Positions 1 through 64,000 of a DNA stretch of 64,000 nt are shown here, piece after piece (within the stretch, counting starts at the first letter, position 1; the number at the start of each line of letters is the position of its first letter). Source of the stretch: Paracoccus cavernae (GTDB lineage: Bacteria; Pseudomonadota; Alphaproteobacteria; Rhodobacterales; Rhodobacteraceae); the NCBI GenBank assembly GCA_030410095.1, contig JAUFRC010000001.1, positions 2,782,501-2,846,500 of the forward strand, given 5' to 3'. The notes beneath the pieces are model-generated. The model was given only the letters and a program-made list of their open reading frames with translations, ran no database searches and was not told where the DNA came from. A program made the position numbers and the translations under genes.

Positions 1-2672
<2,672 letters not shown>

Positions 2673-2784
2673 GATCCGGAAGAAGGCAGACCAGTACGTG
2701 AAAAACATTCGCGGAAAACCCTTCCTCCAATGCATCCTTGGACATCGTATCCCGCTCGCGGGAAACGCCGATTGCTTCTTTCCT

Positions 2785-2902
2785 GGTCTGGTGGCTTTAG
2801 CACGAGCAAAACACCCGATCCCATCCCGAACTCGGCCGTTAAGTGCCGTTGCGCCAATGGTACTGCGTCTCAAGACGTGGGAGAGTAGGTCACCGCCAGA
2901 CC
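2785..2902 (+). rRNA. rrf: 5S ribosomal RNA
   Basis: The terminal stem GGTCTGGTGG pairs with CCGCCAGACC at the other end, and the conserved core CCCGATCCCATCCCGAACTCG lies between (given here only as the landmark near 2813). The flanking precursor arms gcttcttt and aaagaagc extend the stem, as expected for RNase processing. It is 118 nt long and lies 112 bases after the 23S end. Confidence 0.96.
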
Positions 2903-2971
2903 TGGAAAGAAGCAAATAATTCTCTCAAAACGATAACAATATACCGCGATCAAAACACCGAACGCGCATGG

Positions 2972-3047
<76 letters not shown>

Positions 3048-3061
3048 ATATCCAAAAAAAC

Positions 3062-3086
3062 AGCGCCCAAAATGGGCGCTTTTTGC
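3062..3086 (+). terminator. Rho-independent terminator of the rrn-fMet transcript
   Basis: The perfect stem AGCGCCCA/TGGGCGCT with loop AAA is followed by a T run, 15 bases after the tRNA. Confidence 0.85.
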
Positions 3087-3390
3087 GTTCATAAATGCCG
3101 AAGACGTGTGAATCCGTGAGGCGCCGGCATGGCTTCGCCGCGTATGGATATGTGGACAGCCGATCATCCCTAACCCAAGTATGCGCCTTTCGAATGATCG
3201 AGGGCCGTAGCTGGAACACCGTCGCGACAGACCGCCTGATGTCGTTCCTCCGATCTTGCGTGGGCGGCCAGGGGTGCTCGAACGGAGTCTTCATTGTTCG
3301 CATACACCGAACAGAGCCGTGTTGGATCGCTAGCCTCCGTGTAGATCGGGAAGGGAGAGGACCAGACGGGTTGAAAGTCTTTCTCTACTC
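3087..3390. other. Left flank of the transposon, no gene recognised
   Basis: About 300 bp lie between the tRNA terminator and the transposon target site. Short frames exist on both strands but none resembles a known protein. The minus-strand frame that runs back into the tRNA is an artefact. With the transposon removed, this stretch would join the sequence that starts at 14607. Confidence 0.5.
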
Positions 3391-3398
3391 GGCCCATT
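3391..3398. repeat. Target-site duplication, left copy
   Basis: GGCCCATT lies immediately outside the left inverted repeat. The identical octamer lies immediately outside the right inverted repeat at 14599-14606. Eight bases is the duplication length characteristic of IS66-family transposition. Confidence 0.95.
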
Positions 3399-3419
3399 GT
3401 AAGCGGTGCATATGACCCC
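3399..3419 (+). repeat. Left terminal inverted repeat of the IS66-type transposon
   Basis: The repeat starts GTAAGCGGTGCATATGACCC and runs one more C. IS66-family ends characteristically begin GTAAGCG. It is a perfect 21-base inverted match to 14578-14598. Confidence 0.95.
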
Positions 3420-3487
3420 TCAAAGGGTCCTATCTCGGACTTCCGGCACGATGATATCCTTCCTGTAACTTGAGGCAGGAGGTCAAC

Positions 3488-3879
3488 ATGGATGTGCGCG
3501 AGGTCTGGGGCTACCAGATCGGATCATCCCCAGCGGGAAGAGCATTTGGCCGAACGCCCTCAAACGCGAGGCCGTCAAGCGACTGCGCGATGGTGCACGG
3601 CCTGGCGATGTCGCGGCCGAGATCGGCGCACATGAATGCCTTGTACGCAAATGGTACGTCGCAGATCGTCGTGCGCGCGGAGAGGTTGTGCCCGCGCGAC
3701 CTCCGGCTTTCGCCGAGGTCCTGATTGAAACATCCGCCGAACGCGCCTCTCCTGTCGACGGGGATATCAACCAATGCTCGGCGAAGCTCCATATTGGATC
3801 GCTGATCGTCGAATTCCCGATCTCGATTGCGGAGAAGGATCTGCACAAGATCATTCGCGTCGCGACAGGTGCGTCATGA
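3488..3879 (+). CDS. tnpA: IS66 family accessory protein TnpA
   Basis: This is a small HTH protein of about 130 residues. The region RDGARPGDVAAEIGAHECLV, then RKWY, is the helix-turn-helix expected of IS66 TnpA. It begins at ATG 3488 after an AGGAGG-like site. A one-base shift is needed near 3515 to enter the main frame (IIPSGKSIWPNALKREAV). The stop overlaps the tnpB start, as in other IS66 elements, where TnpA is required with TnpB and TnpC for transposition. I am sure of the family, less so of the exact start. Confidence 0.85.
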
Positions 3880-4226
3880 TCACGCCCTCCAACACCTACA
3901 AGATCTACCTGGCCACCGAACCTGTCGACTTCCGCAAAGGGATGGATGGCCTCGCCAGTTTGGTATCCAGAAATTTCGATCTGGATCCATTTTCGGGCGC
4001 CTTCTTCATCTTTCGTTCGAAAGGGAGAGAGCGGATGAAAATACTCCTGTGGGACGGTACCGGCCTGATCCTTGTCTACAAAAGGATCGAGGGCAAAGGC
4101 TTCATCTGGCCCAAGATCGCAGACGGGATATTACAATTGACCAAGGCCCAGTTCGAAGCCCTGTTCGAGGGCATCGATTGGCGGCAGGTCATCAAGCCCC
4201 GATATCGCCAGATCCGATTGGCCTGA
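3876..4226 (+). CDS. tnpB: IS66 family accessory protein TnpB
   Basis: The product is 116 residues, the standard length for IS66 Orf2. It has the family core: YLATEPVDFRKGMDGLASLV near residues 10-29, then FIFRSKGRERMKILLWDGTG and LVYKRIEGKGFIWP. It overlaps the tnpA stop by four bases (translational coupling). It is intact. In a minimal IS66, tnpC would follow directly. Here the next gene is the AAA+ ATPase, and tnpC lies 7.1 kb further right. Confidence 0.93.
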   Translation: MITPSNTYKIYLATEPVDFRKGMDGLASLVSRNFDLDPFSGAFFIFRSKGRERMKILLWDGTGLILVYKRIEGKGFIWPKIADGILQLTKAQFEALFEGIDWRQVIKPRYRQIRLA

Positions 4227-4379
4227 ACTGAACTCAGCCACGCAGTCGGCGGGACCGTAGCGAGGTCCACGACCAGAGCAACGCCGTGGCGATCATAGAT
4301 CCCAAGCAAAAAGCGTGCTGTACGGCGCCGATGTCGCTCGCGCCGACGGCAGCAGCTTGTCTAAGAAAAGCTCAATCAC

Positions 4380-5474
4380 ATGCCTCTCATCCCTTTTGCC
4401 GAGATCAGATTCTTTGACCCGGCTGATGCCCGCGCAAATCTTGAAACCAGGTTCGAAGGTCATCTCTGTCGTCTTCGCGGCTTCTCTGACCACAGCGACG
4501 ACGATTGCTACGAGATCGCAGCCAAGGTGCCTGCACAGATCGGGCATAGGCATAGTCTTGGGCGCGATGACCTGCAGAAGATCCAGCGTCGAATTTCTCG
4601 TCTCCTGGCTCGCCGCGACGCGGCGAGTGGCATGAGCCATCTCAAACGTGAAGACCGCGAGAGGCTTGAGGTTCTCAGGAGCGGTGTTCAGTTGGTGGCC
4701 GTACCAAGTGAGCATCGTGCCGATGGGATTGCAGCGCAACTTCATGCTGAAGCCCCTTGGATGGCGCCGGCGACCGAGATCGTCTGGCACGCCATGCGAC
4801 GCTCCGTGCGCGAAGGCGCACACGGTTTGCGCCTACCGCCCTTACTTCTCGACGGCCCACCTGGCATTGGCAAAAGTCACTGGTCTCGTCGCTTGGGCGC
4901 ATTCCTTATGCTTCCGACGACCGTTGTCGAGGCAACCAGCGAAAGTGCATCCTTCGGGCTGACCGGCTCTCAGCGCGGGTGGGGCAACGCGCAACCAGGT
5001 CGATTGATTGAGACAATCCTTCGCAATCTGGTCGCCAATCCGCTTGTAGTGATCGACGAACTGGAAAAGGCTGGAACGGTCACGTCGAGCAAGGGACACA
5101 GCTACGGCTTGGCAGATTCCTTGCTGCCGCTCTTGGAAACGCTGACCTCCCGCCGTTGGAAGTGCCCGTACTATGACATCCGGTTCGACGTCAGCTGCGT
5201 CAACTATGTGTTGACCTGCAATGACTATCGGCGACTTCCGGAACCTCTGCTGAGCCGCTGCCCACCGATCCGTCTACGCAATCTGAACAAGGACGAAATT
5301 GAAGGCTTTGTCCGGCGCGAAGGCGAAAAGCGATGCCTCTCGGACCTGGCGATCGAAACGATCCTAGAAGCAATACAACACCCATCCTGCCGAACCAGCC
5401 AACCGAGTCTGCGCCTTGCCTCGCGGATGCTGCAGCGCGCGAGCGAACTCGAGAACGCGCCACCCTTGCATTGA
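4380..5474 (+). CDS. AAA+ ATPase, Lon-like ATPase domain without protease domain
   Basis: The product is 364 residues. The N-terminal 115 residues are charged and unassigned. The AAA+ core follows: Walker A GPPGIGKSHW near residue 160, Walker B PLVVIDELEKAG near 226, a sensor-1 segment NYVLTCNDY and an arginine-finger-type RLPEPLLSRCPP. The sequence style is that of the Lon ATPase module, but the protein stops without the Ser-Lys protease domain. It lies inside the transposon right after tnpB, 74 bp before a small gene on the same strand with which it probably forms an operon. Its role is unknown. A transposition or target-choice helper, as AAA+ proteins are in IS21 and Tn7, is possible but speculative. 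The start lacks a clear ribosome site and could be internal. Confidence 0.7.
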   Translation: MPLIPFAEIRFFDPADARANLETRFEGHLCRLRGFSDHSDDDCYEIAAKVPAQIGHRHSLGRDDLQKIQRRISRLLARRDAASGMSHLKREDRERLEVLRSGVQLVAVPSEHRADGIAAQLHAEAPWMAPATEIVWHAMRRSVREGAHGLRLPPLLLDGPPGIGKSHWSRRLGAFLMLPTTVVEATSESASFGLTGSQRGWGNAQPGRLIETILRNLVANPLVVIDELEKAGTVTSSKGHSYGLADSLLPLLETLTSRRWKCPYYDIRFDVSCVNYVLTCNDYRRLPEPLLSRCPPIRLRNLNKDEIEGFVRREGEKRCLSDLAIETILEAIQHPSCRTSQPSLRLASRMLQRASELENAPPLH

Positions 5475-5548
5475 TACGGCCTCGCCAGCGCCAGCGAAAA
5501 CCCACTTCGAGCGGCGCTGGCGCCCATCCCACGCTCAGGAGATCAACG

Positions 5549-6004
5549 ATGATTCCTCATCACCGCAAAGAATTGAATCGTGCCATTAGCGCTATTCACG
5601 CCGCAGAGGTAGGGCCGACTGAAATCGATTTGGCAGACGCTCCGTTGCTGGCCTTTTGGCAAGTCTTGCTGGACTCTCGCGGTATGTCGATGCTGTTTGG
5701 CGAGGTGACAGATCATCCCAAACTTGGCAAAACAACGATGACGAGTTCCCGACTGATCGCCATTGACCGCGAGGCTGGCTGGGCGCGAACCATCAGTCGC
5801 TGGTATCGACTGGGGCGGCCATTCAACGACCTTGAAGCAGAGCTCATCCAGGCATGTCACAAAGCCGGACACGACGTGGTCTCCGCCCTGTTCGATTTTT
5901 CGCCTCACACGCCACTTGATGCAGACCACCTGGACCGGTTGCTCGCGGACTATGTAGCCCTTGTTCGGAAAATTTCGTTGGAATATCCGGAGGCCAAGGC
6001 TTAA
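5549..6004 (+). CDS. Small uncharacterised protein paired with the AAA+ ATPase
   Basis: The product is 151 residues, starting at ATG 5549 behind a strong AGGAG. I see no signal peptide, membrane segment or metal motif. It is mostly helical, with the segments FWQVLLDSRGMSMLFGEVTD and ISRWYRLGRPFNDLEAELIQ. It resembles small DUF-type proteins (DUF6634-like by memory) found beside AAA+ ATPases in Rhodobacterales accessory regions, but I cannot confirm the family. Being co-directional and next to the ATPase suggests a functional pair. It converges on the nuclease/ATPase operon across 170 bp of noncoding DNA. Confidence 0.6.
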   Translation: MIPHHRKELNRAISAIHAAEVGPTEIDLADAPLLAFWQVLLDSRGMSMLFGEVTDHPKLGKTTMTSSRLIAIDREAGWARTISRWYRLGRPFNDLEAELIQACHKAGHDVVSALFDFSPHTPLDADHLDRLLADYVALVRKISLEYPEAKA

Positions 6005-6173
6005 CGGCTCAACCGTTGATCACAGGCGCCTGAGCACTGTCTAAATCGACCCGAAGGGCGGACAGCGGTCTATGAGATCGCGGCATCGCATACGCGGCAA
6101 TCGGCGATATCGGTCATTCACGACTCGTTCGGAGAGCGACACACTGCGCAGGTGTGAACAGAAAGCAGGAGCC

Positions 6174-7928
6174 TCAGCTGGCGTCCGCGGCCATATCCAT
6201 GAATGGCTGTAGCGTCGCATGCACGCTCTCGAACTCACCAGCACGCAAAACCTGCAGCTTGTCGGTGAATTCGATAATATCGGCGTCCTCGAATTTCTGG
6301 TCATGCAGTGACACGGTTCCGGAATCACCTGCGCGTCGTGCGGCACCGCCTTCACGACGAGGTCAATCATGGCGCCCACGTTTTTGCGTCCTGGTCCTGC
6401 TGGTTTGGGCTGTCGATGACGATTGGCCCGAAGAACGACGTCGAGAACTCGTTCATCGTATTTATGATCGCGAGGTAGTAAGCGAGGATCGACCGCGGCA
6501 GGTCACTACCGGTCTCCGAAATTCGGGCCGGCAGCTTGGTGAATTCCTGAATACTGTAGTTGGCAACATCGAGCCGATCGAGATAGGAGAGCATGAGCCG
6601 GGCGTAGAAGGCGACGATCTCATCGCGACGCTTCTTGTCCTTCAACGCGCTCAGCTTCTCTTCGATCTCTTTGATTTCATTCACGAGAATCGAAATCTCA
6701 TCCGTGAGATTGTCGAATTGTTCCCGGAAAAGATCAGACGCAATGCGTCGGCCCTTGCTCTCGATGACATCCGCCAAGGAGACATCGTCGCGCCGGGCGT
6801 TGAGCGCGGCTTGGATCTCGGCCATCGCCGCATCCGCATCTCGCACCTCCGCATCTACGGAAGCGGCCGATTTCGCAAGTTGCTGGATTTTCGTCGAAGA
6901 GTCAGAAATGAACTCGAGGCACGCCTCGCGATCCTCGATAATGCTGTATCGATTGGCAAAATCGTTCTGGTGGGACGTGCCACAGGTGGGACACAGGATC
7001 TCCTCAGGAAGATCACGAGCGAAGACGATGTCCTTTTCGATCTCCTGAAGTGCCGCGCGCACGGTGGCGATCTGATTATCGGTTATTACCCGCTGATCCA
7101 AAATTTCGGCGAGCTTTGCCGCGCGGGTCCGTCGATCTTCGCGAAGCTGTTTCAGCCGGACCAGCAACCGCTCGATTGCGACTTCGTGACCTTCAGTGCT
7201 GAGCTCCAGGCCATCGAAGGTCACCGTAAGCCTGACCTTCTCTATGGCCTTCTGAACAACGTTTCGATCCGCCTGGAACTCACGTTGCTTGATCTGGATC
7301 TGACGCTTGTTTGCCTCCAAGACGTAGAACTCGTTCGGCAGAATGCCGGTGTGGAACTCGATAACCGGCTTTTATAGGCGTTGTATTGCGCGAGATTTGC
7401 GAAGGATTCGAGTGGCTTGGTCCAGCCGTCATCCTGGTCAATGTAGAAGGGTAAAAAAGCATAGGCGGGTGGCGGAATTTCGGGCTCCCCGGCACGACTC
7501 GATAGAACCAGCTTAAAATCCAGCAGCTCCGCCATAAAGGGCGCGAGCTCCTTTACCACACTGTTGGCTCGAATGACGAGCTTGCCGTCATCCGTGAAGA
7601 ACGAAAAGCGGTTCCGCTCTCTGAGAACCCGATAGCGGACATCATCCACGGTGAATGTGAGGAGCGACTTGATGTTCGCTTCCACCCAGTTGGGATGAAC
7701 CTTCGCCGCCTCGGCTCCCAGAGTCCAATAGATGCTCTTGATAACCGACGATTTACCGACGTCATTTTCGCCGATGATCACCGTCATCTTCGGATGAAAT
7801 GAGATCCGGCGTGCCTTCCGTTCTTTGAGAGACAACAACTCCAAGCTTTCGAAGCGCAATTTTTTCATCGTTCTTTTTCGCAGATTTCTGATCAAGAGTT
7901 GAAAGAGCTGATCTTCGTTACGTCTCAT
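6174..7928 (-). CDS. SMC/Rad50-like ABC ATPase of a Lamassu / ABC-3C type defence pair
   Basis: The gene is read from ATG 7928, which overlaps the nuclease stop as ATGA. An alternative start is ATG 7868 (MKKLRFESLELLSLKERKAR). Walker A is GENDVGKSS. Helical arms follow, around a CPTCGTSHQNDF hook-like CxxC. Walker B is GPIVIDSPNQQDQDAKNVG, and the stop is at 6174-6176. The whole protein is about 565-585 residues. Three one-base shifts (about 7372 in an A run, 6376 and 6320) split it. Across them the reading KPVIEFHTGILPNEFYVLE and the C-terminal DADIIEFTDKLQVLRAGEF is continuous, so the gene is probably intact. The ATPase is expected to sense foreign or unusual DNA ends and license the nuclease. 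Assignment to LmuB versus another ABC-3C ATPase is an inference. Confidence 0.75.
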
Positions 7929-8983
7929 CGCTGCAACTCATACAAGATCGCCGCCTTGACCAGAAAATCGCTCGCGCCAGGGTGCCACTCCGCGACTAGG
8001 TTTTTCGCTTCTATAAACACGATATCTAAGAGATGCATTTTATCGTCGGCCTGATCGACACCGGCATACACTACATCATGAAGTTCCTGGGTAAACGCCA
8101 CCGTTGCGGCATTCGTGCGGGAACGCACGAGCATTTCGTATTCACGCCAAGAGGCTTGGATACCGACCTTCTCCTTGAAAGGCACGGTCAGATCATCCGA
8201 CGCAGTCTTCCAGTCTGGGCGATGTGAATGGTGATCTTGGGCCTGTGTCAACCACTTCATCATATTCGCTCGCGTGACGAACTTCGAAGCCTTCAACGCC
8301 TCGAAGTTCCCGAGATCTGCTAGCGCCTTGGAGCGCGTACGGCAGAAATCATTCAGAGCCAGCGCGAACGTCTTGGGCGGGATATCGGAGCCAAGTTCGG
8401 ACTCGAGGAATTCGGCGATGCGTCCAATCACCGTATTTTGGTAGTTCGTCAGATTTAGATCGGAGAAAACGAAGAAGAAGAGTACGTTATGAACACCATC
8501 ATCATAACCATCCACCTCTTCGGAAATCGCCTTAACGAACTTCTCGAGCTTCGCCTTCTCAGCCGAGGAAAACTTTTCCTCTCCATGGGCAACAATCACC
8601 TCCGGTAACGGCTGATTGCTGACGAATACCAATCGTTCAACGGTGGCGCCGAAACGAACACAGTTATCGAACATCTTTCCGGCGAACGAACTCTTCTTGA
8701 TGCCTTTGCTGGAGGGGCGATGCGTGATTTTTGCAAAGGACCAATTACCAGTTTCTCTGGTCTTCACTTGATAAAAGATCGCGGATGACGGCTCATCCGC
8801 ATCGTCAAGCGCGACGATGTCATCATGAAATTCGAAGGCGACAGCGTAATTCGATCCCTTCTCGTGCAAATCCAACAGCCTAGAAACGCCCCAAGCTGTC
8901 TGATAGTCAAACCGATCCAATGCAGTTTGGCCACCCTTCTCACGCTCGGGGACACACGTTAGAAATTCTTTGACACCCACCAT
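7925..8983 (-). CDS. DUF4297/Cap4-type dsDNA nuclease effector (LmuA-like)
   Basis: The product is 352 residues and intact. The N-terminal half is a PD-(D/E)xK-like fold: GGQTALDRFDYQTAWGVSRL near residues 17-36, the acidic strand FEFHDDIVALDDAD (50-63) and the QxK strand IFYQVKTR (69-76). This is the signature of the DUF4297 nuclease used as Cap4 in CBASS and as LmuA in Lamassu. The C-terminal 150 residues match nothing I know and may contact the ATPase. The gene is first in a two-gene operon coupled to the ATPase by an ATGA overlap. It is expected to degrade DNA and abort infection when activated. I see no separate middle component (LmuC) between the two. Confidence 0.75.
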   Translation of the reverse strand: MVGVKEFLTCVPEREKGGQTALDRFDYQTAWGVSRLLDLHEKGSNYAVAFEFHDDIVALDDADEPSSAIFYQVKTRETGNWSFAKITHRPSSKGIKKSSFAGKMFDNCVRFGATVERLVFVSNQPLPEVIVAHGEEKFSSAEKAKLEKFVKAISEEVDGYDDGVHNVLFFFVFSDLNLTNYQNTVIGRIAEFLESELGSDIPPKTFALALNDFCRTRSKALADLGNFEALKASKFVTRANMMKWLTQAQDHHSHRPDWKTASDDLTVPFKEKVGIQASWREYEMLVRSRTNAATVAFTQELHDVVYAGVDQADDKMHLLDIVFIEAKNLVAEWHPGASDFLVKAAILYELQR

Positions 8984-9845
8984 CAGCTCCCGTCTGCGGC
9001 GCTACTACATCATACCAGTCGCCGCCGCATTGGAGCGCAGACTTCATGAAACATTAAGCCCACTTCCAAATTCAACCTCAAGAGGAGCCGGCGGCTATTT
9101 GATGGGCGTGGCGTTTTCGACACTCCGGCGGACGGCACGCAGTTCGAGGGCCTAGTGCCAAGGTTTCAGGCAAGCAGCTGTATCGCGTTTGCCTCAAGCA
9201 CCACCAAGCCGATGTCGCAAAAGGGCTGCAACCGCATTTCGCAGCGGTGCGGTTGAATGGATGTTTCGCCGGGTTGCGCTGCGCTCAATGATGATAGAGA
9301 CGGCGATGGGCCGGCCATGCAGGCTTGTCCTACTGATTGTCCCAACCTCGCAGCCCTGTCGCTTGCCATGGCGCAGGGCATCACTCGACGCCCTCTGCCT
9401 TCAATCCCTGCCGCCGCTTAGGAATCATGATATCGATCTTTTCGGATCGGGCCCCATGACACGAGTCGGCAAGTTGAACGCCGGTTCTCGTCCTCGTGGG
9501 TGGCTCTTGATTAGAACAACCCTCCCGCTCCGATAGCGCCTCTCGTGCTCGCTTACCCAATGGCGCACTGGCCCGTTTCTGGTCGGCTGGGAGTTACGTA
9601 CGAACTCAAGGCGAGCTTGCCTCTCTTGCATGGCTGTCATCATGTCCGTCATTGCGCCGCAGCACCAGTCGAACGTCGGCTTTCGGGATGCGGCCACCCA
9701 GCGCGGGTCGAGCCCGACCGTCGGCTTAGGGCCGTCATTGACACTGCGATGGACACGCCTCGCCTGGTCTACTGCCAAGGCGATGATCGACGTACCGGAC
9801 ACGTAGCGACTTGCTTCCAGCCCTTGCTATAGGTTGAATGACCCT
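8984..9845. other. Transposon interior, no recognisable gene
   Basis: This is 860 bp upstream of the nuclease operon. It must hold that operon's promoter near 8990-9060. The longest frames (a 125-residue minus frame at 9425-9802 and a 95-residue plus frame at 9545-9832) show no family motif and no plausible ribosome site. I regard the stretch as decayed or noncoding. Confidence 0.45.
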
Positions 9846-10347
9846 ATGGTTGAGCCCGGGATAACGATACGACCTGCGCATCCGGCAGACATTTCCGCGA
9901 TTGGTGAGATCGTCTCGGATCGTGGCAGCACACGTTCTGCGATCTACTGCCACGAGACTTCTTGCAGTCAATCACGCCGGGCACCCAAGCATCTCGCCAT
10001 AAACGAACTTTCGCACGACGTGACGTGCATTACCTTGTAGCCTGCGAGGCCAAGTCTGGGAACCTGATTGGATTCGTGTCTTGGGGACGTGGCCGTTAAC
10101 CGAATTGTGCAACGCCATACGAACTCTACGCGCTGTACCTTCGGCCGGGGTTCGAGTGCCGAGGCGTTGGCCGACTTCTGTTCCAAAGGGTGATTTCCGG
10201 CGTTGCTTCTTTTGGTTGTTCTGGCCTCTACCTCACCGCGCTCGCGCTGAACGCCAACCTAGATTTTACGTCAAGCTTGGAGGGATCGAGGTCGTTGCCC
10301 CACCTATCCAACTCGGGGATGCGTTCATCTGGCGCTTCGCACGATAG
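9846..10347 (+). pseudogene. GNAT-family N-acetyltransferase, disrupted
   Basis: The gene is readable as one acetyltransferase only by changing frame. The start is VEPGITIRPAHPADISAIGE, then (after a shift near 9925) WQHTFCDLLPRDFLQ and VHYLVACEAKSGNLIGFVSW, then a TAA at 10096. Next comes motif A, YALYLRPGFECRGVGRLLFQ, and after another shift near 10260 the end RFYVKLGGIEVVAPP...WRFAR with TAG at 10345. Motif A carries the acetyl-CoA-binding R-G-x-G. Two shifts plus an in-frame stop make true decay more likely here than elsewhere in the window. The substrate is unknown. Confidence 0.65.
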
Positions 10348-10910
10348 TGACCGTTCGCGCGGCCCGGCATCGCTAACATCGCGGCCAGGATCTCAACTCG
10401 CCTGGACCAAGTGTCAACTTCGGAAAATACTGCTTCATAGCGAAAACTTCAGACGGCAGTCGGCCTAGGGCTGAATATACCCTAGCCCAGAACTACAGCC
10501 CGCGGTCAATTCCGACACCTTCCTCCGTACGGGATTCCCAGCGCCCAGGACCTTCAGGTCGGCCACGGCTGCAGTGATCGAAGCGAACCAGATTTCCTAT
10601 GGGTTTTCTCATAGCTCAAAATAGGGGCAGTGGATCGACGGACTCGCAGCATGATCCAACTCTGAGGATTCTGCCTTCAGAATGAGAAATTTAGCGTCAC
10701 CATCTGGAATCTCCTGCCCCTGAGGCCTGTCAAGCTTAACCATCCTCATATACCGGCGGCATGATAATGACCTTAGGCGGAAATTCGCCCAAATTGAAAT
10801 ATCGGCGTTTGTAGCCGTTTGCGAAAAATGCAAAGCCGAACACTCTCAAAATAAATCGCATATAAATTAACGCTCTGGGGTCTCGATTTTTCTAATAGAG
10901 AAATAGAGTT

Positions 10911-10944
10911 ATGCGAAAAATCTTACTTATTCACTTTTTCGCAT
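10911..10944. repeat. Perfect 10-bp inverted repeat, 14-nt spacer
   Basis: ATGCGAAAAA at 10911-10920 matches TTTTTCGCAT at 10935-10944 within AT-rich DNA. It could be a regulator operator or a bidirectional terminator-like hairpin. No gene abuts it. Confidence 0.6.
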
Positions 10945-11030
10945 AAAATAATTGATCAAATAAGGACCGCCCCAAAATCGCTCAAATTATTTCCTCTTGA
11001 TCTGGTGATTCGATTCGCGCAGAAAAAATG

Positions 11031-11059
11031 AACCCTGAATTTTTTGGCACTTCAGGGTT
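11031..11059. repeat. Hairpin, 9-bp stem
   Basis: AACCCTGAA (11031-11039) pairs with TTCAGGGTT (11051-11059). It is the first of three consecutive hairpins upstream of tnpC. Confidence 0.6.
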
Positions 11060-11098
11060 TCACGGCGGAGGACTGCTTCGCGATGAACTGTTTTCTCA

Positions 11099-11120
11099 CC
11101 AGAAAGGTCGCCCTTTCTGG
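11099..11120. repeat. Hairpin, 9-bp stem with 4-nt loop
   Basis: CCAGAAAGG, a TCGC loop, then CCTTTCTGG. It is the second of three consecutive hairpins upstream of tnpC. Confidence 0.65.
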
Positions 11121-11180
11121 GCCCCGCCTTATGAAGGGAGTGCGCAGATGATCTAGAGCTTATGATCTTGGAAAGGAAAA

Positions 11181-11212
11181 GGGCCCTTCGGATCTGTAAA
11201 TCCTCAGGGCCC
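11181..11212. repeat. Two-tier hairpin upstream of tnpC
   Basis: The outer stem GGGCCCT/AGGGCCC and inner stem GGAT/ATCC are separated by a symmetrical two-base internal loop (TC/TC) and capped by CTGTAA. It is the third hairpin in the series and lies 130 bp before the tnpC start. Confidence 0.65.
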
Positions 11213-11342
11213 GGAAATCGCTTAGACCACGATCGTCCCCTTTCATCCCACCCTGACATCATCAAGTCAAGCAAAACCGCGCTGAGCGAGCGAACGGCAT
11301 TCTTGCGTTCGTGTCGCGCCTCAGTAAAAGGGATGAGATTAC

Positions 11343-13021
11343 ATGGATATTATTCAAATGGCTTGCGAGCCACTCTTGCGGCATGATGACTTAGCTGTAT
11401 CATCAGCCGCGCTTGAGATCGCGGCAGCTGATTTGCGTCGCGACGCGGAGCATGAAAAGATTTGCGCGCAAAAAGACGCTGCCTACTCAGTGCTGAGCGC
11501 CAAATGTAAGGTGGCGACCGCAGAATGGAAGCGTTGCAAGGAGCAGCTTGCCACCCTAAAGCTCGTAATCTTCGCACAGAGCAGTGAGAAGACGGCGAAA
11601 TCGGGAACGGAAAATATCGGGGAGACGCTATCCGGAATTGTCCCCGATAACGATGAGTCCAAGGACGGGGTGGAAAACGGGATCGAGGCTGGTTCCGTCA
11701 CAACGGGGCAAGTCACTGATGCCCCCAACGAACATCATCGGGAAAGCGAGCCGTCAGACTGCCGGACAATATTCCCCGGGCGCTCGAGGTCCACGAACCG
11801 CCATCTACCAGCTGCGATTACTGCGGCTGTCAGGCAACTGTGATTGGTGTCCAAATCGTCGAGAAAGTAGGTTTCCGGCCAGCCAGGGTCGTGGTGACTG
11901 AGCAGCGATTTCCTAAGTACAAGTGTCCGGGCTGCAAGACAGTCTTTCAGGCAAAGGTACCTGATCAGGCCTTTGATTTTACCAAGTACGGTCCCGAACT
12001 GCGAGCGGGCATCGCAACGAGTAAGTTCGCCGACTTCCTTCCCTTGTTCCGTATCGAGCAGATCTTCGAACGATCAGGCGCCAAAATCCATCGTGGGACA
12101 CTGAGCCGGTTGATGACCAGCACAGTTGAAGCGCTTAAGCCAGTCTACGAGGCGCTTCTTGAGGATGTTCGCGCTTCCGGCAAGCTGCATATGGACGAAA
12201 CCATAATGCCGCAATTCGTGCCAGGGAATGGAAAAGTCCGGAATTGCTATGCTTGGGCATTGTGCAGAGATGATAGACGCTGGTTGGGCAACCTACCTGC
12301 TGCCGTGGTCTTCGACTTCGCTCAATCTCGGGCGGGCGAGCACGGTGAGCGGTTCCTTGGTGATTTCCGAGAAGTACTGCAGGTCGATGGCTTCCCCGGG
12401 TATAACCGGCTGACCAGCGAGGGTCGTCCAAACGGTCCCATCAAGCTCGCTTATTGCTGGTCTCACGTCCGACGGCGTTTCCATCAGCTTTGGCTATCGA
12501 CCAAATCCATGGCTGCAAAGCACCTCCTTGATCAGATCAATGCCATGTACGGGATCGAACAGCGGATAGCGGGAACGCCCGCCAGCCATCGGCTCAGTGT
12601 ACGCAAACGGGAGACCGCTCCTCTCGCCGCTGAACTCAAGAGCAGCTTGGAGCAGACGGCAGCATCTATCGCAACGAAGTCCATCCTCGGCGAGGCTATC
12701 AGCTATACGCTGAATCTATGGGACGGCCTGCTTGTGTTCCTGTCGGATGGCCGCGTCGAAATGGACAATAACCCGGTAGAAAATGCCATTCGGCCGATTG
12801 CGCTTTTGCGCAAGAACGCCCTTTTCGCTGGATCTGAGGTTGGCGGAAGGAACTGGGCGATCATGGCCAGTCTGGTCGGTACCTGCAAGCTTCACGGCGT
12901 CGAACCCTACACCTACTTCACATGGGTGTTTGAGCAGTTGGCAAAGAAGTTGCCCCGGTCCGAGTATCATAGGCTGATGCCGTGGAACTGCCCGAAAGGT
13001 CGGTACAAGGCCAAGGACTAA
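11343..13021 (+). CDS. tnpC: IS66 family DDE transposase TnpC
   Basis: The product is about 558 residues. An N-terminal helical region (IAAADLRRDAEHEKICAQKD) is followed by a CxxC-containing zinc-binding segment (SCDYCGCQATV, then YKCPGCKTVF). The DDE catalytic core follows: D in LHMDETIMPQF, D in VLQVDGFPGYN, and E in MDNNPVENAIRPIALLRKNA, the classic IS66 signature. One shift near 11745 joins the two frames (RLPDNIPRALEVHEPP just after). It is the catalytic partner of tnpA/tnpB at the left end, in the same orientation but 7.1 kb away. Another 1.56 kb, including the exporter gene, separates it from the right inverted repeat. Confidence 0.93.
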
Positions 13022-13182
13022 CGTCAGCCCGCGGAGCTAGCTCCAGCCGGCATCAGCTTGGCGGGAGCAAACTCAGCATTAATAAAAAGGGTGGCGGTCA
13101 GTTTGATCGCCATCCCAGACTGTGCTATGCGCTCTCGGGCAAGAGGGAGATCGACATGGGACCGAAGAAAGCACGCCGCTAA

Positions 13183-13214
13183 GCCGCCACAACCCTGACT
13201 TTGGTTGTTGCGGC
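13183..13214 (+). terminator. Hairpin between tnpC and the exporter gene
   Basis: GCCGCcACAACC pairs with GGTTGTTGCGGC, with one mismatch and an 8-nt loop. It lies 160 bp after the tnpC stop and 66 bp before the exporter start. There is no T run, so its terminator function is uncertain. It could instead be an attenuator of the exporter gene. Confidence 0.5.
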
Positions 13215-13279
13215 CGTCACATGGTCAGCGCGCTTGCGTCCCTGAACGGCCGTCGGATTCATTCCTACGGAAGCTACCC

Positions 13280-14494
13280 ATGCAAACCCAACCTTTACGG
13301 CTGTGGAATTACAGCCTGACAGTCGCGCTCGCGCTGCTGATCCCATTTAATTTGATCGCCTCGCTCGGGATGGATATCTATCTGCCCATTGTTCCCGCAA
13401 TGCCGTCTATCCTCGGCACCAGCCCCTCTATCATTCAGCTGACCCTGACGCTTTACATGATCATGCTGGGCGTCGGTCAGGTGGTCTTCGGCCCGATCTC
13501 TGACGGGATCGGCCGGCGTCCCGTGCTGGCGTTCGGGGCCATCCTGTTCGTTCTGTCCAGCTTCGGTCTTGGCGCGGTTTCGACGGCCGCGCCGTTCGTT
13601 GCCCTTCGTGGCGCCCAGGCACTTGGCGCGTCTGCCATGCTTGTCGCGATCTTCGCGACCATTCGCGATGTCTATGCCGATAGACCCGAAAGCGGCACGA
13701 TTTACAGCCTCATGAACGCTATGCTGTCCTTTGTTCCAGCGCTTGGTCCGATCATCGGCGCAATCGTGGCCGAAGCCTTTGGCTGGCGCTGGATCTTCTA
13801 CCTGCTGGGAATCGCCGCGCTCATCCTGACCGCTGCCATTCTGCCGAAATGGAGAGAAACTCGCGTCAGAAGGGCTGAGCCAACCAACCTCACCGCGCGG
13901 GACATCCTGAGCAGCCGCGCCTTCTGGGCCTATACGTTCGCCTTTGGCACGGCGATGGGTGCGTTCTTTGTCTTCTTCTCGACCGCCCCACGCCTGCTCA
14001 TTGAGCGCGCCGGATATGGTGAGTTTGGCTTCAGCGTGGCCTTTGCAACCGTTGCCGTAGTCATGATCGCGGTTTCGCGCTTCGCAGCTATCTTCGTCGA
14101 TAGATGGGGAGTACGCGGTTGCGCCTGCCGCGGTTTGCTCCTGATGTTGGCTGGAGCGCTTCTGCTCTTGCTTGGACACCTGATCCTCGCCCCGTCACTG
14201 CTCTCCTTCATCATGCCGATGTGGCTCGTTGCAGTTGGGATCGTGATGATCGGCTCGGTCACAGCCAACGGTGCGCTCGCGGAATTTGGCGAGATCGCCG
14301 GGATGGCCGTCGCGCTGCATTTCTGCGTGCAAAGCTTGATCGTGGGGGTCGTGGGGACGGCTTTTGTCGTCATGCTCGGAGGCGATACCGCACTGCCCTT
14401 GATCACCTACACTACGATCATGGCGAGCGTTTCGTTTGCTTGGGTTAGAGCAGCAGGAAGCGACACACGTCAGTGCATTGAAAAATATCAATAA
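13280..14494 (+). CDS. FloR/CmlA-like MFS drug exporter (putative phenicol efflux)
   Basis: The product is 404 residues, the same length as FloR, from ATG 13280. A longer frame to 13205 adds 25 non-hydrophobic residues and is not preferred. Twelve membrane helices are predicted by eye. Blocks that match the florfenicol/chloramphenicol exporters FloR and CmlA as I remember them include ASLGMDIYLPIVPAMPSIL, IQLTLTLYMIMLGVGQVVFG, GRRPVL, SAMLVAIFAT-RDVYADRPE, FVFFSTAPRLLIERAGY, ALAEFGEIAGMAVA and HFCVQSLIVGVVGT. The family uses the proton gradient to expel phenicols. The gene is the last cargo before the right inverted repeat and is followed by a strong hairpin. Whether it confers resistance cannot be told from sequence. 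Confidence 0.85.
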   Translation: MQTQPLRLWNYSLTVALALLIPFNLIASLGMDIYLPIVPAMPSILGTSPSIIQLTLTLYMIMLGVGQVVFGPISDGIGRRPVLAFGAILFVLSSFGLGAVSTAAPFVALRGAQALGASAMLVAIFATIRDVYADRPESGTIYSLMNAMLSFVPALGPIIGAIVAEAFGWRWIFYLLGIAALILTAAILPKWRETRVRRAEPTNLTARDILSSRAFWAYTFAFGTAMGAFFVFFSTAPRLLIERAGYGEFGFSVAFATVAVVMIAVSRFAAIFVDRWGVRGCACRGLLLMLAGALLLLLGHLILAPSLLSFIMPMWLVAVGIVMIGSVTANGALAEFGEIAGMAVALHFCVQSLIVGVVGTAFVVMLGGDTALPLITYTTIMASVSFAWVRAAGSDTRQCIEKYQ

Positions 14495-14517
14495 ACTGCC
14501 AAATTACACGTCGGAAG

Positions 14518-14543
14518 GTAAACTGGCGCTTGCGCCAGTTTAC
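14518..14543 (+). terminator. Perfect 12-bp hairpin after the exporter gene
   Basis: GTAAACTGGCGC and GCGCCAGTTTAC flank two bases. It lies 23 bp after the exporter stop and 34 bp before the right inverted repeat. It is probably a transcript end or protects the transposon edge from read-out. There is no long T run. Confidence 0.65.
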
Positions 14544-14577
14544 TCGACCTAGATCAATGCGAACAGGAATAAGGCCG

Positions 14578-14598
14578 GGGGTCATATGCACCGCTTAC
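14578..14598 (-). repeat. Right terminal inverted repeat of the IS66-type transposon
   Basis: Read on the minus strand this begins GTAAGCGGTGCATATGACCC. It matches the left end over all 21 bases. Confidence 0.95.
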
Positions 14599-14606
14599 GG
14601 CCCATT
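14599..14606. repeat. Target-site duplication, right copy
   Basis: GGCCCATT, identical to 3391-3398, directly abuts the right inverted repeat. Confidence 0.95.
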
Positions 14607-14900
14607 CAGGACCCGCGATAACTATATCCCTTCACTCGACTCCGGTGCCGCCATTGCCGGCTTGAACTTGGCAAGCTTTGGCCGCTGATGGTCGCCCTTT
14701 CCTTTTGGAAACCACGCAAGGGAGAGAAAAAGGAAACGTTCTTATCAAGGTCGCGACCAAAGGTGCGGTAGCGCGGTCCCGCGACAAGACAGCGCGAGCC
14801 GGCGGAGGCAAGTCACTGAAAAGTCGCAAGCTTTTTCCGAAAGGATATGTGGCGCTAAGGCGCGGCGGCGCGATCAATGGCCCGCCACGCCCTTTGAATG
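14607..14900. other. Right flank of the transposon, no gene recognised
   Basis: This 294-bp stretch separates the transposon from the kdgK stop. Frames on both strands show no family motif. It is the native continuation of the 3087-3390 segment. Confidence 0.5.
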
Positions 14901-15806
14901 TCACGTCTCGAGATCGCCCTGCGGGATCAGCGCGCCGGGATGGCGGACCACCCGTGCGGCGAGGTCATGGCCTGCGCGTGCAGCTGTTTCCATATCCGCG
15001 CCTTGAAGGCGGGCCGAAAGATAGCCGCCGTTGAAGGAATCGCCCGCGCCGGTTGTGTCGGTCGGGGTCACGGACGGGAAATGCGGTGCGGCATGGGTGG
15101 TCTCGTTGCGCAAGCAAAGCTTGCCGCCACCGTTCTTGACCACGATTTCGCTGGCCCCGAGCGCAAGATAGCGCGCGGCAGTCGCCTCGGGGTCGGCATC
15201 GCCGAACCATTGCGCCTCGTCGTCAAAGCTCGGCAGAACGATATCGGCCAAAGCGCCGGCCTCTGAGATCGCGGCGCGCAGGGTTTCGTGGTCGGGCCAA
15301 AGGCGCTCGCGGATATTGGGATCGAAGGCCAGCGTGCAGCCGCGCGCCTTGGCGTCGCGGAGGGCGGCGAACAGCGTCGCGCGGCCTTCGGGCGGCAGGA
15401 TCGCCACAGTGATCCCCGAGAAATAGCACAATTCGGCATCGGCAATGGCCGCAGCGAGAACCGCCGCATCATCGGCCAGACCCCGCGCCGCCGATTGGCC
15501 GCGCCAATAGGTAAAGCTGCGCTCGCCCTCGCTCAGGCTGATCGCGTAAAGGCCGATATTGCGGGCGCTTTCGCGCTGGATCGTGCTGGTGTCGATACCG
15601 GCCGCGGTCAGGAAGGCCAGCATCTCTCCCGAGAAACGGTCCTCGCCGATGCGCGTCACATAAGAGACCTGCCATTCCGAGCCAAGCCGCGCGCGCAGAT
15701 ACCAGGCCGTGTTCAGCGTGTCGCCCGCATAGCCCATCCGCCACAAACCCTCGTCCGCTTGCGAGAGCTCGATCATACATTCCCCGATACAGGCGATTTT
15801 GCGCAT
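14901..15806 (-). CDS. kdgK: 2-dehydro-3-deoxygluconokinase (KDG kinase)
   Basis: This PfkB-family sugar kinase of 301 residues is intact. It opens KIACIGECMIELS and carries the GDTLNTAWYLRARLG substrate motif. It ends with the PfkB signature TPTDTTGAGDSFNGGYLSA, whose GAGD aspartate is the catalytic base. It phosphorylates 2-keto-3-deoxygluconate to KDPG in the cytoplasm. It is the last gene of the uxuA-uxuB-kdgK operon. The start ATG 15806 follows the uxuB end by about 11 bp with a GAAAGG ribosome site. Together the operon converts fructuronate/mannonate to KDPG for the Entner-Doudoroff aldolase, which is not in this window. Confidence 0.93.
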   Translation of the reverse strand: MRKIACIGECMIELSQADEGLWRMGYAGDTLNTAWYLRARLGSEWQVSYVTRIGEDRFSGEMLAFLTAAGIDTSTIQRESARNIGLYAISLSEGERSFTYWRGQSAARGLADDAAVLAAAIADAELCYFSGITVAILPPEGRATLFAALRDAKARGCTLAFDPNIRERLWPDHETLRAAISEAGALADIVLPSFDDEAQWFGDADPEATAARYLALGASEIVVKNGGGKLCLRNETTHAAPHFPSVTPTDTTGAGDSFNGGYLSARLQGADMETAARAGHDLAARVVRHPGALIPQGDLET

Positions 15807-15817
15807 GGGACGGCCTT

Positions 15818-17271
15818 TCAGTGGATTCCCGCCTCCTTGGCGATCGCCGGGATCATGCCGATCACCAGCATGGTTTCAAGCCGCGAAACACAGGCGTCGC
15901 GGAAAATGTCGGCGTTCAGGACAGGGGCAGAAGCTCGGGTAGAGCCGCCAAAGCGTCAAAGATCGGGGCAGCACCTTCCTTGCCCGCAAGCGCGGCGGTG
16001 ATTTCGGCTTCGCGGGGGTCGTTCAGGGCGTAGCCTTTGCCCGCCTCGTCCCGACCCAAAGCGTAGCGCATCCATGCAGCGGTCGCGAAGGCAAAGGCCG
16101 CGATGTCCTGACCTGCCGCCAGAGCCTCGCAGGCGGGCGCAAAATGCGCTGGGGCATCTTCTGGCTGCCGTCCATTGCGATCTGGGCCGTGGCATGGGCG
16201 ATCGCGGGGTTCTGAAAGCGCGCGACCAGTGCCTCGGCATAGGCGGCCGGATCGGGCGCACCTTCGGGCAGGCTTGCGGCCGCCGCGCCGAGGTGGCGGC
16301 GCACCAGCAGGGACAGCGCCGGATCGGCCATGACATCGCGCACGAAAGGTCTGCCCGAGAGGAAACCGGCATAGGCCAGCATCGAATGGCTGCCGTTCAG
16401 CATGCGCAGCTTCATCGCCTCATAAGGGCGCACATCGCTGGTCAGGGTTGCGCCCATCGCTTCCCATGCCGGGCGGCCCGAAGGAAATGGTCCTCGATCA
16501 CCCATTGCGAAAAGGGCTCGGTTTCGACGGCCGCGAGATCCTCGGCCCCGATCAGGGCTGCGGCCTCGGCAAGGTCGCTTCGGTGCTGCGCGGGGTGATG
16601 CGGTCGACCATGCTCGAGGGCGAGGCGACTTCGGCCTCGATTCTTGCGGCCAAATCCTCGCCATGGGCAAGGCGGGCGAAGTCCATGACGGCGAGCTTCA
16701 GCAGCCTGCCGTTGTCGGGCAGGTTGTCGCAAGAGAGCATGGTGAAGGGCGGCACGCCCGCAGCAAAGCGGCGCTTCAGCCCCAGCGCGAGCAGGCCGAG
16801 AACGCCGCTTGGTGCCTCGGGGCGGGCCAGATCGGCGGCAACGGCGGGGTGATCGGGATCGCAGCCGCCCGAGCGGCGCAGCCCGTAGCCCTTTTCCGTC
16901 ACCGTCATGCTGACGATGCGGCAGGCGGGATCGCCGATCGCGGCAAGAACATCTTGCGCCACCGTCTCGCCGGAGAGGACCCGGGCCAAAGCCCCGACGA
17001 CCTGCGCCTTTGTCACGGTGCCCTTGATCAGCAAACTATAGCGCCCGTCCTGCGGATTGAGTGCGCGGGCGACGTCCTGACCGCGCAGGCTGGCACCGAT
17101 CACGCGCCAATCGCCGCCTTCGGCTGCCATCGCGGCTTCGGTATAGGCGCAAAGATGGGCGCGCGCGAAAGCCCCGAGGCCGAGGTGGACAATGCCCACG
17201 CCGCGCGCCTCTGGGTCATAGGCGGGCCAGTCGGCCCCTTGGTTCCGCGGGGTCTGTGACGTCAGCCTCAT
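15818..17271 (-). CDS. uxuB: Fructuronate reductase / D-mannonate oxidoreductase (frameshifted)
   Basis: A mannitol-dehydrogenase-family protein of about 484 residues once joined across one-base shifts near 16600-16650, 16490, 16150 and 15916. The N-terminus has the NAD-binding segment GVGIVHLGLGAFARAHLCAY. The middle has the family signature FTMLSCDNLPDNGRLL. The last 33 residues (ADIFRDACVSRLETMLV to AKEAGIH) follow an apparent early stop at 15916-15918. Counting them gives the normal family length and tight spacing to kdgK. The start overlaps the uxuA stop as ATGA. It interconverts fructuronate and D-mannonate with NADH. Several shifts in one gene are odd, but all conserved blocks remain. 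Confidence 0.82.
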
Positions 17272-18498
17272 GCGCGCGCCGCCTGCATCTGGTGGCGCAC
17301 TTCGGGATGGGACAGGGCGGTCATGATCCCGCGCAGCTCGGCCAGACCCTTGAGCCGTCCGATCGAGGGATAGCCAGGCTGTGCGCGGCGGTTGAGATCG
17401 TCGAGGATATCCTGCCCGTGATCGGGACGCATCGGGATCTGCCAATCGGCGCGGCCTTCGGCACGACGACGTGCCTCCTCGTCAAGAACGGCCGCGATCA
17501 TCGCTACCATATCGGTGCCGCCCTCCAGATGCCCCGCCTCGTGGAAGGAGCCGAAATTGGTCGGCGTCTCGATCGCCACATTGCGCAGATGGAGGAAATG
17601 TACGCGATCCCCCAGCCGCCGCATCATCCCCGGCAGATCATTGTCGCGCCGCGCCCCGAGCGAGCCCGAGCAAAGCGTGATTCCGTTCGCGCCCAGATCG
17701 ACGGCCTCCATGACCTGACGGTAATCCGCCTCGGTAGACATGACGCGCGGCAGACCCAGAAGCGGAACCGGCGGATCGTCGGGGTGACAGCAAAGCCGCA
17801 TCCCCAACTCTTGTGCCAGCGGCGTGACCTCCGACAGGAAGTCGATGAGATGGCGACGCAATTGCTCGGCGGAATCGCGTCATATTCGGCGATATGGCGG
17901 CGCACATCATCCAGCGTAAAGCTTTCCGCCGCACCGGGCAGACCGAACACGACATTGCCCGCAAGCTGCCCGCGCCGCGCGGCATCCATGCCTGCAAAGC
18001 GCGCGGCGGCTTCGGCCACCGTCGCGGCGTCAAAGCTCTCCGCCGCGCCGCGACGTGCGAGGATATGGATGTCGAAGGCCGCGAAATCGACGAGATCAAA
18101 GCGCATGCAGGTCGCGCCGGTCGGAACGCGGTAGGCCAGATCGGTTCGCGTCCAATCCAGAACCGGCATGAAGTTGTAGCAAACAACCTCGATCCCCGAT
18201 TGTTTGAGGTGGCGCAGGCTTTGCTTCCAGTTCGCGATATGCGCCTTCCAATCGCCCTTCTGCTTCTTGATGTCCTCGGAAACCGGCAGGCTTTCGACCA
18301 CTTCCCAAGCCAGCCCGGACGGCGCACCATCCTTCATCCGGCCGATTTCGTCCTGCCGCTTGCGGATCTCTTCGACCGGCCAGACCGCGCCTGTCGGCAT
18401 GTGATGAAGCGCCGAAACAACCCCTCGACCCCTGCCTGAAGCATGTCGTCAACGGATGTCAGATCCTTGGGCCCGAACCAGCGCCACGTCTGCCGCAT
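17268..18498 (-). CDS. uxuA: Mannonate dehydratase (frameshifted)
   Basis: The product is about 410 residues from ATG 18498, behind GAGGAGAGAG. It begins [20 protein letters not shown], followed by GVEG(V)[18 protein letters not shown], the canonical UxuA N-terminus. Later come [18 protein letters not shown] and the metal-site segments [20 protein letters not shown] and [17 protein letters not shown]. Shifts are needed near 18410 and 17860. It removes water from D-mannonate to give 2-keto-3-deoxygluconate. It is the first gene of the hexuronate operon and diverges from glpK across 222 bp. Confidence 0.88.
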
Positions 18499-18720
18499 TT
18501 GCTCTCTCCTCCTCGATGCCGGAGCATTCTGCGAAAATGCCGACTAGTATGCAAGTTGCCATTGTGCCGCTCTGCCCGATTTCTTCATCACCCAAATACC
18601 CGTGCACCGGTGCCGCCAGCGCGATCCGGCATCGGCGATGCGGCGGGGGCGATTTCCCTTGCCAGCTTGGCGGTGATGACCAAGTCTGGCGGGAATGACA
18701 GCCAACAGGACGGAACCGGT
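18499..18720. promoter_or_regulatory. Divergent promoter region of uxuA and glpK
   Basis: This is 222 bp between two divergent starts. It must contain both promoters. I cannot point to clear -35/-10 boxes or an operator. Confidence 0.4.
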
Positions 18721-20208
18721 ATGAGGTTCATTCTCGCCATCGATCAGGGGACGACCTCGACCCGCGCCATCCTTTTCGACCAGAACCTCAAGGTCGCTGC
18801 CGTCTCCCAACAGGAGTTCCCGCAGCATTTTCCCGCTTCGGGCTGGGTCGAACATGATGCGGGCGATCTTTGGACCAGCGCGGCAGGGACCGCGCGGGCG
18901 GTGATCGAGAAAGCGCGGATCAAGGCCACAAGCATTGCCGCGATCGGCATCACCAACCAGCGCGAGACAAGTGTGCTCTGGGACCGCGCCACCGGCAAGC
19001 CGCTGGCCCGCGCGATCGTTTGGCAGGACCGCCGCACCGCCGCATTCTGCGCCGAACTGCGCGAGGCGGGCCACGAGGCGATGATTACCGAGCGGACCGG
19101 CCTTTTGCTGGACCCCTATTTCTCGGGAACGAAGCTCAAATGGCTGCTCGACACCATCCCCGATGCCCGTGCGCGTGCGCTGCGCGGCGAGCTGGCCTTC
19201 GGTACCGTAGACAGCTGGCTGATCTGGAACCTGACGGGCGGGCGCAGCCATGTGACCGATGCGACCAATGCCGCGCGTACCATGCTGTTCAATATCCGCA
19301 CCAACCAATGGGACAAGGATATCTGCGCGCTGCTCGACATCCCGATGGCGCTTCTGCCCGAAGTCTTTGATTGCGCCGCCGATTTCGGCCGCAGCCGTGC
19401 CGATCTTTTCGGCCACGAGATCCCTATCCTCGGTGTTGCGGGCGACCAGCATGCCGCGACGGTGGGACAAGCCTGTTTCACGCCCGGCATGATGAAATCG
19501 ACCTATGGCACCGGCTGTTTCGCGATGCTCAATATCGGGCGCGATTTCGTGACCTCGAAGAATCGGCTCCTGACCACGATCGCCTATCGTCTCAACGGCG
19601 AGACGACCTATGCGCTGGAGGGCTCGATCTTTATCGCGGGGGCGGTGGTGCAATGGCTGCGCGACGGGCTCAAAATCATCCGCGACGCCTCCGAGACCCA
19701 GCCCTTGGCGATTGCTGCGGACGATACCCAACATCTGGTGATGGTCCCCGCCTTTACCGGCCTTGGCGCGCCTTATTGGAAGCCCGATTGCCGCGGTGCG
19801 ATCTACGGGCTGACGCGCAGCTCCGGCCCCAAGGAATTCGCGCGCGCCGCGCTTGAAAGCGTGGGTTTCCAGACCCGCGACCTGCTGGATGCGATGCGCG
19901 CCGATTGGGGCATGGCCGAGGATGCCATCCTGCGCGTCGATGGCGGCATGGTGGCCAGCGATTGGACGATGCAGTTTCTGGCCGATATCCTCGGGACCAG
20001 CGTCGACCGGCCGGAGATGACGGAAACCACGGCGCTGGGGGCCGCCTATCTGGCGGGACTTCAGGCCGGACTTTGCCCCTCGCCACAGGATTTTGCCAAG
20101 AACTGGGCGCTCGAGCGCCGTTTCGATCCGAAAATGGACGCTGGTGCGCGCGCCGATAAATATGCGCGCTGGGTGAAGGCGGTGCAGGCGACGATGATGG
20201 TCACCTGA
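18721..20208 (+). CDS. glpK: Glycerol kinase
   Basis: The product is 495 residues, full length and intact. The FGGY-family N-terminus is [18 protein letters not shown] (phosphate-binding). The middle has [19 protein letters not shown]. The C-terminal FGGY signature is [20 protein letters not shown], with the ADP-site [20 protein letters not shown] chose ATG 18721 because the upstream extension is not glycerol-kinase-like. It converts glycerol and ATP to sn-glycerol 3-phosphate. No glpD, glpF or glpR lies nearby, so it appears as a single gene. Confidence 0.95.
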
Positions 20209-20246
20209 CGGACCGCGCGTTCTCCATGCTGGTGCACCCATGAAAA

Positions 20247-20274
20247 AGCCGCCGGAGCATGCTCCGGCGGCTTT
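20247..20274. terminator. Bidirectional terminator between glpK and pchF
   Basis: AAGCCGCCGGAGC and GCTCCGGCGGCTT form a near-perfect stem between convergent genes, with A and T tracts on the flanks. Confidence 0.85.
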
Positions 20275-20303
20275 CTTTCCGCCCTCCCTCAGCCAGGGAA
20301 AGG

Positions 20304-21861
20304 TCAGATAGTGATGCCCGATTTGCCCGGAGCAAGAATGCCCTTGGGGTCGAGCGCGCGCTTCAGCGTCTGGTTCACATCGCGCTGGGTCTGACCGTAG
20401 ATGCCTGCAACCTTGTCCATGAAGGCGTTGTTGACGCGGTAGACCGCATAGCCGCGCGCGGCAAACTCGGTCAGAAGCTCGTCGAAGCACTCATAGGCGC
20501 GCTTGGTTTCCTCTTCGTCGGACTTGTCGAACAGGACGTCGATGATGTGATGGAGGTCACGCATGCCGACGATATATTCGCCCGCATAATCAAAGCCGTA
20601 TTTGTTGAGGATATCGGTCGCGAGCTTGGTCTGGTCCAGCGTTTCCGAACCCTTGTTGACCGTCACCGGTGCGAACCACATCGATCCGCCACCCGCGCCG
20701 CGGTCATCGCGCCAGCGGTAGAGGCCGAATTCCTGCATCGTCATGTAACCGCGCATCAGATCGGCGCGGTACTGGAAGGGCTGGGTGCCACCGGCGTCTT
20801 CCTCGGTGATGATGCGGCCCTTGCCGTGGCCCTCTACAACCGATTTCACGATCGCCCAGTTCACATCAACCTGCTCTTTGGTGCCGTAAAGCGCCGCATA
20901 GACGTTCCATGCGCCAAGACCCTCTTTCTCGCGGATCTCCTGCACGACCTCGGGGGTCGCGCCCTCGCCGTCGAAATATTTGCGGCGCGAGATGATGCCG
21001 GCGGCCTCGTAGATGGTCGAGGCATAGACGATCGAGTTCGGGATGACGTTGTTCAGGCGCAACGGACGGAACAGGTCGACGATCTCGGCAATGTCTTCTT
21101 CATTGTCGTAGGCGACGCTGAAGGGTTTGAAGACCGGAGGCTTCGGCATCAGCCAGAAGCCCATTTTGGTCACGATGCCGAAGTTCGACTGGGTGAAAAT
21201 CCCGTCGAGATAGGGGCCGTAACCCCATTTGAAGACCTGCCAGGCCGAGTTGCCCTCGACCCCGCCCATGCCGGTGCGCAGCACCTCGCCATTGGCCAGA
21301 ACGACCTCCATGCCGCATTGCATCATGAAATGCTCGCCATAGGGGTGTAGCCGACGCCGCGGTCCATCGTATTGCCGACGGGGCCCGCGATCGCCGAGGG
21401 CGCGGGGCAGGACAGATAGAAGGGCAGGTTGTTCGCTTCGAGATAGTCGAAAAGCTGCTGATAGGTCACGCCCGGCTCGACCAGTGCGGTGCCGAGATCG
21501 GGATCGATCTCGATGATCTTGTTCATATGCTTGAGGTCGAGCACGACAGTCCCGCGTTTCGCGGGCGCGGCGGTGCCGTAACCGAAGTTGCGGCCGGTCG
21601 AGATCGTCCAGACCGGAATCGCGAATTCGTCACAGATTTTGACGACGGCCTGAACCTGCTCGACCGTGGTCGCCTGCACGACGCAGGAGGTTTTGTAGAG
21701 GTCGTCGTCGACCGGCATCATGGTCTTGTAATAGGGCGTCAGGCGCTCTTCCGAGGACAGGACATTCTCCGCGCCAAGGGCCGCTTCGAATTTGGCGACG
21801 GCTTGGGCGAAGATCTCGGGGTGATGCCCTCCGGCAGGACGGCGAATTCGCGATCGCTCAT
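20304..21861 (-). CDS. pchF: 4-cresol dehydrogenase (hydroxylating), flavoprotein subunit
   Basis: A vanillyl-alcohol-oxidase-family flavoprotein of about 519 residues. The FAD-binding PCMH domain shows WTISTGRNFGYGTAAPA, the loop PSAIAGPVGNTMDRGVGYTP, and then YGEHFMMQCGMEVVLANGEV. The cap and C-terminal region ends LKRALDPKGILAPGKSGI, as in PchF. It starts at ATG 21861, overlapping the pchC stop. One-base shifts sit near 21845 (a run of four C's where five are needed) and near 21335. It oxidises p-cresol at the methyl group to 4-hydroxybenzyl alcohol and on to the aldehyde in the periplasm, passing electrons to PchC. Related aryl alcohol substrates such as vanillyl alcohol are an alternative. 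Confidence 0.85.
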
Positions 21862-22193
21862 TGGGCGTCTCCTTTATAGATGTTCTGGGCGACGTAATCG
21901 GCGATGCCGGCCAACGTGGCGTCATCGATTGCCGATTCGGGGAAGGCCGGCATGGCAAGCTGGCCGTTGCGCACGAAGAAGCGCAAAGTGTCGACGTCAT
22001 ATTCGACCAGCGAGAGATCGGGGCCGACGCCGCTCAGGTGGCAGCGGGCGCAGACTTTCTCCCAAGCCTCCTGACCCGAGGCGAATTCCTTGATGTCGTC
22101 GAGGCGGGCGGGAACGTCCTGCGCGCCAACGGCGGTGGCGCTAAGCGCAAGGGCCGCGGCGGCCAGCAGGTGGCGCGGTGCAAGCTTCGTCAT
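21858..22193 (-). CDS. pchC: Cytochrome c subunit of 4-cresol dehydrogenase
   Basis: The product is 111 residues with an N-terminal signal peptide (RHLLAAAALALSATAVGAQ). One haem-binding motif is CARCH, followed by GVGPDLS, with the likely sixth ligand Met in GQLAMPAFPESAI. It ends with the usual c-type helix ATLAGIADYVAQNIY. Its stop overlaps the pchF start (ATGA). It accepts electrons from the flavin of PchF in the periplasm. It is intact. Confidence 0.87.
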   Translation of the reverse strand: MTKLAPRHLLAAAALALSATAVGAQDVPARLDDIKEFASGQEAWEKVCARCHLSGVGPDLSLVEYDVDTLRFFVRNGQLAMPAFPESAIDDATLAGIADYVAQNIYKGDAQ

Positions 22194-22567
22194 TGTCTCA
22201 AACTCCCGCAGTGACGGCGTTCAACCGGAATTCCGACATTCCGGCCGAGAGGGGTGATATGATAGGCCGAGGCCGTGCGGCTTTGCGCGAGGTCGAGCAT
22301 GACCTCGTCGGCGGCATCCAGCACGAAGCGGATGCGCGGCGCATGGCCGGCTCTCAGGATGTCTTCCAGGGTGGAAAGATCCCTCAGGCGGTCGCCGCTC
22401 AGGGTGATCTTGGTGAAGTGCTGGTCTTCCGACAGCGGGCCCGTAGCGCGCGCGGGGCTGGCGATGACGACAAAGCTATCGCTGCTTGCTGCGGAGGCCG
22501 AGCCCGCCAGCGCAAGCGCCGAGAGCGCGCCACTGCTTGTCAGAAGGAAACCGCGTCTGGTGAACAT
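22190..22567 (-). CDS. Exported protein of unknown function, first gene of pch operon (PchX-like)
   Basis: The product is 125 residues. Its N-terminus (MFTRRGFLLTSSGALSALAL) resembles a Tat or Sec leader ending near GSASA. The mature part has no cofactor motif I recognise. Its stop overlaps the pchC start, so it is translationally coupled. In Pseudomonas the pch operon also contains a small protein of unknown role, PchX. Position and size make this the likely counterpart, but sequence homology is unproven. Confidence 0.6.
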   Translation of the reverse strand: MFTRRGFLLTSSGALSALALAGSASAASSDSFVVIASPARATGPLSEDQHFTKITLSGDRLRDLSTLEDILRAGHAPRIRFVLDAADEVMLDLAQSRTASAYHITPLGRNVGIPVERRHCGSLRQ

Positions 22568-23134
22568 GACACCTCCGTCAATTGACTGAACAAAGCACCC
22601 GCAACCGCCGCTCGCCCGCTGCGAAGCTGTCGATCACATGTGCTGCTAGCTTTATTGTATAACCTTACGGTTATGTTTTTGGTTTCGGTCGGGCGATTCA
22701 AGTTGGGACCCGATTTAGAACCTGCTGGCACAACGAGCTAACGCTTACCGATGTGTCAGAGCCGAAATTCCCTGTCAACGACGCAGTTTCAATGCCGGTT
22801 TCTGTGTTTTTATAATGAAAAACCGTTCCGGGCTTTGGGGTTTGGGAAAATGTCTGCGGGTTACAGGTGGAATGGTTTCGCAGTTCCGCACGCTTTGGCG
22901 TCGCGATACTCCGTAAAATCTAATGATTACTGCGCAATCGATTATCTACAGGTTATATGTCGTGACCGATGATGATGGACGGCGGGGCTATGCTGATCGT
23001 GAGCGGCACATGCGCAAACGAACGTCTTGCCGCAAATGGTATGCGTTAAGCGCAATTCCGATATGCAAATTGCGCATTCGCCATGGCGAGTTGCGCCGGC
23101 GGTGCGATGGCTCCATGCCTGCGGCATCCTCGTC
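22568..23134. promoter_or_regulatory. Pch operon control region and downstream spacer
   Basis: This is 567 bp between the start of the pchX-like gene and the stop of the upstream aldehyde dehydrogenase. It is locally AT-rich around 22650-22680, where a PcaQ-like box lies. I see no convincing gene in the remainder. A 73-residue plus-strand frame at 22751-22972 lacks features. Confidence 0.5.
22659..22674. promoter_or_regulatory. PcaQ-type LysR operator in front of the pch operon
   Basis: ATAACC-TTAC-GGTTAT is a perfect 6-bp dyad with a 4-bp spacer, 92 bp upstream of the first pch-operon start. It matches the ATAACC-N4-GGTTAA box described for PcaQ in rhizobia. A close copy lies between pcaQ and pcaD. 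Confidence 0.65.
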
Positions 23135-24607
23135 TCAGCGCGGCTGCCGGACAGCACCGTTGCCGACCGCGACCCAGCGCAGCTCGGTGAATTCGTCCAG
23201 CGCGGCAAAGCCACCGAACCGGCCGTAGCCGCTTTCCTTGATCCCGCCGACCGGCATGTCGGGGCGGTCCATCAGCGTGGGCGCGTTGATGTGGCACATG
23301 CCGCTCTCGATCTGGCGAGCCAGTCGGGTGGCGCGGGCAATATCGCGGCTCCAGACCGCGGCAGAGAGGCCGTAACGGCTGTCATTGGCGATCGACAGCG
23401 CCTCCGCCTCGTTCGCGGCGCGGCAGATCGACAGGACCGGCCCGAAGATTTCTTCGCTGTAAAGCCGCGTGCCCGGCTCGACGTGATCCAGCAGGGTCGC
23501 ATCCATGAAAGTGCCGCGATTTCCGCCGCCGCACAGCAATTCCGCGCCGCGAGCCACAGCCTCGGCGACCAGAGTCTGAAGCCGTTCGGCCGCCGCTTCG
23601 CTGACGACAGGGCCAAGCGGAGCGCCTTCTTCGGGCGGGCCGGCGTGCAGCATGCGCGCGCGTTCGGTCAAAAGCGCGGCAAAGCGGTCGGCCACCGCGT
23701 CGAGCACGATAATCCGGTCGGTGCTCATGCAGATCTGGCCCTGATTGAGAAAGGCGCCATAGATCGCGGCATCGGCGGCGGCAGGAAGGTCGGCATCCTC
23801 GAGGACGATCAGCGCGGCCTTGCCCGACAGTTCGAGCAGGCAACGCTTCAGCGAAACAGCCGCCAATTCGGCCACCTTGCGGCCGACGCGGGTCGAGCCG
23901 GTGAAGTTGACGCGGCGCACGACCTCGTGGGCGATCAGCGCCTGCACTACTTCTTCGGCATGTTCGGGCGCATGGGTGACGATGCTGAGCACGCCTTCGG
24001 GCAGGCCCGCCTCGGACAGGATCCGCCCGATCGCGAGATGCGAGCCGGCACAGATTTCAGAAGCTTTCAGGATCACCGCATTGCCGCAGGCCAGCGCGGT
24101 CGCGATTGCACGGGTCCCGAGCGCAAGCGGCGCATTCCAAGGCGCGATTCCCAGACAGACGCCGGCGGGCTCGCGGAAAATCAGGTGCTGCCCGTTCTGA
24201 TCAGGGCGGATTTCGGTCTGGAAACTCTCGGCAAGATCGGCGGCTTGGCGGAATTGCCAAGCGGCCTGATCGAGGTTGAATGCCTGCCAGGCGGGTGTCG
24301 CACCGATCTCGTCGCGCATCAAGGCAGCCAGCTCGTCATGACGCGATCCGATCAGTCCGGCCGCGCGGCGCAGGATCGCGGCGCGGTCCGCACCATCCAT
24401 CCGCGACCAACCGGCAAAGGCCAAAGCGGCGCGATTGGCGATCTTGCGGGCGTCATTTGCGCGCATCGCGGGCACGCGCGAAGCGATGGTTCCGTCGGCC
24501 GGATTGAGGCGCAGACACTCTTCGCCCAAAACCACATGGGCATCGCCGCGCGTCTTGCGGGCAGCCGGAAGTTTGCCGGAGCGAATGCCGTCCAAAATCT
24601 CGCCCAT
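23135..24607 (-). CDS. Aldehyde dehydrogenase, probably 4-hydroxybenzaldehyde/vanillin type
   Basis: An intact NAD(P)-dependent aldehyde dehydrogenase of about 490 residues. Conserved pieces are GIAPWNAPLALGTRAIATAL, the NAD-site GSTRVGRKVAELA, the general-base glutamate in LLELSGKAALIVLEDAD, the catalytic cysteine in [14 protein letters not shown], and EEIFGPVLSI. I prefer ATG 24607 to the upstream 24658 because the extra 17 residues are not family-like. In this setting it should oxidise 4-hydroxybenzaldehyde made by PchCF to 4-hydroxybenzoate, the PobA substrate. Vanillin and related aldehydes are possible. It diverges from the AraC gene. Confidence 0.82.
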   Translation of the reverse strand: MGEILDGIRSGKLPAARKTRGDAHVVLGEECLRLNPADGTIASRVPAMRANDARKIANRAALAFAGWSRMDGADRAAILRRAAGLIGSRHDELAALMRDEIGATPAWQAFNLDQAAWQFRQAADLAESFQTEIRPDQNGQHLIFREPAGVCLGIAPWNAPLALGTRAIATALACGNAVILKASEICAGSHLAIGRILSEAGLPEGVLSIVTHAPEHAEEVVQALIAHEVVRRVNFTGSTRVGRKVAELAAVSLKRCLLELSGKAALIVLEDADLPAAADAAIYGAFLNQGQICMSTDRIIVLDAVADRFAALLTERARMLHAGPPEEGAPLGPVVSEAAAERLQTLVAEAVARGAELLCGGGNRGTFMDATLLDHVEPGTRLYSEEIFGPVLSICRAANEAEALSIANDSRYGLSAAVWSRDIARATRLARQIESGMCHINAPTLMDRPDMPVGGIKESGYGRFGGFAALDEFTELRWVAVGNGAVRQPR

Positions 24608-24735
24608 CCGCTGCCTTTCCGTACCGGTTCCGATCGTTGCCGCCTTACGCAACGGCAATATTCACGACATTAGCCGTTTACATCGCAAGAATGGATGTCA
24701 TTTTCCGACAAGACAATGTGATTAAGGCGCAAGCG

Positions 24736-25637
24736 ATGGCTCTCTCCCGCAACTCTGGCGATGATCTGATCGAACATCTGCGCGCCGAGCCCTTGCCCGC
24801 CGGTCTGCGTGCCCGCCAGTTACGCCCCTGTCGGGGCATGTACGAGGGCTATGTCCATCTGGTCTTGCTGGGTTCGGGCAGTCTGCGGCTGGAGGGTGGA
24901 GAGACCGAACATCTCACTACCGCGCCGGTCGGCCTGATTCTGCCGCCGTCCTCGCAGCAGGTGCTGACGCTCGACGCCGGTTCGGAGGGCTGGATTCTCG
25001 GCCTGCCTCCGCAGCTTTTGGGCGAGGTCATGGGCAGCCGCGCCGAGATGGAGATGATGCTGCCTCTGGGGCGGCAGCTGATCCTCGGGCAGGATCCGGC
25101 TGCCGGAACGGGATTTGATTGCGAGCAATTCGCGCGGGCGATCCTGCAGGAGCGCGAGATGGGGGCTGTCGGAAACCGCATCGCGATTCTCGCATATTTC
25201 AGGCTTTTGATCATCGCGATCTGGCGCGCGAGCCATCAGGAGATTGCTGTTTCGGGCTTCGGCAGCGAGGCGCATTTGCTGGAAAACTTCCGTCGCGAGG
25301 TCGAAATCCATTTCCGCAGCCATCTCGGGATTGCCGACTATGCCGAGCGGCTCGGGCTCAGCACCAGTCGTTTGCGGCGCATCTGCCTGCGCAATCTCGG
25401 TCGGACGCCGCTCCAGCTGGTCCATATGCGCATGCTGCGCGAAGCAGCGGCCTGGCTTGAGCATTCGGGCAGGGAATCGCCGAAATCGCGCAGGCATTGG
25501 GCTTTGCCGATTCCGCCGAGTTCAGCCATTTTTTCAAGCGCAATACAGGTGTTTCGCCCAGTGGTTTCCGCGCCGAACGCAAGGATCCGGCATCGGCGCA
25601 CTCGGCCGAACCGACGGGCTTTGCCGATTGGCCCTAG
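24736..25637 (+). CDS. AraC family transcriptional regulator
   Basis: The product is about 300 residues. An N-terminal cupin-like sensing region is followed by a C-terminal AraC DNA-binding domain with two HTHs (GIADYAERLGLSTSRLRRIC, then IAEIAQALGFADSAEFSHFF and FKRNTGVSPSGFRAER). A one-base shift near 25475 joins the two halves of the HTH pair. ATG 24736 has an AAGGCG site eight bases upstream. ATG 24691 in the same frame is an alternative. It is divergent from one aldehyde dehydrogenase and upstream of the other, so it probably controls one or both in response to an aromatic compound. Confidence 0.8.
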
Positions 25638-25945
25638 ACCGGTTGTGATGGGGAATCGGGCGAAAGCTGGCGGAAAATCGTGCAATCCGGACTATCTCTG
25701 AAACAAATTCACATCATATTGTCGTTTTTTGACATTCGCATCCGCGTTTGCGCTGGTTATTCCGAAACATGTCATCGGAGGATTCCGTCAATCGACGGGG
25801 AAGGGTGGCGACAGGGGTGGTATCATCTGCACAGGACGGTCGGGCATTTCTTAGCGCTGCGACACGACCAAAAGCAGGGAATGACGACAACTGTAACGAT
25901 TTGGGATCAGTGCCCGCCTTGCGGGTCAGGACAGGAGATGCTTCG
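25638..25945. other. Spacer upstream of the second aldehyde dehydrogenase
   Basis: This is 308 bp with no gene recognised. It should contain the promoter of the gene at 25946. Confidence 0.4.
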
Positions 25946-27417
25946 ATGAATGCCGCTTCCCCACGCCCTATGAGGGCTTGAACCAGCAATATATCGCGGG
26001 CGAGTGGCGTCCGGGCTCTTCCGGGCGCGAAGTCGCCGACCTCAATCCTTTCGACGCAACCGAGCTTGGCGTTTTCAAACTGGCCAGCCGCGCCGATGTC
26101 GACGCGGCCTATAAGGCGGCGCAGGCGGCACAGGTCGCTTGGGCGGCGCGTCCGCCCGCCGAACGCGAGGCGATCATCCGCCGCGCGGTCGCGGTTTTCG
26201 ATGCCCGTGCTGATGAAATCCGTGATTGGCTGGGCCGCGATCGGGCTCGACCGTGATCAAATCGCACATTGAACACGGTGCCGCGCGGACCATTACCGAA
26301 TATTCCGCCGCTTTCCCCGGCAAGATCTCGGGCCAGATCCTCCCTGCGAGCCGGGCATGGAAAGCCGCTATTACCGCGAGGCGCTCGGTGTCATCGGCAT
26401 CATCAGCCCGTGGAATTTCCCGCTGCACCTGTCGGTACGTTCGGTCGCGCCGGCCTTGGCCTGCGGCAATGGCGTCGTGCTGAAACCGGCCTCGGACACC
26501 CCGATCACCGGCGGCACGCTCGTCGCGAAAATCTTTGAAGAGGCGGGCGTTCCGGCCGGTCTTTGAACGTCGTTGTCGGCTCGGGCAGCGAAATCGGCGA
26601 TTATTTCGTCGAGCATGAAATCCCCGCCTTCATCTCTTTCACCGGCTCGACCGAGGTTGGCCGCCGCGTGGGCGAACTGGCGACTGGCGGGAAATACATC
26701 AAACGCGTCGCGCTGGAACTGGGCGGCAATGCCCCGCTGGTCGTGCTCGATGACGCCGATATCGAGGCCGCCGCCGGCGCTGCGGTTTTCGGTCGCTTCC
26801 TGCATCAGGGGCAGATCTGCATGTCGACGAACCGCGCGATCGTTGATGCGAAAATCTACGACAAATTCGTCGAAGCGGTCGCGGCGCGTGCTGCGAAAGT
26901 CAGCTTCGGTGACCCGCTGAACCCGGCGACGAATGTCGGCCCTGCGATCAACAAAGGTCAAATGGAGGGCGTTTGCGCCAAGATCGAGCAGGCGAAGAAA
27001 GACGGCGCACGGCTGATCGTTTCGGGTCCGGTCGAGGGCAATGTCGTCGCGCCCCATGTCTTTGCCGACGTCGATCCGAATTCGGCCTTGGCCCGCGAAG
27101 AGACCTTCGGTCCGGTCCTGCCGATCATCAAGGCGCGCGACGAAGAGCATGCGCTTTTCCTCGCCAATGATACGGAATTCGGTCTCTCGAGCGCCGTCTA
27201 TAGTCAAGACATTGATCGCGCGACGAATTTCGCCCGCAAGATCGTCGCCGGCATGACGCATGTGAACTCGATCACGGTCGGCGATCATGCCAATGCGCCC
27301 TTCGGTGGCGAGAAGAACTCCGGTCTCGGTCGCTTCAACGGCGAATGGATCATGGAAGAATTCACCCGCACCCATTGGGTGACGATCCATAAAACCGGTC
27401 CGAACTTCCCGTTCTGA
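25946..27417 (+). CDS. Aldehyde dehydrogenase, benzaldehyde/vanillin type (four frameshifts)
   Basis: About 490 residues from ATG 25946 behind GGAG. It reads [20 protein letters not shown], then [20 protein letters not shown], then [20 protein letters not shown], then [15 protein letters not shown] and [15 protein letters not shown]. The catalytic cysteine is in [13 protein letters not shown], followed by [10 protein letters not shown] and [17 protein letters not shown]. Shifts near 25965, 26242, 26352 and 26563 break the frame. All conserved residues are present, so sequencing error is likelier than decay. It is a second enzyme for an aromatic aldehyde beside the pob/pca genes. Its exact substrate cannot be told. 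Confidence 0.8.
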
Positions 27418-27425
27418 TCCTCGAT

Positions 27426-27452
27426 TGCGGCCCCTCAACCCGCGGGGCCGCA
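27426..27452. terminator. Hairpin between convergent aldehyde dehydrogenase gene and pobR
   Basis: TGCGGCCCC and GGGGCCGCA form a perfect 9-bp stem with a 9-nt loop, lying between two convergent stops. Confidence 0.75.
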
Positions 27453-27456
27453 GCCT

Positions 27457-28307
27457 TCACGTCAGGAAATGCGCGCGATATTGCGATGGCGTTTTCCCGA
27501 TCACCTGCCGGAAACGGCGCGAGAAATAGGGCGGGTCTTCATAGCCGAGACGATAGCCGATCTCGCTGATCGACAGTTGGGTAAAGGCAAGAAGCCGGCT
27601 GGCCTCGACCATGCGGGCGGCCTCGATATAGCTGCCGGCATTGGTGCCGGTCGCCTCGCGGCAGATCCGGTTGAGATGGCCCGCCGTGATGCCAAGCTGG
27701 CGCGCGTAATCGTCGATGCTGCGGGTCACGTTCAGGTCATGCCGCAAAAGCGCGTCCAACTCGCTCATCCTGCGCTGGCCGATCGATTGCGCCGCCTCGC
27801 TTTCCTTGGCGGCCAGACTGGCGACCGCGACCAGAGCCGACTGGGCCAGCGTCACGAGCTGGTAGGATTGGAAAGTGCCAGTCTGGCGAAAGGTATCATC
27901 CAAGGCCGAGAGCAGCATTTCCAGCAGTTTTCCAACCGGAGCGCGCAATGGCCGCGAGAGCTTCGCCTGCAGATCCGCCGATGCCGAGGGCAGGTTCGAT
28001 ACCAGCGTCACAGGGAAGGAGAACACGCCGCCTTCGGTCCCTTGGCGGAACGAGAAGCCATGAACGGCCTGTACGGGAATATAGACGATTTCCCCGCTTT
28101 TCAGCGCGAACTCCTCACCATCGATCTGCACATCGGCATGGCCGTTCTCCATATGCAGGATCTGCACGATCTCTCGGTGGCGATGCGGGCTGATGCGCCA
28201 GTCGTGCAAAGGGCGCGGTCGCGAATCCGCTCGTGATGGACCACACCGGGGAATTCGGCGGTCTCTCCGAATAGCCTGAAAACGGGGATCTGCATAAAGC
28301 GGGACAT
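27457..28307 (-). CDS. pobR: AraC family activator, PobR-like
   Basis: About 283 residues. The N-terminal cupin sensing domain contains the metal/ligand-pocket histidines of ISPHRHREIVQILHMENG. The C-terminal AraC domain has SIDDYARQLGITAGHLNRIC and ISEIGYRLGYEDPPYFSRRF. The start ATG 28307 (SRFMQIPVFRLFGE) is in a different frame from the body. A one-base shift near 28225 joins them. It diverges from pobA across 91 bp, the standard arrangement for the AraC-type PobR that activates pobA in response to 4-hydroxybenzoate. Confidence 0.82.
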
Positions 28308-28398
28308 GCATGGATAATACCATTCAAAGCCCCTTGCGTCTATTCGTTTCAGTGCGGGATTGCCGCAGAAAGGCCGGCGAAAGATGGAGGAAATCGTC

Positions 28399-29567
28399 AT
28401 GAAGACTCAGGTCGCCATTATCGGCTCCGGCCCTTCGGGTTTGCTTTTGTCGCAACTGCTCAACCGCGTGGGAATTGATACGGTCATTCTGGAGCGTTCG
28501 AGCCGCGACCATGTTCTGGCGCGGATCCGTGCGGGCATTCTCGAATGGGGAACGGTCGAGCTTTTGCGCGAAGCCGGAGCCGGGGCGCGGCTGGATGCCG
28601 AGGGCATCACCCATGACGGCACCTTCATGACCGATTCCGATCTCATGGTGCATATCGATTTCAAGGATCTGACCGGCAAGCAGGTGATGGTTTACGGCCA
28701 GACCGAGGTCACGCAGGATCTGTTCGAAGCGCAGGACCGGATGGGAACGACCATCATCCACAATGTCGAGGATGTGGCGATACATGATCTCGACACGACC
28801 AGCCCGCGCGTTGATTACACCGTCGCCGGCGAGCGCCGCAGCCTCTCCTGCGATTGGGTTGCGGGTTGCGACGGCTTCCACGGGGTCAGCCGCAAGACCA
28901 TTCCCGCCGAGAAACGGCGCGAGTTCGAAAGGGTCTATCCCTTTGGCTGGCTTGGGATTTTGGCGCGAACCGCACCGATCGACCACGAGCTGATCTATGC
29001 CAATTCCGAGCATGGTTTCGCGCTTGCCTCGATGCGCAACGCCAATCTGGTGCGCCATTACATTCAGGTTCCGCTGACCGACAAGCCCGATGAATGGTCG
29101 GACGAGCGCTTTGGGCCGAGTTCCGCCGCCGCCTTCCGGCCAGTGCTGCGGCCAAGGTGATCGAGGCTCCCTCGATCGAGAAATCCATCGCGCCTTTGCG
29201 CAGCTTCGTGTCCGAACCCCTGCGTTGGGGGCGTTTGTTCCTGGTGGGTGACGCCGCGCATATCGTGCCGCCGACGGGGGCCAAGGGGCTTAACCTTGCT
29301 GCATCCGACGTTTTCTATCTTTATCATGCGCTGGTCGAGGCGGTGAAAAAGGGCTCCGAGAAGGGCGTCGACGATTACTCGGCGCGGGCGCTCAACCGGA
29401 TCTGGAAGGCGATGCGTTTTTCGTGGCAAATGACGACGATGTTGCACCGTTTCGACGGCGAGGATGCTTTCGCAGCCCAAATGCGTCGCGCGACGCTGAA
29501 TCATCTGTGCGAATCCGAGACCGCACGCAGGGATCTCGCGGAGAACTACACCGGCCTTCCCTATTAA
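28399..29567 (+). CDS. pobA: 4-hydroxybenzoate 3-monooxygenase
   Basis: An FAD aromatic hydroxylase of about 389 residues, the usual PobA length. Motifs in order are the Rossmann VAIIGSGPSGLLLSQLL, ARIRAGILEWGTVELLREAG, the DG motif WVAGCDGFHGVSRKTIP, and the FAD-ribityl motif LFLVGDAAHIVPPTGAKGLN. ATG 28399 follows GGAGGAAA. A one-base shift near 29125 is needed. It uses NADPH and O2 to turn 4-hydroxybenzoate into protocatechuate. It links the cresol-derived 4-hydroxybenzoate upstream to the pca operon downstream. Confidence 0.92.
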
Positions 29568-29585
29568 GCCTGTCGTGGGGCAGAG

Positions 29586-30545
29586 TTAACCTGTGGTTTG
29601 GTCCGCTTGTCCGCCAAGATATTGGATCGAAGAGGATATTTTGCTTGCCGCGTGGTTCAGCGCGGCCAGCATTCCGCGCTCGAGCTCGCTGCCCTCGCCC
29701 TCGTCCTTGCGGCGCGAGACCCCGACCGGACCGCCAAGCAATTCGTTGACGAGAGGCAGGACGACAAGGCTGCCCGCTTCGACTTCGGGGTGCACGACGC
29801 CTTCCGAGATGAACCAGACCGTATCGGATTGGCGCAGGATTTCGCGGCCGAAGGTCAGCGAGACATTCTCGAACGCGGGCTCGGTCTCGCCGAGGCCGAC
29901 GCTATGAAGCCACGCCTGAACCGAGGCGGAGATCAGCGCCCCTTTGGGCGGTACCATCAAGGGGTAAAGGCGCAGGTCTTTCGGCTGCCATTTTCCTTGG
30001 GCCAAGGGATGGCCCGCCCGCACGACGGGGACAACGCGTTCCCAGTAAAGTGGCGTGAACTCAATGCCTTCCGAATTTCCGGCAGGAGGCATCCGGCCGA
30101 TAACGAGGTCAAGCTGGCTTTCGCGCAAAAGCGACAGCAACAGCCAGTTCGGGCCGGTCGTGACCTCGACCAGCGCCTCGGGATTCCGGCTGCGGAGCGC
30201 CAGAGCCGCCTCGGGAACGAGGTGGGTCGCGGCGGTCGGAAGCACGCCCAATGTGATGCGCGGGCGCTGTTTTTGCGGCTGGAGCACGGCCTTCTGCGCC
30301 CGTTCGAGATCCGTCATCACCCCGCCCGCATGGGTCTGGAAGACCTGACCGGCAGCTGTCAGCACGAGACGGCGGCTGGAGCGGTCGAAGAGCGAGACGC
30401 CGAGGATATCTTCGAGCTCGCGGATGGTTTTGGATGCGGCGGGCTGGCTGATCTTGAGTGCTTCCGCCGCAGCCGAGAGACTGCCCAGACGGGCGGTTTC
30501 CAGAAAGCAGCGCAGGTGACGCAAACGCAGGAGAGGATTTAGCAT
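29586..30545 (-). CDS. pcaQ: LysR family regulator of the pca operon
   Basis: The product is 319 residues from ATG 30545; ATG 30557 would overlap the operator. The N-terminal HTH is LRHLRCFLETARLGSLSAAA, then KISQPAASKTIRELED. The C-terminal effector domain includes ITLGVLPTAATHLVPEAAL. It is intact. It is divergently transcribed from pcaDCHGB, as for PcaQ in rhizobia and other alphaproteobacteria, where beta-carboxy-cis,cis-muconate is the inducer. The dyad at 30548-30563 lies just upstream of its own start and fits autoregulation. Confidence 0.88.
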   Translation of the reverse strand: MLNPLLRLRHLRCFLETARLGSLSAAAEALKISQPAASKTIRELEDILGVSLFDRSSRRLVLTAAGQVFQTHAGGVMTDLERAQKAVLQPQKQRPRITLGVLPTAATHLVPEAALALRSRNPEALVEVTTGPNWLLLSLLRESQLDLVIGRMPPAGNSEGIEFTPLYWERVVPVVRAGHPLAQGKWQPKDLRLYPLMVPPKGALISASVQAWLHSVGLGETEPAFENVSLTFGREILRQSDTVWFISEGVVHPEVEAGSLVVLPLVNELLGGPVGVSRRKDEGEGSELERGMLAALNHAASKISSSIQYLGGQADQTTG

Positions 30546-30547
30546 AT

Positions 30548-30563
30548 ATAACCCCAAAGTTAT
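30548..30563. promoter_or_regulatory. PcaQ box in the pcaQ-pcaD intergenic region
   Basis: ATAACC-CCAA-AGTTAT is one mismatch from a perfect dyad, with the same geometry as the box at 22659. It lies 85 bp from the pcaD start and 3 bp from the pcaQ start. Confidence 0.65.
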
Positions 30564-30647
30564 GCGTTTAGTCGGTAATTATAATTTTAACCGCAAAGTC
30601 CGCATGGCATAAGCCAAGTGAACCGCCAGACAGACCGGAGGTCCAGC

Positions 30648-31432
30648 ATGCAATTTCTTCGCCTTCCAGATGCCACGCTGCATATCGGCGATCAAGGCCC
30701 GCGTGACGGGCGCGTCGTGATGTTCGCCAATTCGCTCGGGACCGATCTTCGGGTCTGGGATCCGCTTTTGGCGCTTCTGCCGACAGATCTGCGCATCATC
30801 TGCTTCGACAAGCGCGGGCACGGGCTCTCGGATGCGACGCCTGCGCCCTATGGCATGGACCAGCTCGTCGGCGATGCCGAGGCGATTTGCGAGGCGCTGG
30901 ATTTGCGCGATGTGACCTTTGTCGGCCTGTCGATCGGCGGGCTGATCGGGCAGGGGCTTGCGGCCAGGCGCCCCGATCTGCTGCGCGCTTTGGTTTTGAT
31001 GGATACGGCCGCGAAAATCGGCTCTTCAGAGATGTGGCAGTCGCGGATCGACGCGGTGAGCGCGGGCGGGCTTCCATCAATGGCCGGCGCGATCATGGAG
31101 CGTTGGTTCACGCAGCCTTTCCGTGACGCGCGCCCCGAATTCGCGCTCTGGACGAATATGCTGACCCGCACCACGGTCGATGGCTATACCGGCTGCTCGG
31201 CGGCGATTGCGGGCGCCGATCTGACGGAGAGCACCCGCGCGCTGACCCTGCCGGTCATGGCGCTTGCGGGCGATCAGGACGGCTCGACTCCGCCCGATCT
31301 GGTGCGCGCTACCGCCGCGCTTTGCGGTGCCGAATTCCATCTGGTCGCGGATGCGGGCATCTTCCCTGTGTCGAACAGCCCGAGGCGACCGCGGGACTTC
31401 TTATCCAGTTTCTCGAAAGGACCGACGCATGA
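30648..31432 (+). CDS. pcaD: 3-oxoadipate enol-lactonase
   Basis: An alpha/beta hydrolase of about 260 residues. The nucleophile elbow is VGLSIGGLIGQGLA (Ser near residue 96). The acid aspartate is in LAGDQDGSTPP, and the catalytic histidine is in the corrected C-terminus GHLPCVEQPEATAG. That C-terminus needs a one-base shift near 31355 and then ends exactly in an ATGA overlap with pcaC. It hydrolyses beta-ketoadipate enol-lactone to beta-ketoadipate. It is the first gene of pcaDCHGB. Confidence 0.9.
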
Positions 31433-31806
31433 GCCGTTATGACAAAGGCATGGAGACCCGCCGCGCCGTTCTGGGCGATGCGCATGTCGATCGCGCCGAG
31501 GCGAACAAGTCCGATTTCTCGGAGCCCTTCCAGTCGCTGATTACCGAATCCGCATGGGGAACGGTCTGGGCCTCGGACGGGATTTCGCGCCGCGAACGCT
31601 CGATGATTACGCTCGCGCTTTTGGCCGCGACCGGCAACTTCGAGGAAATCCCGATGCATATCCGCGCCACCGCCCGCACGGGGGCCTCAAAGCGCGATAT
31701 TCTCGAGGCGTTCCAGCATGTCGCGATCTATGCCGGCGTGCCGAAAGCCAATCACGCGATCAAACTCGCCGAAGCGACCTTTGCAGAGATGGAGGCAGCC
31801 GAATGA
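31429..31806 (+). CDS. pcaC: 4-carboxymuconolactone decarboxylase
   Basis: The product is 125 residues and intact, of the CMD/AhpD-like all-helical fold. It contains the family block ERSMITLALLAATGNFEEIP, then HIRATARTGASKRDILEAFQ and HVAIYAGVPKANHAIKLA. It overlaps pcaD and pcaH by four bases on each side. It decarboxylates gamma-carboxymuconolactone to the enol-lactone used by PcaD. Confidence 0.93.
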   Translation: MSRYDKGMETRRAVLGDAHVDRAEANKSDFSEPFQSLITESAWGTVWASDGISRRERSMITLALLAATGNFEEIPMHIRATARTGASKRDILEAFQHVAIYAGVPKANHAIKLAEATFAEMEAAE

Positions 31807-32544
31807 CCGATCCGGTGACCAAAGATCAGGGCCCGCTGATCCCGCGCAATCGCGAGATGCATCCCGAGCCCTATTACCCCGATTACAAGACCAGCATCAC
31901 GCGTTCGCCCAGACAGGCGCTTTTGTCGATGGAATCGGGGCTTTCCGAGGAAACGGGCCCGACCTTCGGCCATGCGATGATCGGTGCCTTGGACAACAAC
32001 CTCATCCTGAACTGGTCCAAGGACGGCACGCCCGCGATCGGCGAGCGGATTCTGGTTTACGGCCGCGTTCTGGACGAAAATGCCCGCGCGGTGCCCAATA
32101 CTCTTGTCGAGATCTGGCAGGCCAATGCGGGGGCCGCTACCGCCACAAGAAAGACAGCTATCTCGCGCCGCTCGATCCGAATTTCGGGGCTGCGGGCGGA
32201 CGCTGACCGACGCCGAGGGTCGCTACCAGTTCCTGACCATCCGCCCCGGTGCCTATCCCTGGCCGAACCGCGGCAATGACTGGCGTCCGATGCATATCCA
32301 TTTCTCGGTTTACGGCCACAGCTTCGGCCAGCGCCTGATCACCCAGCTTTACTTCGAGGGCGATCCGCTGATCGCGCGCTGCCCGATTGCCGCGACGATC
32401 CGCAACCGTTCGCAGCTTGATACGCTGGTCGCGCCGCTCGATCTCAACAATTCGCGGCCGCATGATTTTCTGGCCTATAAATTCGACATCGTGCTGCGCG
32501 GCCGTCGTCAGACCATGTTCGAAAACAAGCTCGAGGGGATGTAA
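31803..32544 (+). CDS. pcaH: Protocatechuate 3,4-dioxygenase beta subunit (frameshifted)
   Basis: About 246 residues. The intradiol dioxygenase signature [20 protein letters not shown] leads to [20 protein letters not shown]. The iron ligands should be the two tyrosines (RYRH region and GAYPW) and two histidines ([12 protein letters not shown]). One-base shifts near 32132 and 32190 disrupt the frame in this region. Read across them all ligands are kept. It forms the active-site subunit with PcaG and opens protocatechuate to beta-carboxy-cis,cis-muconate. Confidence 0.9.
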
Positions 32545-32547
32545 GCC

Positions 32548-33147
32548 ATGACGCAGAAACTGGATTATCTGGTCGAAACGCCGTCGCAGACCGCCGGCCC
32601 CTATGTCCATATCGGCTTGATGCCGACCTATGCCGGCAACCCGGGCACCTATGCGCAAGAGGTCGGCGTCTCGCCGATCGCCGATGGAGCCAAGGGCGAG
32701 CTGATCGAGATTGTCGGGCAGGTCTTTGACGGCACAGGCTGGGCCATGCGCGATGCCTTGATCGAAAGCTGGCAGCCGGATGCGGCGGGGATTTTCCCGG
32801 GACAGGCCGGAGCAGATCCGGCGGTCAGCGGCCATTGCCGTTTCGCCGCCGATGCGGATAGCGGCGAGTTCACGCTTCGCACCGTCAAACCGGGTGCGGT
32901 GCGGGCGCGCGGCGGCAAGATGCAGGCTCCCCATATCTCGCTTTGGATCGTGGCGCGGGGGATCAATATCGGCCTCCAGACCCGTATCTATTTCGAGGAC
33001 GAGGAGAATGGCGCCGACCCTCTGCTGGCGCGGATCGAGCAGCGCCCGCGCGTCGATACGCTGATCGCCAAGAAGGTCGGCGAGGGCAAATACCGCTTCG
33101 ATATCCGCTTGCAGGGCGAGGGCGAGACGGTTTTCCTCGATCTTTGA
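32548..33147 (+). CDS. pcaG: Protocatechuate 3,4-dioxygenase alpha subunit
   Basis: The product is 199 residues and intact. It starts KLDYLVETPSQTAGPYVHIG and has the fold core GQVFDGTGWAMRDALIESWQ and APHISLWIVARGINIGLQTR, as in PcaG. Alpha subunits lack the iron ligands and complete the alpha-beta protomer. The start is 3 bp after the pcaH stop. Confidence 0.93.
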   Translation: MTQKLDYLVETPSQTAGPYVHIGLMPTYAGNPGTYAQEVGVSPIADGAKGELIEIVGQVFDGTGWAMRDALIESWQPDAAGIFPGQAGADPAVSGHCRFAADADSGEFTLRTVKPGAVRARGGKMQAPHISLWIVARGINIGLQTRIYFEDEENGADPLLARIEQRPRVDTLIAKKVGEGKYRFDIRLQGEGETVFLDL

Positions 33148-33168
33148 GGCTGGGCAAAGGACGGCAGC

Positions 33169-34230
33169 ATGAGCAGCGTTTTCGATCATCCGTGGCTGGG
33201 CGGCCTTTTTCGCGATGCGGAGATGGGGGCGATCTGGTCGCCCGATGCCCAGCTTGCCGCGATGCGCGCCTTTGAAGCGGCATGGAGTCGCGCGCTGGGC
33301 ATCGCCGGGCTCGCGCCTGCCGATCAGGCAGAGCGTGCGGCGCGTGCGATCGAAGGGATGGGTTTCGATACCGGCGCCTTGCGCGCAGGCACGGCGCGCG
33401 ACGGGGTCGTGGTGCCCGCGCTTGTCGTGCAGATGAAAGCGGCAGCGGGGGCGGATGCCTTGGCGGTCCATATGGGCGCGACTTCGCAGGATGTGATCGA
33501 TAGTGCGCTGGCAGTTGCGATGGGCGCGAGCCTTGATGGGATCGCGCCCCGTCTGGTCAGCTTGGGCAGGGCTTTGGCGGAGCTTGATGCCCGCTTCGGG
33601 GCGAACCCCTTGATGGGGCGCACGCGGATGCAGGCTGCGACCGAGATCACCGTCGCCGACCGGATCGCGCCGTGGCGGCTGCCGCTCGCGGCGCATCTTG
33701 TGCGGTTGGAGGAGTTGCGGGACCGTGTCGTTCGGGTCCAGATCGGCGGCGCCTCGGGCGACAGGCGTGCTTTGGGCGACAAGGCGGATGTGGTTGCCGC
33801 GTCGGTGGCGACGCAACTCGGGCTCGGCAATCCGCCGCGTGCTTGGCATGCGATGCGCGATGGTGTCGCGGAATTTGCCGGATTTCTGTCGCTGGTCAGC
33901 GGTACCTTGGGCAAGATGGGGCAGGATATTGCCCTCATGGCGCAGCAGGGCATCGATGAGGTCGCGCTGTCGGGCGGTGGCGGGTCGTCGGCCATGCCGC
34001 ACAAACAAAATCCCGTCGCCGCGGAGCTTTTGGTGACACTGGCGCGGTTCAATGCCGGCAGCCTCGGCCAGATCCATCAGGCGATGATCCACGAGCAGGA
34101 GCGCTCGGGCGCGGCTTGGGCGCTGGAATGGATTGTGCTGCCGGATATGGCGCAGGCCACGGGTCGCGCTCTGGCGGTTGCCGAGCAGCTTTGCGGCCAG
34201 ATTACCTCTTTGGGGCGCCCTCGCGCCTGA
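33169..34230 (+). CDS. pcaB: 3-carboxy-cis,cis-muconate cycloisomerase
   Basis: A fumarase/aspartase superfamily member of 353 residues. The signature is GGGSSAMPHKQNPVAAELL near residues 266-284, with GATSQDVIDSALAVAMGA and GRTRMQAATEITVADR upstream. It cyclises beta-carboxymuconate to gamma-carboxymuconolactone. It is the last gene of the operon, 21 bp after pcaG. The C-terminus (ITSLGRPRA) ends abruptly and may also be frameshifted, but the length is within the alphaproteobacterial range. Confidence 0.9.
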   Translation: MSSVFDHPWLGGLFRDAEMGAIWSPDAQLAAMRAFEAAWSRALGIAGLAPADQAERAARAIEGMGFDTGALRAGTARDGVVVPALVVQMKAAAGADALAVHMGATSQDVIDSALAVAMGASLDGIAPRLVSLGRALAELDARFGANPLMGRTRMQAATEITVADRIAPWRLPLAAHLVRLEELRDRVVRVQIGGASGDRRALGDKADVVAASVATQLGLGNPPRAWHAMRDGVAEFAGFLSLVSGTLGKMGQDIALMAQQGIDEVALSGGGGSSAMPHKQNPVAAELLVTLARFNAGSLGQIHQAMIHEQERSGAAWALEWIVLPDMAQATGRALAVAEQLCGQITSLGRPRA

Positions 34231-34670
34231 GGTTGCTGCCGAGCGGCTTTCGCGGAGCAGACGGCGTCTCGCGCTGATGGCGCGGGCGCCCGGGGTATTT
34301 TCGTGATGAAGAAGAGGCGATTGGCCGCGCCGGATTGGTGCTCGGGCCAATGGTTGCGCCGTGACGGAATGTCACGAGATTCGTTTCACGCCTAAACCGG
34401 TCAGGCTGCTGATGGTTGGCCCCTTTTCGATGAAAGCGCGTGTTTCAAGGTGATTTCGGCGCGCGATCTCTGCCGGAAGCCGCTGTTTCGCGGACGAATT
34501 TCAGCTTTTGGATGTGTACTTTCGCAAGCGGAAGGTGCATGTCTGAAAGGATAGGTTCAATTTGTGCGCCTATCTGTTCGATATGTATGTGTATGGTCAA
34601 TCGGCCCCGTGTTGTTTCCGGCTCTTTTGGCCAGCGTTTGTGTTGTTAACGAATATGGGGTGGGATTGTT
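34231..34670. other. Spacer between pcaB and the Hint-domain gene
   Basis: This is 440 bp, less GC-rich from about 34480 on. It should hold the promoter of the gene at 34671. No gene or strong terminator was recognised. Confidence 0.4.
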
Positions 34671-35793
34671 ATGCCTACTATCCGGACTGCTCAGGTTCTG
34701 CAATTGGGCCGCAACCGGGATCTTGATCCGAGCGAAAGCTTTCGCGGTGCCGAGAATGCCGGCGACTTGATCGGCCGCACCTTTGGCTCGACCAATGATC
34801 CGCTTTGGGCAACGCGTACGGCGATGACCTTCAACGACGGGAATTCGAACGGCAATATCCCTTTTGCGGGAAGTACGCCTTCGCCGTCGAACGAATTCGT
34901 CTCGGTCGGTGGCGCGAACCGTTCGATCGATACCGGCATCGCCTATAATGCGACCTTCCGCTATGCCGACGGCACGGTGGGAAATGGACTTGTGCGGGTT
35001 CTGCAGGACGGCGCAGGCAATATGTATATGGTACCGCCGCCGCGTGACGCTTCGGCGGCAGAGGTCCAGACTTCGACCGGAAAGCCGATCGTGTCGATCA
35101 CGATCAACCGTATCCTCCAGAACGATTTCACCGATTTGAACACCGACCGGTTCGGTCTGCCGGGCGACCCGACCTTCCCCTGCTTTTGCAAGGGGACAAT
35201 GATCCTGACGCCGCATGGCGAACGGCCGGTGGAGAGCCTGTCCGTCGGCGATAGTGTCGTCACGCAAGACAACGGCGTGCAGCAGATCCGCTGGATCGGC
35301 TCGAAAAGCCTTGCCGCCCCCGAACTTGCCGCAAATCGCAATCTCTTGCCGGTGGTGATCCGTCAGGGTGCCTTGGGCGACAATGCGCCCGCGCAGGATC
35401 TGATGGTCTCGCAGCAGCACCGCATCCTTGTCCGCTCGCGGGTTGCCCGCAACATGTTCGGTGCCGAGGAAATTCTGGTGGCGGCCAAGCATCTGACGGG
35501 TCTCGCAGGGGTCGAGCTGCTCGAGGAGCCGGGCGAGGTCACCTATTTCCACCTGCTTTTCGACGCGCACGAGGTCGTGCAGTCGAACGGGCTGATGACC
35601 GAGTCTGTTCATCGGCAAGCAGGCCTTGTCCGATGTCGGCCCTGCCTTGCGCGACGAGATTCTGGCGCTCTTCCCCGAGCTTGCGGAGGAGCAGGAAAGC
35701 TTCACGCCCGCGCGGCCCTTCATCAACGGGCGGCAGGGGCGCAATCTGGTCGAGCGCCATCAAAAGCATGATCTGAAACTGCAGATCAACTGA
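34671..35793 (+). CDS. Hint (Hedgehog/intein) domain protein
   Basis: About 373 residues. The first 175 residues are a Gly/Asn/Thr-rich region without a signal peptide. The Hint module then begins at PCFCKGTMILTPHGERPVES, with LSVGDSVVTQDNGVQQIRWI and later SQQHRILVRS and TYFHLLFDAHEVVQSNGLMT. The Cys start, the T/G block and the terminal HEVV histidine are typical of the Hint_2 type abundant in Rhodobacterales exoproteins. A shift near 35605 joins the C-terminus (FIGKQALSDVGPALRDEILA). Its role is unknown. Self-cleavage or linkage to type I secreted proteins has been suggested for the family. Confidence 0.8.
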
Positions 35794-35824
35794 AGCGGCT
35801 TTCGCGTCGCGGCAGGGACAGCAA

Positions 35825-35849
35825 GCGGGGTCGCCGGTGGCGGCCCCGT
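35825..35849. terminator. Hairpin between convergent Hint and SleB-like genes
   Basis: GCGGGGtCGCC and GGCGgCCCCG pair around a short loop, with one internal mismatch. It lies 32 bp after the Hint gene stop. Confidence 0.5.
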
Positions 35850-35886
35850 TCGTATCTGCAGACGGGTTTGAAGGCGGCTTTGCGGC

Positions 35887-36396
35887 CTAGTAGCGGCGCC
35901 CCGTGAGGCCCTCGATCGGGGCGGGCGGGACCGGCTGGGTCACGAAGGGGCTTTTGCGTTTCTCGTAAAAGGCATTGCCGCCGGTCACGAGGACGTAGTG
36001 CATGTTGTCGTAGCCGAAGCGGTGGCCGGCGGTGTGGAAGAACATCGCATTGCCGATCAGGGGATGGCGCTCGCCGCGCAGAACCGCCTTGGCCGATTGT
36101 TTGGCGAGGGGCAGGCCGCTGTCCTTCATGCGTTTGGTCATGATGCCTTTGGCGAACTGGTTCTTTTGGCCGACCACGGCGCAGACGCTGCGCGGGTATT
36201 GACCGGATTCGACGCGGTTCATCACGACGCTGCCGACCGCGATCATGCCGTCGCGGCTGGAGCGGTTGCTTTCGAAATACATCGCTCGCGCCAGGCATTC
36301 CTCGTCGCTTTTGCCGCCGATGCCGCAGCCGCTGAGGGCAAGCGCGCCTGCCAGAGCAAGCATGGTCGTGCGAATTCGCGTCATTTTGGGGCGCAT
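35887..36396 (-). CDS. SleB-like cell wall hydrolase, lipoprotein
   Basis: The product is 169 residues from ATG 36396. A lipoprotein-type leader ends LALSGC, implying lipidation at the cysteine. The hydrolase-2 (SleB) domain follows: LARAMYFESNRSSRDGMIAV, then GSVVMNRVESGQYPRSVCAV, QKNQFAKG, and FFHTAGHRFGYDN near the end. The glutamate of YFES is the expected catalytic residue. It acts on peptidoglycan at the inner face of the outer membrane or in the periplasm. It is intact. Confidence 0.82.
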   Translation of the reverse strand: MRPKMTRIRTTMLALAGALALSGCGIGGKSDEECLARAMYFESNRSSRDGMIAVGSVVMNRVESGQYPRSVCAVVGQKNQFAKGIMTKRMKDSGLPLAKQSAKAVLRGERHPLIGNAMFFHTAGHRFGYDNMHYVLVTGGNAFYEKRKSPFVTQPVPPAPIEGLTGRRY

Positions 36397-36556
36397 GCTC
36401 GGGTCCTTTCCGGCGGTATCGGCATCACGAACAGCCATAGCAGCCGCAGGAAAACGCCCCAAGCACCCGCGCGATCACAATTTTCGCCACGAGCATGTCC
36501 TTGCCGATCGGGGAGGCTTTGCCGCCCCCGAGACGGCCTGTTGGTTCGTCAAGCGG

Positions 36557-38435
36557 TCAGGCCCATTCCCACGGGCGGGTGAACTGGCCGAGGATCGCTT
36601 GCACCTCTGCCGCATCGGTCTGCGCCCCGCGCGACAGCCGCGCGACGAGGCCGCGCTTTTATCCTCGATCACTTCGACTACCTGCGCGCCGGTCCCTTCG
36701 AGCGCGCTGTTGTAGACGCGCTTGATCGCCATGCGGCGCAGGTCGGGTTTGAAGATCTTGCCGACCGCGGTTTTCGGCAATTCGGGCAGGATCTCGATAT
36801 ATTTCGGGATGGCTGCGCGTTCCGAGATGTGTTCGCGGGCATAATCCGTCAACTCTTCGACGGTAACCGTCGCGCCGGCCACCAGCTCGATATAGCAGCA
36901 GGGCAATTCTCCCGCGAAAGCATCCGGCTGGCCGATCGCGCCGGCGAAGGCCACGGCGGGATGATGCATCATCGCCTCTTCGATCTCGGCGGGATCGATA
37001 TTATGGCCGCCGCGAATGATCAGATCCTTGGCGCGGCCGGTGATCCAGAGATAGCCGTCCGGATCGATCCGCCCGAGATCGCCGGTGCGCAAAAAGCGGC
37101 CCTCGGCAAAGAGTTCTCTGTTCTTGTCGGCCTCGGTATAGGTCGAGCCCTCGAAAACGCCGGGGTTGGCGACGCAGATCTCGCCGACCTCGTCCGTGGC
37201 GCATTCGGTGAAGGTCTCGCCGGATTTGCGCAGGATCCGGACATGTGTATAGGGCAGGACGATCCCGACGGAGCCGACTTTTTCACCCCGTCGATGGGGT
37301 TGCAGCTGACAAGACAGGTGGCTTCGGTCAGGCCGTAGCCCTCGGCAACCTCGACGCCGGTGGCCTGACGGAAGCGGTTGTAGAGCTCCAGCGGCAGCGG
37401 GGCCGAGCCCGAAATCGCGATCCGCAGCGAGGAGACATCGGCATTGACCGGCCGTTGCACCATCGCGGCAATCGCGGTGGGCACGGTGATCAGGAAGGTG
37501 GCCTGCCAGCGCTCGATCAGCTTCCAGAAGTTGTCGAAAACGCCTTCGCCGCGATAACCGGCGGGGGTGGGCATGACCATATGTGCGCCCGAGGTCAGGC
37601 AGGACATCAGGATCGGATAGGCCGCGAAGACGTGGAACAGCGGCAGCGGGCACATCAGCACATGGGTCTCGTCGAACAGAAGCTCGGCCCCGAGCCAGCC
37701 GTTGTAGATCATGCCGCTGTATTTGTGCTGCGCGATTTTCGGCAGTCCGGTGGTGCCGCCGGTATGGAAATAGGCGGCGATTCGGTCTTCCTGCGGATCG
37801 TCGAATTGCAGGCTGCGGTGGTTCTGGGCGCTGGTCGCGGCCTCGAAATCCAGAATGCGGGCGTGGTGCTTGGTTTCGGTCTTGGGACGCAGGAAGGGCA
37901 CGACCAGACGTTTGATGCCGGTCAGGTAGCGGCGCAGATCGACCTCGATGACGGTCTCGACATTGGGTGCCAGCGCGACGGCCGCCGCCGCCTTTTGCGC
38001 GACATCGCTTTTGGGGAAGGACTTCAGCGTGACGAGAACGCGGGCCTTGGTCTCGCGCAGGATGCCCGCGATCTGTTCGGCATCGAGCAGCGGATTGATC
38101 GGATTGACGATGCCCGCGACCATGCCGCCCAGCAGGACGACCGAGGTTTCAAGCGCGTTCGGCAGGAGATAGGCCACCGTATCCTGCGGCCCGATGCCGA
38201 GGCTGCGGAAGAGGTTCGCGGTTTCGGTGACGCGCTCGTGCAGATCCTGCCAGTTCAGGGTGCGGGCTGGCGCGTTCGGATCCGAGAAAAGCTGGAAACT
38301 GATGGCGGGACGATGGGGAAAGCGGTCGCGGGTTTTCGTGAGCTGGGCATAGACCGTCCGCGGCAGATCCCGCTCCCGATAGGGCATCTCTTGCTCGATG
38401 GCGTCGCGGGCCGCGATGTCCACAAATCTTTCCAT
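36557..38435 (-). CDS. Acyl-CoA synthetase, AMP-binding family (frameshifted)
   Basis: About 625 residues from ATG 38435. ANL-superfamily motifs are A3 AYFHTGGTTGLPKIAQHKYS, A5 VAEGYGLTEAT, A7 RFLRTGDLGRIDPDGYLWIT, A8 GRAKDLIIRGGHNIDPAEIE, and the catalytic lysine region LPKTAVGKIFKP. Shifts near 37285 and 36670 interrupt it. Corrected, it ends VQAILGQFTRPWEWA at 36557. It activates a carboxylic acid, probably a fatty or aromatic acid, to its CoA thioester. The neighbours do not identify the substrate. Confidence 0.83.
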
Positions 38436-39010
38436 GTCTTTCCTCCCCCTCGGCTGCCTTTGCCGATTTTGACCAAGAATGGTCCGAAATGTCGCATTGG
38501 AGCAAGTAGACCGATGCCCTCGCAACCGCCAGAGCGCAGCGTCACAAGCCCTGCAGATCACGGTTTCGCACGGCGCGGCGGAAACGCCTTTCCCAACCGG
38601 AAAACGGCATTTGGTTCCTTGCTGTTGCTGTCAAGTTTTCGTGATGACCGGCAGGGGTTGTAGGGAAATGGGTAAAATCATCAGGATTCCGCCATTGACC
38701 TGTCTTTTCAGGCAGGTTCTCGCCGAACCCCGCTTTCCGTTTTTCTCAAGTAGAAAGCATGGGGCAAATGAACAAAAGTTAGAACGAAACGCCCGTCGCT
38801 GCGGCAGCATCCTGCCGGATTCCCGGGAATTGGACAAATGGGCGTTTGCTGCTGTGCTCGGAGGTTTGATCGTCTAAAAACGCTGACAATTCGAAGGGCT
38901 TTTCGCTATTCGATTGTACCTGTTCACCAGTATTCACTTTTGAGTTGTACGGGCGTCGAGCCCGAAACCGTTCTTGCGCGGGATGACCCGCATGAATCAG
39001 GGATATTGGA
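38436..39010. other. Divergent promoter region, acyl-CoA synthetase / CAP protein
   Basis: This is 575 bp. The part near the CAP gene (38860-38960) is AT-richer and likely holds its promoter. No gene was recognised. Confidence 0.4.
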
Positions 39011-39550
39011 ATGTCGATTTACAACTTTGTTTCCGGTTTGGGCGTTCTTGCGGGCGCCATGCTGTTTTCCTCTGTCGCCTCTGCCCAGGCGATCCGTCAG
39101 GCCCCGATCGGCGAAGTCATGCGTCCGGCCAATCGTGCGGTTGTCTGCATGGCGACCTCGGCCAATGAAAATGCCTTCGGCGCCGCGGAAACCAATGCGG
39201 TGCGCAAGGCGCGCGGTCTGGGCCATCTGCGCCCGAGCAAGAAGCTTGCCGATGCCGCTGCCCGCCACGCCTGCGACATGGCGCGCCGCAACGAGATGAC
39301 CCATCGCGGCAGCACGACCAAAGGCCCCTCGCAGCGCGTCCGCGCCGCAGGTTACAAGACCCGCATCGTCGCCGAAAACATCGGCAAGGGCTTCCCGCAG
39401 GCGGATGGCGTGCTTGACGCTTGGGTGCGCTCGACCGGCCATCTCGAAAACATCCTTCTGCCGCAGGTCCGCGATTTCGGGATCGGCAAAGCCGTCGCCG
39501 CCGACGGCAAGACCGTCTATTGGGCCGCCGTTTACGCCGCCGACAGCTGA
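39011..39550 (+). CDS. Secreted CAP-domain (SCP-like) protein
   Basis: The product is 179 residues and intact. The signal peptide ends near FSSVASAQA. The CAP/SCP core follows: [40 protein letters not shown] with the CAP histidine, [17 protein letters not shown], and [20 protein letters not shown], then [20 protein letters not shown]. Bacterial CAP proteins are exported and have largely unknown functions. The gene is monocistronic, with a terminator 85 bp downstream. Confidence 0.83.
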
Positions 39551-39634
39551 TCGCGGCGGCGTCCAAGCCGCAGCTTTGACCGCGTCTCTCGCGGCAAGGC
39601 CCCTCGTCGCGCAGCCCCGTCCGCGCGACATGCA

Positions 39635-39664
39635 AAAGGCCCGACCGTGATTGGTCGGGCCTTT
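39635..39664. terminator. Rho-independent terminator after the CAP gene
   Basis: AAAGGCCCGACC and GGTCGGGCCTTT form a perfect 12-bp stem with a 6-nt loop, flanked by A and T runs. It serves the convergent pair. Confidence 0.88.
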
Positions 39665-39698
39665 GTTGTTGGGGCGTCTTTGTGGTGCTGACGCGGGC

Positions 39699-41520
39699 CT
39701 AGCCCTGCGCCTGCTCTTCCTCTGCGGTACCCGTGGTGGCCTCGATGCTGCCGTCGGTGAACTGGAGGCGTGCCAGACGGGCGTATAGCCCGCCCTGCGC
39801 CACCAGCTCTTCATGGCGGCCCTGCGCCACGATCCGGCCCTGATCGAAGACCGCGATGCGGTCGGCCTTTTCACCGTCGCCAGACGATGCGCCACGATGA
39901 TCGTGGTGCGGCTGCGGGCCAAATGATCGACGGCGGCCTGAACCAGACGCTCGGATTCGGCATCCAGCGCGCTGGTCGCCTCGTCGAGCAGCAGGATCGG
40001 CGCGTCGCGCAGGATGGCGCGGGCAATCGCGATGCGCTGGCGCTGGCCGCCCGAGAGCATGACACCGCGTTCGCCGACGAAGCTGTCGTATCCGTCGGGC
40101 AGCGCCATGAGGAAGTCATGGGCATGGGCGGCGCGGGCGGCGGCCTCGATCTCGGCATCGGAGGCATCGGGGCGGCCGAAGCGGATATTGTCGCGGGCGG
40201 TAGCGGCGAAGATCACCGGATCCTGCGGCACCAGCGCGATTGCCTTGCGGAAATCGGCGCGGTCCATATCGCGCAGGTCGATCCCGTCGATGCTGACGCG
40301 GCCCGCCTCGGGGTCCCAGAAGCGCTGGATCAGCTGGACAACCGTGGTCTTGCCCGCGCCCGAAGGCCCGACCAGCGCCACCGTCTCGCCCGGTCGGATG
40401 CTCAGAGAGACATCGTCAAGCGCCGACATGTCGGGCCGCGAGGGTAGTGGAAGGTCACACCCTCGAAGTCGATCTGGCCGCGCACAGGACGGGGCAGGGC
40501 CTTGGGTTGCGCGGGGTCGTTGATCGTATCCTCGGCGGACAGAAGCTCTGCCAGACGCTCTGTCGCACCAGCGGCGCGTTGCAGCTCGCCCCAGATGTCA
40601 GAAAGCGCGCCGACCGCGCCCGCGACCAGCACGGCGTAGATGACGAATTGCACCAGCTCGCCGATGGTCATGGCGTCGCGGAAGACGTCGCGCGCCCCGA
40701 TCCAGAGAATGCCCAGCACGCCCGAGAAAATCAGGAAGATCACGATCACCGTCATGATCGAGCGGGTCTGGACGCGGCTGAGCGCGGAATCATAGGATTT
40801 TTCGGTGACCTCGGCAAAACGGGCGCGGGTCATGTCCTCGTTGGTGAAGGCCTGCACGGTCTGCGCCGAGAGCAGGCTTTCGGAGGCCGCCCCCGAAGAG
40901 GCCGCGATCCAGTCCTGATTCTCGCGCGAGAGCTTGCGCAGCTTGCGCCCCAGCACGACGATCGGCACGATCACCACCGGCACCAGCAAAAAGACCAGCC
41001 CGCTCAGCTTGAGCGAGGTCAGAAGCAGCATGGCCATGCCGCCGGTCACGATCATCATGTTGCGCAGCGCGACCGAGACCGACGAGCTGATCACCGATTG
41101 GATCAGCGTGGTGTCGGTGGTGATGCGGCTGATGATCTCGCCGGTCATGACGCGCTCGAAAAAGGCGGGGCTCATACCCATGACGCGGTCGAAAACGGCG
41201 CGGCGGATATCGGCGACCACACGCTCGCCCAGACGGGTCACGAGGTAGTAGCGGGCCCCCGTGCCGATCGCGAGCATCGCGACAATCGCCAAAGCCGCCC
41301 CGAAGTATTCGTCGAGCAGTTTCGAGCCGTCGCCAAAGCCGTCGACGACGCGGCGCACGGCCAAAGGCAGCACGAGACTGACCGAGGCGGTGATCACCAG
41401 GGCAATCAGCGCCGCCACAAGCAGAAGTTTGTAGGGACGCACGAAGGGCCAAAGCGCCCCGAGCGCACCAATGCGTTTGGTGGTCGGGCGGTCGGCGATG
41501 ATTTTGGGCTGGCGGGCCAT
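39699..41520 (-). CDS. ABC exporter, fused permease and ATPase
   Basis: About 607 residues. The N-terminal six-helix transmembrane domain ([20 protein letters not shown] and following) precedes the nucleotide-binding domain. Motifs are Walker [15 protein letters not shown], signature [18 protein letters not shown], Walker [18 protein letters not shown] and the H-loop [10 protein letters not shown]. Shifts near 40440 (between the two domains) and 39885 split it. The corrected C-terminus is [20 protein letters not shown]. It is a MsbA/lipid-drug-type half-transporter that would act as a homodimer in the inner membrane. Its substrate is unknown. Confidence 0.87.
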
Positions 41521-41643
41521 AAGATTTCCTTTGCAGCTTCGGCCGGTTTAGGCAGGCATCTGGGCCGAGGCAAGTTCGCAAAACGCCACCCGTGGGGGTG
41601 GCGTCGGCAGTGTGGCGGGCTTTCGGGTGCCGGCAGGGCCGGA

Positions 41644-42069
41644 TCAGCCCTGCTTCGTCCCTCCGGCGAGTTCGAGAACGACCTCCCATTCCGCCGGGCT
41701 GACCGGCTGGACCGAGAGGCGCGAATTGTTGACCAGCACCATTTCGCGCAGACGCGGCTCGGCTTTGGCCTCGTCGAGCGAGATCGGGCGGACAACCGGC
41801 GCGATCGCCTTGATGTCGACACATTCCCAGCGCGGATCGTCGGATTTGCTGTCGGGATGGGCCAGCGCGATCACCTCGACCACGCCGACGACTTCCTTGC
41901 CGATATTGGAGTGGTAGAAGAAGCCGCGATCACCGATCTGCATGGCGCGCATGTTGTTGCGCGCCTGATAGTTGCGAACGCCGTCCCATTCCTCGCCCTG
42001 ATCGCCTTTGGCGGTCAGATCGGCGAAACTGAAGACATCCGGCTCGGATTTGAACAGCCAATACTGCAT
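41644..42069 (-). CDS. EVE domain protein
   Basis: The product is 141 residues and intact. It opens QYWLFKSEPDVFSFADLTAK and contains EWDGVRNYQARNNMRAMQIG, DRGFFYHSNIGKEVVGVVEV and PRLREMVLVNNSRLSVQPVS, the PUA-like EVE fold that binds modified bases in nucleic acids. Its start overlaps the stop of the YciI gene (TGATG). It is last in the tsaD-gpsA-yciI-EVE operon, a common alphaproteobacterial order. Confidence 0.92.
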   Translation of the reverse strand: MQYWLFKSEPDVFSFADLTAKGDQGEEWDGVRNYQARNNMRAMQIGDRGFFYHSNIGKEVVGVVEVIALAHPDSKSDDPRWECVDIKAIAPVVRPISLDEAKAEPRLREMVLVNNSRLSVQPVSPAEWEVVLELAGGTKQG

Positions 42070-42341
42070 CAGCCGATGACCTTCTTCCATTCGATCACCT
42101 CGACCGAGCGGAAGAGCCCCGCCGCTTTATAGGGATCGGTCGCGGCCCAGGCCTCGGCGGTTGCGATATCCTCGGCCTCGACGATCAAAAGCGAGCCGCG
42201 CATTTCGCCCTCTTCGATCAGCGGGCCGGCCATGCGCAGGATCTCGGCGCTTTTGAGATGGGCGAGGTGTTTCTCGCGGGTGTCGAGGCGGGTTTGCAAC
42301 TTGCCGGCTTCATCGCGGCAGATAATGGCAAAAAGCGGCAT
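42069..42341 (-). CDS. YciI family protein
   Basis: The product is 90 residues and intact, of the YCII ferredoxin-like fold: RLDTREKHLAHLKSAEILRM, GPLIEEGEMRGSLLIVEAED, and ATDPYKAAGLFRSVEVIEWK with the conserved DPY. Function is unclear; some members are small dehydrochlorinases or stress proteins. It overlaps gpsA and the EVE gene. Confidence 0.88.
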   Translation of the reverse strand: MPLFAIICRDEAGKLQTRLDTREKHLAHLKSAEILRMAGPLIEEGEMRGSLLIVEAEDIATAEAWAATDPYKAAGLFRSVEVIEWKKVIG

Positions 42342-43278
42342 CATTCTTCCTTCAGCGGACGGTTCAACAGAAATTCAAGGGCTTGTCCCATATCGACGCG
42401 TCCTTCGGCAAGTCCGGCGATCAGGGTGGAGATCGGCATATCCAGCCCGAGGCGTGGTGCCAGCGCGCTGACGGCGCGGGCGGTGGCAGCGCCTTCGACG
42501 GTGGTCGCGGCATCAAAGCTTTCGCCCGCGCCCAAGGCCTTGCCGAAGCGGAAATTGCGCGACTGTTCCGAAGTGCAGGTCAGCACGAGATCGCCAAAGC
42601 CCGAAAGCCCCGCGAGGGTCTCGGGCCGCGCGCCCATAGCACCGGCCAGCCGCGACATTTCGGCAAAGCCGCGCGTGATGACGGCGGCGCGGGCGCTGTC
42701 GCCGTAGCCCGCTCCGATCGCGGCACCGGCAGCAATCGCGATGACGTTCTTGAGTGCGCCTCCCAGTTCGGCGCCGGTCACGTCGCTGCTGCGGTAAAGC
42801 CGCAGGTTCGGGGTCGAAAGCTGGTGCTGGAGCGCCTCGGCCGCTGCCGGATCGGCGCAGGCGAGCGTCAGTGCCGTCGGCAGGCCGCGCGCGATATCGG
42901 CGGCAAAGGACGGGCCGGTCAGCACGGCGATCACGGAGTTCGGGCAGGCCTGCGCCATCAGGACCGAGGGCCCTCGAGCGAGCCGAGATCGATCCCCTTG
43001 GCGCAGCTCACCAGATTGCGCCCGTTCAGGGCCGCGCCGTTTCCGGCCAGAAAGCCGCCCAGCTTTTGTGCGGGCAGCGCCAGAAGCACGGTTTGTTGGG
43101 TGATGCTTGCAAGATCGTCGGTCGTCGTCAGGGCAGGCGGCAGGGTGACGCCCGGCAGGCGCGGGTTCTCGCGCCCGAAGGACACATCGCGGCCCCAAAG
43201 CGTGACCGGACCATTCGCGGCCAGCGAAACCGCCAGCGCGGTTCCGAAAGCCCCCGCCCCGAGAATGGCAATGCTCAT
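42341..43278 (-). CDS. gpsA: Glycerol-3-phosphate dehydrogenase [NAD(P)+] (frameshifted)
   Basis: About 312 residues. The NAD-binding N-terminus is [19 protein letters not shown]. The conserved SCAKGIDLG precedes a one-base shift near 42965. Then come [20 protein letters not shown], the catalytic lysine block [20 protein letters not shown] and [20 protein letters not shown]. It reduces dihydroxyacetone phosphate for phospholipid synthesis. It overlaps tsaD (ATGA) upstream and yciI downstream. Confidence 0.93.
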
Positions 43279-44338
43279 GCCTTGGCCCCCTTTTGCCCGA
43301 GCCGAGCATGGGCGCGGCTGCCTTGTCCAACGGCCAGCGCGGGCGGGCGGCCAGATCCATGCCGTCGCGCTGCCCGTTCCGGAAGGCCTCGATGCCGGCC
43401 CATGCGATCATCGCACCATTATCGGTGCACAGACGCAAGGGCGGGGCGAGAAAACGTGCTCCGGCCGCTTCGGCGACGGATTCGAGGGCGGTGCGCAATT
43501 CGGTATTGGCAGCCACGCCACCGGCGACGGCAAAGGTCGCGACGGGATTGGCCGCAAGGGCGCGGCGGGATTTCTCGGCCAGAACATCGGCAACGGCGCG
43601 CTGGAAGGCGGCGCAGATATCGTTGCGGTCCTGTTCGTGAAGACCGCCCTGTTCGGTGACAAGCTGGTCGCGCAGCCGCAGAACGGCGGTTTTCAGCCCC
43701 GAAAAGGACATGTCGAACCCCGGCCGGTCCAAAAGCGGGCGCGGCAGCTGAAAGCGTTTGACATTGCCTGCGGCGGCAGCGGCCTCGACGGAGGGGCCGC
43801 CCGGTTGCGGCAGGCCGAGCAGCTTGGCGACCTTGTCGAAGGCCTCGCCGGGGGCATCGTCGATCGTGCCGCCAAGGCGGGTGAAAGCATCGGGGCCGTC
43901 GACGCGCAGGAACTGGCAATGCCCGCCCGAGACCAGCAGCATGAGATAGGGATAGGCGATCTGGTCGGTCAGGCGCGGCGTCAACGCATGGCCGGCAAGG
44001 TGGTTCACCCCGACCAGCGGCAGGCCGGTGCCGGCGGCCAGACCTTTGGCCATCATGACGCCCGCCATCACGCCTCCGATCAGCCCCGGCCCCGCCGTGA
44101 CCGCGATCCCGTCGAGATCGCAAAGCCGCAGCCCTGCCGTGGCCAGGGCCTCCTCGACGCAGCCGTCAAGCTTTTCGGCATGGGCGCGGGCCGCGATTTC
44201 CGGAACAACGCCGCCGAAATCGGCATGGAGCTGGGTCTGTCCGACCACGACCGAGGCCAGAATTTCGCCCTTCTCGTTGACGATTGCTGCGGCGGTGTCG
44301 TCACAGCTGCTTTCGATGCCGAGAAAAGTCAGGGTCAT
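43275..44338 (-). CDS. tsaD: tRNA N6-adenosine threonylcarbamoyltransferase
   Basis: About 355 residues. It opens [20 protein letters not shown]. The metal-binding histidine pair is in [14 protein letters not shown], with [13 protein letters not shown] and the C-terminal [13 protein letters not shown] aspartate. A shift near 43300 in an A/G run removes the correct terminal GSGKKGAKA, whose stop would overlap the gpsA start. It makes the t6A modification of ANN-decoding tRNAs with TsaB, TsaC and TsaE. As an essential gene it is a good marker that the shifts are sequencing errors. Confidence 0.95.
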
Positions 44339-44490
44339 GATGGTTCGCTTCGCAGGCAGTGGTGCAGGATATCGGGTCGCAGTCAGGGGCGCGGGCGGTG
44401 GCGCAAAACCTGCATCAGGGCCGCAGGCCTTGCCCGACGCGCGCCGAGCGCCTAGGCAAGGCCTGATAGCATTACCGCTTGAGGAACGCC

Positions 44491-45148
44491 ATGCCGCCGC
44501 TGCTTTTGCTGACCCGCCCCGAGCCCGCCTCGCACCGCTTTGCGGCCGAGGCCGCGGGGCTTGGGCTAGAAGTGGTGATCTCGCCGATCCTGCGTATCGT
44601 GCCGGTAGCTCATGATGAGGCGCGGCTGGCTGCGGCCGAGGGGCTGGTCTTTACCTCGGAAAACGCGGTGCCTTTTGCCGGCGAGGGCGCGGCCGCCCCG
44701 CGATCTGCGTCGGCCCTCGCAGCGCCGAAGTCGCCCGTGCGGCGGGTTTCGACGCCGTTGCGGGGCCGGGGATGCGGCGCGGCTGATGCCGATGCTTCAC
44801 GATCTCGGCGCGGGCTGGCTTCATCCCCACGGCGTCCATATCGCCAAAAAGCTGCCGGTCGCGGGGATGGCTGTCTATGACCAACTGCCGGTTGCGCTGA
44901 ACGAACAGGCCCGTGCGGCGCTGGGCGGGGCGCGGCCGGTGCTTTTGCCGCTCTTTTCGCCCCGCTCTGCGCGGCTTTTGGCCGAAGAGGCGCAAACCGC
45001 CCGCGCGCCGCTCTGGGTGGCGCCGATCAGTGCGGCGGCTTGGGAAAACTGGGCCGCAGCAGCAGCGCGGCATGCGGTCGCACCCACGCCCGATGCTCCC
45101 GGAATCCTGCATGCTCTGCGGGAAATGCTGGCTGTGGAACAATCCTGA
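44491..45148 (+). CDS. hemD: Uroporphyrinogen-III synthase (frameshifted)
   Basis: About 218 residues from ATG 44491. The start, [19 protein letters not shown], and [18 protein letters not shown] fit HemD. Two shifts near 44690 and 44760 are needed to read [20 protein letters not shown] and then the second domain ([20 protein letters not shown], then [12 protein letters not shown]). It cyclises hydroxymethylbilane with ring-D inversion in haem and cobalamin synthesis. It diverges from tsaD and leads a hemD/mitofilin-like/hemY cluster, a normal Rhodobacterales arrangement. Confidence 0.87.
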
Positions 45149-45248
45149 TTGGCGCGGGTTGAGACGGGTAAAACTGACGACTAAGGTAGTGATGACGCCG
45201 TGTCAGATTTCTGGCCGGATCTCGCCTAGACTGATCAGGGAACCCACT

Positions 45249-46779
45249 GTGACCAAGCCAGAGAATTCCGCAAGCGACGCCGCCCTTCCTTCCGACGCCA
45301 GCCCGAAAAAGGCCGCCTCGGCAACGGAGACCGTGCCGAACCGACCCGTCGAGGCGGGCGCGGCTGCGGCAAGCGCGACTGCATCTTCGGGCAGCGTCAC
45401 GGTTGCGGATCGCTTCTGGTCGGCACCCCGTCGGATCCCAGCCTACAGCCCGCAAAGCGTAAAGCCATGACAGAGACCAGCCCCAGTTCGGTACCCCCGA
45501 CCACGCAGCCTTCTGCCGCAAAGCCGGCCGATCCGGTCAAAACCGAGCCCGCGAAAATCATCGAGACCAAAGTGGTCGAGGTCCGCAAAGCCGGATTTTT
45601 CCCGATGCTTCTGGGCGGTGTCGTCGCTGCGGGGCTGGGTGCAGGGGCGCCTATTACGCGATCCCGCATCTGCCCGCCGCATGGCAGCCCGTCGCGCCGG
45701 TCGATGCGCAGGCCCAAATTGACGCGGCACGCGCCGCCGCGGTCGAAGCCGCACGGACCGAGATCGCGGGCGCGCGCTCGCAACTGCTGAGCGATGCGAA
45801 TGCGGCAGCCGTCACCACGGCCCGCGAAGCCGCGCAGAAACTTTTGGACGAACAGCCCGTCCGTCCCGATGCCGGTGCCGGCGATCTGGGCGCGACGGTT
45901 GCCGATATGCAGGCGGCGCTTGCCGCGCAAGCCGACCGTGTGGCGGCGCTGGGTACGGCGCTTGACGCCCTGCGCATGCCCGAGCCCGTGACGGGCGCGC
46001 AGGCAAGCTCGACTGCGGGGCTGCAATCCGGCGGCACGGTGGATGCCCAGGCCTTGCAGGCGGTGCAATCGCTGGTGGCGCAGCTGCGCGCCGAGGTCGA
46101 TGCGCAGGGTGCACGGATCACCGAACTGGCCGCCCGTCCGGCCGGTGATCCCGACGCGACCGCACAGATCAGTGCCCTTGCCGCACAGGCCGCCGAGATG
46201 CAGTCGCGCATCGCCGCCGCCGCCGAAGAGGCGCAAAGCCGGATCGCCGCCGCCCAGGCCGAGGCCGAAAGCGTGCGCGCCGAAACCGCCACCATCGGGC
46301 GCCGCGCCCAGATCGCTGCTGCGGCTGCCGGTTTGCAGGCGGCGCTGGAATCGGGCGGCAATCTTGCGGGCGGGCTTGCCGATCTGCGTGCGGCGGGGGT
46401 CGAGCCTCCGGCGGCGCTGAACGGCGAGGTCGTTTCGCTGACCTATCTGCAGCGCGATTTCGACGATGCGGCGCGCTCGGGGTTGCGCGCCTCGCTCAAG
46501 GCGCAGTCGCAGGGCGGTGGTGCCATGGGCGCGATCGGGAGCTTCCTGCGCGTCCAGACCGGCGCCCGTTCGGTCGAACCGCGCGAGGGCGATGATCCCG
46601 ATGCCGTCCTGTCGCGCGCCGGTGCCGCCGTGCGTCTGGGCGATATCGCCGCCGCTTTGACCGCCATCGCGAGCCTTCCGCCCGAGGGGCAGGAGGCGAT
46701 GGCCTCCTGGACCGCGCAAGCCAAACAGTGGTCGGAGGCGCGCGCCGCCTTGGCCGATCTCGCCGCCACGGCGAATTGA
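45249..46779 (+). CDS. Mitofilin-family membrane protein (frameshifted)
   Basis: About 510 residues from a GTG at 45249. The N-terminus is Ser/Ala/Pro-rich. A single membrane anchor lies near KAGFFPMLLGGVVAAGLGAG. A long Ala/Gln/Glu coiled coil follows (ALAAQAAEMQSRIAAAAEEA and similar) with a C-terminal mitofilin-like region (LTYLQRDFDDAARSGLRASL). Shifts lie near 45425 and 45650. Alphaproteobacterial members beside hemY are relatives of the mitochondrial Mic60 cristae organiser and can bind and shape membranes. The conserved hemD-hemY context supports the call. Confidence 0.82.
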
Positions 46780-46789
46780 GGGTTCGGGA

Positions 46790-48594
46790 ATGCTGCTGTC
46801 GCTGTTGAAAATCCTGATCTTCTTTGCCGTCATTCTGGCCGTCGCGCTGGGTGCGGTTTTCCTGTCCGAAAACGGTCAGGCCCTGCGCCTGATCTATGAC
46901 GGCAACGAATATACCTTGGGCCCGATCCAGCTTTTCGTCGCCTTGTCGGTCGGTGTGGTGCTGGCTTGGGCGCTGCTGCGCATCCTCGGCCTTTTCGTCG
47001 CCACCCTGCGCTTCGTTGCGGGCGACGAGACTGCCGTGACGCGCTATTTCGCCCGCTCGCGCGAGCGCAAAGGTTATGATGCTTTGGCCGAGGGCATGCT
47101 TGCGGTCGCTTCGGGCGAGGGCAAGCTTGCGCAGGACAAAGCCGCGCGCGCCGCGAAATATCTCGACAAGCCGCATGTGACCGATGTGCTGGCCGCGCAG
47201 GCAGCCGAGGCAGCAGGCGATACCGCCAAAGCTTCGGACGCGTATCGCCGGCTGCTTGCCGACGACCGCACGCGTTTTGTCGGCATTCGCGGCCTGATGC
47301 GTCAGAAACTGCATGACGGCGATACGGCCACCGCGCTGAAGCTTGCGGAAAAGGCCTATGCCTTGCGCCCGAAAAACCGCGAATTGCAGGATACATTGCT
47401 GCAACTCCAGACCTCGGAAGGGGATTGGAAGGGCGCGCGCCAGATCCTGAAGGAAAAGCGCAAACAGGGTCAGTTGCCGCAGGATGTGGCGATCCGCCGC
47501 GATGCGGTTCTCGCGCTGCAGGAGGCCCGCGACGTACTGGCCGAGGGCAGCTCGATCTCTGCCCGCGAGGCCGCGATTTCGGCAAACCGCGCCAGCCCCG
47601 ACCTGATTCCGGCGGCGGTTCTGGCCGCGAAAAGCTATATCGCCCAAAAGGATACGCGGAACGCGACGCGGGTCTTGCTCAAGACCTGGTCTGTGCGCCC
47701 GCATCCGTCGATTGCCGCGACCTTTGCCGATATCGTCCCCGACGAGACGCCCGTGGCGCGGCTCAAGCGGTTCGACACGCTGATCCGCCAGAACCCCGAC
47801 AACGAGGAATCGCATCTGCTGCGCGCCGAATTGCTGCTCGCGGTCGAGGATTTCCCCGGCGCGCGGCGCGCGCTCGGCGATCTGGCGCAGAAACATCCGA
47901 CGGTGCGCACGCTCTCGATCATGGCTGCGATCGAACGCGGCGAGGGTGCCGATGATGCGGTGGTGCGCGGCTGGCTGGCCAAAGCGCTGACCGCAAGCCG
48001 CGGTCCGCAATGGGTCTGCGACAAATGCCATAACGTGATGGCCGATTGGGCGCCGGTCTGCGACAGCTGCGGCGGCTTCGATACGCTGAGCTGGCGCGAG
48101 CCGGACGACCGCCGCCGCGCGCGTTTTGCCGCGACCGACGGCGTCGAGATGCTGCCGCTTCTGGTCGGCGCACCCGTCGTTGGCGGTCTGGCTGCGGCGC
48201 AGGCTCAGGCCGAAAGCACGGGGACCTTTGCCAATATCGCGCGCGATCTTGCCTCCGATACAGCGGCACCGGCAAAGCCGGTCGAGATCGCGAATGTGGC
48301 CCCCGGAATGGTGCCGCGCAGATCGGATTACATCCGAACCGAACCGGCCAGTTTCGCCGATCTGCCCGAGCCCGCCATGACCGTCACCGACCCCGAAGAG
48401 CCGGTTGTCTTGCGGGCGGACGCGCCTCGGGCGCCCTTCGTCGTCCGCCCGAAACGCCGGCCCCCAAGGCGCCGGTCAATCCCGATGATCCGGGTGTTTC
48501 CGGCTTTGTTTCGGCCGAGGAATTCGCTCCGGTGCGCCCCGATGTCGAGCCGATCGACGACGATTATCTCGAAGAGATGAAAAAGAGCCGCTAA
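46790..48594 (+). CDS. hemY: HemY-type membrane TPR protein
   Basis: About 601 residues. Two N-terminal membrane helices (LLKILIFFAVILAVALGAVF and FVALSVGVVLAWALLRILGL) precede TPR repeats (for example GDTATALKLAEKAYALRPKN). A C-terminal zinc-ribbon-like segment is WVCDKCHNVMADWAPVCDSC, then GGFDTLSW. The tail is acidic. A shift near 48450 joins the last 45 residues (DPGVSGFVSAEEFAPVRPD). It is linked to haem synthesis by its conserved position after hemD. The biochemical role is unproven, and it is not the protoporphyrinogen oxidase also called HemY in Bacillus. Confidence 0.87.
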
Positions 48595-48655
48595 ACCCTT
48601 TCCACCCGCGCCGGAACCTGTTATCCGGCGCGGAATACGCCTTCTCAGGCAAGAT

Positions 48656-48731
48656 GCCGCAGTAGCTCAGCTGGTAGAGCACGTCATTCGTAATGATGGG
48701 GTCGGGGGTTCGAGTCCCTTCTGCGGCACCA
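48656..48731 (+). tRNA. tRNA-Thr (CGT)
   Basis: A 76-nt cloverleaf. The acceptor stem GCCGCAG pairs with CTGCGGC, the D-arm is GCTCAGCTGGTAGAGC, and the anticodon loop is ATTCGTAAT with anticodon CGT (codon ACG). The T-loop is GGTTCGAGTCC, and CCA is encoded. Confidence 0.97.
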
Positions 48732-49020
48732 CTTCACTGAATGTGAAGCAATTCTTCCCGATGATATTTTGAAGATGCGCCGCTTGTGCGGGTCCGCGAT
48801 TTTCGTTGCGCGCCTTTGCCCCGGCACCTATCCGCGGCCCGGTCAGCGGCAGAATGGCACCGCGCTTGACCCGTTCCATACCGCGGCGACCGCCCTGCAT
48901 GGCTGCCACAAGATCGCCCCGAGGACATTCTTCGCAGCATGGGAGTGGTCGCAACACCCTTTGCGCCGCCCCGACAGGGACGGCGTCGGGGCTGGTAGGG
49001 CCTGCCCGTTCGGGGCCGGA

Positions 49021-49594
49021 CTAGAACTCCCTGCCGATCAGGCGGTCGAGCGAGTTTGCCGCCGCCAAAGGCCGCGATAATCGCCGCGCCTGCGGTCCAG
49101 AAGATCGAGTTGAACTCTGCCTTGCCCTGCACCTGCGCTAGGAAGCCTGCGCCGCCGTCCGTCAGCATATATTGCTGGCCCTGTGCGGTCAGGTATTGCA
49201 GGTTCGCCTGCAGGAAGGTGATGCCTTCGGGCGTCAGAAGCGCATCGCCGTAGGGGTGATCCATGTGGAACTTGATCGTCACCGCCAGCAGGATCGTGCT
49301 CGCAAGCGCTGCCGGACGGGTCAGAAGCCCCACCGCGATCAGAAAGCCGCCTCCGAATTCGACGATGGCGAGCAGCGGCGAAAAGAGCCAGGGCAGCGGC
49401 AGGCCCAGTACGTTTTCGATAAAGCCCGTCTGCGCCATCGGCGCGATGATCTTGGGCCAGCCCTCGACCATCAACAGGCCGCCGATGATCAGGCGGAAGA
49501 CCAGCCAACCGACCGGCTGGGCGAAATTGTGATAGAAAGGTGCCATGAACGGCAGCAACAGCCGCTCTCTCGGGCTTGATGTCATTTCTTCCAT
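49021..49594 (-). CDS. DoxX family membrane protein
   Basis: About 190 residues with four predicted membrane helices. The DoxX core is WLVFRLIIGGLLMVEGWPKI, then LLAIVEFGGGFLIAVGLLTR and PAALASTILLAVTIKFHMDH. A shift near 49055 gives the terminal SLDRLIGREF. ATG 49594 is preferred over GTG 49606. Function is not established; relatives are linked to quinone, thiosulfate or oxidative-stress chemistry. Confidence 0.82.
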
Positions 49595-49765
49595 GCATTC
49601 CCCCACTGGTTAAACCGGAGCCAAAACAACTGGCTCGCAAAGAGTGCGGGAGCATCGGCGCTCTGGCAAGCGGCGGCTGCGGCAGGGCCGCGCGACGGTG
49701 CGGAATTCCGGAGATTTTGCTGTCTTCGTCCGCTTTTCGCCCGTTTTCATGCGGTCAGGGCAGTG

Positions 49766-50366
49766 TCAGACCGGATCACCCTGACGGTTTCCGTCGCCGT
49801 CGATCCACCAGATCACGTCCTTCCCCTCGGCGCGCAGCTGCGCGTTTTCGCTCTCGGGCGGGAGGATCAGGCTTTTGTGGCAGGCGAGCCCCGCGATTTC
49901 CATGCTGCCGTAGGCCCGCGCCCGAGACGGGCGGTAATCACCTTTGCGACCAGCGCGGGCGTCAGCTCTTCGGGGCGGGCGCTGGCGGGATCGGCGATGA
50001 TCGCGGCAAGGCGGGCCTCTTTGGCGGCCTCCGCGGCCAGAATCCGCGCGACCTCGGCCCGAAAGGCGGCTTCGGTGGCGACATAGGCCTCGAGCGTGGG
50101 CAGCTTCGCGGTCGCGGGCTTTTTCAGCTTGAGCCGGCCGTCGCGGTAAAGGCCCAGCAAAAGCCGTGCCCCGATCGGGGAAACCAGCGCGACCGGAGCG
50201 TCGTAAAACGCCAGATCGCGGTCGTCGGGATCAAGCCGCTCGCGACCGGCACGCCCGTCGAGCACCGCCTTGCGCAACGCGGCCAGCGCGGGGTGCGGTG
50301 GATGTTGGGGATCATGTCGATGACCGACAGGGCCGGTTTCATCCGTTCGCGAATGCTCCAAAGCAT
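49766..50366 (-). CDS. Conserved hypothetical protein (frameshifted)
   Basis: About 200 residues once shifts near 50300 and 49925 are bridged. It begins LWSIRERMKPALSVIDMIPN, continues with an Ala/Lys/Leu-rich helical middle (ATEAAFRAEVARILAAEAAK) and ends MEIAGLACHKSLILPPESEN, then a short acidic WWIDGDGNRQGDPV tail. There is no signal peptide or membrane segment. I do not recognise the family. Lysine-rich and alanine-rich segments could suit nucleic-acid or protein binding, but that is a guess. Strand and spacing suggest it may be transcribed with the glycerate kinase gene behind it. Confidence 0.55.
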
Positions 50367-50477
50367 GGCTTTCCCCTCGTGCAGGCTGTGGCGCTCCGGC
50401 GGATCCTGCCGGAGCGGTTTCGGAGGCCCGTCTTAGCCGCCCGGTCCCGCCGCGTCCATTCTTTGCCGTTCCGCGTC

Positions 50478-51723
50478 TCAGGGCAGGATCAGAATGGCGC
50501 GGAAATCGTTGACATTGGTCAGGGTCGGTCCGGTCACGACCTGCTGGCCGATCGCCGCGAAGAAGCTGTGGGCATCGTTGCGCGCAAGCGCCTCGGCGGG
50601 ATCGATGCCGCGCTCACGCGCCAGTGCCAGCGTATCGGGGCCGATCAGCGCCCCGCGACTTCGGCCGCGCCGTCAACACCGTCGGTGTCGCAGGCGATGG
50701 CATGGATCTTGGGGGCACCGTCGAGCGCCTGCGCCAAGGCCAAGGCATATTCCGCATTCGGCCCGCCGATCCCGTCGCCGCGCCGCGTGACCGTCAGCTC
50801 GCCGCCCGACAAAAGGATGCGCGGGCCGGTCAGGGACAAGGCAAGCCGCGCATGGTCCTGCGCCACTTCGCGGGCCTCGCCCTCCAAGGCATCGCCGAGG
50901 ATATCGACCTTGTAACCCGCATCACGCGCCAGTTTGGCGGCCGCCTCCAGCGATTGCGAGGGCGCGGCGCAGATCGTGTTCACGACGCGTGACAGACGCG
51001 GATCATCGGGATGGAGAACGCCGCTCGGCCCTTGGAGCGCTTGCCGCACCGAGCCGGGCGGATCGAGGCCCCAGCGGCGGATGATCTCGCGCGCATCCTC
51101 GGGGTCGAGTAATCGCCGACCGTCGGGCCCGAGCCGATCATCGCCGGATCGTCGCCCGGAATATCGGAAACCAGAAGCGCCAGCACCCGCGCCGGATAGG
51201 CCGTCGCCGCCAGCTGACCGCCTTTGACGCGGCTGAGGTGCTTGCGCAGCACGTTCATTTGCCCGATCGGCGCGCCCGAGGCCAAAAGCATCTGGTTGAC
51301 CATCTGCTTTTCCGCCAGCGTGACCGAACCCGCAGGCGCGATCAGCAAGGACGACGCCCCGCCCGAAATCAGTGCGAGCACCATGTCGTCGGGCCCGAGC
51401 CCCGCCAGCATCGCCAGCATCCTCTGCGTGGCGGCAAGCCCCGCCTCGTCGGGGACAGGATGGGCTGCCTCGACGATCTCGATGCCTCTGGTCGGGCGGC
51501 CATAGCCGTAGCGCGTGATCACCAGCCCTTCGCAGGGCCCCCAAGCTTGCTCGACGGCCTCGGCCATGCGTGCGCTGGCCTTACCCGCGCCGATGACCAG
51601 CAGCCGTCCGTTTGGCCGTTCGGGCAGAAACTGCGCGAGGCTTTGCATCGGATCGGCGACCGTTACGGCGCGGTCGAACATCTGGCGGAGAAGTTGGGCA
51701 GGGGTCACTATAGAAGCAGTCAC
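50478..51723 (-). CDS. Glycerate 2-kinase / MOFRL family (frameshifted)
   Basis: About 415 residues from a GTG at 51723. The DUF4147 N-terminal domain shows GRLLVIGAGKASARMAEAVE and DDMVLALISGGASSLLIAPA, then VRK-type NVLRKHLSRVKGGQLA and VLALLVSDIPGDDPAMIGSG. The MOFRL C-terminus shows ILLSGGELTVTRRGDGIGGP, NAEYALALA, and DTDGVDG. Shifts near 51110 and 50650 interrupt it. It phosphorylates D-glycerate (older literature calls it hydroxypyruvate reductase TtuD), feeding glyoxylate/serine metabolism. Confidence 0.83.
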
Positions 51724-51886
51724 AACGCAGTTCCCGGGCTGAGGGCCGTTCCGGCATGAAAGGATCGCCGGAACATTCCGTCGGGCCGCGTTGCTCGCGG
51801 GCCTATAGAGGGCCGGTTGGCACAATGTGGCGGACAGACCGGCCCGCCCGCAAGTGCGCAAACGTTCCATGTCCTTCTTTTGGCGC

Positions 51887-52830
51887 TCAGGCAGGCGGGG
51901 CGTCGGGGAGGAACCCGGCACCGTCCTCCGCCGCGTGAAAGCGCAAAGAGGCCAGAAGCGTCTGTTTCGAGGTGCGCAGGTGGCTTCGGGTCGCCGCAAG
52001 CGCGGCCTCTTCGTCGCGCGCCTCGAGGGCGGCGATGATCGCGAGATGCTCGGCGATGGCGGCATGGTTGCGGTCGCGTTCGTCGGTCTTGTCCCATTGA
52101 AAATGATAGTGGAAGATCAGCGAGATAACCTTGCTGAACTCCGCCGCGAAGCGGTTTTGAACCACGGCGCCGATCGTGTTGTGGAAACGCTCGTCGAGTT
52201 GCGAGAAATCGTGGAAATGGTGATCAATGCGGTTTTCGAGGCGCTGGTGCTCGTCCCTGAGCGCGGCCAGTTCGCGCCAAACCGCGTGATCCGCAGGCAG
52301 GGCCAGCAGATGCGAAACCGCGTTGAGTTCGAGGATCATGCGGAAATCCGACAGCTCGACCGCGAAATCGCGGGTAAATCCGACCATTTCCCAGCCGCCG
52401 CGCGGCGCCGCCGCACCAGTCCGAAGCGGCTGAGCGAGGCCAGAAATTCCTGGAATGCATAGGCCGGAACCTGAAAGCGCCGCGACAGATCGGTGACATT
52501 GAGCGCGGTTTGCGGCGGAATGTCGGCGCGCAGGATCCAGTCGAGAAACTGGCGCTCGAGCTCTTCCTCCGAAATCGCGCCGCCCTGCGTCTCCAGCCGG
52601 TCGCGCGGCAGAGGGTGGCGCAAAAGCGTCTTGTCGCGTCCGCTCCAGTGGATGATCGTCTCGCTATGCATCCGTTCGAGCGCGCTGCGCACAATGGTGC
52701 GGCTGACCTCGAGGCGGGAGGACAACAGCAGCTCGGCCGGCAGGCTTTCACCCGGTTCGAGCGTGCCGCAATAGTCGAGCAGGGTGTTGTAGGCCTCGCG
52801 GAACCGTTCGTCTGTTCTGCCCAATCGCAC
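51887..52830 (-). CDS. GntR family transcriptional regulator
   Basis: About 313 residues. A GTG at 52830 and a TTG at 52824 both lie behind GGAGG, the TTG with better spacing. The N-terminal winged helix is PGESLPAELLLSSRLEVSRT, then IVRSALERM. An FCD-like ligand domain has DFRMILELNAVSHLLALPAD and LDERFHNTIGAV, then HAAIAEHLAIIAALEARDEE. A shift near 52395 joins the two parts. It diverges from the zinc alcohol dehydrogenase gene and probably regulates it. Confidence 0.8.
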
Positions 52831-53079
52831 GCCCTCCGCCTGTTTCACCAGAGGAAAGCAGCTTTTGCAGCGCGAATGAAGAGGGCGCGTGCCTGTCTGG
52901 CCGCATTCTCGCCAAAAGGCGTTTCCGGCCGACAGCGACAGGTATTGCGGGGCAGGATCAGCACAATTGTTGATTATGATTAAAAACAATTGACGCGACA
53001 GCCCGGCATGTCGCAGGTTTCGCGAAAGCCGCCCCGAGGCGGAGATTTCGACGTGCAATCCCCTGCAAGGAACTTTGCG

Positions 53080-54153
53080 ATGGAAGACAGTGCCGGCCAA
53101 GCCGTAAAGGGCGGGCTCTCGCCCCGAACCGCATCTGCGGGAATGATGCTGGCGGGAAGCTGCATCGCGCCGGGTCAGTTCGCGATCGTCGAACAGCCCT
53201 TGCCCGATTCCGCGCCCGAGGGCTGGGTTTTGATCGATATCGCGGTAGTCGGCCTCTGCGGCACGGATTACCATATCTTCGAGGGCAAACACCCCTATCT
53301 CGACTATCCGCGCGTCATCGGCCACGAGCTGTCGGGCCGGTTGGTCGCGGATCTCGTGACCGCCGAGGGGCGGCTTGCGGCGGGGTCTCTCGTGGTCATC
53401 AACCCCTATGTCTCCTGCGGTGAATGCCGCCCCTGTCTGCGCGGCAAGCCCAATTGCTGCATGAAAATCGGGGTGTTGGGGGTTCATCGCGACGGCGGTC
53501 TGACCTCGCGCATCGCGGTGCCCGCGGGCAATGTCTATTCCGCCGAGGGGCTGGACGAGGTGGCAGCGGCAATGGTCGAATTCCTTGCGATCGGGGCCCA
53601 TGCCGTGGCGCGTTCGGGGATTGTCGCGGGCGACCGCGTGCTGGTGACCGGCGCGGGTCCGATCGGCATCGGCACGGCGCTTTTCGCGCGGCTTGCAGGG
53701 GCAGAGGTCCATCTGCTCGATCTCAGCCGCAAACGGTTGGCGCAGGCGGCGGAGAAATTCGGCTTTGCGCATCTGCATGACGATCCGGCGAAGATCCTCG
53801 AAGGCGATCTGGCCGACGGCTTCGATCTGGTTTTCGACGCGACCGGCTCGGCCAAGGCGATCGAGGCGGGCTTTGCGCTGCTGGCCCACGGCTCGACCTA
53901 TGTTCTGGTCAGCGTGGTCAAGGACCGCATCAGCTTCGAGGATCCCGAATTCCACAAGCGCGAGTCCCGCATCATCGGCAGCCGCAACGCTTTGCGCGCG
54001 GATTTCGAGCATGTCATGGCGGCGATCCGCTCGGGCGCGATCGATACCGGCGCGCTTTTGTCGGCCGAACTGACCCTGACAGAGCTGACCGAGCGCTTCG
54101 CCGCGCTCGCCCATGACCGCGAGTTGCTGATCAAGGCGGTGGTGCGGCCCTGA
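53080..54153 (+). CDS. Zinc-dependent medium-chain alcohol/polyol dehydrogenase
   Basis: The product is 357 residues and intact. ATG 53080 is chosen because of AAGGA 9 bases upstream; an in-frame ATG at 52990 adds 30 unlikely residues. Catalytic-zinc ligands are in VVGLCGTDYHIFEGKHPYLD and RVIGHELSGR. The structural-zinc cysteines are CGECRPCLRGKPNCC. The NAD-binding site is VLVTGAGPIGIGTALFARLA. The family oxidises sugar alcohols or sugar acids such as L-idonate, galactitol or gulonate, and the exact substrate is unknown. The divergent GntR gene suggests substrate-controlled expression. Confidence 0.83.
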   Translation: MEDSAGQAVKGGLSPRTASAGMMLAGSCIAPGQFAIVEQPLPDSAPEGWVLIDIAVVGLCGTDYHIFEGKHPYLDYPRVIGHELSGRLVADLVTAEGRLAAGSLVVINPYVSCGECRPCLRGKPNCCMKIGVLGVHRDGGLTSRIAVPAGNVYSAEGLDEVAAAMVEFLAIGAHAVARSGIVAGDRVLVTGAGPIGIGTALFARLAGAEVHLLDLSRKRLAQAAEKFGFAHLHDDPAKILEGDLADGFDLVFDATGSAKAIEAGFALLAHGSTYVLVSVVKDRISFEDPEFHKRESRIIGSRNALRADFEHVMAAIRSGAIDTGALLSAELTLTELTERFAALAHDRELLIKAVVRP

Positions 54154-54211
54154 TCGCGCTTGCATCCGGCGCGCGCTCTGCGGAAGCTGACAAAAAGCGG
54201 GGAGGGCGGCG

Positions 54212-54631
54212 ATGCAGCGAACAAGGAAATGGGCACCCAAGGGACGCTTCATTCCGGTGATCGACGGCTTCATCTACGAGGTCGAGCCGCAGGGTGCCGC
54301 CTATTTCGTCACCCCGCCCGAGCGCGCGGCCATGGTGCGTCGCATCCTGATGCTGATCCCGCTGGTAATCTTTGGCGCGATGGCCGTGCTCGCGCTGGTC
54401 GCCCTTATGCTGGCCAAGGGCTTCTCGGCTTTCGAAAGCAATTTCCCCGCGATGGTGGTGCTGGCTTTGGCCGCGATGGCGCTGGTCTTTGCGGGGCTCC
54501 GATGGGCCTCGCTCGCTCCGGCGCGGGCCTTGTCGGGGCGTGCGCCGCTGGCGCGTGACGAGATCCGCAGCCTGCGCGAGCGATTCGAGGCGACCCTGCC
54601 CGACGAGGCCGCGGGACAGATTGAAGCATAG
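54212..54631 (+). CDS. Small two-helix membrane protein, unknown function
   Basis: The product is 139 residues and intact. A cytoplasmic N-terminus (GRFIPVIDGFIYEVEPQGAA) is followed by two membrane helices (ILMLIPLVIFGAMAVLALVA and FPAMVVLALAAMALVFAGL) and a charged C-terminal helix (RDEIRSLRERFEATLPDEAA). ATG 54212 has a GGGGAGGG site. It follows the dehydrogenase by 58 bp and could be co-transcribed. I recognise no family. Confidence 0.6.
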   Translation: MQRTRKWAPKGRFIPVIDGFIYEVEPQGAAYFVTPPERAAMVRRILMLIPLVIFGAMAVLALVALMLAKGFSAFESNFPAMVVLALAAMALVFAGLRWASLAPARALSGRAPLARDEIRSLRERFEATLPDEAAGQIEA

Positions 54632-54954
54632 GCCTCAGCGCCGATATGGTTGATTCGTCTGGTTTTCTCGCCTTTCGCGGGAAATCGGCCCGAATGGCGG
54701 GCGCAGGCGGATTTTTACCCCGAAATTTTCCTGTAAAGAAACGCTGTTTCTTGACGTGGTGCGCTGACGGAAATGTCGCAAACCCCCGTGAAGCTGCGAC
54801 ATTTTGTCCTGTCACCCCTTTGGATTGCGCGATCAGTTTTCGACTGGTGAAAATAATTTCACCCCTAAGTCTTAATTGCCGCAACTAAAGTTCCGTGTTT
54901 GCATCATTGTAGGCAATGGTATGCCCAGACGAGGCACCTTCAGGGGAGGGAGGA
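54632..54954. promoter_or_regulatory. mau operon promoter region
   Basis: This 323-bp spacer becomes AT-rich from 54780 onward. It contains the perfect dyad GGTGAAA-ATAA-TTTCACC at 54846-54863, about 90 bp before mauF, a good candidate operator. In Paracoccus denitrificans the LysR gene mauR lies here, divergent from mauF. No such gene is present in this window. Confidence 0.6.
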
Positions 54955-55794
54955 ATGGCGTCTATAGATGAAACCATGGCGGTATCGGGTGATGAAAACT
55001 CGGTGGCGGATTGCGTTTTCTTTCCAGACACTTACTCGAAGTCTACCCGTGGCGTGATCCTGCTTGCTTCGGCGGCGGTTGGTGGCGTTGGCGGCTTCAT
55101 GCTGTCGGGCGCTGCGGATGTTTCCGCTGCGCTCTGGTCGGTTCTGGGCGTGGCGGCGGTCGCTGGTGGGGTTCTGTCCACCTGGTCGCCCTGCGGCTAT
55201 TCCTCGATCTCGCTTTTGCGGCCCAACGGTCGTGGTGTGAAGGAGGCGATCGGCTGGTTGCCGACATTCGCGATGCATGGCCTCGGCTATGCGGCAGGGG
55301 CGGTCATTCTGGGCACGCTTTTGGGCGCGATCGGGGCCATAGCGGGCTTTACCGGCATCGCTTCGACCATCGCGCTGACGGTTCTGGCGATCATCGGCCT
55401 GCTTTACGGGGCGCATCAGCTCGATCTCGTGCGCGCACCCTATCCGCAGCGCCGGGCTCAGGTGCCCCATGACGCGCGCAACCGTTTCCCCAAATGGGTG
55501 ATCGGTGGCCTTTACGGCCTGTCGCTCGGGCTGGACTACCTGACCTATGTCCAGACGCCGCTGCTTTACATGATGACGCTTGCGGCGGTGTTCACCGGCA
55601 ATATTCCGGCGGCCATCGCGATCATCGCGCTGTTCAACCTCGGCCGCTATCTGCCGGTCGCGGTCAATCTACTGCCCTGCAAGGACTATGCCATTCAGGC
55701 ATGGCTCGCCCGCAATCAAGAGCGCGCGGCCATGGTTGACGGGGCCATCCTTGCTGCCCTTGGCGCAGCATTCGCGGTGCTTGCCCTGATCTGA
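54955..55794 (+). CDS. mauF: Methylamine utilisation membrane protein MauF
   Basis: The product is 279 residues and intact, from ATG 54955 after GGGAGGGAGGA. It is a multi-helix membrane protein: GVILLASAAVGGVGGFMLSG, GVLSTWSPCGYSSISLLRPN, and further helices to the C-terminus. It resembles the DsbD/CcdA-like transporter superfamily. It is required for methylamine dehydrogenase formation in Paracoccus, although its exact activity is unsettled. It is the first gene of mauFBEDACJGMN. Confidence 0.93.
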   Translation: MASIDETMAVSGDENSVADCVFFPDTYSKSTRGVILLASAAVGGVGGFMLSGAADVSAALWSVLGVAAVAGGVLSTWSPCGYSSISLLRPNGRGVKEAIGWLPTFAMHGLGYAAGAVILGTLLGAIGAIAGFTGIASTIALTVLAIIGLLYGAHQLDLVRAPYPQRRAQVPHDARNRFPKWVIGGLYGLSLGLDYLTYVQTPLLYMMTLAAVFTGNIPAAIAIIALFNLGRYLPVAVNLLPCKDYAIQAWLARNQERAAMVDGAILAALGAAFAVLALI

Positions 55795-55896
55795 CGATCG
55801 GGGCGCGCCCGCTCGCGCGCCTCAAGACAAGAAGAACTATCCAGCGACGCTTGTGCAGGGCCGCAGGTGTCAGGTCGCCATCTTAGGGAGGATTCG

Positions 55897-57152
55897 ATGG
55901 CCTATCCAAGCAATTTACTGCAGGCTGACTGGAAGCGCGTTCTGGGCGCGGGCATGATGTGCTCGGTACTCGCTCTGGGAACGGCATTCGCTCAGGAAGC
56001 CGCACCGGCAGCAGCCGATGCCGCCGCACAGACCGAAGGCCAGCGCGAAGCGGCCGATGCGGCGAAATATCTGGCCGAAGGCGGCGAGGACGAGCCGCAT
56101 GTCCGCGAAGCTCCGGCACCGGACGCCCACCGCGTTTATGTCGGCGATCCGGCGCATTTCGCGGCAATCACGCAGCAATTCATCATCAACGGCTCCGACG
56201 GTACGGTTGAAGGCATGCTCGACGGCGGCTTCCTTCCGAACCCGGTCGTGACCGACGACGGCTCGATGATCGCCCAGGCAAGCACGGTCTTCTCGCGCAT
56301 TTCGCGCGGAGAACGCACGGATTACGTCGAGGTCTACGACCCCAAGACGCTGCTGCCGACCGCCGATATCGAGCTGCCGAATGCCCCCGTTTCCTCGTGG
56401 GGACCTATCCGTGGATGACGACGTTCATGCCGGACAACAAATCGCTGCTCTTCTACCAGTTCTCGCCGGCTCCGGCCGTGGGTCTGGTCGATATCGAGGG
56501 CAAGAAGTTCGACCGCATGATCGATGTGCCGGACTGCTTCCACATGTTCCCCTCGAGCGAGAGCACCTTCTTCATGCACTGCCGCGACGGCAGCCTCGCG
56601 AAGGTCGAGATGGGCGCCGAAGACAAGGTCACGCAGACCGCCGTCTTCCACGGCGAAGACGAATATCTCATCAACCATCCCGCCTATTCGATGAAGTCGA
56701 AAAAGATCGTCTGGCCGACCTATACCGGCAAGATCTATCAGGTCGACCTGAGCTCGGGCGATGCCAATTTCATGGACCCGATCGAGACGCTGACCGCCGA
56801 AGAACAGGCCGCCGACTGGCGTCCGGGCGGCTGGCAGCAGGTCGCCTATCACCGCACCAAGGACCGCTCCTATCTGCTGGTCGACCAGCGTGACCAGTGG
56901 CGCCACAAGACCGCGAGCCGTTTCCTCGTCGTCACCGACCTCAAGACCGGCGAGCGCGTGAACAAGTTCGAGCTGGGCCACGAGATCGACTCGGTTGCCG
57001 TGAGCCAGGACAACGACGCGCTGCTTTACGGCCTCTCGACCGGCGACCGCACGCTTTACGTCTACGACGCCGAAACCGGCAAGGAACTGCGCAAGGTCGA
57101 CCAGCTCGGCCGCGGTCCGCAGGTCCTCAACGTGCACGATCTGGAGCCGTAA
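55897..57152 (+). CDS. mauB: Methylamine dehydrogenase large (heavy) subunit
   Basis: About 418 residues. A long leader ends near [10 protein letters not shown], followed by a seven-bladed beta-propeller with segments such as [80 protein letters not shown] and [21 protein letters not shown] shift near 56390 is the only break. It forms the periplasmic alpha2beta2 enzyme with MauA, which oxidises methylamine to formaldehyde and ammonia and reduces amicyanin. Confidence 0.96.
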
Positions 57153-57153
57153 G

Positions 57154-57717
57154 ATGATGGAGGCAATTCTTCACGAACCTCTGATCACGTTGGCCGTGCG
57201 GGTTTTCCTCGCGCTGCTCTTCGTGACGGCGGCTCTGTCGAAGCTGAGCCGCATCGAAGAGTTCTATGGCGTGGTGCGCAACTTCCGGCTTCTGCCCGAC
57301 GGGCCGAGCCGTGTCGTCGCCTTCGTGCTGCCGGTTGTCGAACTGGCAGTCGCCGTGGGGCTGGTCATCCGGCCGTTGGCGGTTCCGGCCGCCGCGGCCG
57401 CCGCCGTCCTGCTTATGGTTTTCGCCGCAGCTTTGGCGATCAACGTGATGCGGGGCCGGACCTATATCGATTGCGGATGCTTCCGTCAGGGCCTGAAACA
57501 GCCGGTTAGCTGGCTGCTCGTCGGCCGCAACATCGTGCTGACCGTGCTCGCTTTGGGCGTGGTCTGGCTGCTGCCTTCGGTTCCGGCCGCAGGGCCTGCC
57601 GACGCCTTCGTCGGCCTGGCCGCAGGCGGTATGGCGATGCTGCTCTACTTCAGCGCCACCCTGCTCGGCGGGATCACCGCCGCGCAATCCTCTAACCTTT
57701 CCTCGAAAGGACGCTGA
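57154..57717 (+). CDS. mauE: Methylamine utilisation membrane protein MauE
   Basis: The product is 187 residues and intact, with four to five membrane helices of the DoxX/MauE fold: VRVFLALLFVTAALSKLSRI, FVLPVVELAVAVGLVIRPLA, and RTYIDCGCFRQGLKQPVSWL with the conserved DCGCF. It is needed, with MauD, for export or disulfide maturation of the cysteine-rich small subunit. The start is one base after the mauB stop. Confidence 0.94.
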   Translation: MMEAILHEPLITLAVRVFLALLFVTAALSKLSRIEEFYGVVRNFRLLPDGPSRVVAFVLPVVELAVAVGLVIRPLAVPAAAAAAVLLMVFAAALAINVMRGRTYIDCGCFRQGLKQPVSWLLVGRNIVLTVLALGVVWLLPSVPAAGPADAFVGLAAGGMAMLLYFSATLLGGITAAQSSNLSSKGR

Positions 57718-57719
57718 TC

Positions 57720-58319
57720 ATGACCTTCCTTGTTGCTTCCAACATCCTTCTCTGGCTGGCGTTCCTCGGGGTGACGGTCGTGCTTTTGGGCCTGATGCGC
57801 CAGGTCGGCCTGCTGCACGAGCGCTCCTCGCCCATGGGTGCAATGATCACCGATCACGGGCCCGACATCGGCGACAAAGCCCCCGAATTCGAGCTGCCCG
57901 ACTATTTCGGCCGCCCGATGAACATCGGTGGTGCCGCGGCTGACGGGCGCTCGACGCTGATCATGTTCACCGCGCCGACCTGCCCGGTCTGCGACAAGCT
58001 GTTCCCGATCATCAAATCGATCGCGAAAGCCGAAAAGCTTTCCGTCGTCATGATCTCGGACGGTGCGCAGGACGAGCACAAGCGCTTCCTCGACAACCAC
58101 GAGCTGGGCCAGATCCGTTACGTCGTCTCGGCAGAAGCCGGCATGGCCTTCCAGGTCGGCAAGATCCCTTACGGCGTGCTGATCGACCCGCAGGGCGTCA
58201 TCCGCTCGAAGGGCCTGACCAATACGCGCGAACATCTGGAAAGCCTGCTCGAAGCCGACAAGACCGGTTTCGCCTCGCTCCAGCAGTACATGTCGAGCCG
58301 CAAGAACAAGGCGGCCTAA
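57720..58319 (+). CDS. mauD: MauD, thioredoxin-like maturation protein
   Basis: The product is 199 residues and intact. An N-terminal membrane anchor (NILLWLAFLGVTVVLLGLMR) is followed by a periplasmic thioredoxin fold with the redox motif APTCPVCDKLFPIIKSIAK and KIPYGVLIDPQGVIRSKGL. It is expected to catalyse formation of the six disulfides of MauA; without it MauA is degraded in Paracoccus. The start is 2 bp after mauE. Confidence 0.95.
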   Translation: MTFLVASNILLWLAFLGVTVVLLGLMRQVGLLHERSSPMGAMITDHGPDIGDKAPEFELPDYFGRPMNIGGAAADGRSTLIMFTAPTCPVCDKLFPIIKSIAKAEKLSVVMISDGAQDEHKRFLDNHELGQIRYVVSAEAGMAFQVGKIPYGVLIDPQGVIRSKGLTNTREHLESLLEADKTGFASLQQYMSSRKNKAA

Positions 58320-58364
58320 AGGGCGCCTTTTCGTCACAACCCCGAGCAGAGGGAGGAAATATCG

Positions 58365-58929
58365 ATGCTGGGGAATTTCAAATTCGACGAGATGGTCGAA
58401 AGATGTCGCGCCGCGTGGCCGGTCGGACCAGCCGCCGCAGCATGATCGGCAAGATCGGAACCGTTGTCGCAGGCGTGGCGCTTGTGCCGCTGCTGCCGGT
58501 CGACCGCCGCGGCCGCGTCAGCCGCGCCAATGCCGCCGGAGCGGCAGCGGGCAGCGATCCGCGCGCCAAATTCGTGCCGCAGGACCATGACGTCCAGTCC
58601 TGCGACTACTGGCGCCACTGTTCGATCGACGGCAACGTCTGCGACTGCTCGGGCGGCTCGCTGACCAACTGCCCCCGGGCACCAAGCTGGCTTCGGCCTC
58701 CTGGGTCGCCAGCTGCTACAACCCGACCGACGGCCAAAGCTACCTCATCGCCTACCGCGATTGCTGTGGCTACAACGTTTCGGGTCGTTGCCCCTGCCTC
58801 AACACCGAGGGCGAGCTGCCGGTCTACCGTCCGGAATTCGCGAACGACATCATCTGGTGCTTCGGCGCGGAAGATGACGCGATGACCTATCACTGCACGA
58901 TTTCGCCGATCGTCGGCAAAGCAAGCTGA
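58365..58929 (+). CDS. mauA: Methylamine dehydrogenase small (light) subunit, TTQ protein
   Basis: About 187 residues. The twin-arginine-type leader (MSRRVAGRTSRRSMIGKIG, then VPLLPVDRRGRVSRANAA) precedes the mature subunit. The two tryptophans that become tryptophan tryptophylquinone are in KLASASWVASC (codon 58702-58704) and DIIWCFGAEDD (58855-58857), positions 57 and 108 of the P. denitrificans mature protein. The many cysteines are kept (DYWRHC, CDCSGG, DCCGYNVSGRCPCL). Shifts near 58405 and in a C run near 58672 are almost certainly sequencing errors, because everything around them is conserved. Confidence 0.96.
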
Positions 58930-58933
58930 TTCA

Positions 58934-58969
58934 CTGCCGGACGCGTGCAAGGAGGCGCGCGTCCGGCAG
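58934..58969 (+). terminator. 12-bp hairpin between mauA and mauC
   Basis: CTGCCGGACGCG (58934-58945) and CGCGTCCGGCAG (58958-58969) form a perfect stem with a 12-nt loop, starting 4 bp after the mauA stop. There is no T run, so partial termination or mRNA 3'-end protection is likelier than full termination. Confidence 0.75.
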
Positions 58970-58991
58970 AGTTTACTCCAGGGAGAGAGAA

Positions 58992-59390
58992 ATGAATTCT
59001 GCGATGAAAACCCGGTCGTTGCTGGCCGCTCTCGCGATTGCGGCTTTCGGTGCGACGGGCGCATTTGCCGCGGACAAGGTTACCGTGCCGTCCGAAGCCG
59101 CGATTGCCGCAGCGGATGTGCCGGCGGATTCGGTGATCGTGAACATCAACAAGATGAAATACGAAACCCCCGAAGTCACGATCAAAGCCGGCCAGACCGT
59201 CACTTGGATCAACCTCGAGGCCATGCCGCACAACGTCGATTTCGTCAAAGGCGTCGTCGGCGAGAACGAGCTGAAAGGCGTGATGCTCAAGAAGGGCCAG
59301 GCTTTCTCGGTCACCTTCAACGAGGCCGGCACCTACGATTACCACTGCACCCCGCATCCCTTCATGCGCGGCAAAGTCATCGTCGAGTAA
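58992..59390 (+). CDS. mauC: Amicyanin, blue copper protein
   Basis: The product is 132 residues and intact. The signal peptide ends AAFGATGAFAA. The type-1 copper ligands are His in EAMPHNVDF and Cys, His and Met in YHCTPHPFMRG. It carries electrons from methylamine dehydrogenase to c-type cytochromes in the periplasm. A GGGAGAG site precedes the start. Confidence 0.95.
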   Translation: MNSAMKTRSLLAALAIAAFGATGAFAADKVTVPSEAAIAAADVPADSVIVNINKMKYETPEVTIKAGQTVTWINLEAMPHNVDFVKGVVGENELKGVMLKKGQAFSVTFNEAGTYDYHCTPHPFMRGKVIVE

Positions 59391-59442
59391 CGGCGCAAGG
59401 CTGCGCGACAGCGCCGCCCCGACCGTTTGAAAGGAGCCGGCC

Positions 59443-60372
59443 ATGTGGATTCCCTACGACATTCGCGCCTCGCTGAAGGCGGAAAGCGACCCTTCCGTGA
59501 TCCGTCTTTCGCGGGCGGACGAAAGCGTCAGGGATTTTCTGGTCGGCTTCTTTCTCAGAAATCCGGTGACCCAGGCATGGGAGCTGGATCTGGTCGCGAG
59601 CCCCTCGGGGCAGGATCTCGACGATGGCGCGGCACCTGCGGGCATGCGCATCACCTTCCACGGCAATGATGCCAGCAAGCTGAGCGAGGTCATCTACCGT
59701 CTGCCCGCGACCTCGGCACAGGATGCCTTGGCCAAGGCCCATGCCGATTTCCAGCCGCGAATGATGCGCTATCTGGCCGAAATCGGGCGCGGCATGGCGA
59801 TCGCGGGCTGGCGCATCGCCGATACCGGCCACGGAGCGCGCTGGCGCTGCACGCCGTTCCGGCCAAGCGCCATGCATCTCGAATTCGACACGCTCGCTCC
59901 GGTCGAGGGCGATCTGGTCCCTGTCATCGAACTCTTCCAGCGCGCCCGCAACGCGCCCGATGCCGCAAGCCGCCTGATGGCCGGATTCGCGGTGCTCCAT
60001 GCCGCTTATGCCGGCCATGCGGCTTTGACGGGCAGCGGGGCCGAAGGTTTCCGCGTCACGCAGGAAATGCTGGTCCATGCCGGCGCCATGGAGTTCTCGT
60101 CGCAATTTCTCGGGCTGGCCCTTGGCGATCTGATCGCCGCCATCCGGCCCGAACATGCTCGTCTGACCACGCCCGAGGGGCTTTTGGCGGCTGTATCGGA
60201 TGATCTGGCGGCGCAGCAGCGTCTGGCACAGATCGCGAACCTCACGGACCTCGTGTCGCATCGTCTGATCCTCGCGGAGCTGAAGATGCGTGCCAAGGCC
60301 CGCAGCGCCGTCCTGCCCAATGCCCGTGCCGATGGCGAGCCGCTTTACGCTCTTGGAGAACAGATATGCTGA
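59443..60372 (+). CDS. mauJ: Methylamine utilisation protein MauJ
   Basis: The product is 309 residues and intact, with no signal peptide or membrane helix visible. It starts WIPYDIRASLKAESDPSVIR and includes FHGNDASKLSEVIYRLPATS and FSSQFLGLALGDLIAAIRPE. Its function is unknown. It is not essential for methylamine growth in P. denitrificans as far as I recall. Position between mauC and mauG fixes the identity. It overlaps mauG by 7 bp. Confidence 0.9.
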   Translation: MWIPYDIRASLKAESDPSVIRLSRADESVRDFLVGFFLRNPVTQAWELDLVASPSGQDLDDGAAPAGMRITFHGNDASKLSEVIYRLPATSAQDALAKAHADFQPRMMRYLAEIGRGMAIAGWRIADTGHGARWRCTPFRPSAMHLEFDTLAPVEGDLVPVIELFQRARNAPDAASRLMAGFAVLHAAYAGHAALTGSGAEGFRVTQEMLVHAGAMEFSSQFLGLALGDLIAAIRPEHARLTTPEGLLAAVSDDLAAQQRLAQIANLTDLVSHRLILAELKMRAKARSAVLPNARADGEPLYALGEQIC

Positions 60373-61585
60373 CGCGTCTGCGGTTGGCGGCTTTGACCGC
60401 CGTGGCCTTGACGGCGGTGACCGGAGTTTCGGTCATCGCGGGATTTGCTTCGGAGGAACGGGCACTGCCTTCCGCAACGGGCTCGCTGGAGATTCTGGGC
60501 GGGCAATTGTTTTCGGACCCCGCCTTGTCGCTCAACGGCAACCAGTCCTGCGCCACCTGCCACGACCCCGAGCGCGCCTTTACCGATCCGCGCGAAGGGC
60601 TTGCCGGTCAGGCGGTCTCGGTCGGCGATGACGGCCAGTCGCATGGCGACCGCAACACCCCCACGCTTTCCTATGTCGCCATGAGCCCCGAATTCCACTT
60701 CTGGGAGGAAAAGGGCGAGTATAAAGGCGGCCAGTTCTGGGACGGCCGCGCAAGGGATCTCGCGGATCAGGCAGGCCAGCCCATGCTCAACCCCGTCGAA
60801 ATGGCGATGCCCGACAAGGCCGCCGTGGTCGGGCGTCTGCGTGCCAATCCCGATTATGTCGCCGCATTCGACGCGCTTTTCGGAGCGGATGCGCTTGGCG
60901 ATGTCGATCAGGCGTTCTCCCATGCCTCGACGGCTTTGGCGGCCTATCAGGGCACGCCCGAATTCATGCCCTTCGATTCCAAATTCGACCGCTTCCTGCG
61001 CGGCGAGGCCGAGCTGAGCAAAGAGGAAGAATTCGGCTATGCCGTCTATCTGACGTGGAACTGCCGCCTCTGCCACCAGCTGCGGGCGCAGGGTGTGACC
61101 GAACGCGAGAGCTTTTCGAATTTCGAATACCGCAACATCGGCATCCCCGTGAACCCCGAGGCCCGCGCGGCCAGCGGTCTGGGCATGGATTTCACTGATC
61201 TCGGTCTGGCGGGCCATCCGGGCATCGACGATCCGTCGCAGGCGGGGAAATTCAAGGTTCCGACCCTGCGCAATGTGGCGGTAACCGGCCCTTACATGCA
61301 TAATGGGGCGTTCAAGGAACTGCGCACGGCCGTGGTCTTTTACAATAAATACACCACCACCGCGCAGAAATGGCAGATCAATCCGGAAACCGGCGAGCCT
61401 TGGGGGATCCCGAGGTCGGCGAGAATCTGGCGATGAAAGAGCTGAAATCGGGGTTGACGGTCAGTGATGCGCGCGTCGATGCGCTGGTGGCCTTCCTCGA
61501 AACCCTGACCGATGCGCGATACGAGCCCTTGCTCGAAGAACAGCGGGCGGCCCGCGCGGCCGCGAAAGCCGGGGAGGGCGAATAA
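60366..61585 (+). CDS. mauG: MauG, di-haem enzyme for TTQ biosynthesis
   Basis: About 406 residues. The signal peptide is LTAVALTAVTGVSVIAGFAS. The first haem motif is NQSCATCHDPERAFTD, the second is WNCRLCHQLRA, and NVAVTGPYMHNGAFKELRTA follows, as in MauG/bacterial cytochrome c peroxidases. A shift at a G run near 61412 leads to the C-terminus GDPEVGENLAMKELKSGLTV. It completes the crosslink and second oxygenation of the MauA tryptophans in the periplasm through a bis-Fe(IV) state. Confidence 0.95.
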
Positions 61586-61619
61586 GCCGCGCCAGCGGAC
61601 CGCCCTTTGGAGTACGGAG

Positions 61620-62285
61620 ATGGCACCAAGCAAACGCAAGGTCACCCGCCGTCAGGCAATCACCGAAACCGCCAAGGCCGCAGGCGTGGCCTGTCTTGGC
61701 GGCTTTTCCCTTGCGGCGCTGATCCATTCGGCGAGCAAGGCAGATGCCCGCGCAATCCGCCCGCCGGGGGCATTGCCCGAGGCCGATTTCCTCGCCGCCT
61801 GCGTCCATTGCGGGCTCTGCGTCCAAGCCTGCCCCTATGGCACGCTCTCGCTTGCCGAATGGGGGCAGGAGGCCCCTTTGGGTACGCCATTTTTCACCCC
61901 GCGAGAGACGCCTTGCTACATGTGCAAGGACATCCCTTGCGCCAAAGCCTGCCCGACTGGGGCTTTGGACAGCGCGCTGCCGTCGATCAAAGATGCCGAT
62001 ATGGGGGTCGCGGTGCTGGTCGGCCATGAAACCTGTCTCAATTTCAAGGGGCTGAGTTGCGGCATCTGCGTGCGCGTCTGCCCGATCCGCGGCGAGGCAA
62101 TTTCGCTCGAGCCGATGGAGGTCAACGGCCGCAAGGTCGAGATTCCCGTCGTGCATTCCGACAAATGCACCGGCTGCGGCACCTGCGAAAAGCAATGCGT
62201 GCTGGGCCATGCCGCGATCCGCGTACTGCCGCGCGATCTGGGGTTGGGCGGGCCCGGGCGCAACCGCGCGGGGCGCGAGGTGTGA
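61620..62285 (+). CDS. mauM: MauM, ferredoxin-type polyferredoxin
   Basis: The product is 221 residues and intact. A Tat-like N-terminus (KRKVTRRQAITETAKAAGVA) is followed by four 4Fe-4S clusters: CVHCGLCVQACP, CYMCKDIPCAKACP, CGICVRVCP and CTGCGTCEKQCV. It resembles NapG and presumably passes electrons with MauN. It is dispensable in some hosts. It overlaps mauN by one base (TGATG). Confidence 0.93.
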   Translation: MAPSKRKVTRRQAITETAKAAGVACLGGFSLAALIHSASKADARAIRPPGALPEADFLAACVHCGLCVQACPYGTLSLAEWGQEAPLGTPFFTPRETPCYMCKDIPCAKACPTGALDSALPSIKDADMGVAVLVGHETCLNFKGLSCGICVRVCPIRGEAISLEPMEVNGRKVEIPVVHSDKCTGCGTCEKQCVLGHAAIRVLPRDLGLGGPGRNRAGREV

Positions 62286-63135
62286 TGCTGGGCTGGTGGA
62301 TCTCGGACAGTCGCAAGCTGGGAGTCGCAGCGCATGGGGTGCTGAGGGCCCATAAGTGGTGGTTCCTGCGCCGGATGACACAAATTCTGGCCTTGGCGAT
62401 CTTTATGGCCGGACCGGTCTTCGGCTATTGGATCGCGCGCGGGAACCTCGCCTCCAGCGATATTTTCGGCGCGGTGCGGCTGACCGATCCCTATATTTTC
62501 GTGCAATCGCTTGCAGGGGCTGGTGGCCGGCGGTGCCTGCGGTGATCGGGGCGGCGCTGGTTGCGGGTTTTTACCTGCTGGTCGGCGGTCGGGCCTATTG
62601 CGGCTGGGTCTGTCCGGTCAATGTCGTCACCGACGCCGCCTTCTGGCTTCGTGAAAAGCTGGGCCTGACGCGCGACCGCAAGCTCGACAAGCGCACGCGG
62701 ATCTACATCTTGATCGGGACGCTGATCGCCTCGGTTCTGACCGGCACGATCGCTTGGGAATTCGTCAATCCCGTCAGCATGTTGCAACGCGCCTTCATCA
62801 CCGGCATCGGGGTCGGCTGGGTGGTGATCCTGCTGGTCTTCTTTCTCGACCTTTTTGTCTCGCGTCGCGCTTGGTGCAGCCATCTCTGCCCCGTCGGCGC
62901 GTTTTACGGCGTGATCGGGCGGGCGTCGCTGGTCCGCGTTTCCGCGCGGCACCGCGAGGCCTGTACCGATTGCGGCGCCTGTTTCAACATCTGCCCCGAG
63001 CCGCATGTCATCGTGCCCGCACTCAAGGGCAAGGACAGTCCGCTGATCCTGCACGGCGATTGCCAGAATTGCGGCGGCTGCATCGATTCCTGCCCCGTCG
63101 ATGTCTTTGCCATGACCACGCGGCTGCGGCCGTAA
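62285..63135 (+). CDS. mauN: MauN, NapH-like membrane ferredoxin
   Basis: About 284 residues. N-terminal membrane helices (ILALAIFMAGPVFGYWIARG and others) carry paired CGWVCPVN and CSHLCPVG motifs. Two C-terminal 4Fe-4S sites follow, CTDCGACFNICPEP and CQNCGGCIDSCPVD. A shift near 62515 is the only break. It is the likely quinol-facing partner of MauM and the last gene of the cluster. Confidence 0.92.
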
Positions 63136-63145
63136 GGCTGTTTCG

Positions 63146-63170
63146 GGCGGGCGCTTGACTAACGCCCGCC
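63146..63170 (+). terminator. Hairpin after mauN
   Basis: GGCGGGCG and CGCCCGCC form an 8-bp GC stem with a 9-nt loop, 10 bp after the mauN stop. There is no T run. Confidence 0.5.
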
Positions 63171-63238
63171 GGAGATCCCTTCTGTTGTCATGGAGAGCCG
63201 CAGACCGGCCGGTTCGCGCGGCGCGAGGGGGCAAGGCA

Positions 63239-64000
63239 TTGGAATCAACCGTCGATCTCGTGAATATCCTTGGCGCGGCCGCCCTGCTTTTATGGGGGCT
63301 CGGCCAGATCAAGACCGGTATCATGCGTGCCTTCGGCACCAAGCTGCGGCAGTGGATCGCCAAGGGCACCAAAAACCGCGTCTCGGCTGCTTTCTGGGGC
63401 TTTTTCGCGACGCTCGCGCTGCAATCGAGCACGGCGGTGGCGGTGATCACGGCATCCTTTGCAGCGCGCGAATTCGTCACTCTCGGCATGGCTCAGGCGG
63501 TGATGCTGGGGGCCAATCTCGGGACGGCGATCGTGGCATTGGTGCTGTCGGCCGATGTCAGCGCCTTCTCGAGCCTGCTGATCCTGATCGGCGTCGCGAT
63601 GACCCTGCGGGCGCAATCGCTCACGACGAAAGGCGTTGCGCGGGCGGTTCTGGGGCTGGGCCTGATGCTGCTGGCGCTGCGGTTGATGGATGATGCGACG
63701 CTGCCCCTGCGCGATTCCGCATTGTCGCGACCGTGCTGGCCGCGCTTGGCGATGCGCCGCTTCTGGCGGTGCTGCTGGCCTCGGGGATGGCGGTTATCGC
63801 TTCGTCGAGCCTTGCGGTGATCGTGCTCGCGATGGTGCTGGCGGGGGCGGGATCATCTCGCCGCCGATGGCGATCTATCTGGTCGCCGGGGCGAATTTCG
63901 GCGGCGCGATCCCCGCGATGCTGGCCACGGCCGCCGACGGGGTCGAGGCGCGGCGTCTGACGCTGGCCAATCTCGTCGTGCGCGGCATCGGCGCTTTTGT
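63239..64000 (+). CDS. Na/Pi-cotransporter family protein, partial (runs off window)
   Basis: Starts at a TTG at 63239 behind AAGG, or further upstream. It is a membrane protein with the PNaS-family repeats LQSSTAVAVITASFAAREFV and, in the second half, ASSSLAVIVLAMVLA, the QSS/SSS motifs that bind phosphate and sodium. VMLGANLGTAIVAL and VAGANFGGAIPAML are the paired GAN loops. Shifts near 63722 and 63850 interrupt it and the 3' end is outside. It is probably a phosphate or anion transporter, unrelated to methylamine use. Confidence 0.78.

What the first reader, a model, noticed from the sequence alone, without database searches (positions are those of the whole stretch)
4380..6004. Lon-like AAA+ ATPase and small partner directly behind tnpAB
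AAA+ proteins act as target-choice or activation factors in IS21 (IstB), Tn7 (TnsC), Tn5053 (TniB) and Mu (MuB). An AAA+ gene placed where tnpC should be could be an accessory transposition factor, or a separate defence or stress pair. It has the Lon ATPase module but no protease domain.
Basis: inference. Interest (0 to 1): 0.55.

Follow-up and report, generated by a model that had tools for sequence, protein, structure and literature searches.

The report
Defence-carrying IS66 transposon with AAA+ module
The AAA+ gene sits inside a complete 11-kilobase jumping element that carries an anti-phage defence system; close relatives of the gene ride in two unrelated kinds of jumping elements, but it is probably not needed for jumping.

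Summary
In detail: 4380-5474 encodes a Lon-type AAA+ ATPase without protease domain, and 5549-6004 a DUF6634 protein, behind IS66 tnpB. The reading needs correcting. tnpC is not replaced. It lies 7 kb downstream, and the whole is one 11.2-kb IS66-family cargo transposon (3399-14598): 24-bp inverted ends matching at 21 of 24 bases, exact 8-bp duplication GGCCCATT, and cargo including a Lamassu defence system. The order tnpA-tnpB-AAA-cargo-tnpC recurs in other genera with different cargo.

The link to tnpB far exceeds chance (8 of 63 AAA places, 0.008 expected), but most AAA copies lie elsewhere, notably near TniABQ (Tn7/Tn5053-like) genes and behind nrdJ. A sub-branch of the same tnpAB clade has no AAA, yet two of its members sit between exact duplications, so AAA looks dispensable for transposition. 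A metallophosphoesterase-like gene can take its slot; DUF6634 is optional.

I read it as an exchangeable accessory module of defence-carrying transposons. Whether it serves the element or is defence cargo is open. IS66 elements with passenger genes are known (tIS66); I found no description of the split operon or of an AAA+ gene shared between two transposon classes in the papers I could search.

The parts
3391..3398 (.). left target-site duplication GGCCCATT
   Evidence: identical to 14599-14606
3399..3422 (+). left terminal inverted repeat of the IS66-family transposon (GTAAGCGGTGCATATGACCCC...)
   Evidence: 21 of 24 bases match the right end
3488..3879 (+). tnpA (IS66 Orf1), read in two frames; limits approximate
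   Evidence: HMM match 3523-3870, coverage 0.90 (E 2e-44); frames
3876..4226 (+). tnpB (IS66 Orf2), intact
   Evidence: PF05717 1.2e-36, NF033819 4e-33
4380..5474 (+). Lon-type AAA+ ATPase without protease domain, 364 aa
5549..6004 (+). DUF6634 small protein, 151 aa
   Evidence: PF20339 1.3e-36
6367..7928 (-). Lamassu lmuB (SMC-like ATPase), read in two frames (7242-7928 and 6367-7320)
   Evidence: PADLOC LmuB 1.9e-76 and 2.4e-90
7925..8983 (-). Lamassu lmuA (Cap4-type nuclease)
   Evidence: PADLOC LmuA 5.1e-64; PF14130 6.9e-32
11343..13021 (+). tnpC (IS66 DDE transposase), read in two frames (11343-11843 and 11840-13021)
   Evidence: PF03050 3.4e-85, NF033517 7.8e-108 for the second frame; the first frame alone gave no Pfam or NCBIfam hit
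13205..14494 (+). MFS transporter, second cargo gene, between tnpC and the right end
   Evidence: PF07690 6.6e-41
14575..14598 (-). right terminal inverted repeat
14599..14606 (.). right target-site duplication GGCCCATT

Best explanation
Shown: the gene belongs to a complete IS66-family cargo transposon (3399-14598) of a lineage found mainly in one family (Rhodobacteraceae-like) in which tnpAB is at the left end, tnpC towards the right end, and other genes, mostly anti-phage defence genes where scanned, lie between or behind. The AAA+ gene fills the slot directly behind tnpB. The same AAA family occurs near TniABQ (Tn7/Tn5053-like) genes, in one delimited element as the first gene inside the left end. 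Shown for relatives: it is under purifying selection, is absent from a sub-branch two of whose members sit between exact duplications, and a protein homologous to a metallophosphoesterase that elsewhere follows AAA-DUF6634 can take the slot. Inferred: AAA, DUF6634 and the metallophosphoesterases are one exchangeable accessory module that travels with defence-carrying transposons and is not part of the core transposition reaction. The AAA+ ring, of the Lon type without its protease, would be an ATP-driven remodeller of a protein or nucleoprotein substrate, with DUF6634 as an adaptor and the metallophosphoesterase as a nuclease-like effector where present. Its most likely use is conflict between mobile elements or with phages.
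For: Ends: of 9 AAA-IS66 loci, 6 show exact 8-bp duplications, 1 shows 7 of 8, 2 have no right end found. tnpC follows on the same strand 7-12 kb downstream in 6 of 9, but directly behind tnpB in 31 of 35 other IS66 loci. AAA next to tnpB: 8 of 63 against 0.008 expected; TniQ within 40 kb: 14 of 63 against 1.6. Cargo differs while AAA stays: Lamassu, Type I R-M plus Gabija and pAgo plus SIR2, Type ISP R-M, type I secretion. Dispensable: G038a and G193 have tnpA-tnpB-tnpC without AAA and exact duplications; their tnpAB nest inside the AAA clade (97/96). Slot exchange: G307, exact duplication, has behind tnpB a protein 54% identical over 182 aa to the metallophosphoesterase behind AAA-DUF6634 in Ketogulonicigenium. 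AAA dN/dS 0.11-0.15 over three copies.
Against: In the 8 adjacent cases the gap to tnpB is 62-190 bp (chosen as same strand within 500 bp, but one search shows no opposite-strand tnpB nearer than about 4 kb). The AAA tree needs 5 changes of the IS66 label, at least 3 forced: repeated placement in one slot favours a role tied to the element. PADLOC gives no convincing hit for the AAA (0.004) and none for DUF6634. The two slot-taking proteins of G307 and G231 gave no Pfam hit at 1e-4. The AAA-less state could also be primitive in part: the tree needs 3 label changes, 2 forced. No function was tested; both structure predictions failed (pLDDT 47.6 and 41.7).
Confidence: 0.48

Rival explanations
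1. A transposition-service factor: the AAA+ ring acts on the element's own nucleoprotein complexes (for example disassembling the strand-transfer complex as host ClpX does for Mu, recalled) or sets transposition immunity or rate. It helps but is not essential, and is shared by IS66 and TniABQ transposons.
For: Gap of 62-190 bp to tnpB in the 8 adjacent cases. Repeated arrival in the same slot. In the Thioclava element (exact 5-bp duplication GCACT) AAA starts about 300 bp inside the left end; in 7 of 14 AAA-TniQ pairs TniQ is downstream on the same strand. Stays while cargo changes. The 3.8-kb deletion derivative G293a keeps both ends, tnpAB and AAA but only a tnpC remnant. Precedent: TnsF is shared by Tn6022 and the unrelated Tsy (PMC10293859, passages read).
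Against: A sub-branch without AAA has two members between exact duplications. On the TniB tree the AAA label is not clustered (7 changes, shuffled mean 8.0, 176 of 500 shuffles as low; contig breaks confuse the labels). In 5 of 14 AAA-TniQ pairs the strands differ. The seven IS66-type duplications differ from one another and none of these loci is an nrdJ locus, so a common target selector is unlikely.
Confidence: 0.32
2. A host-type stress or housekeeping gene captured by chance and spread only because the elements spread.
For: 19 loci have an nrdJ homologue upstream on the same strand (two checked as NrdJ); in the 8 drawn out the gap is about 0.1-0.3 kb. Some of these, e.g. G088 and G238, show no match to my IS66 or Tni models within the stretch fetched.
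Against: By eye, 5 of the 8 nrdJ-side upstream stretches printed share a left-end-like stretch with the Thioclava transposon, and three nrdJ loci (G308, G123, G263) have TniABQ downstream on the same strand. Distribution is patchy: 44 of 394 genomes.
Confidence: 0.12
3. One reading: an obligate transposition factor that replaces tnpC.
For: tnpAB directly upstream and no tnpC adjacent.
Against: tnpC is present further downstream in 6 of 9 loci. Relatives without AAA sit between exact duplications.
Confidence: 0.03

Closest known systems
tIS66: IS66-family elements with passenger genes (e.g. ISPa75-fosZ, PMC12888890, passages read)
   Same: tnpA, tnpB and a DDE transposase; 24-bp ends beginning GTAAGCG or similar; target-site duplications; passenger genes
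   Different: ISPa75 is 3.0 kb with one passenger behind the DDE gene. Here AAA-bearing elements with tnpC are 11-17 kb, the operon is split between tnpB and tnpC, the cargo scanned is mostly defence systems, and an AAA+ gene fills the slot behind tnpB
Tn7/Tn5053-like TniABQ transposons
   Same: the same AAA family lies near TniABQ genes (14 of 63 places with TniQ within 40 kb); exact 5-bp duplication in the Thioclava element
   Different: unrelated transposase (TniA), TniB and TniQ; no match to these in the first 30 kb of the window
Lon protease ATPase module
   Same: closest sequence family of the AAA domain (best matches of the profile among solved structures are Lon chains, 6.6e-23)
   Different: no protease domain, own N-terminal region of about 130-150 aa, far below the NCBIfam cut-off
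Tn6022 / Tsy sharing of TnsF (PMC10293859, passages read)
   Same: an accessory gene shared by two unrelated transposon classes
   Different: TnsF is a shown target selector for comM; the AAA here looks dispensable and is of unknown function
Lamassu anti-phage system
   Same: lmuA and lmuB are cargo of the window element
   Different: lmuB is read in two frames in this assembly; the AAA gene matched no Lamassu model

Membership tests
IS66-family transposon | terminal inverted repeats beginning GTAAGCG | tested here: met
   21 of 24 bases match between 3399-3422 and 14575-14598
IS66-family transposon | 8-bp target-site duplication | tested here: met
   GGCCCATT on both sides, 8 of 8
IS66-family transposon | tnpA, tnpB and DDE tnpC | tested here: met
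   all present; tnpA and tnpC are each read in two frames
IS66-family transposon | contiguous tnpABC operon | tested here: not met
   tnpC is about 7 kb behind tnpB; in 31 of 35 other IS66 loci it is directly behind tnpB. A variable feature, not used to deny membership
Lon protease | AAA module followed by Ser-Lys protease domain | tested here: not met
   match ends with the ATPase module; 57.7 bits against cut-off 608
TnsC/TniB/IstB/MuB target-choice ATPases | matches the family models | tested here: not met
   at E up to 0.01 Pfam gives only AAA (8.9e-7) and AAA_5 (below cut-off) for the window protein
TnsC/TniB/IstB/MuB target-choice ATPases | needed for transposition | tested here: inconclusive
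   indirect evidence against: relatives without the gene sit between exact duplications; no assay
McrB | AAA_5-type GTPase with an McrC partner | tested here: not met
   AAA_5 0.006, 17 bits, below cut-off 22; no McrC model among the hits of the 8 and 9 proteins scanned
Lamassu (cargo) | lmuA and lmuB adjacent | tested here: met
Tn7/Tn5053-like element | TniA, TniB, TniQ in the element | tested here: not met
   no match to my Tni models in the first 30 kb of the window

The most novel reading that the evidence does not exclude
A protease-less Lon-type AAA+ machine, with DUF6634 and PdeM- or SbcD-like metallophosphoesterases, is a portable transposition-service module that unrelated transposases (IS66 TnpC and TniA) have each taken up: an element-borne counterpart of ClpX in Mu, which takes apart or processes the strand-transfer complex and so makes long, defence-carrying elements easier to move or to live with.
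Probability: 0.22. Interest if true: 0.8.

Novelty: new variant of a known kind. Interest (0 to 1): 0.52.

Why it matters
IS66 elements are usually treated as small insertion sequences, and TnpA and TnpB have no settled role (both recalled). A lineage of 11-17 kb IS66 transposons that split tnpAB from tnpC and carry Lamassu, Gabija, pAgo or R-M systems would add IS66 to the transposon types known to spread defence systems. An AAA+ gene shared with TniABQ elements gives a concrete handle on whether unrelated transposons trade accessory machines.

Tried and rejected
Rejected: AAA as a replacement of tnpC (tnpC found downstream). Rejected after a test of my own: AAA as an obligate core gene of the split lineage. 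I held this; the wider tnpB search and the loci behind it showed members without AAA, nested inside the AAA clade. Rejected: a common target selector (IS66-type duplications differ from one another and are not at nrdJ). Rejected: IS66 ends for the modules in L014, L015 and L018 (no GTAAGC within 3.2 kb upstream).

Led nowhere: structures of AAA and DUF6634 (pLDDT 47.6 and 41.7), so no fold search was run. Empty site for the window element: the matches listed for the right flank in relatives begin at base 307 or later, so the junction itself has no counterpart. The search for related loci gave 2 loci only. Tn ends by simple repeat search: clear for Thioclava only, of 6 elements tried. Whether AAA marks a TniB clade: not clustered, with contig breaks as a confounder (G316, scored 'no', would have its AAA about 17 kb away if its contig is circular). 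Paper searches found nothing; others listed nothing that I judged relevant from the listing; 91 and 95 led to the three papers read in passages.

Full report
What is there. The window starts in what reads as an rRNA operon, with tRNA-Met at 2970-3047 (the rRNA genes are my reading, no RNA family search was run). Behind it, 4380-5474 encodes a 364-aa AAA+ protein and 5549-6004 a DUF6634 protein. tnpB of IS66 lies at 3876-4226 and tnpA just before it, in two frames. The AAA module is closest to Lon: TIGR00763 7.8e-16, far under its cut-off; a profile of 11 homologues finds Lon chains first among solved structures, at 6.6e-23. The active-site residues are conserved and there is no protease domain.

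A complete transposon. A search for an inverted copy of the left end GTAAGCGGTGCATATGACCCC found 21 of 24 matching bases at 14575-14598, with the identical 8 bases GGCCCATT outside both ends. The 11,200-bp element holds tnpA, tnpB, AAA, DUF6634, a Lamassu system (LmuA 5.1e-64; LmuB 1.9e-76 and 2.4e-90 in two frames), about 2.3 kb to which I assigned no gene, tnpC at 11343-13021 and an MFS transporter.

The order recurs. A profile search found the AAA family in 44 of 394 genomes of the family at E up to 1e-40, 63 places, and in 3 of 385 genomes drawn from the class, one of them the window's own. I fetched 60 of the 63 places with flanks; with the window itself 61 were looked at, G252:C12 and G153:C51 were not. 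Plasmid records added Paracoccus, Ketogulonicigenium, Martelella, Thioclava and others. tnpA and tnpB directly upstream on the same strand were seen in the window, L016 (tnpB in two pieces), L021, L034 (the same locus as L013), L040, L042, L043, L045, L050 and L057, and a GTAAGCG end stands upstream of tnpA in all ten (GTAAGCG also occurs upstream of AAA, without IS66 genes, in L033, L056 and L070). L014 and L015 have tnpB with a DUF6634 gene in the place of tnpA; L018 has a tnpB fragment. For nine of the ten (not L016) I looked further for right ends, ranking by the inverted repeat alone: exact 8-bp duplications in 6 of 9 (window 11.2 kb, G263 16.6 kb, G321 14.3 kb, G225 14.3 kb, Martelella 15.4 kb, G293a 3.8 kb), 7 of 8 bases in G215 (16.8 kb), no right end in G247 and G293b. 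In Martelella two right-end candidates tie and only one has the duplication. tnpC lies on the same strand 7-12 kb downstream in window, G263 (two pieces), G215, G321, G225 and Martelella; G293a has a remnant; G247 and G293b have none within the stretch. G215 and G263 share 91-94% identity in two blocks (6.1 and 3.2 kb), the first starting exactly at the left end, and their duplications differ.

Cargo. Scanned with PADLOC or Pfam: window, Lamassu; G215, Type I R-M and Gabija (GajA 6e-260, GajB 2.2e-224) and G321, pAgo (1.3e-211) with SIR2 partner (3.9e-219); G225, a Type ISP restriction-modification protein, a metallophosphoesterase and an AAA_15 ATPase. So 4 of 4 scanned AAA elements with tnpC carry defence genes. 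The Martelella element is annotated with a type I secretion set. The cargo proteins of G263 were not scanned; part of its DNA is like that of G215. AAA stays while the cargo changes.

Chance and control. In the 44 genomes TnpB was listed at 78 places. Eight of 63 AAA places have one within 500 bp upstream on the same strand; 0.008 are expected. Of 35 other IS66 loci that I looked at (30 fetched already held, one of these on a plasmid), tnpC follows tnpB directly in 31; the exceptions are L134 (IS21-like genes behind tnpB, my reading of the ORFs), L141 (degenerate) and the partial copies L145 and L146. tnpAB of AAA loci form one clade with L134 and L141 (100/100), and six AAA-type TnpC are one side of a branch (100/99). 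These two trees were built before the AAA-less members below were found.

The result against a core role. A search of the 394 genomes with AAA-type TnpB gave 17 loci at 186 bits or more, then G273 at 168.8, then a step to 163.3 and below. Behind tnpB these 18 have: AAA in 8; a metallophosphoesterase-like gene in 2 (G307, exact duplication GAAGCTCC; G231, no right end); tnpC within about 0.5 kb and no AAA in 4 (G038a, exact duplication ATTTTAAC; G193, exact duplication AACAGTGT; G264; G038b, with a partial tnpC); IS21-like genes in 1 (G316, and no AAA or tnpC in the 18 kb fetched); contig end after 0.6 kb in 1 (G137); 2.7 kb to the contig end without any match to my models in 1 (G248); DUF6634 without AAA in 1 (G273, degenerate). 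In one search right ends were ranked by repeat plus duplication; in G038a another candidate has a better repeat (21 against 19 of 24) and no duplication. On a tnpAB tree G038, G193, G264 and G137 nest inside the AAA clade (97/96), while G307, G231 and G248 branch outside it; I read the first as loss of AAA. G193 carries a DRT-type reverse transcriptase (2.7e-209), G307 a SWIM_XIII match (1.8e-55) and an OLD/AriA-like ATPase; two G038a cargo proteins have no PADLOC hit. So this lineage can carry defence genes with or without AAA.

The second home of the gene. TniQ lies within 40 kb of AAA in 14 of 63 places against 1.6 expected: 7 downstream on the same strand, 2 upstream on the same strand, 5 on the other strand. 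In the Thioclava plasmid the element has ends TGTTTGACCCACT.../TGTTGGACCCATT... with exact 5-bp duplication GCACT; AAA starts about 300 bp inside and TniQ ends about 230 bp from the other end. In 19 loci an nrdJ homologue lies upstream of AAA on the same strand (two checked, TIGR02504 8.1e-178 and 8.9e-182); in the 8 drawn out the gap is about 0.1-0.3 kb. By eye 5 of 8 nrdJ loci printed share the Thioclava left-end stretch, and G308, G123 and G263 have TniABQ downstream. The AAA tree needs 5 changes each for the IS66 and nrdJ labels, with at least 3 and 4 forced by well supported branches: the gene has moved between contexts more than once. On a TniB tree the AAA label is not clustered.

The loose partners. 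DUF6634 occurs in 10 of the 44 AAA genomes and within 0.3 kb behind AAA at 4 of the 63 places (G000, G150, G310, G135:C1). Two kinds of metallophosphoesterase recur beside AAA. One (L015:10683-11501) is annotated as such, matches phrog_547 phosphoesterase 2.2e-41 and resembles PdeM weakly (1.5e-6, below cut-off). The G307 protein behind tnpB is 54% identical to it over 182 aa, though Pfam gave no hit for it at 1e-4. AAA is under purifying selection (dN/dS 0.11-0.15 in three pairs).

Reading. The structural facts (complete split IS66 transposon, defence cargo, AAA in the slot behind tnpB, company with TniABQ genes, AAA-less mobile relatives) I hold at about 0.95. What AAA does is inference. Loss without visible loss of mobility and company with defence genes point to an accessory passenger module for conflict; the fixed slot, reached repeatedly, points to a service to the element. 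I put the first somewhat higher.

Literature. Passages of PMC12888890 describe ISPa75, a 3.0-kb IS66 element with one passenger behind the DDE gene, and count 7 of 25 Pseudomonas IS66 members in ISfinder with passengers (tIS66). The words IS66 and nrdJ do not occur in the main texts of PMC10293859 and PMC8649781. Searches listed no description that I recognised, from titles and abstract starts, of split IS66 transposons with an AAA+ gene; the library holds open-licence papers only, and ISfinder was not searched.

Noticed in passing
window 6367-8983: Lamassu anti-phage system (lmuA, lmuB) as transposon cargo; lmuB read in two frames in this assembly.
   Followed up: yes
L036-L039, L041, L049, L052-L054, L056, L058, L060-L062, L070, L072, L081, L087, L088: The 3' side of nrdJ looks like an insertion hotspot: an nrdJ homologue upstream of AAA in 19 loci, several with a left-end-like stretch shared with the Thioclava transposon (by eye) and three with TniABQ downstream. 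The word nrdJ does not occur in the main texts of two Tn7-like surveys.
   Followed up: partly
L014:6970-7904, L015:6992-7905: A DUF6634 gene takes the place of tnpA and overlaps tnpB by 4 bases in Paracoccus yeei and Ketogulonicigenium plasmids.
   Followed up: partly
L009 about 5100-10900; L010: Behind what reads as another rRNA operon of the same genome (L009) lie a serine-recombinase-like ORF, DUF6634 fragments and an IS21-like pair (gene names are my reading). L010 has two DUF6634 fragments with the same or nearly the same scores but its ORFs were not listed.
   Followed up: no
L181:1698-4654 (G193): An AAA-less IS66 transposon of the same lineage carries a DRT-type reverse transcriptase gene beside a DUF4062 gene.
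   Followed up: partly
L048, L050, L051, L052 (G321): One genome holds four AAA copies: in an IS66 element, beside TniABQ, behind nrdJ, and one on a 5.3-kb contig.
   Followed up: partly
window 8983-11343: About 2.3 kb inside the transposon to which I assigned no gene; its ORFs were not scanned against a library.
   Followed up: no
AAA C-terminus, P0001 361-364: The AAA proteins end in a conserved P-x-L/V-H/Q tail in all 11 aligned proteins, perhaps a docking motif.
   Followed up: no
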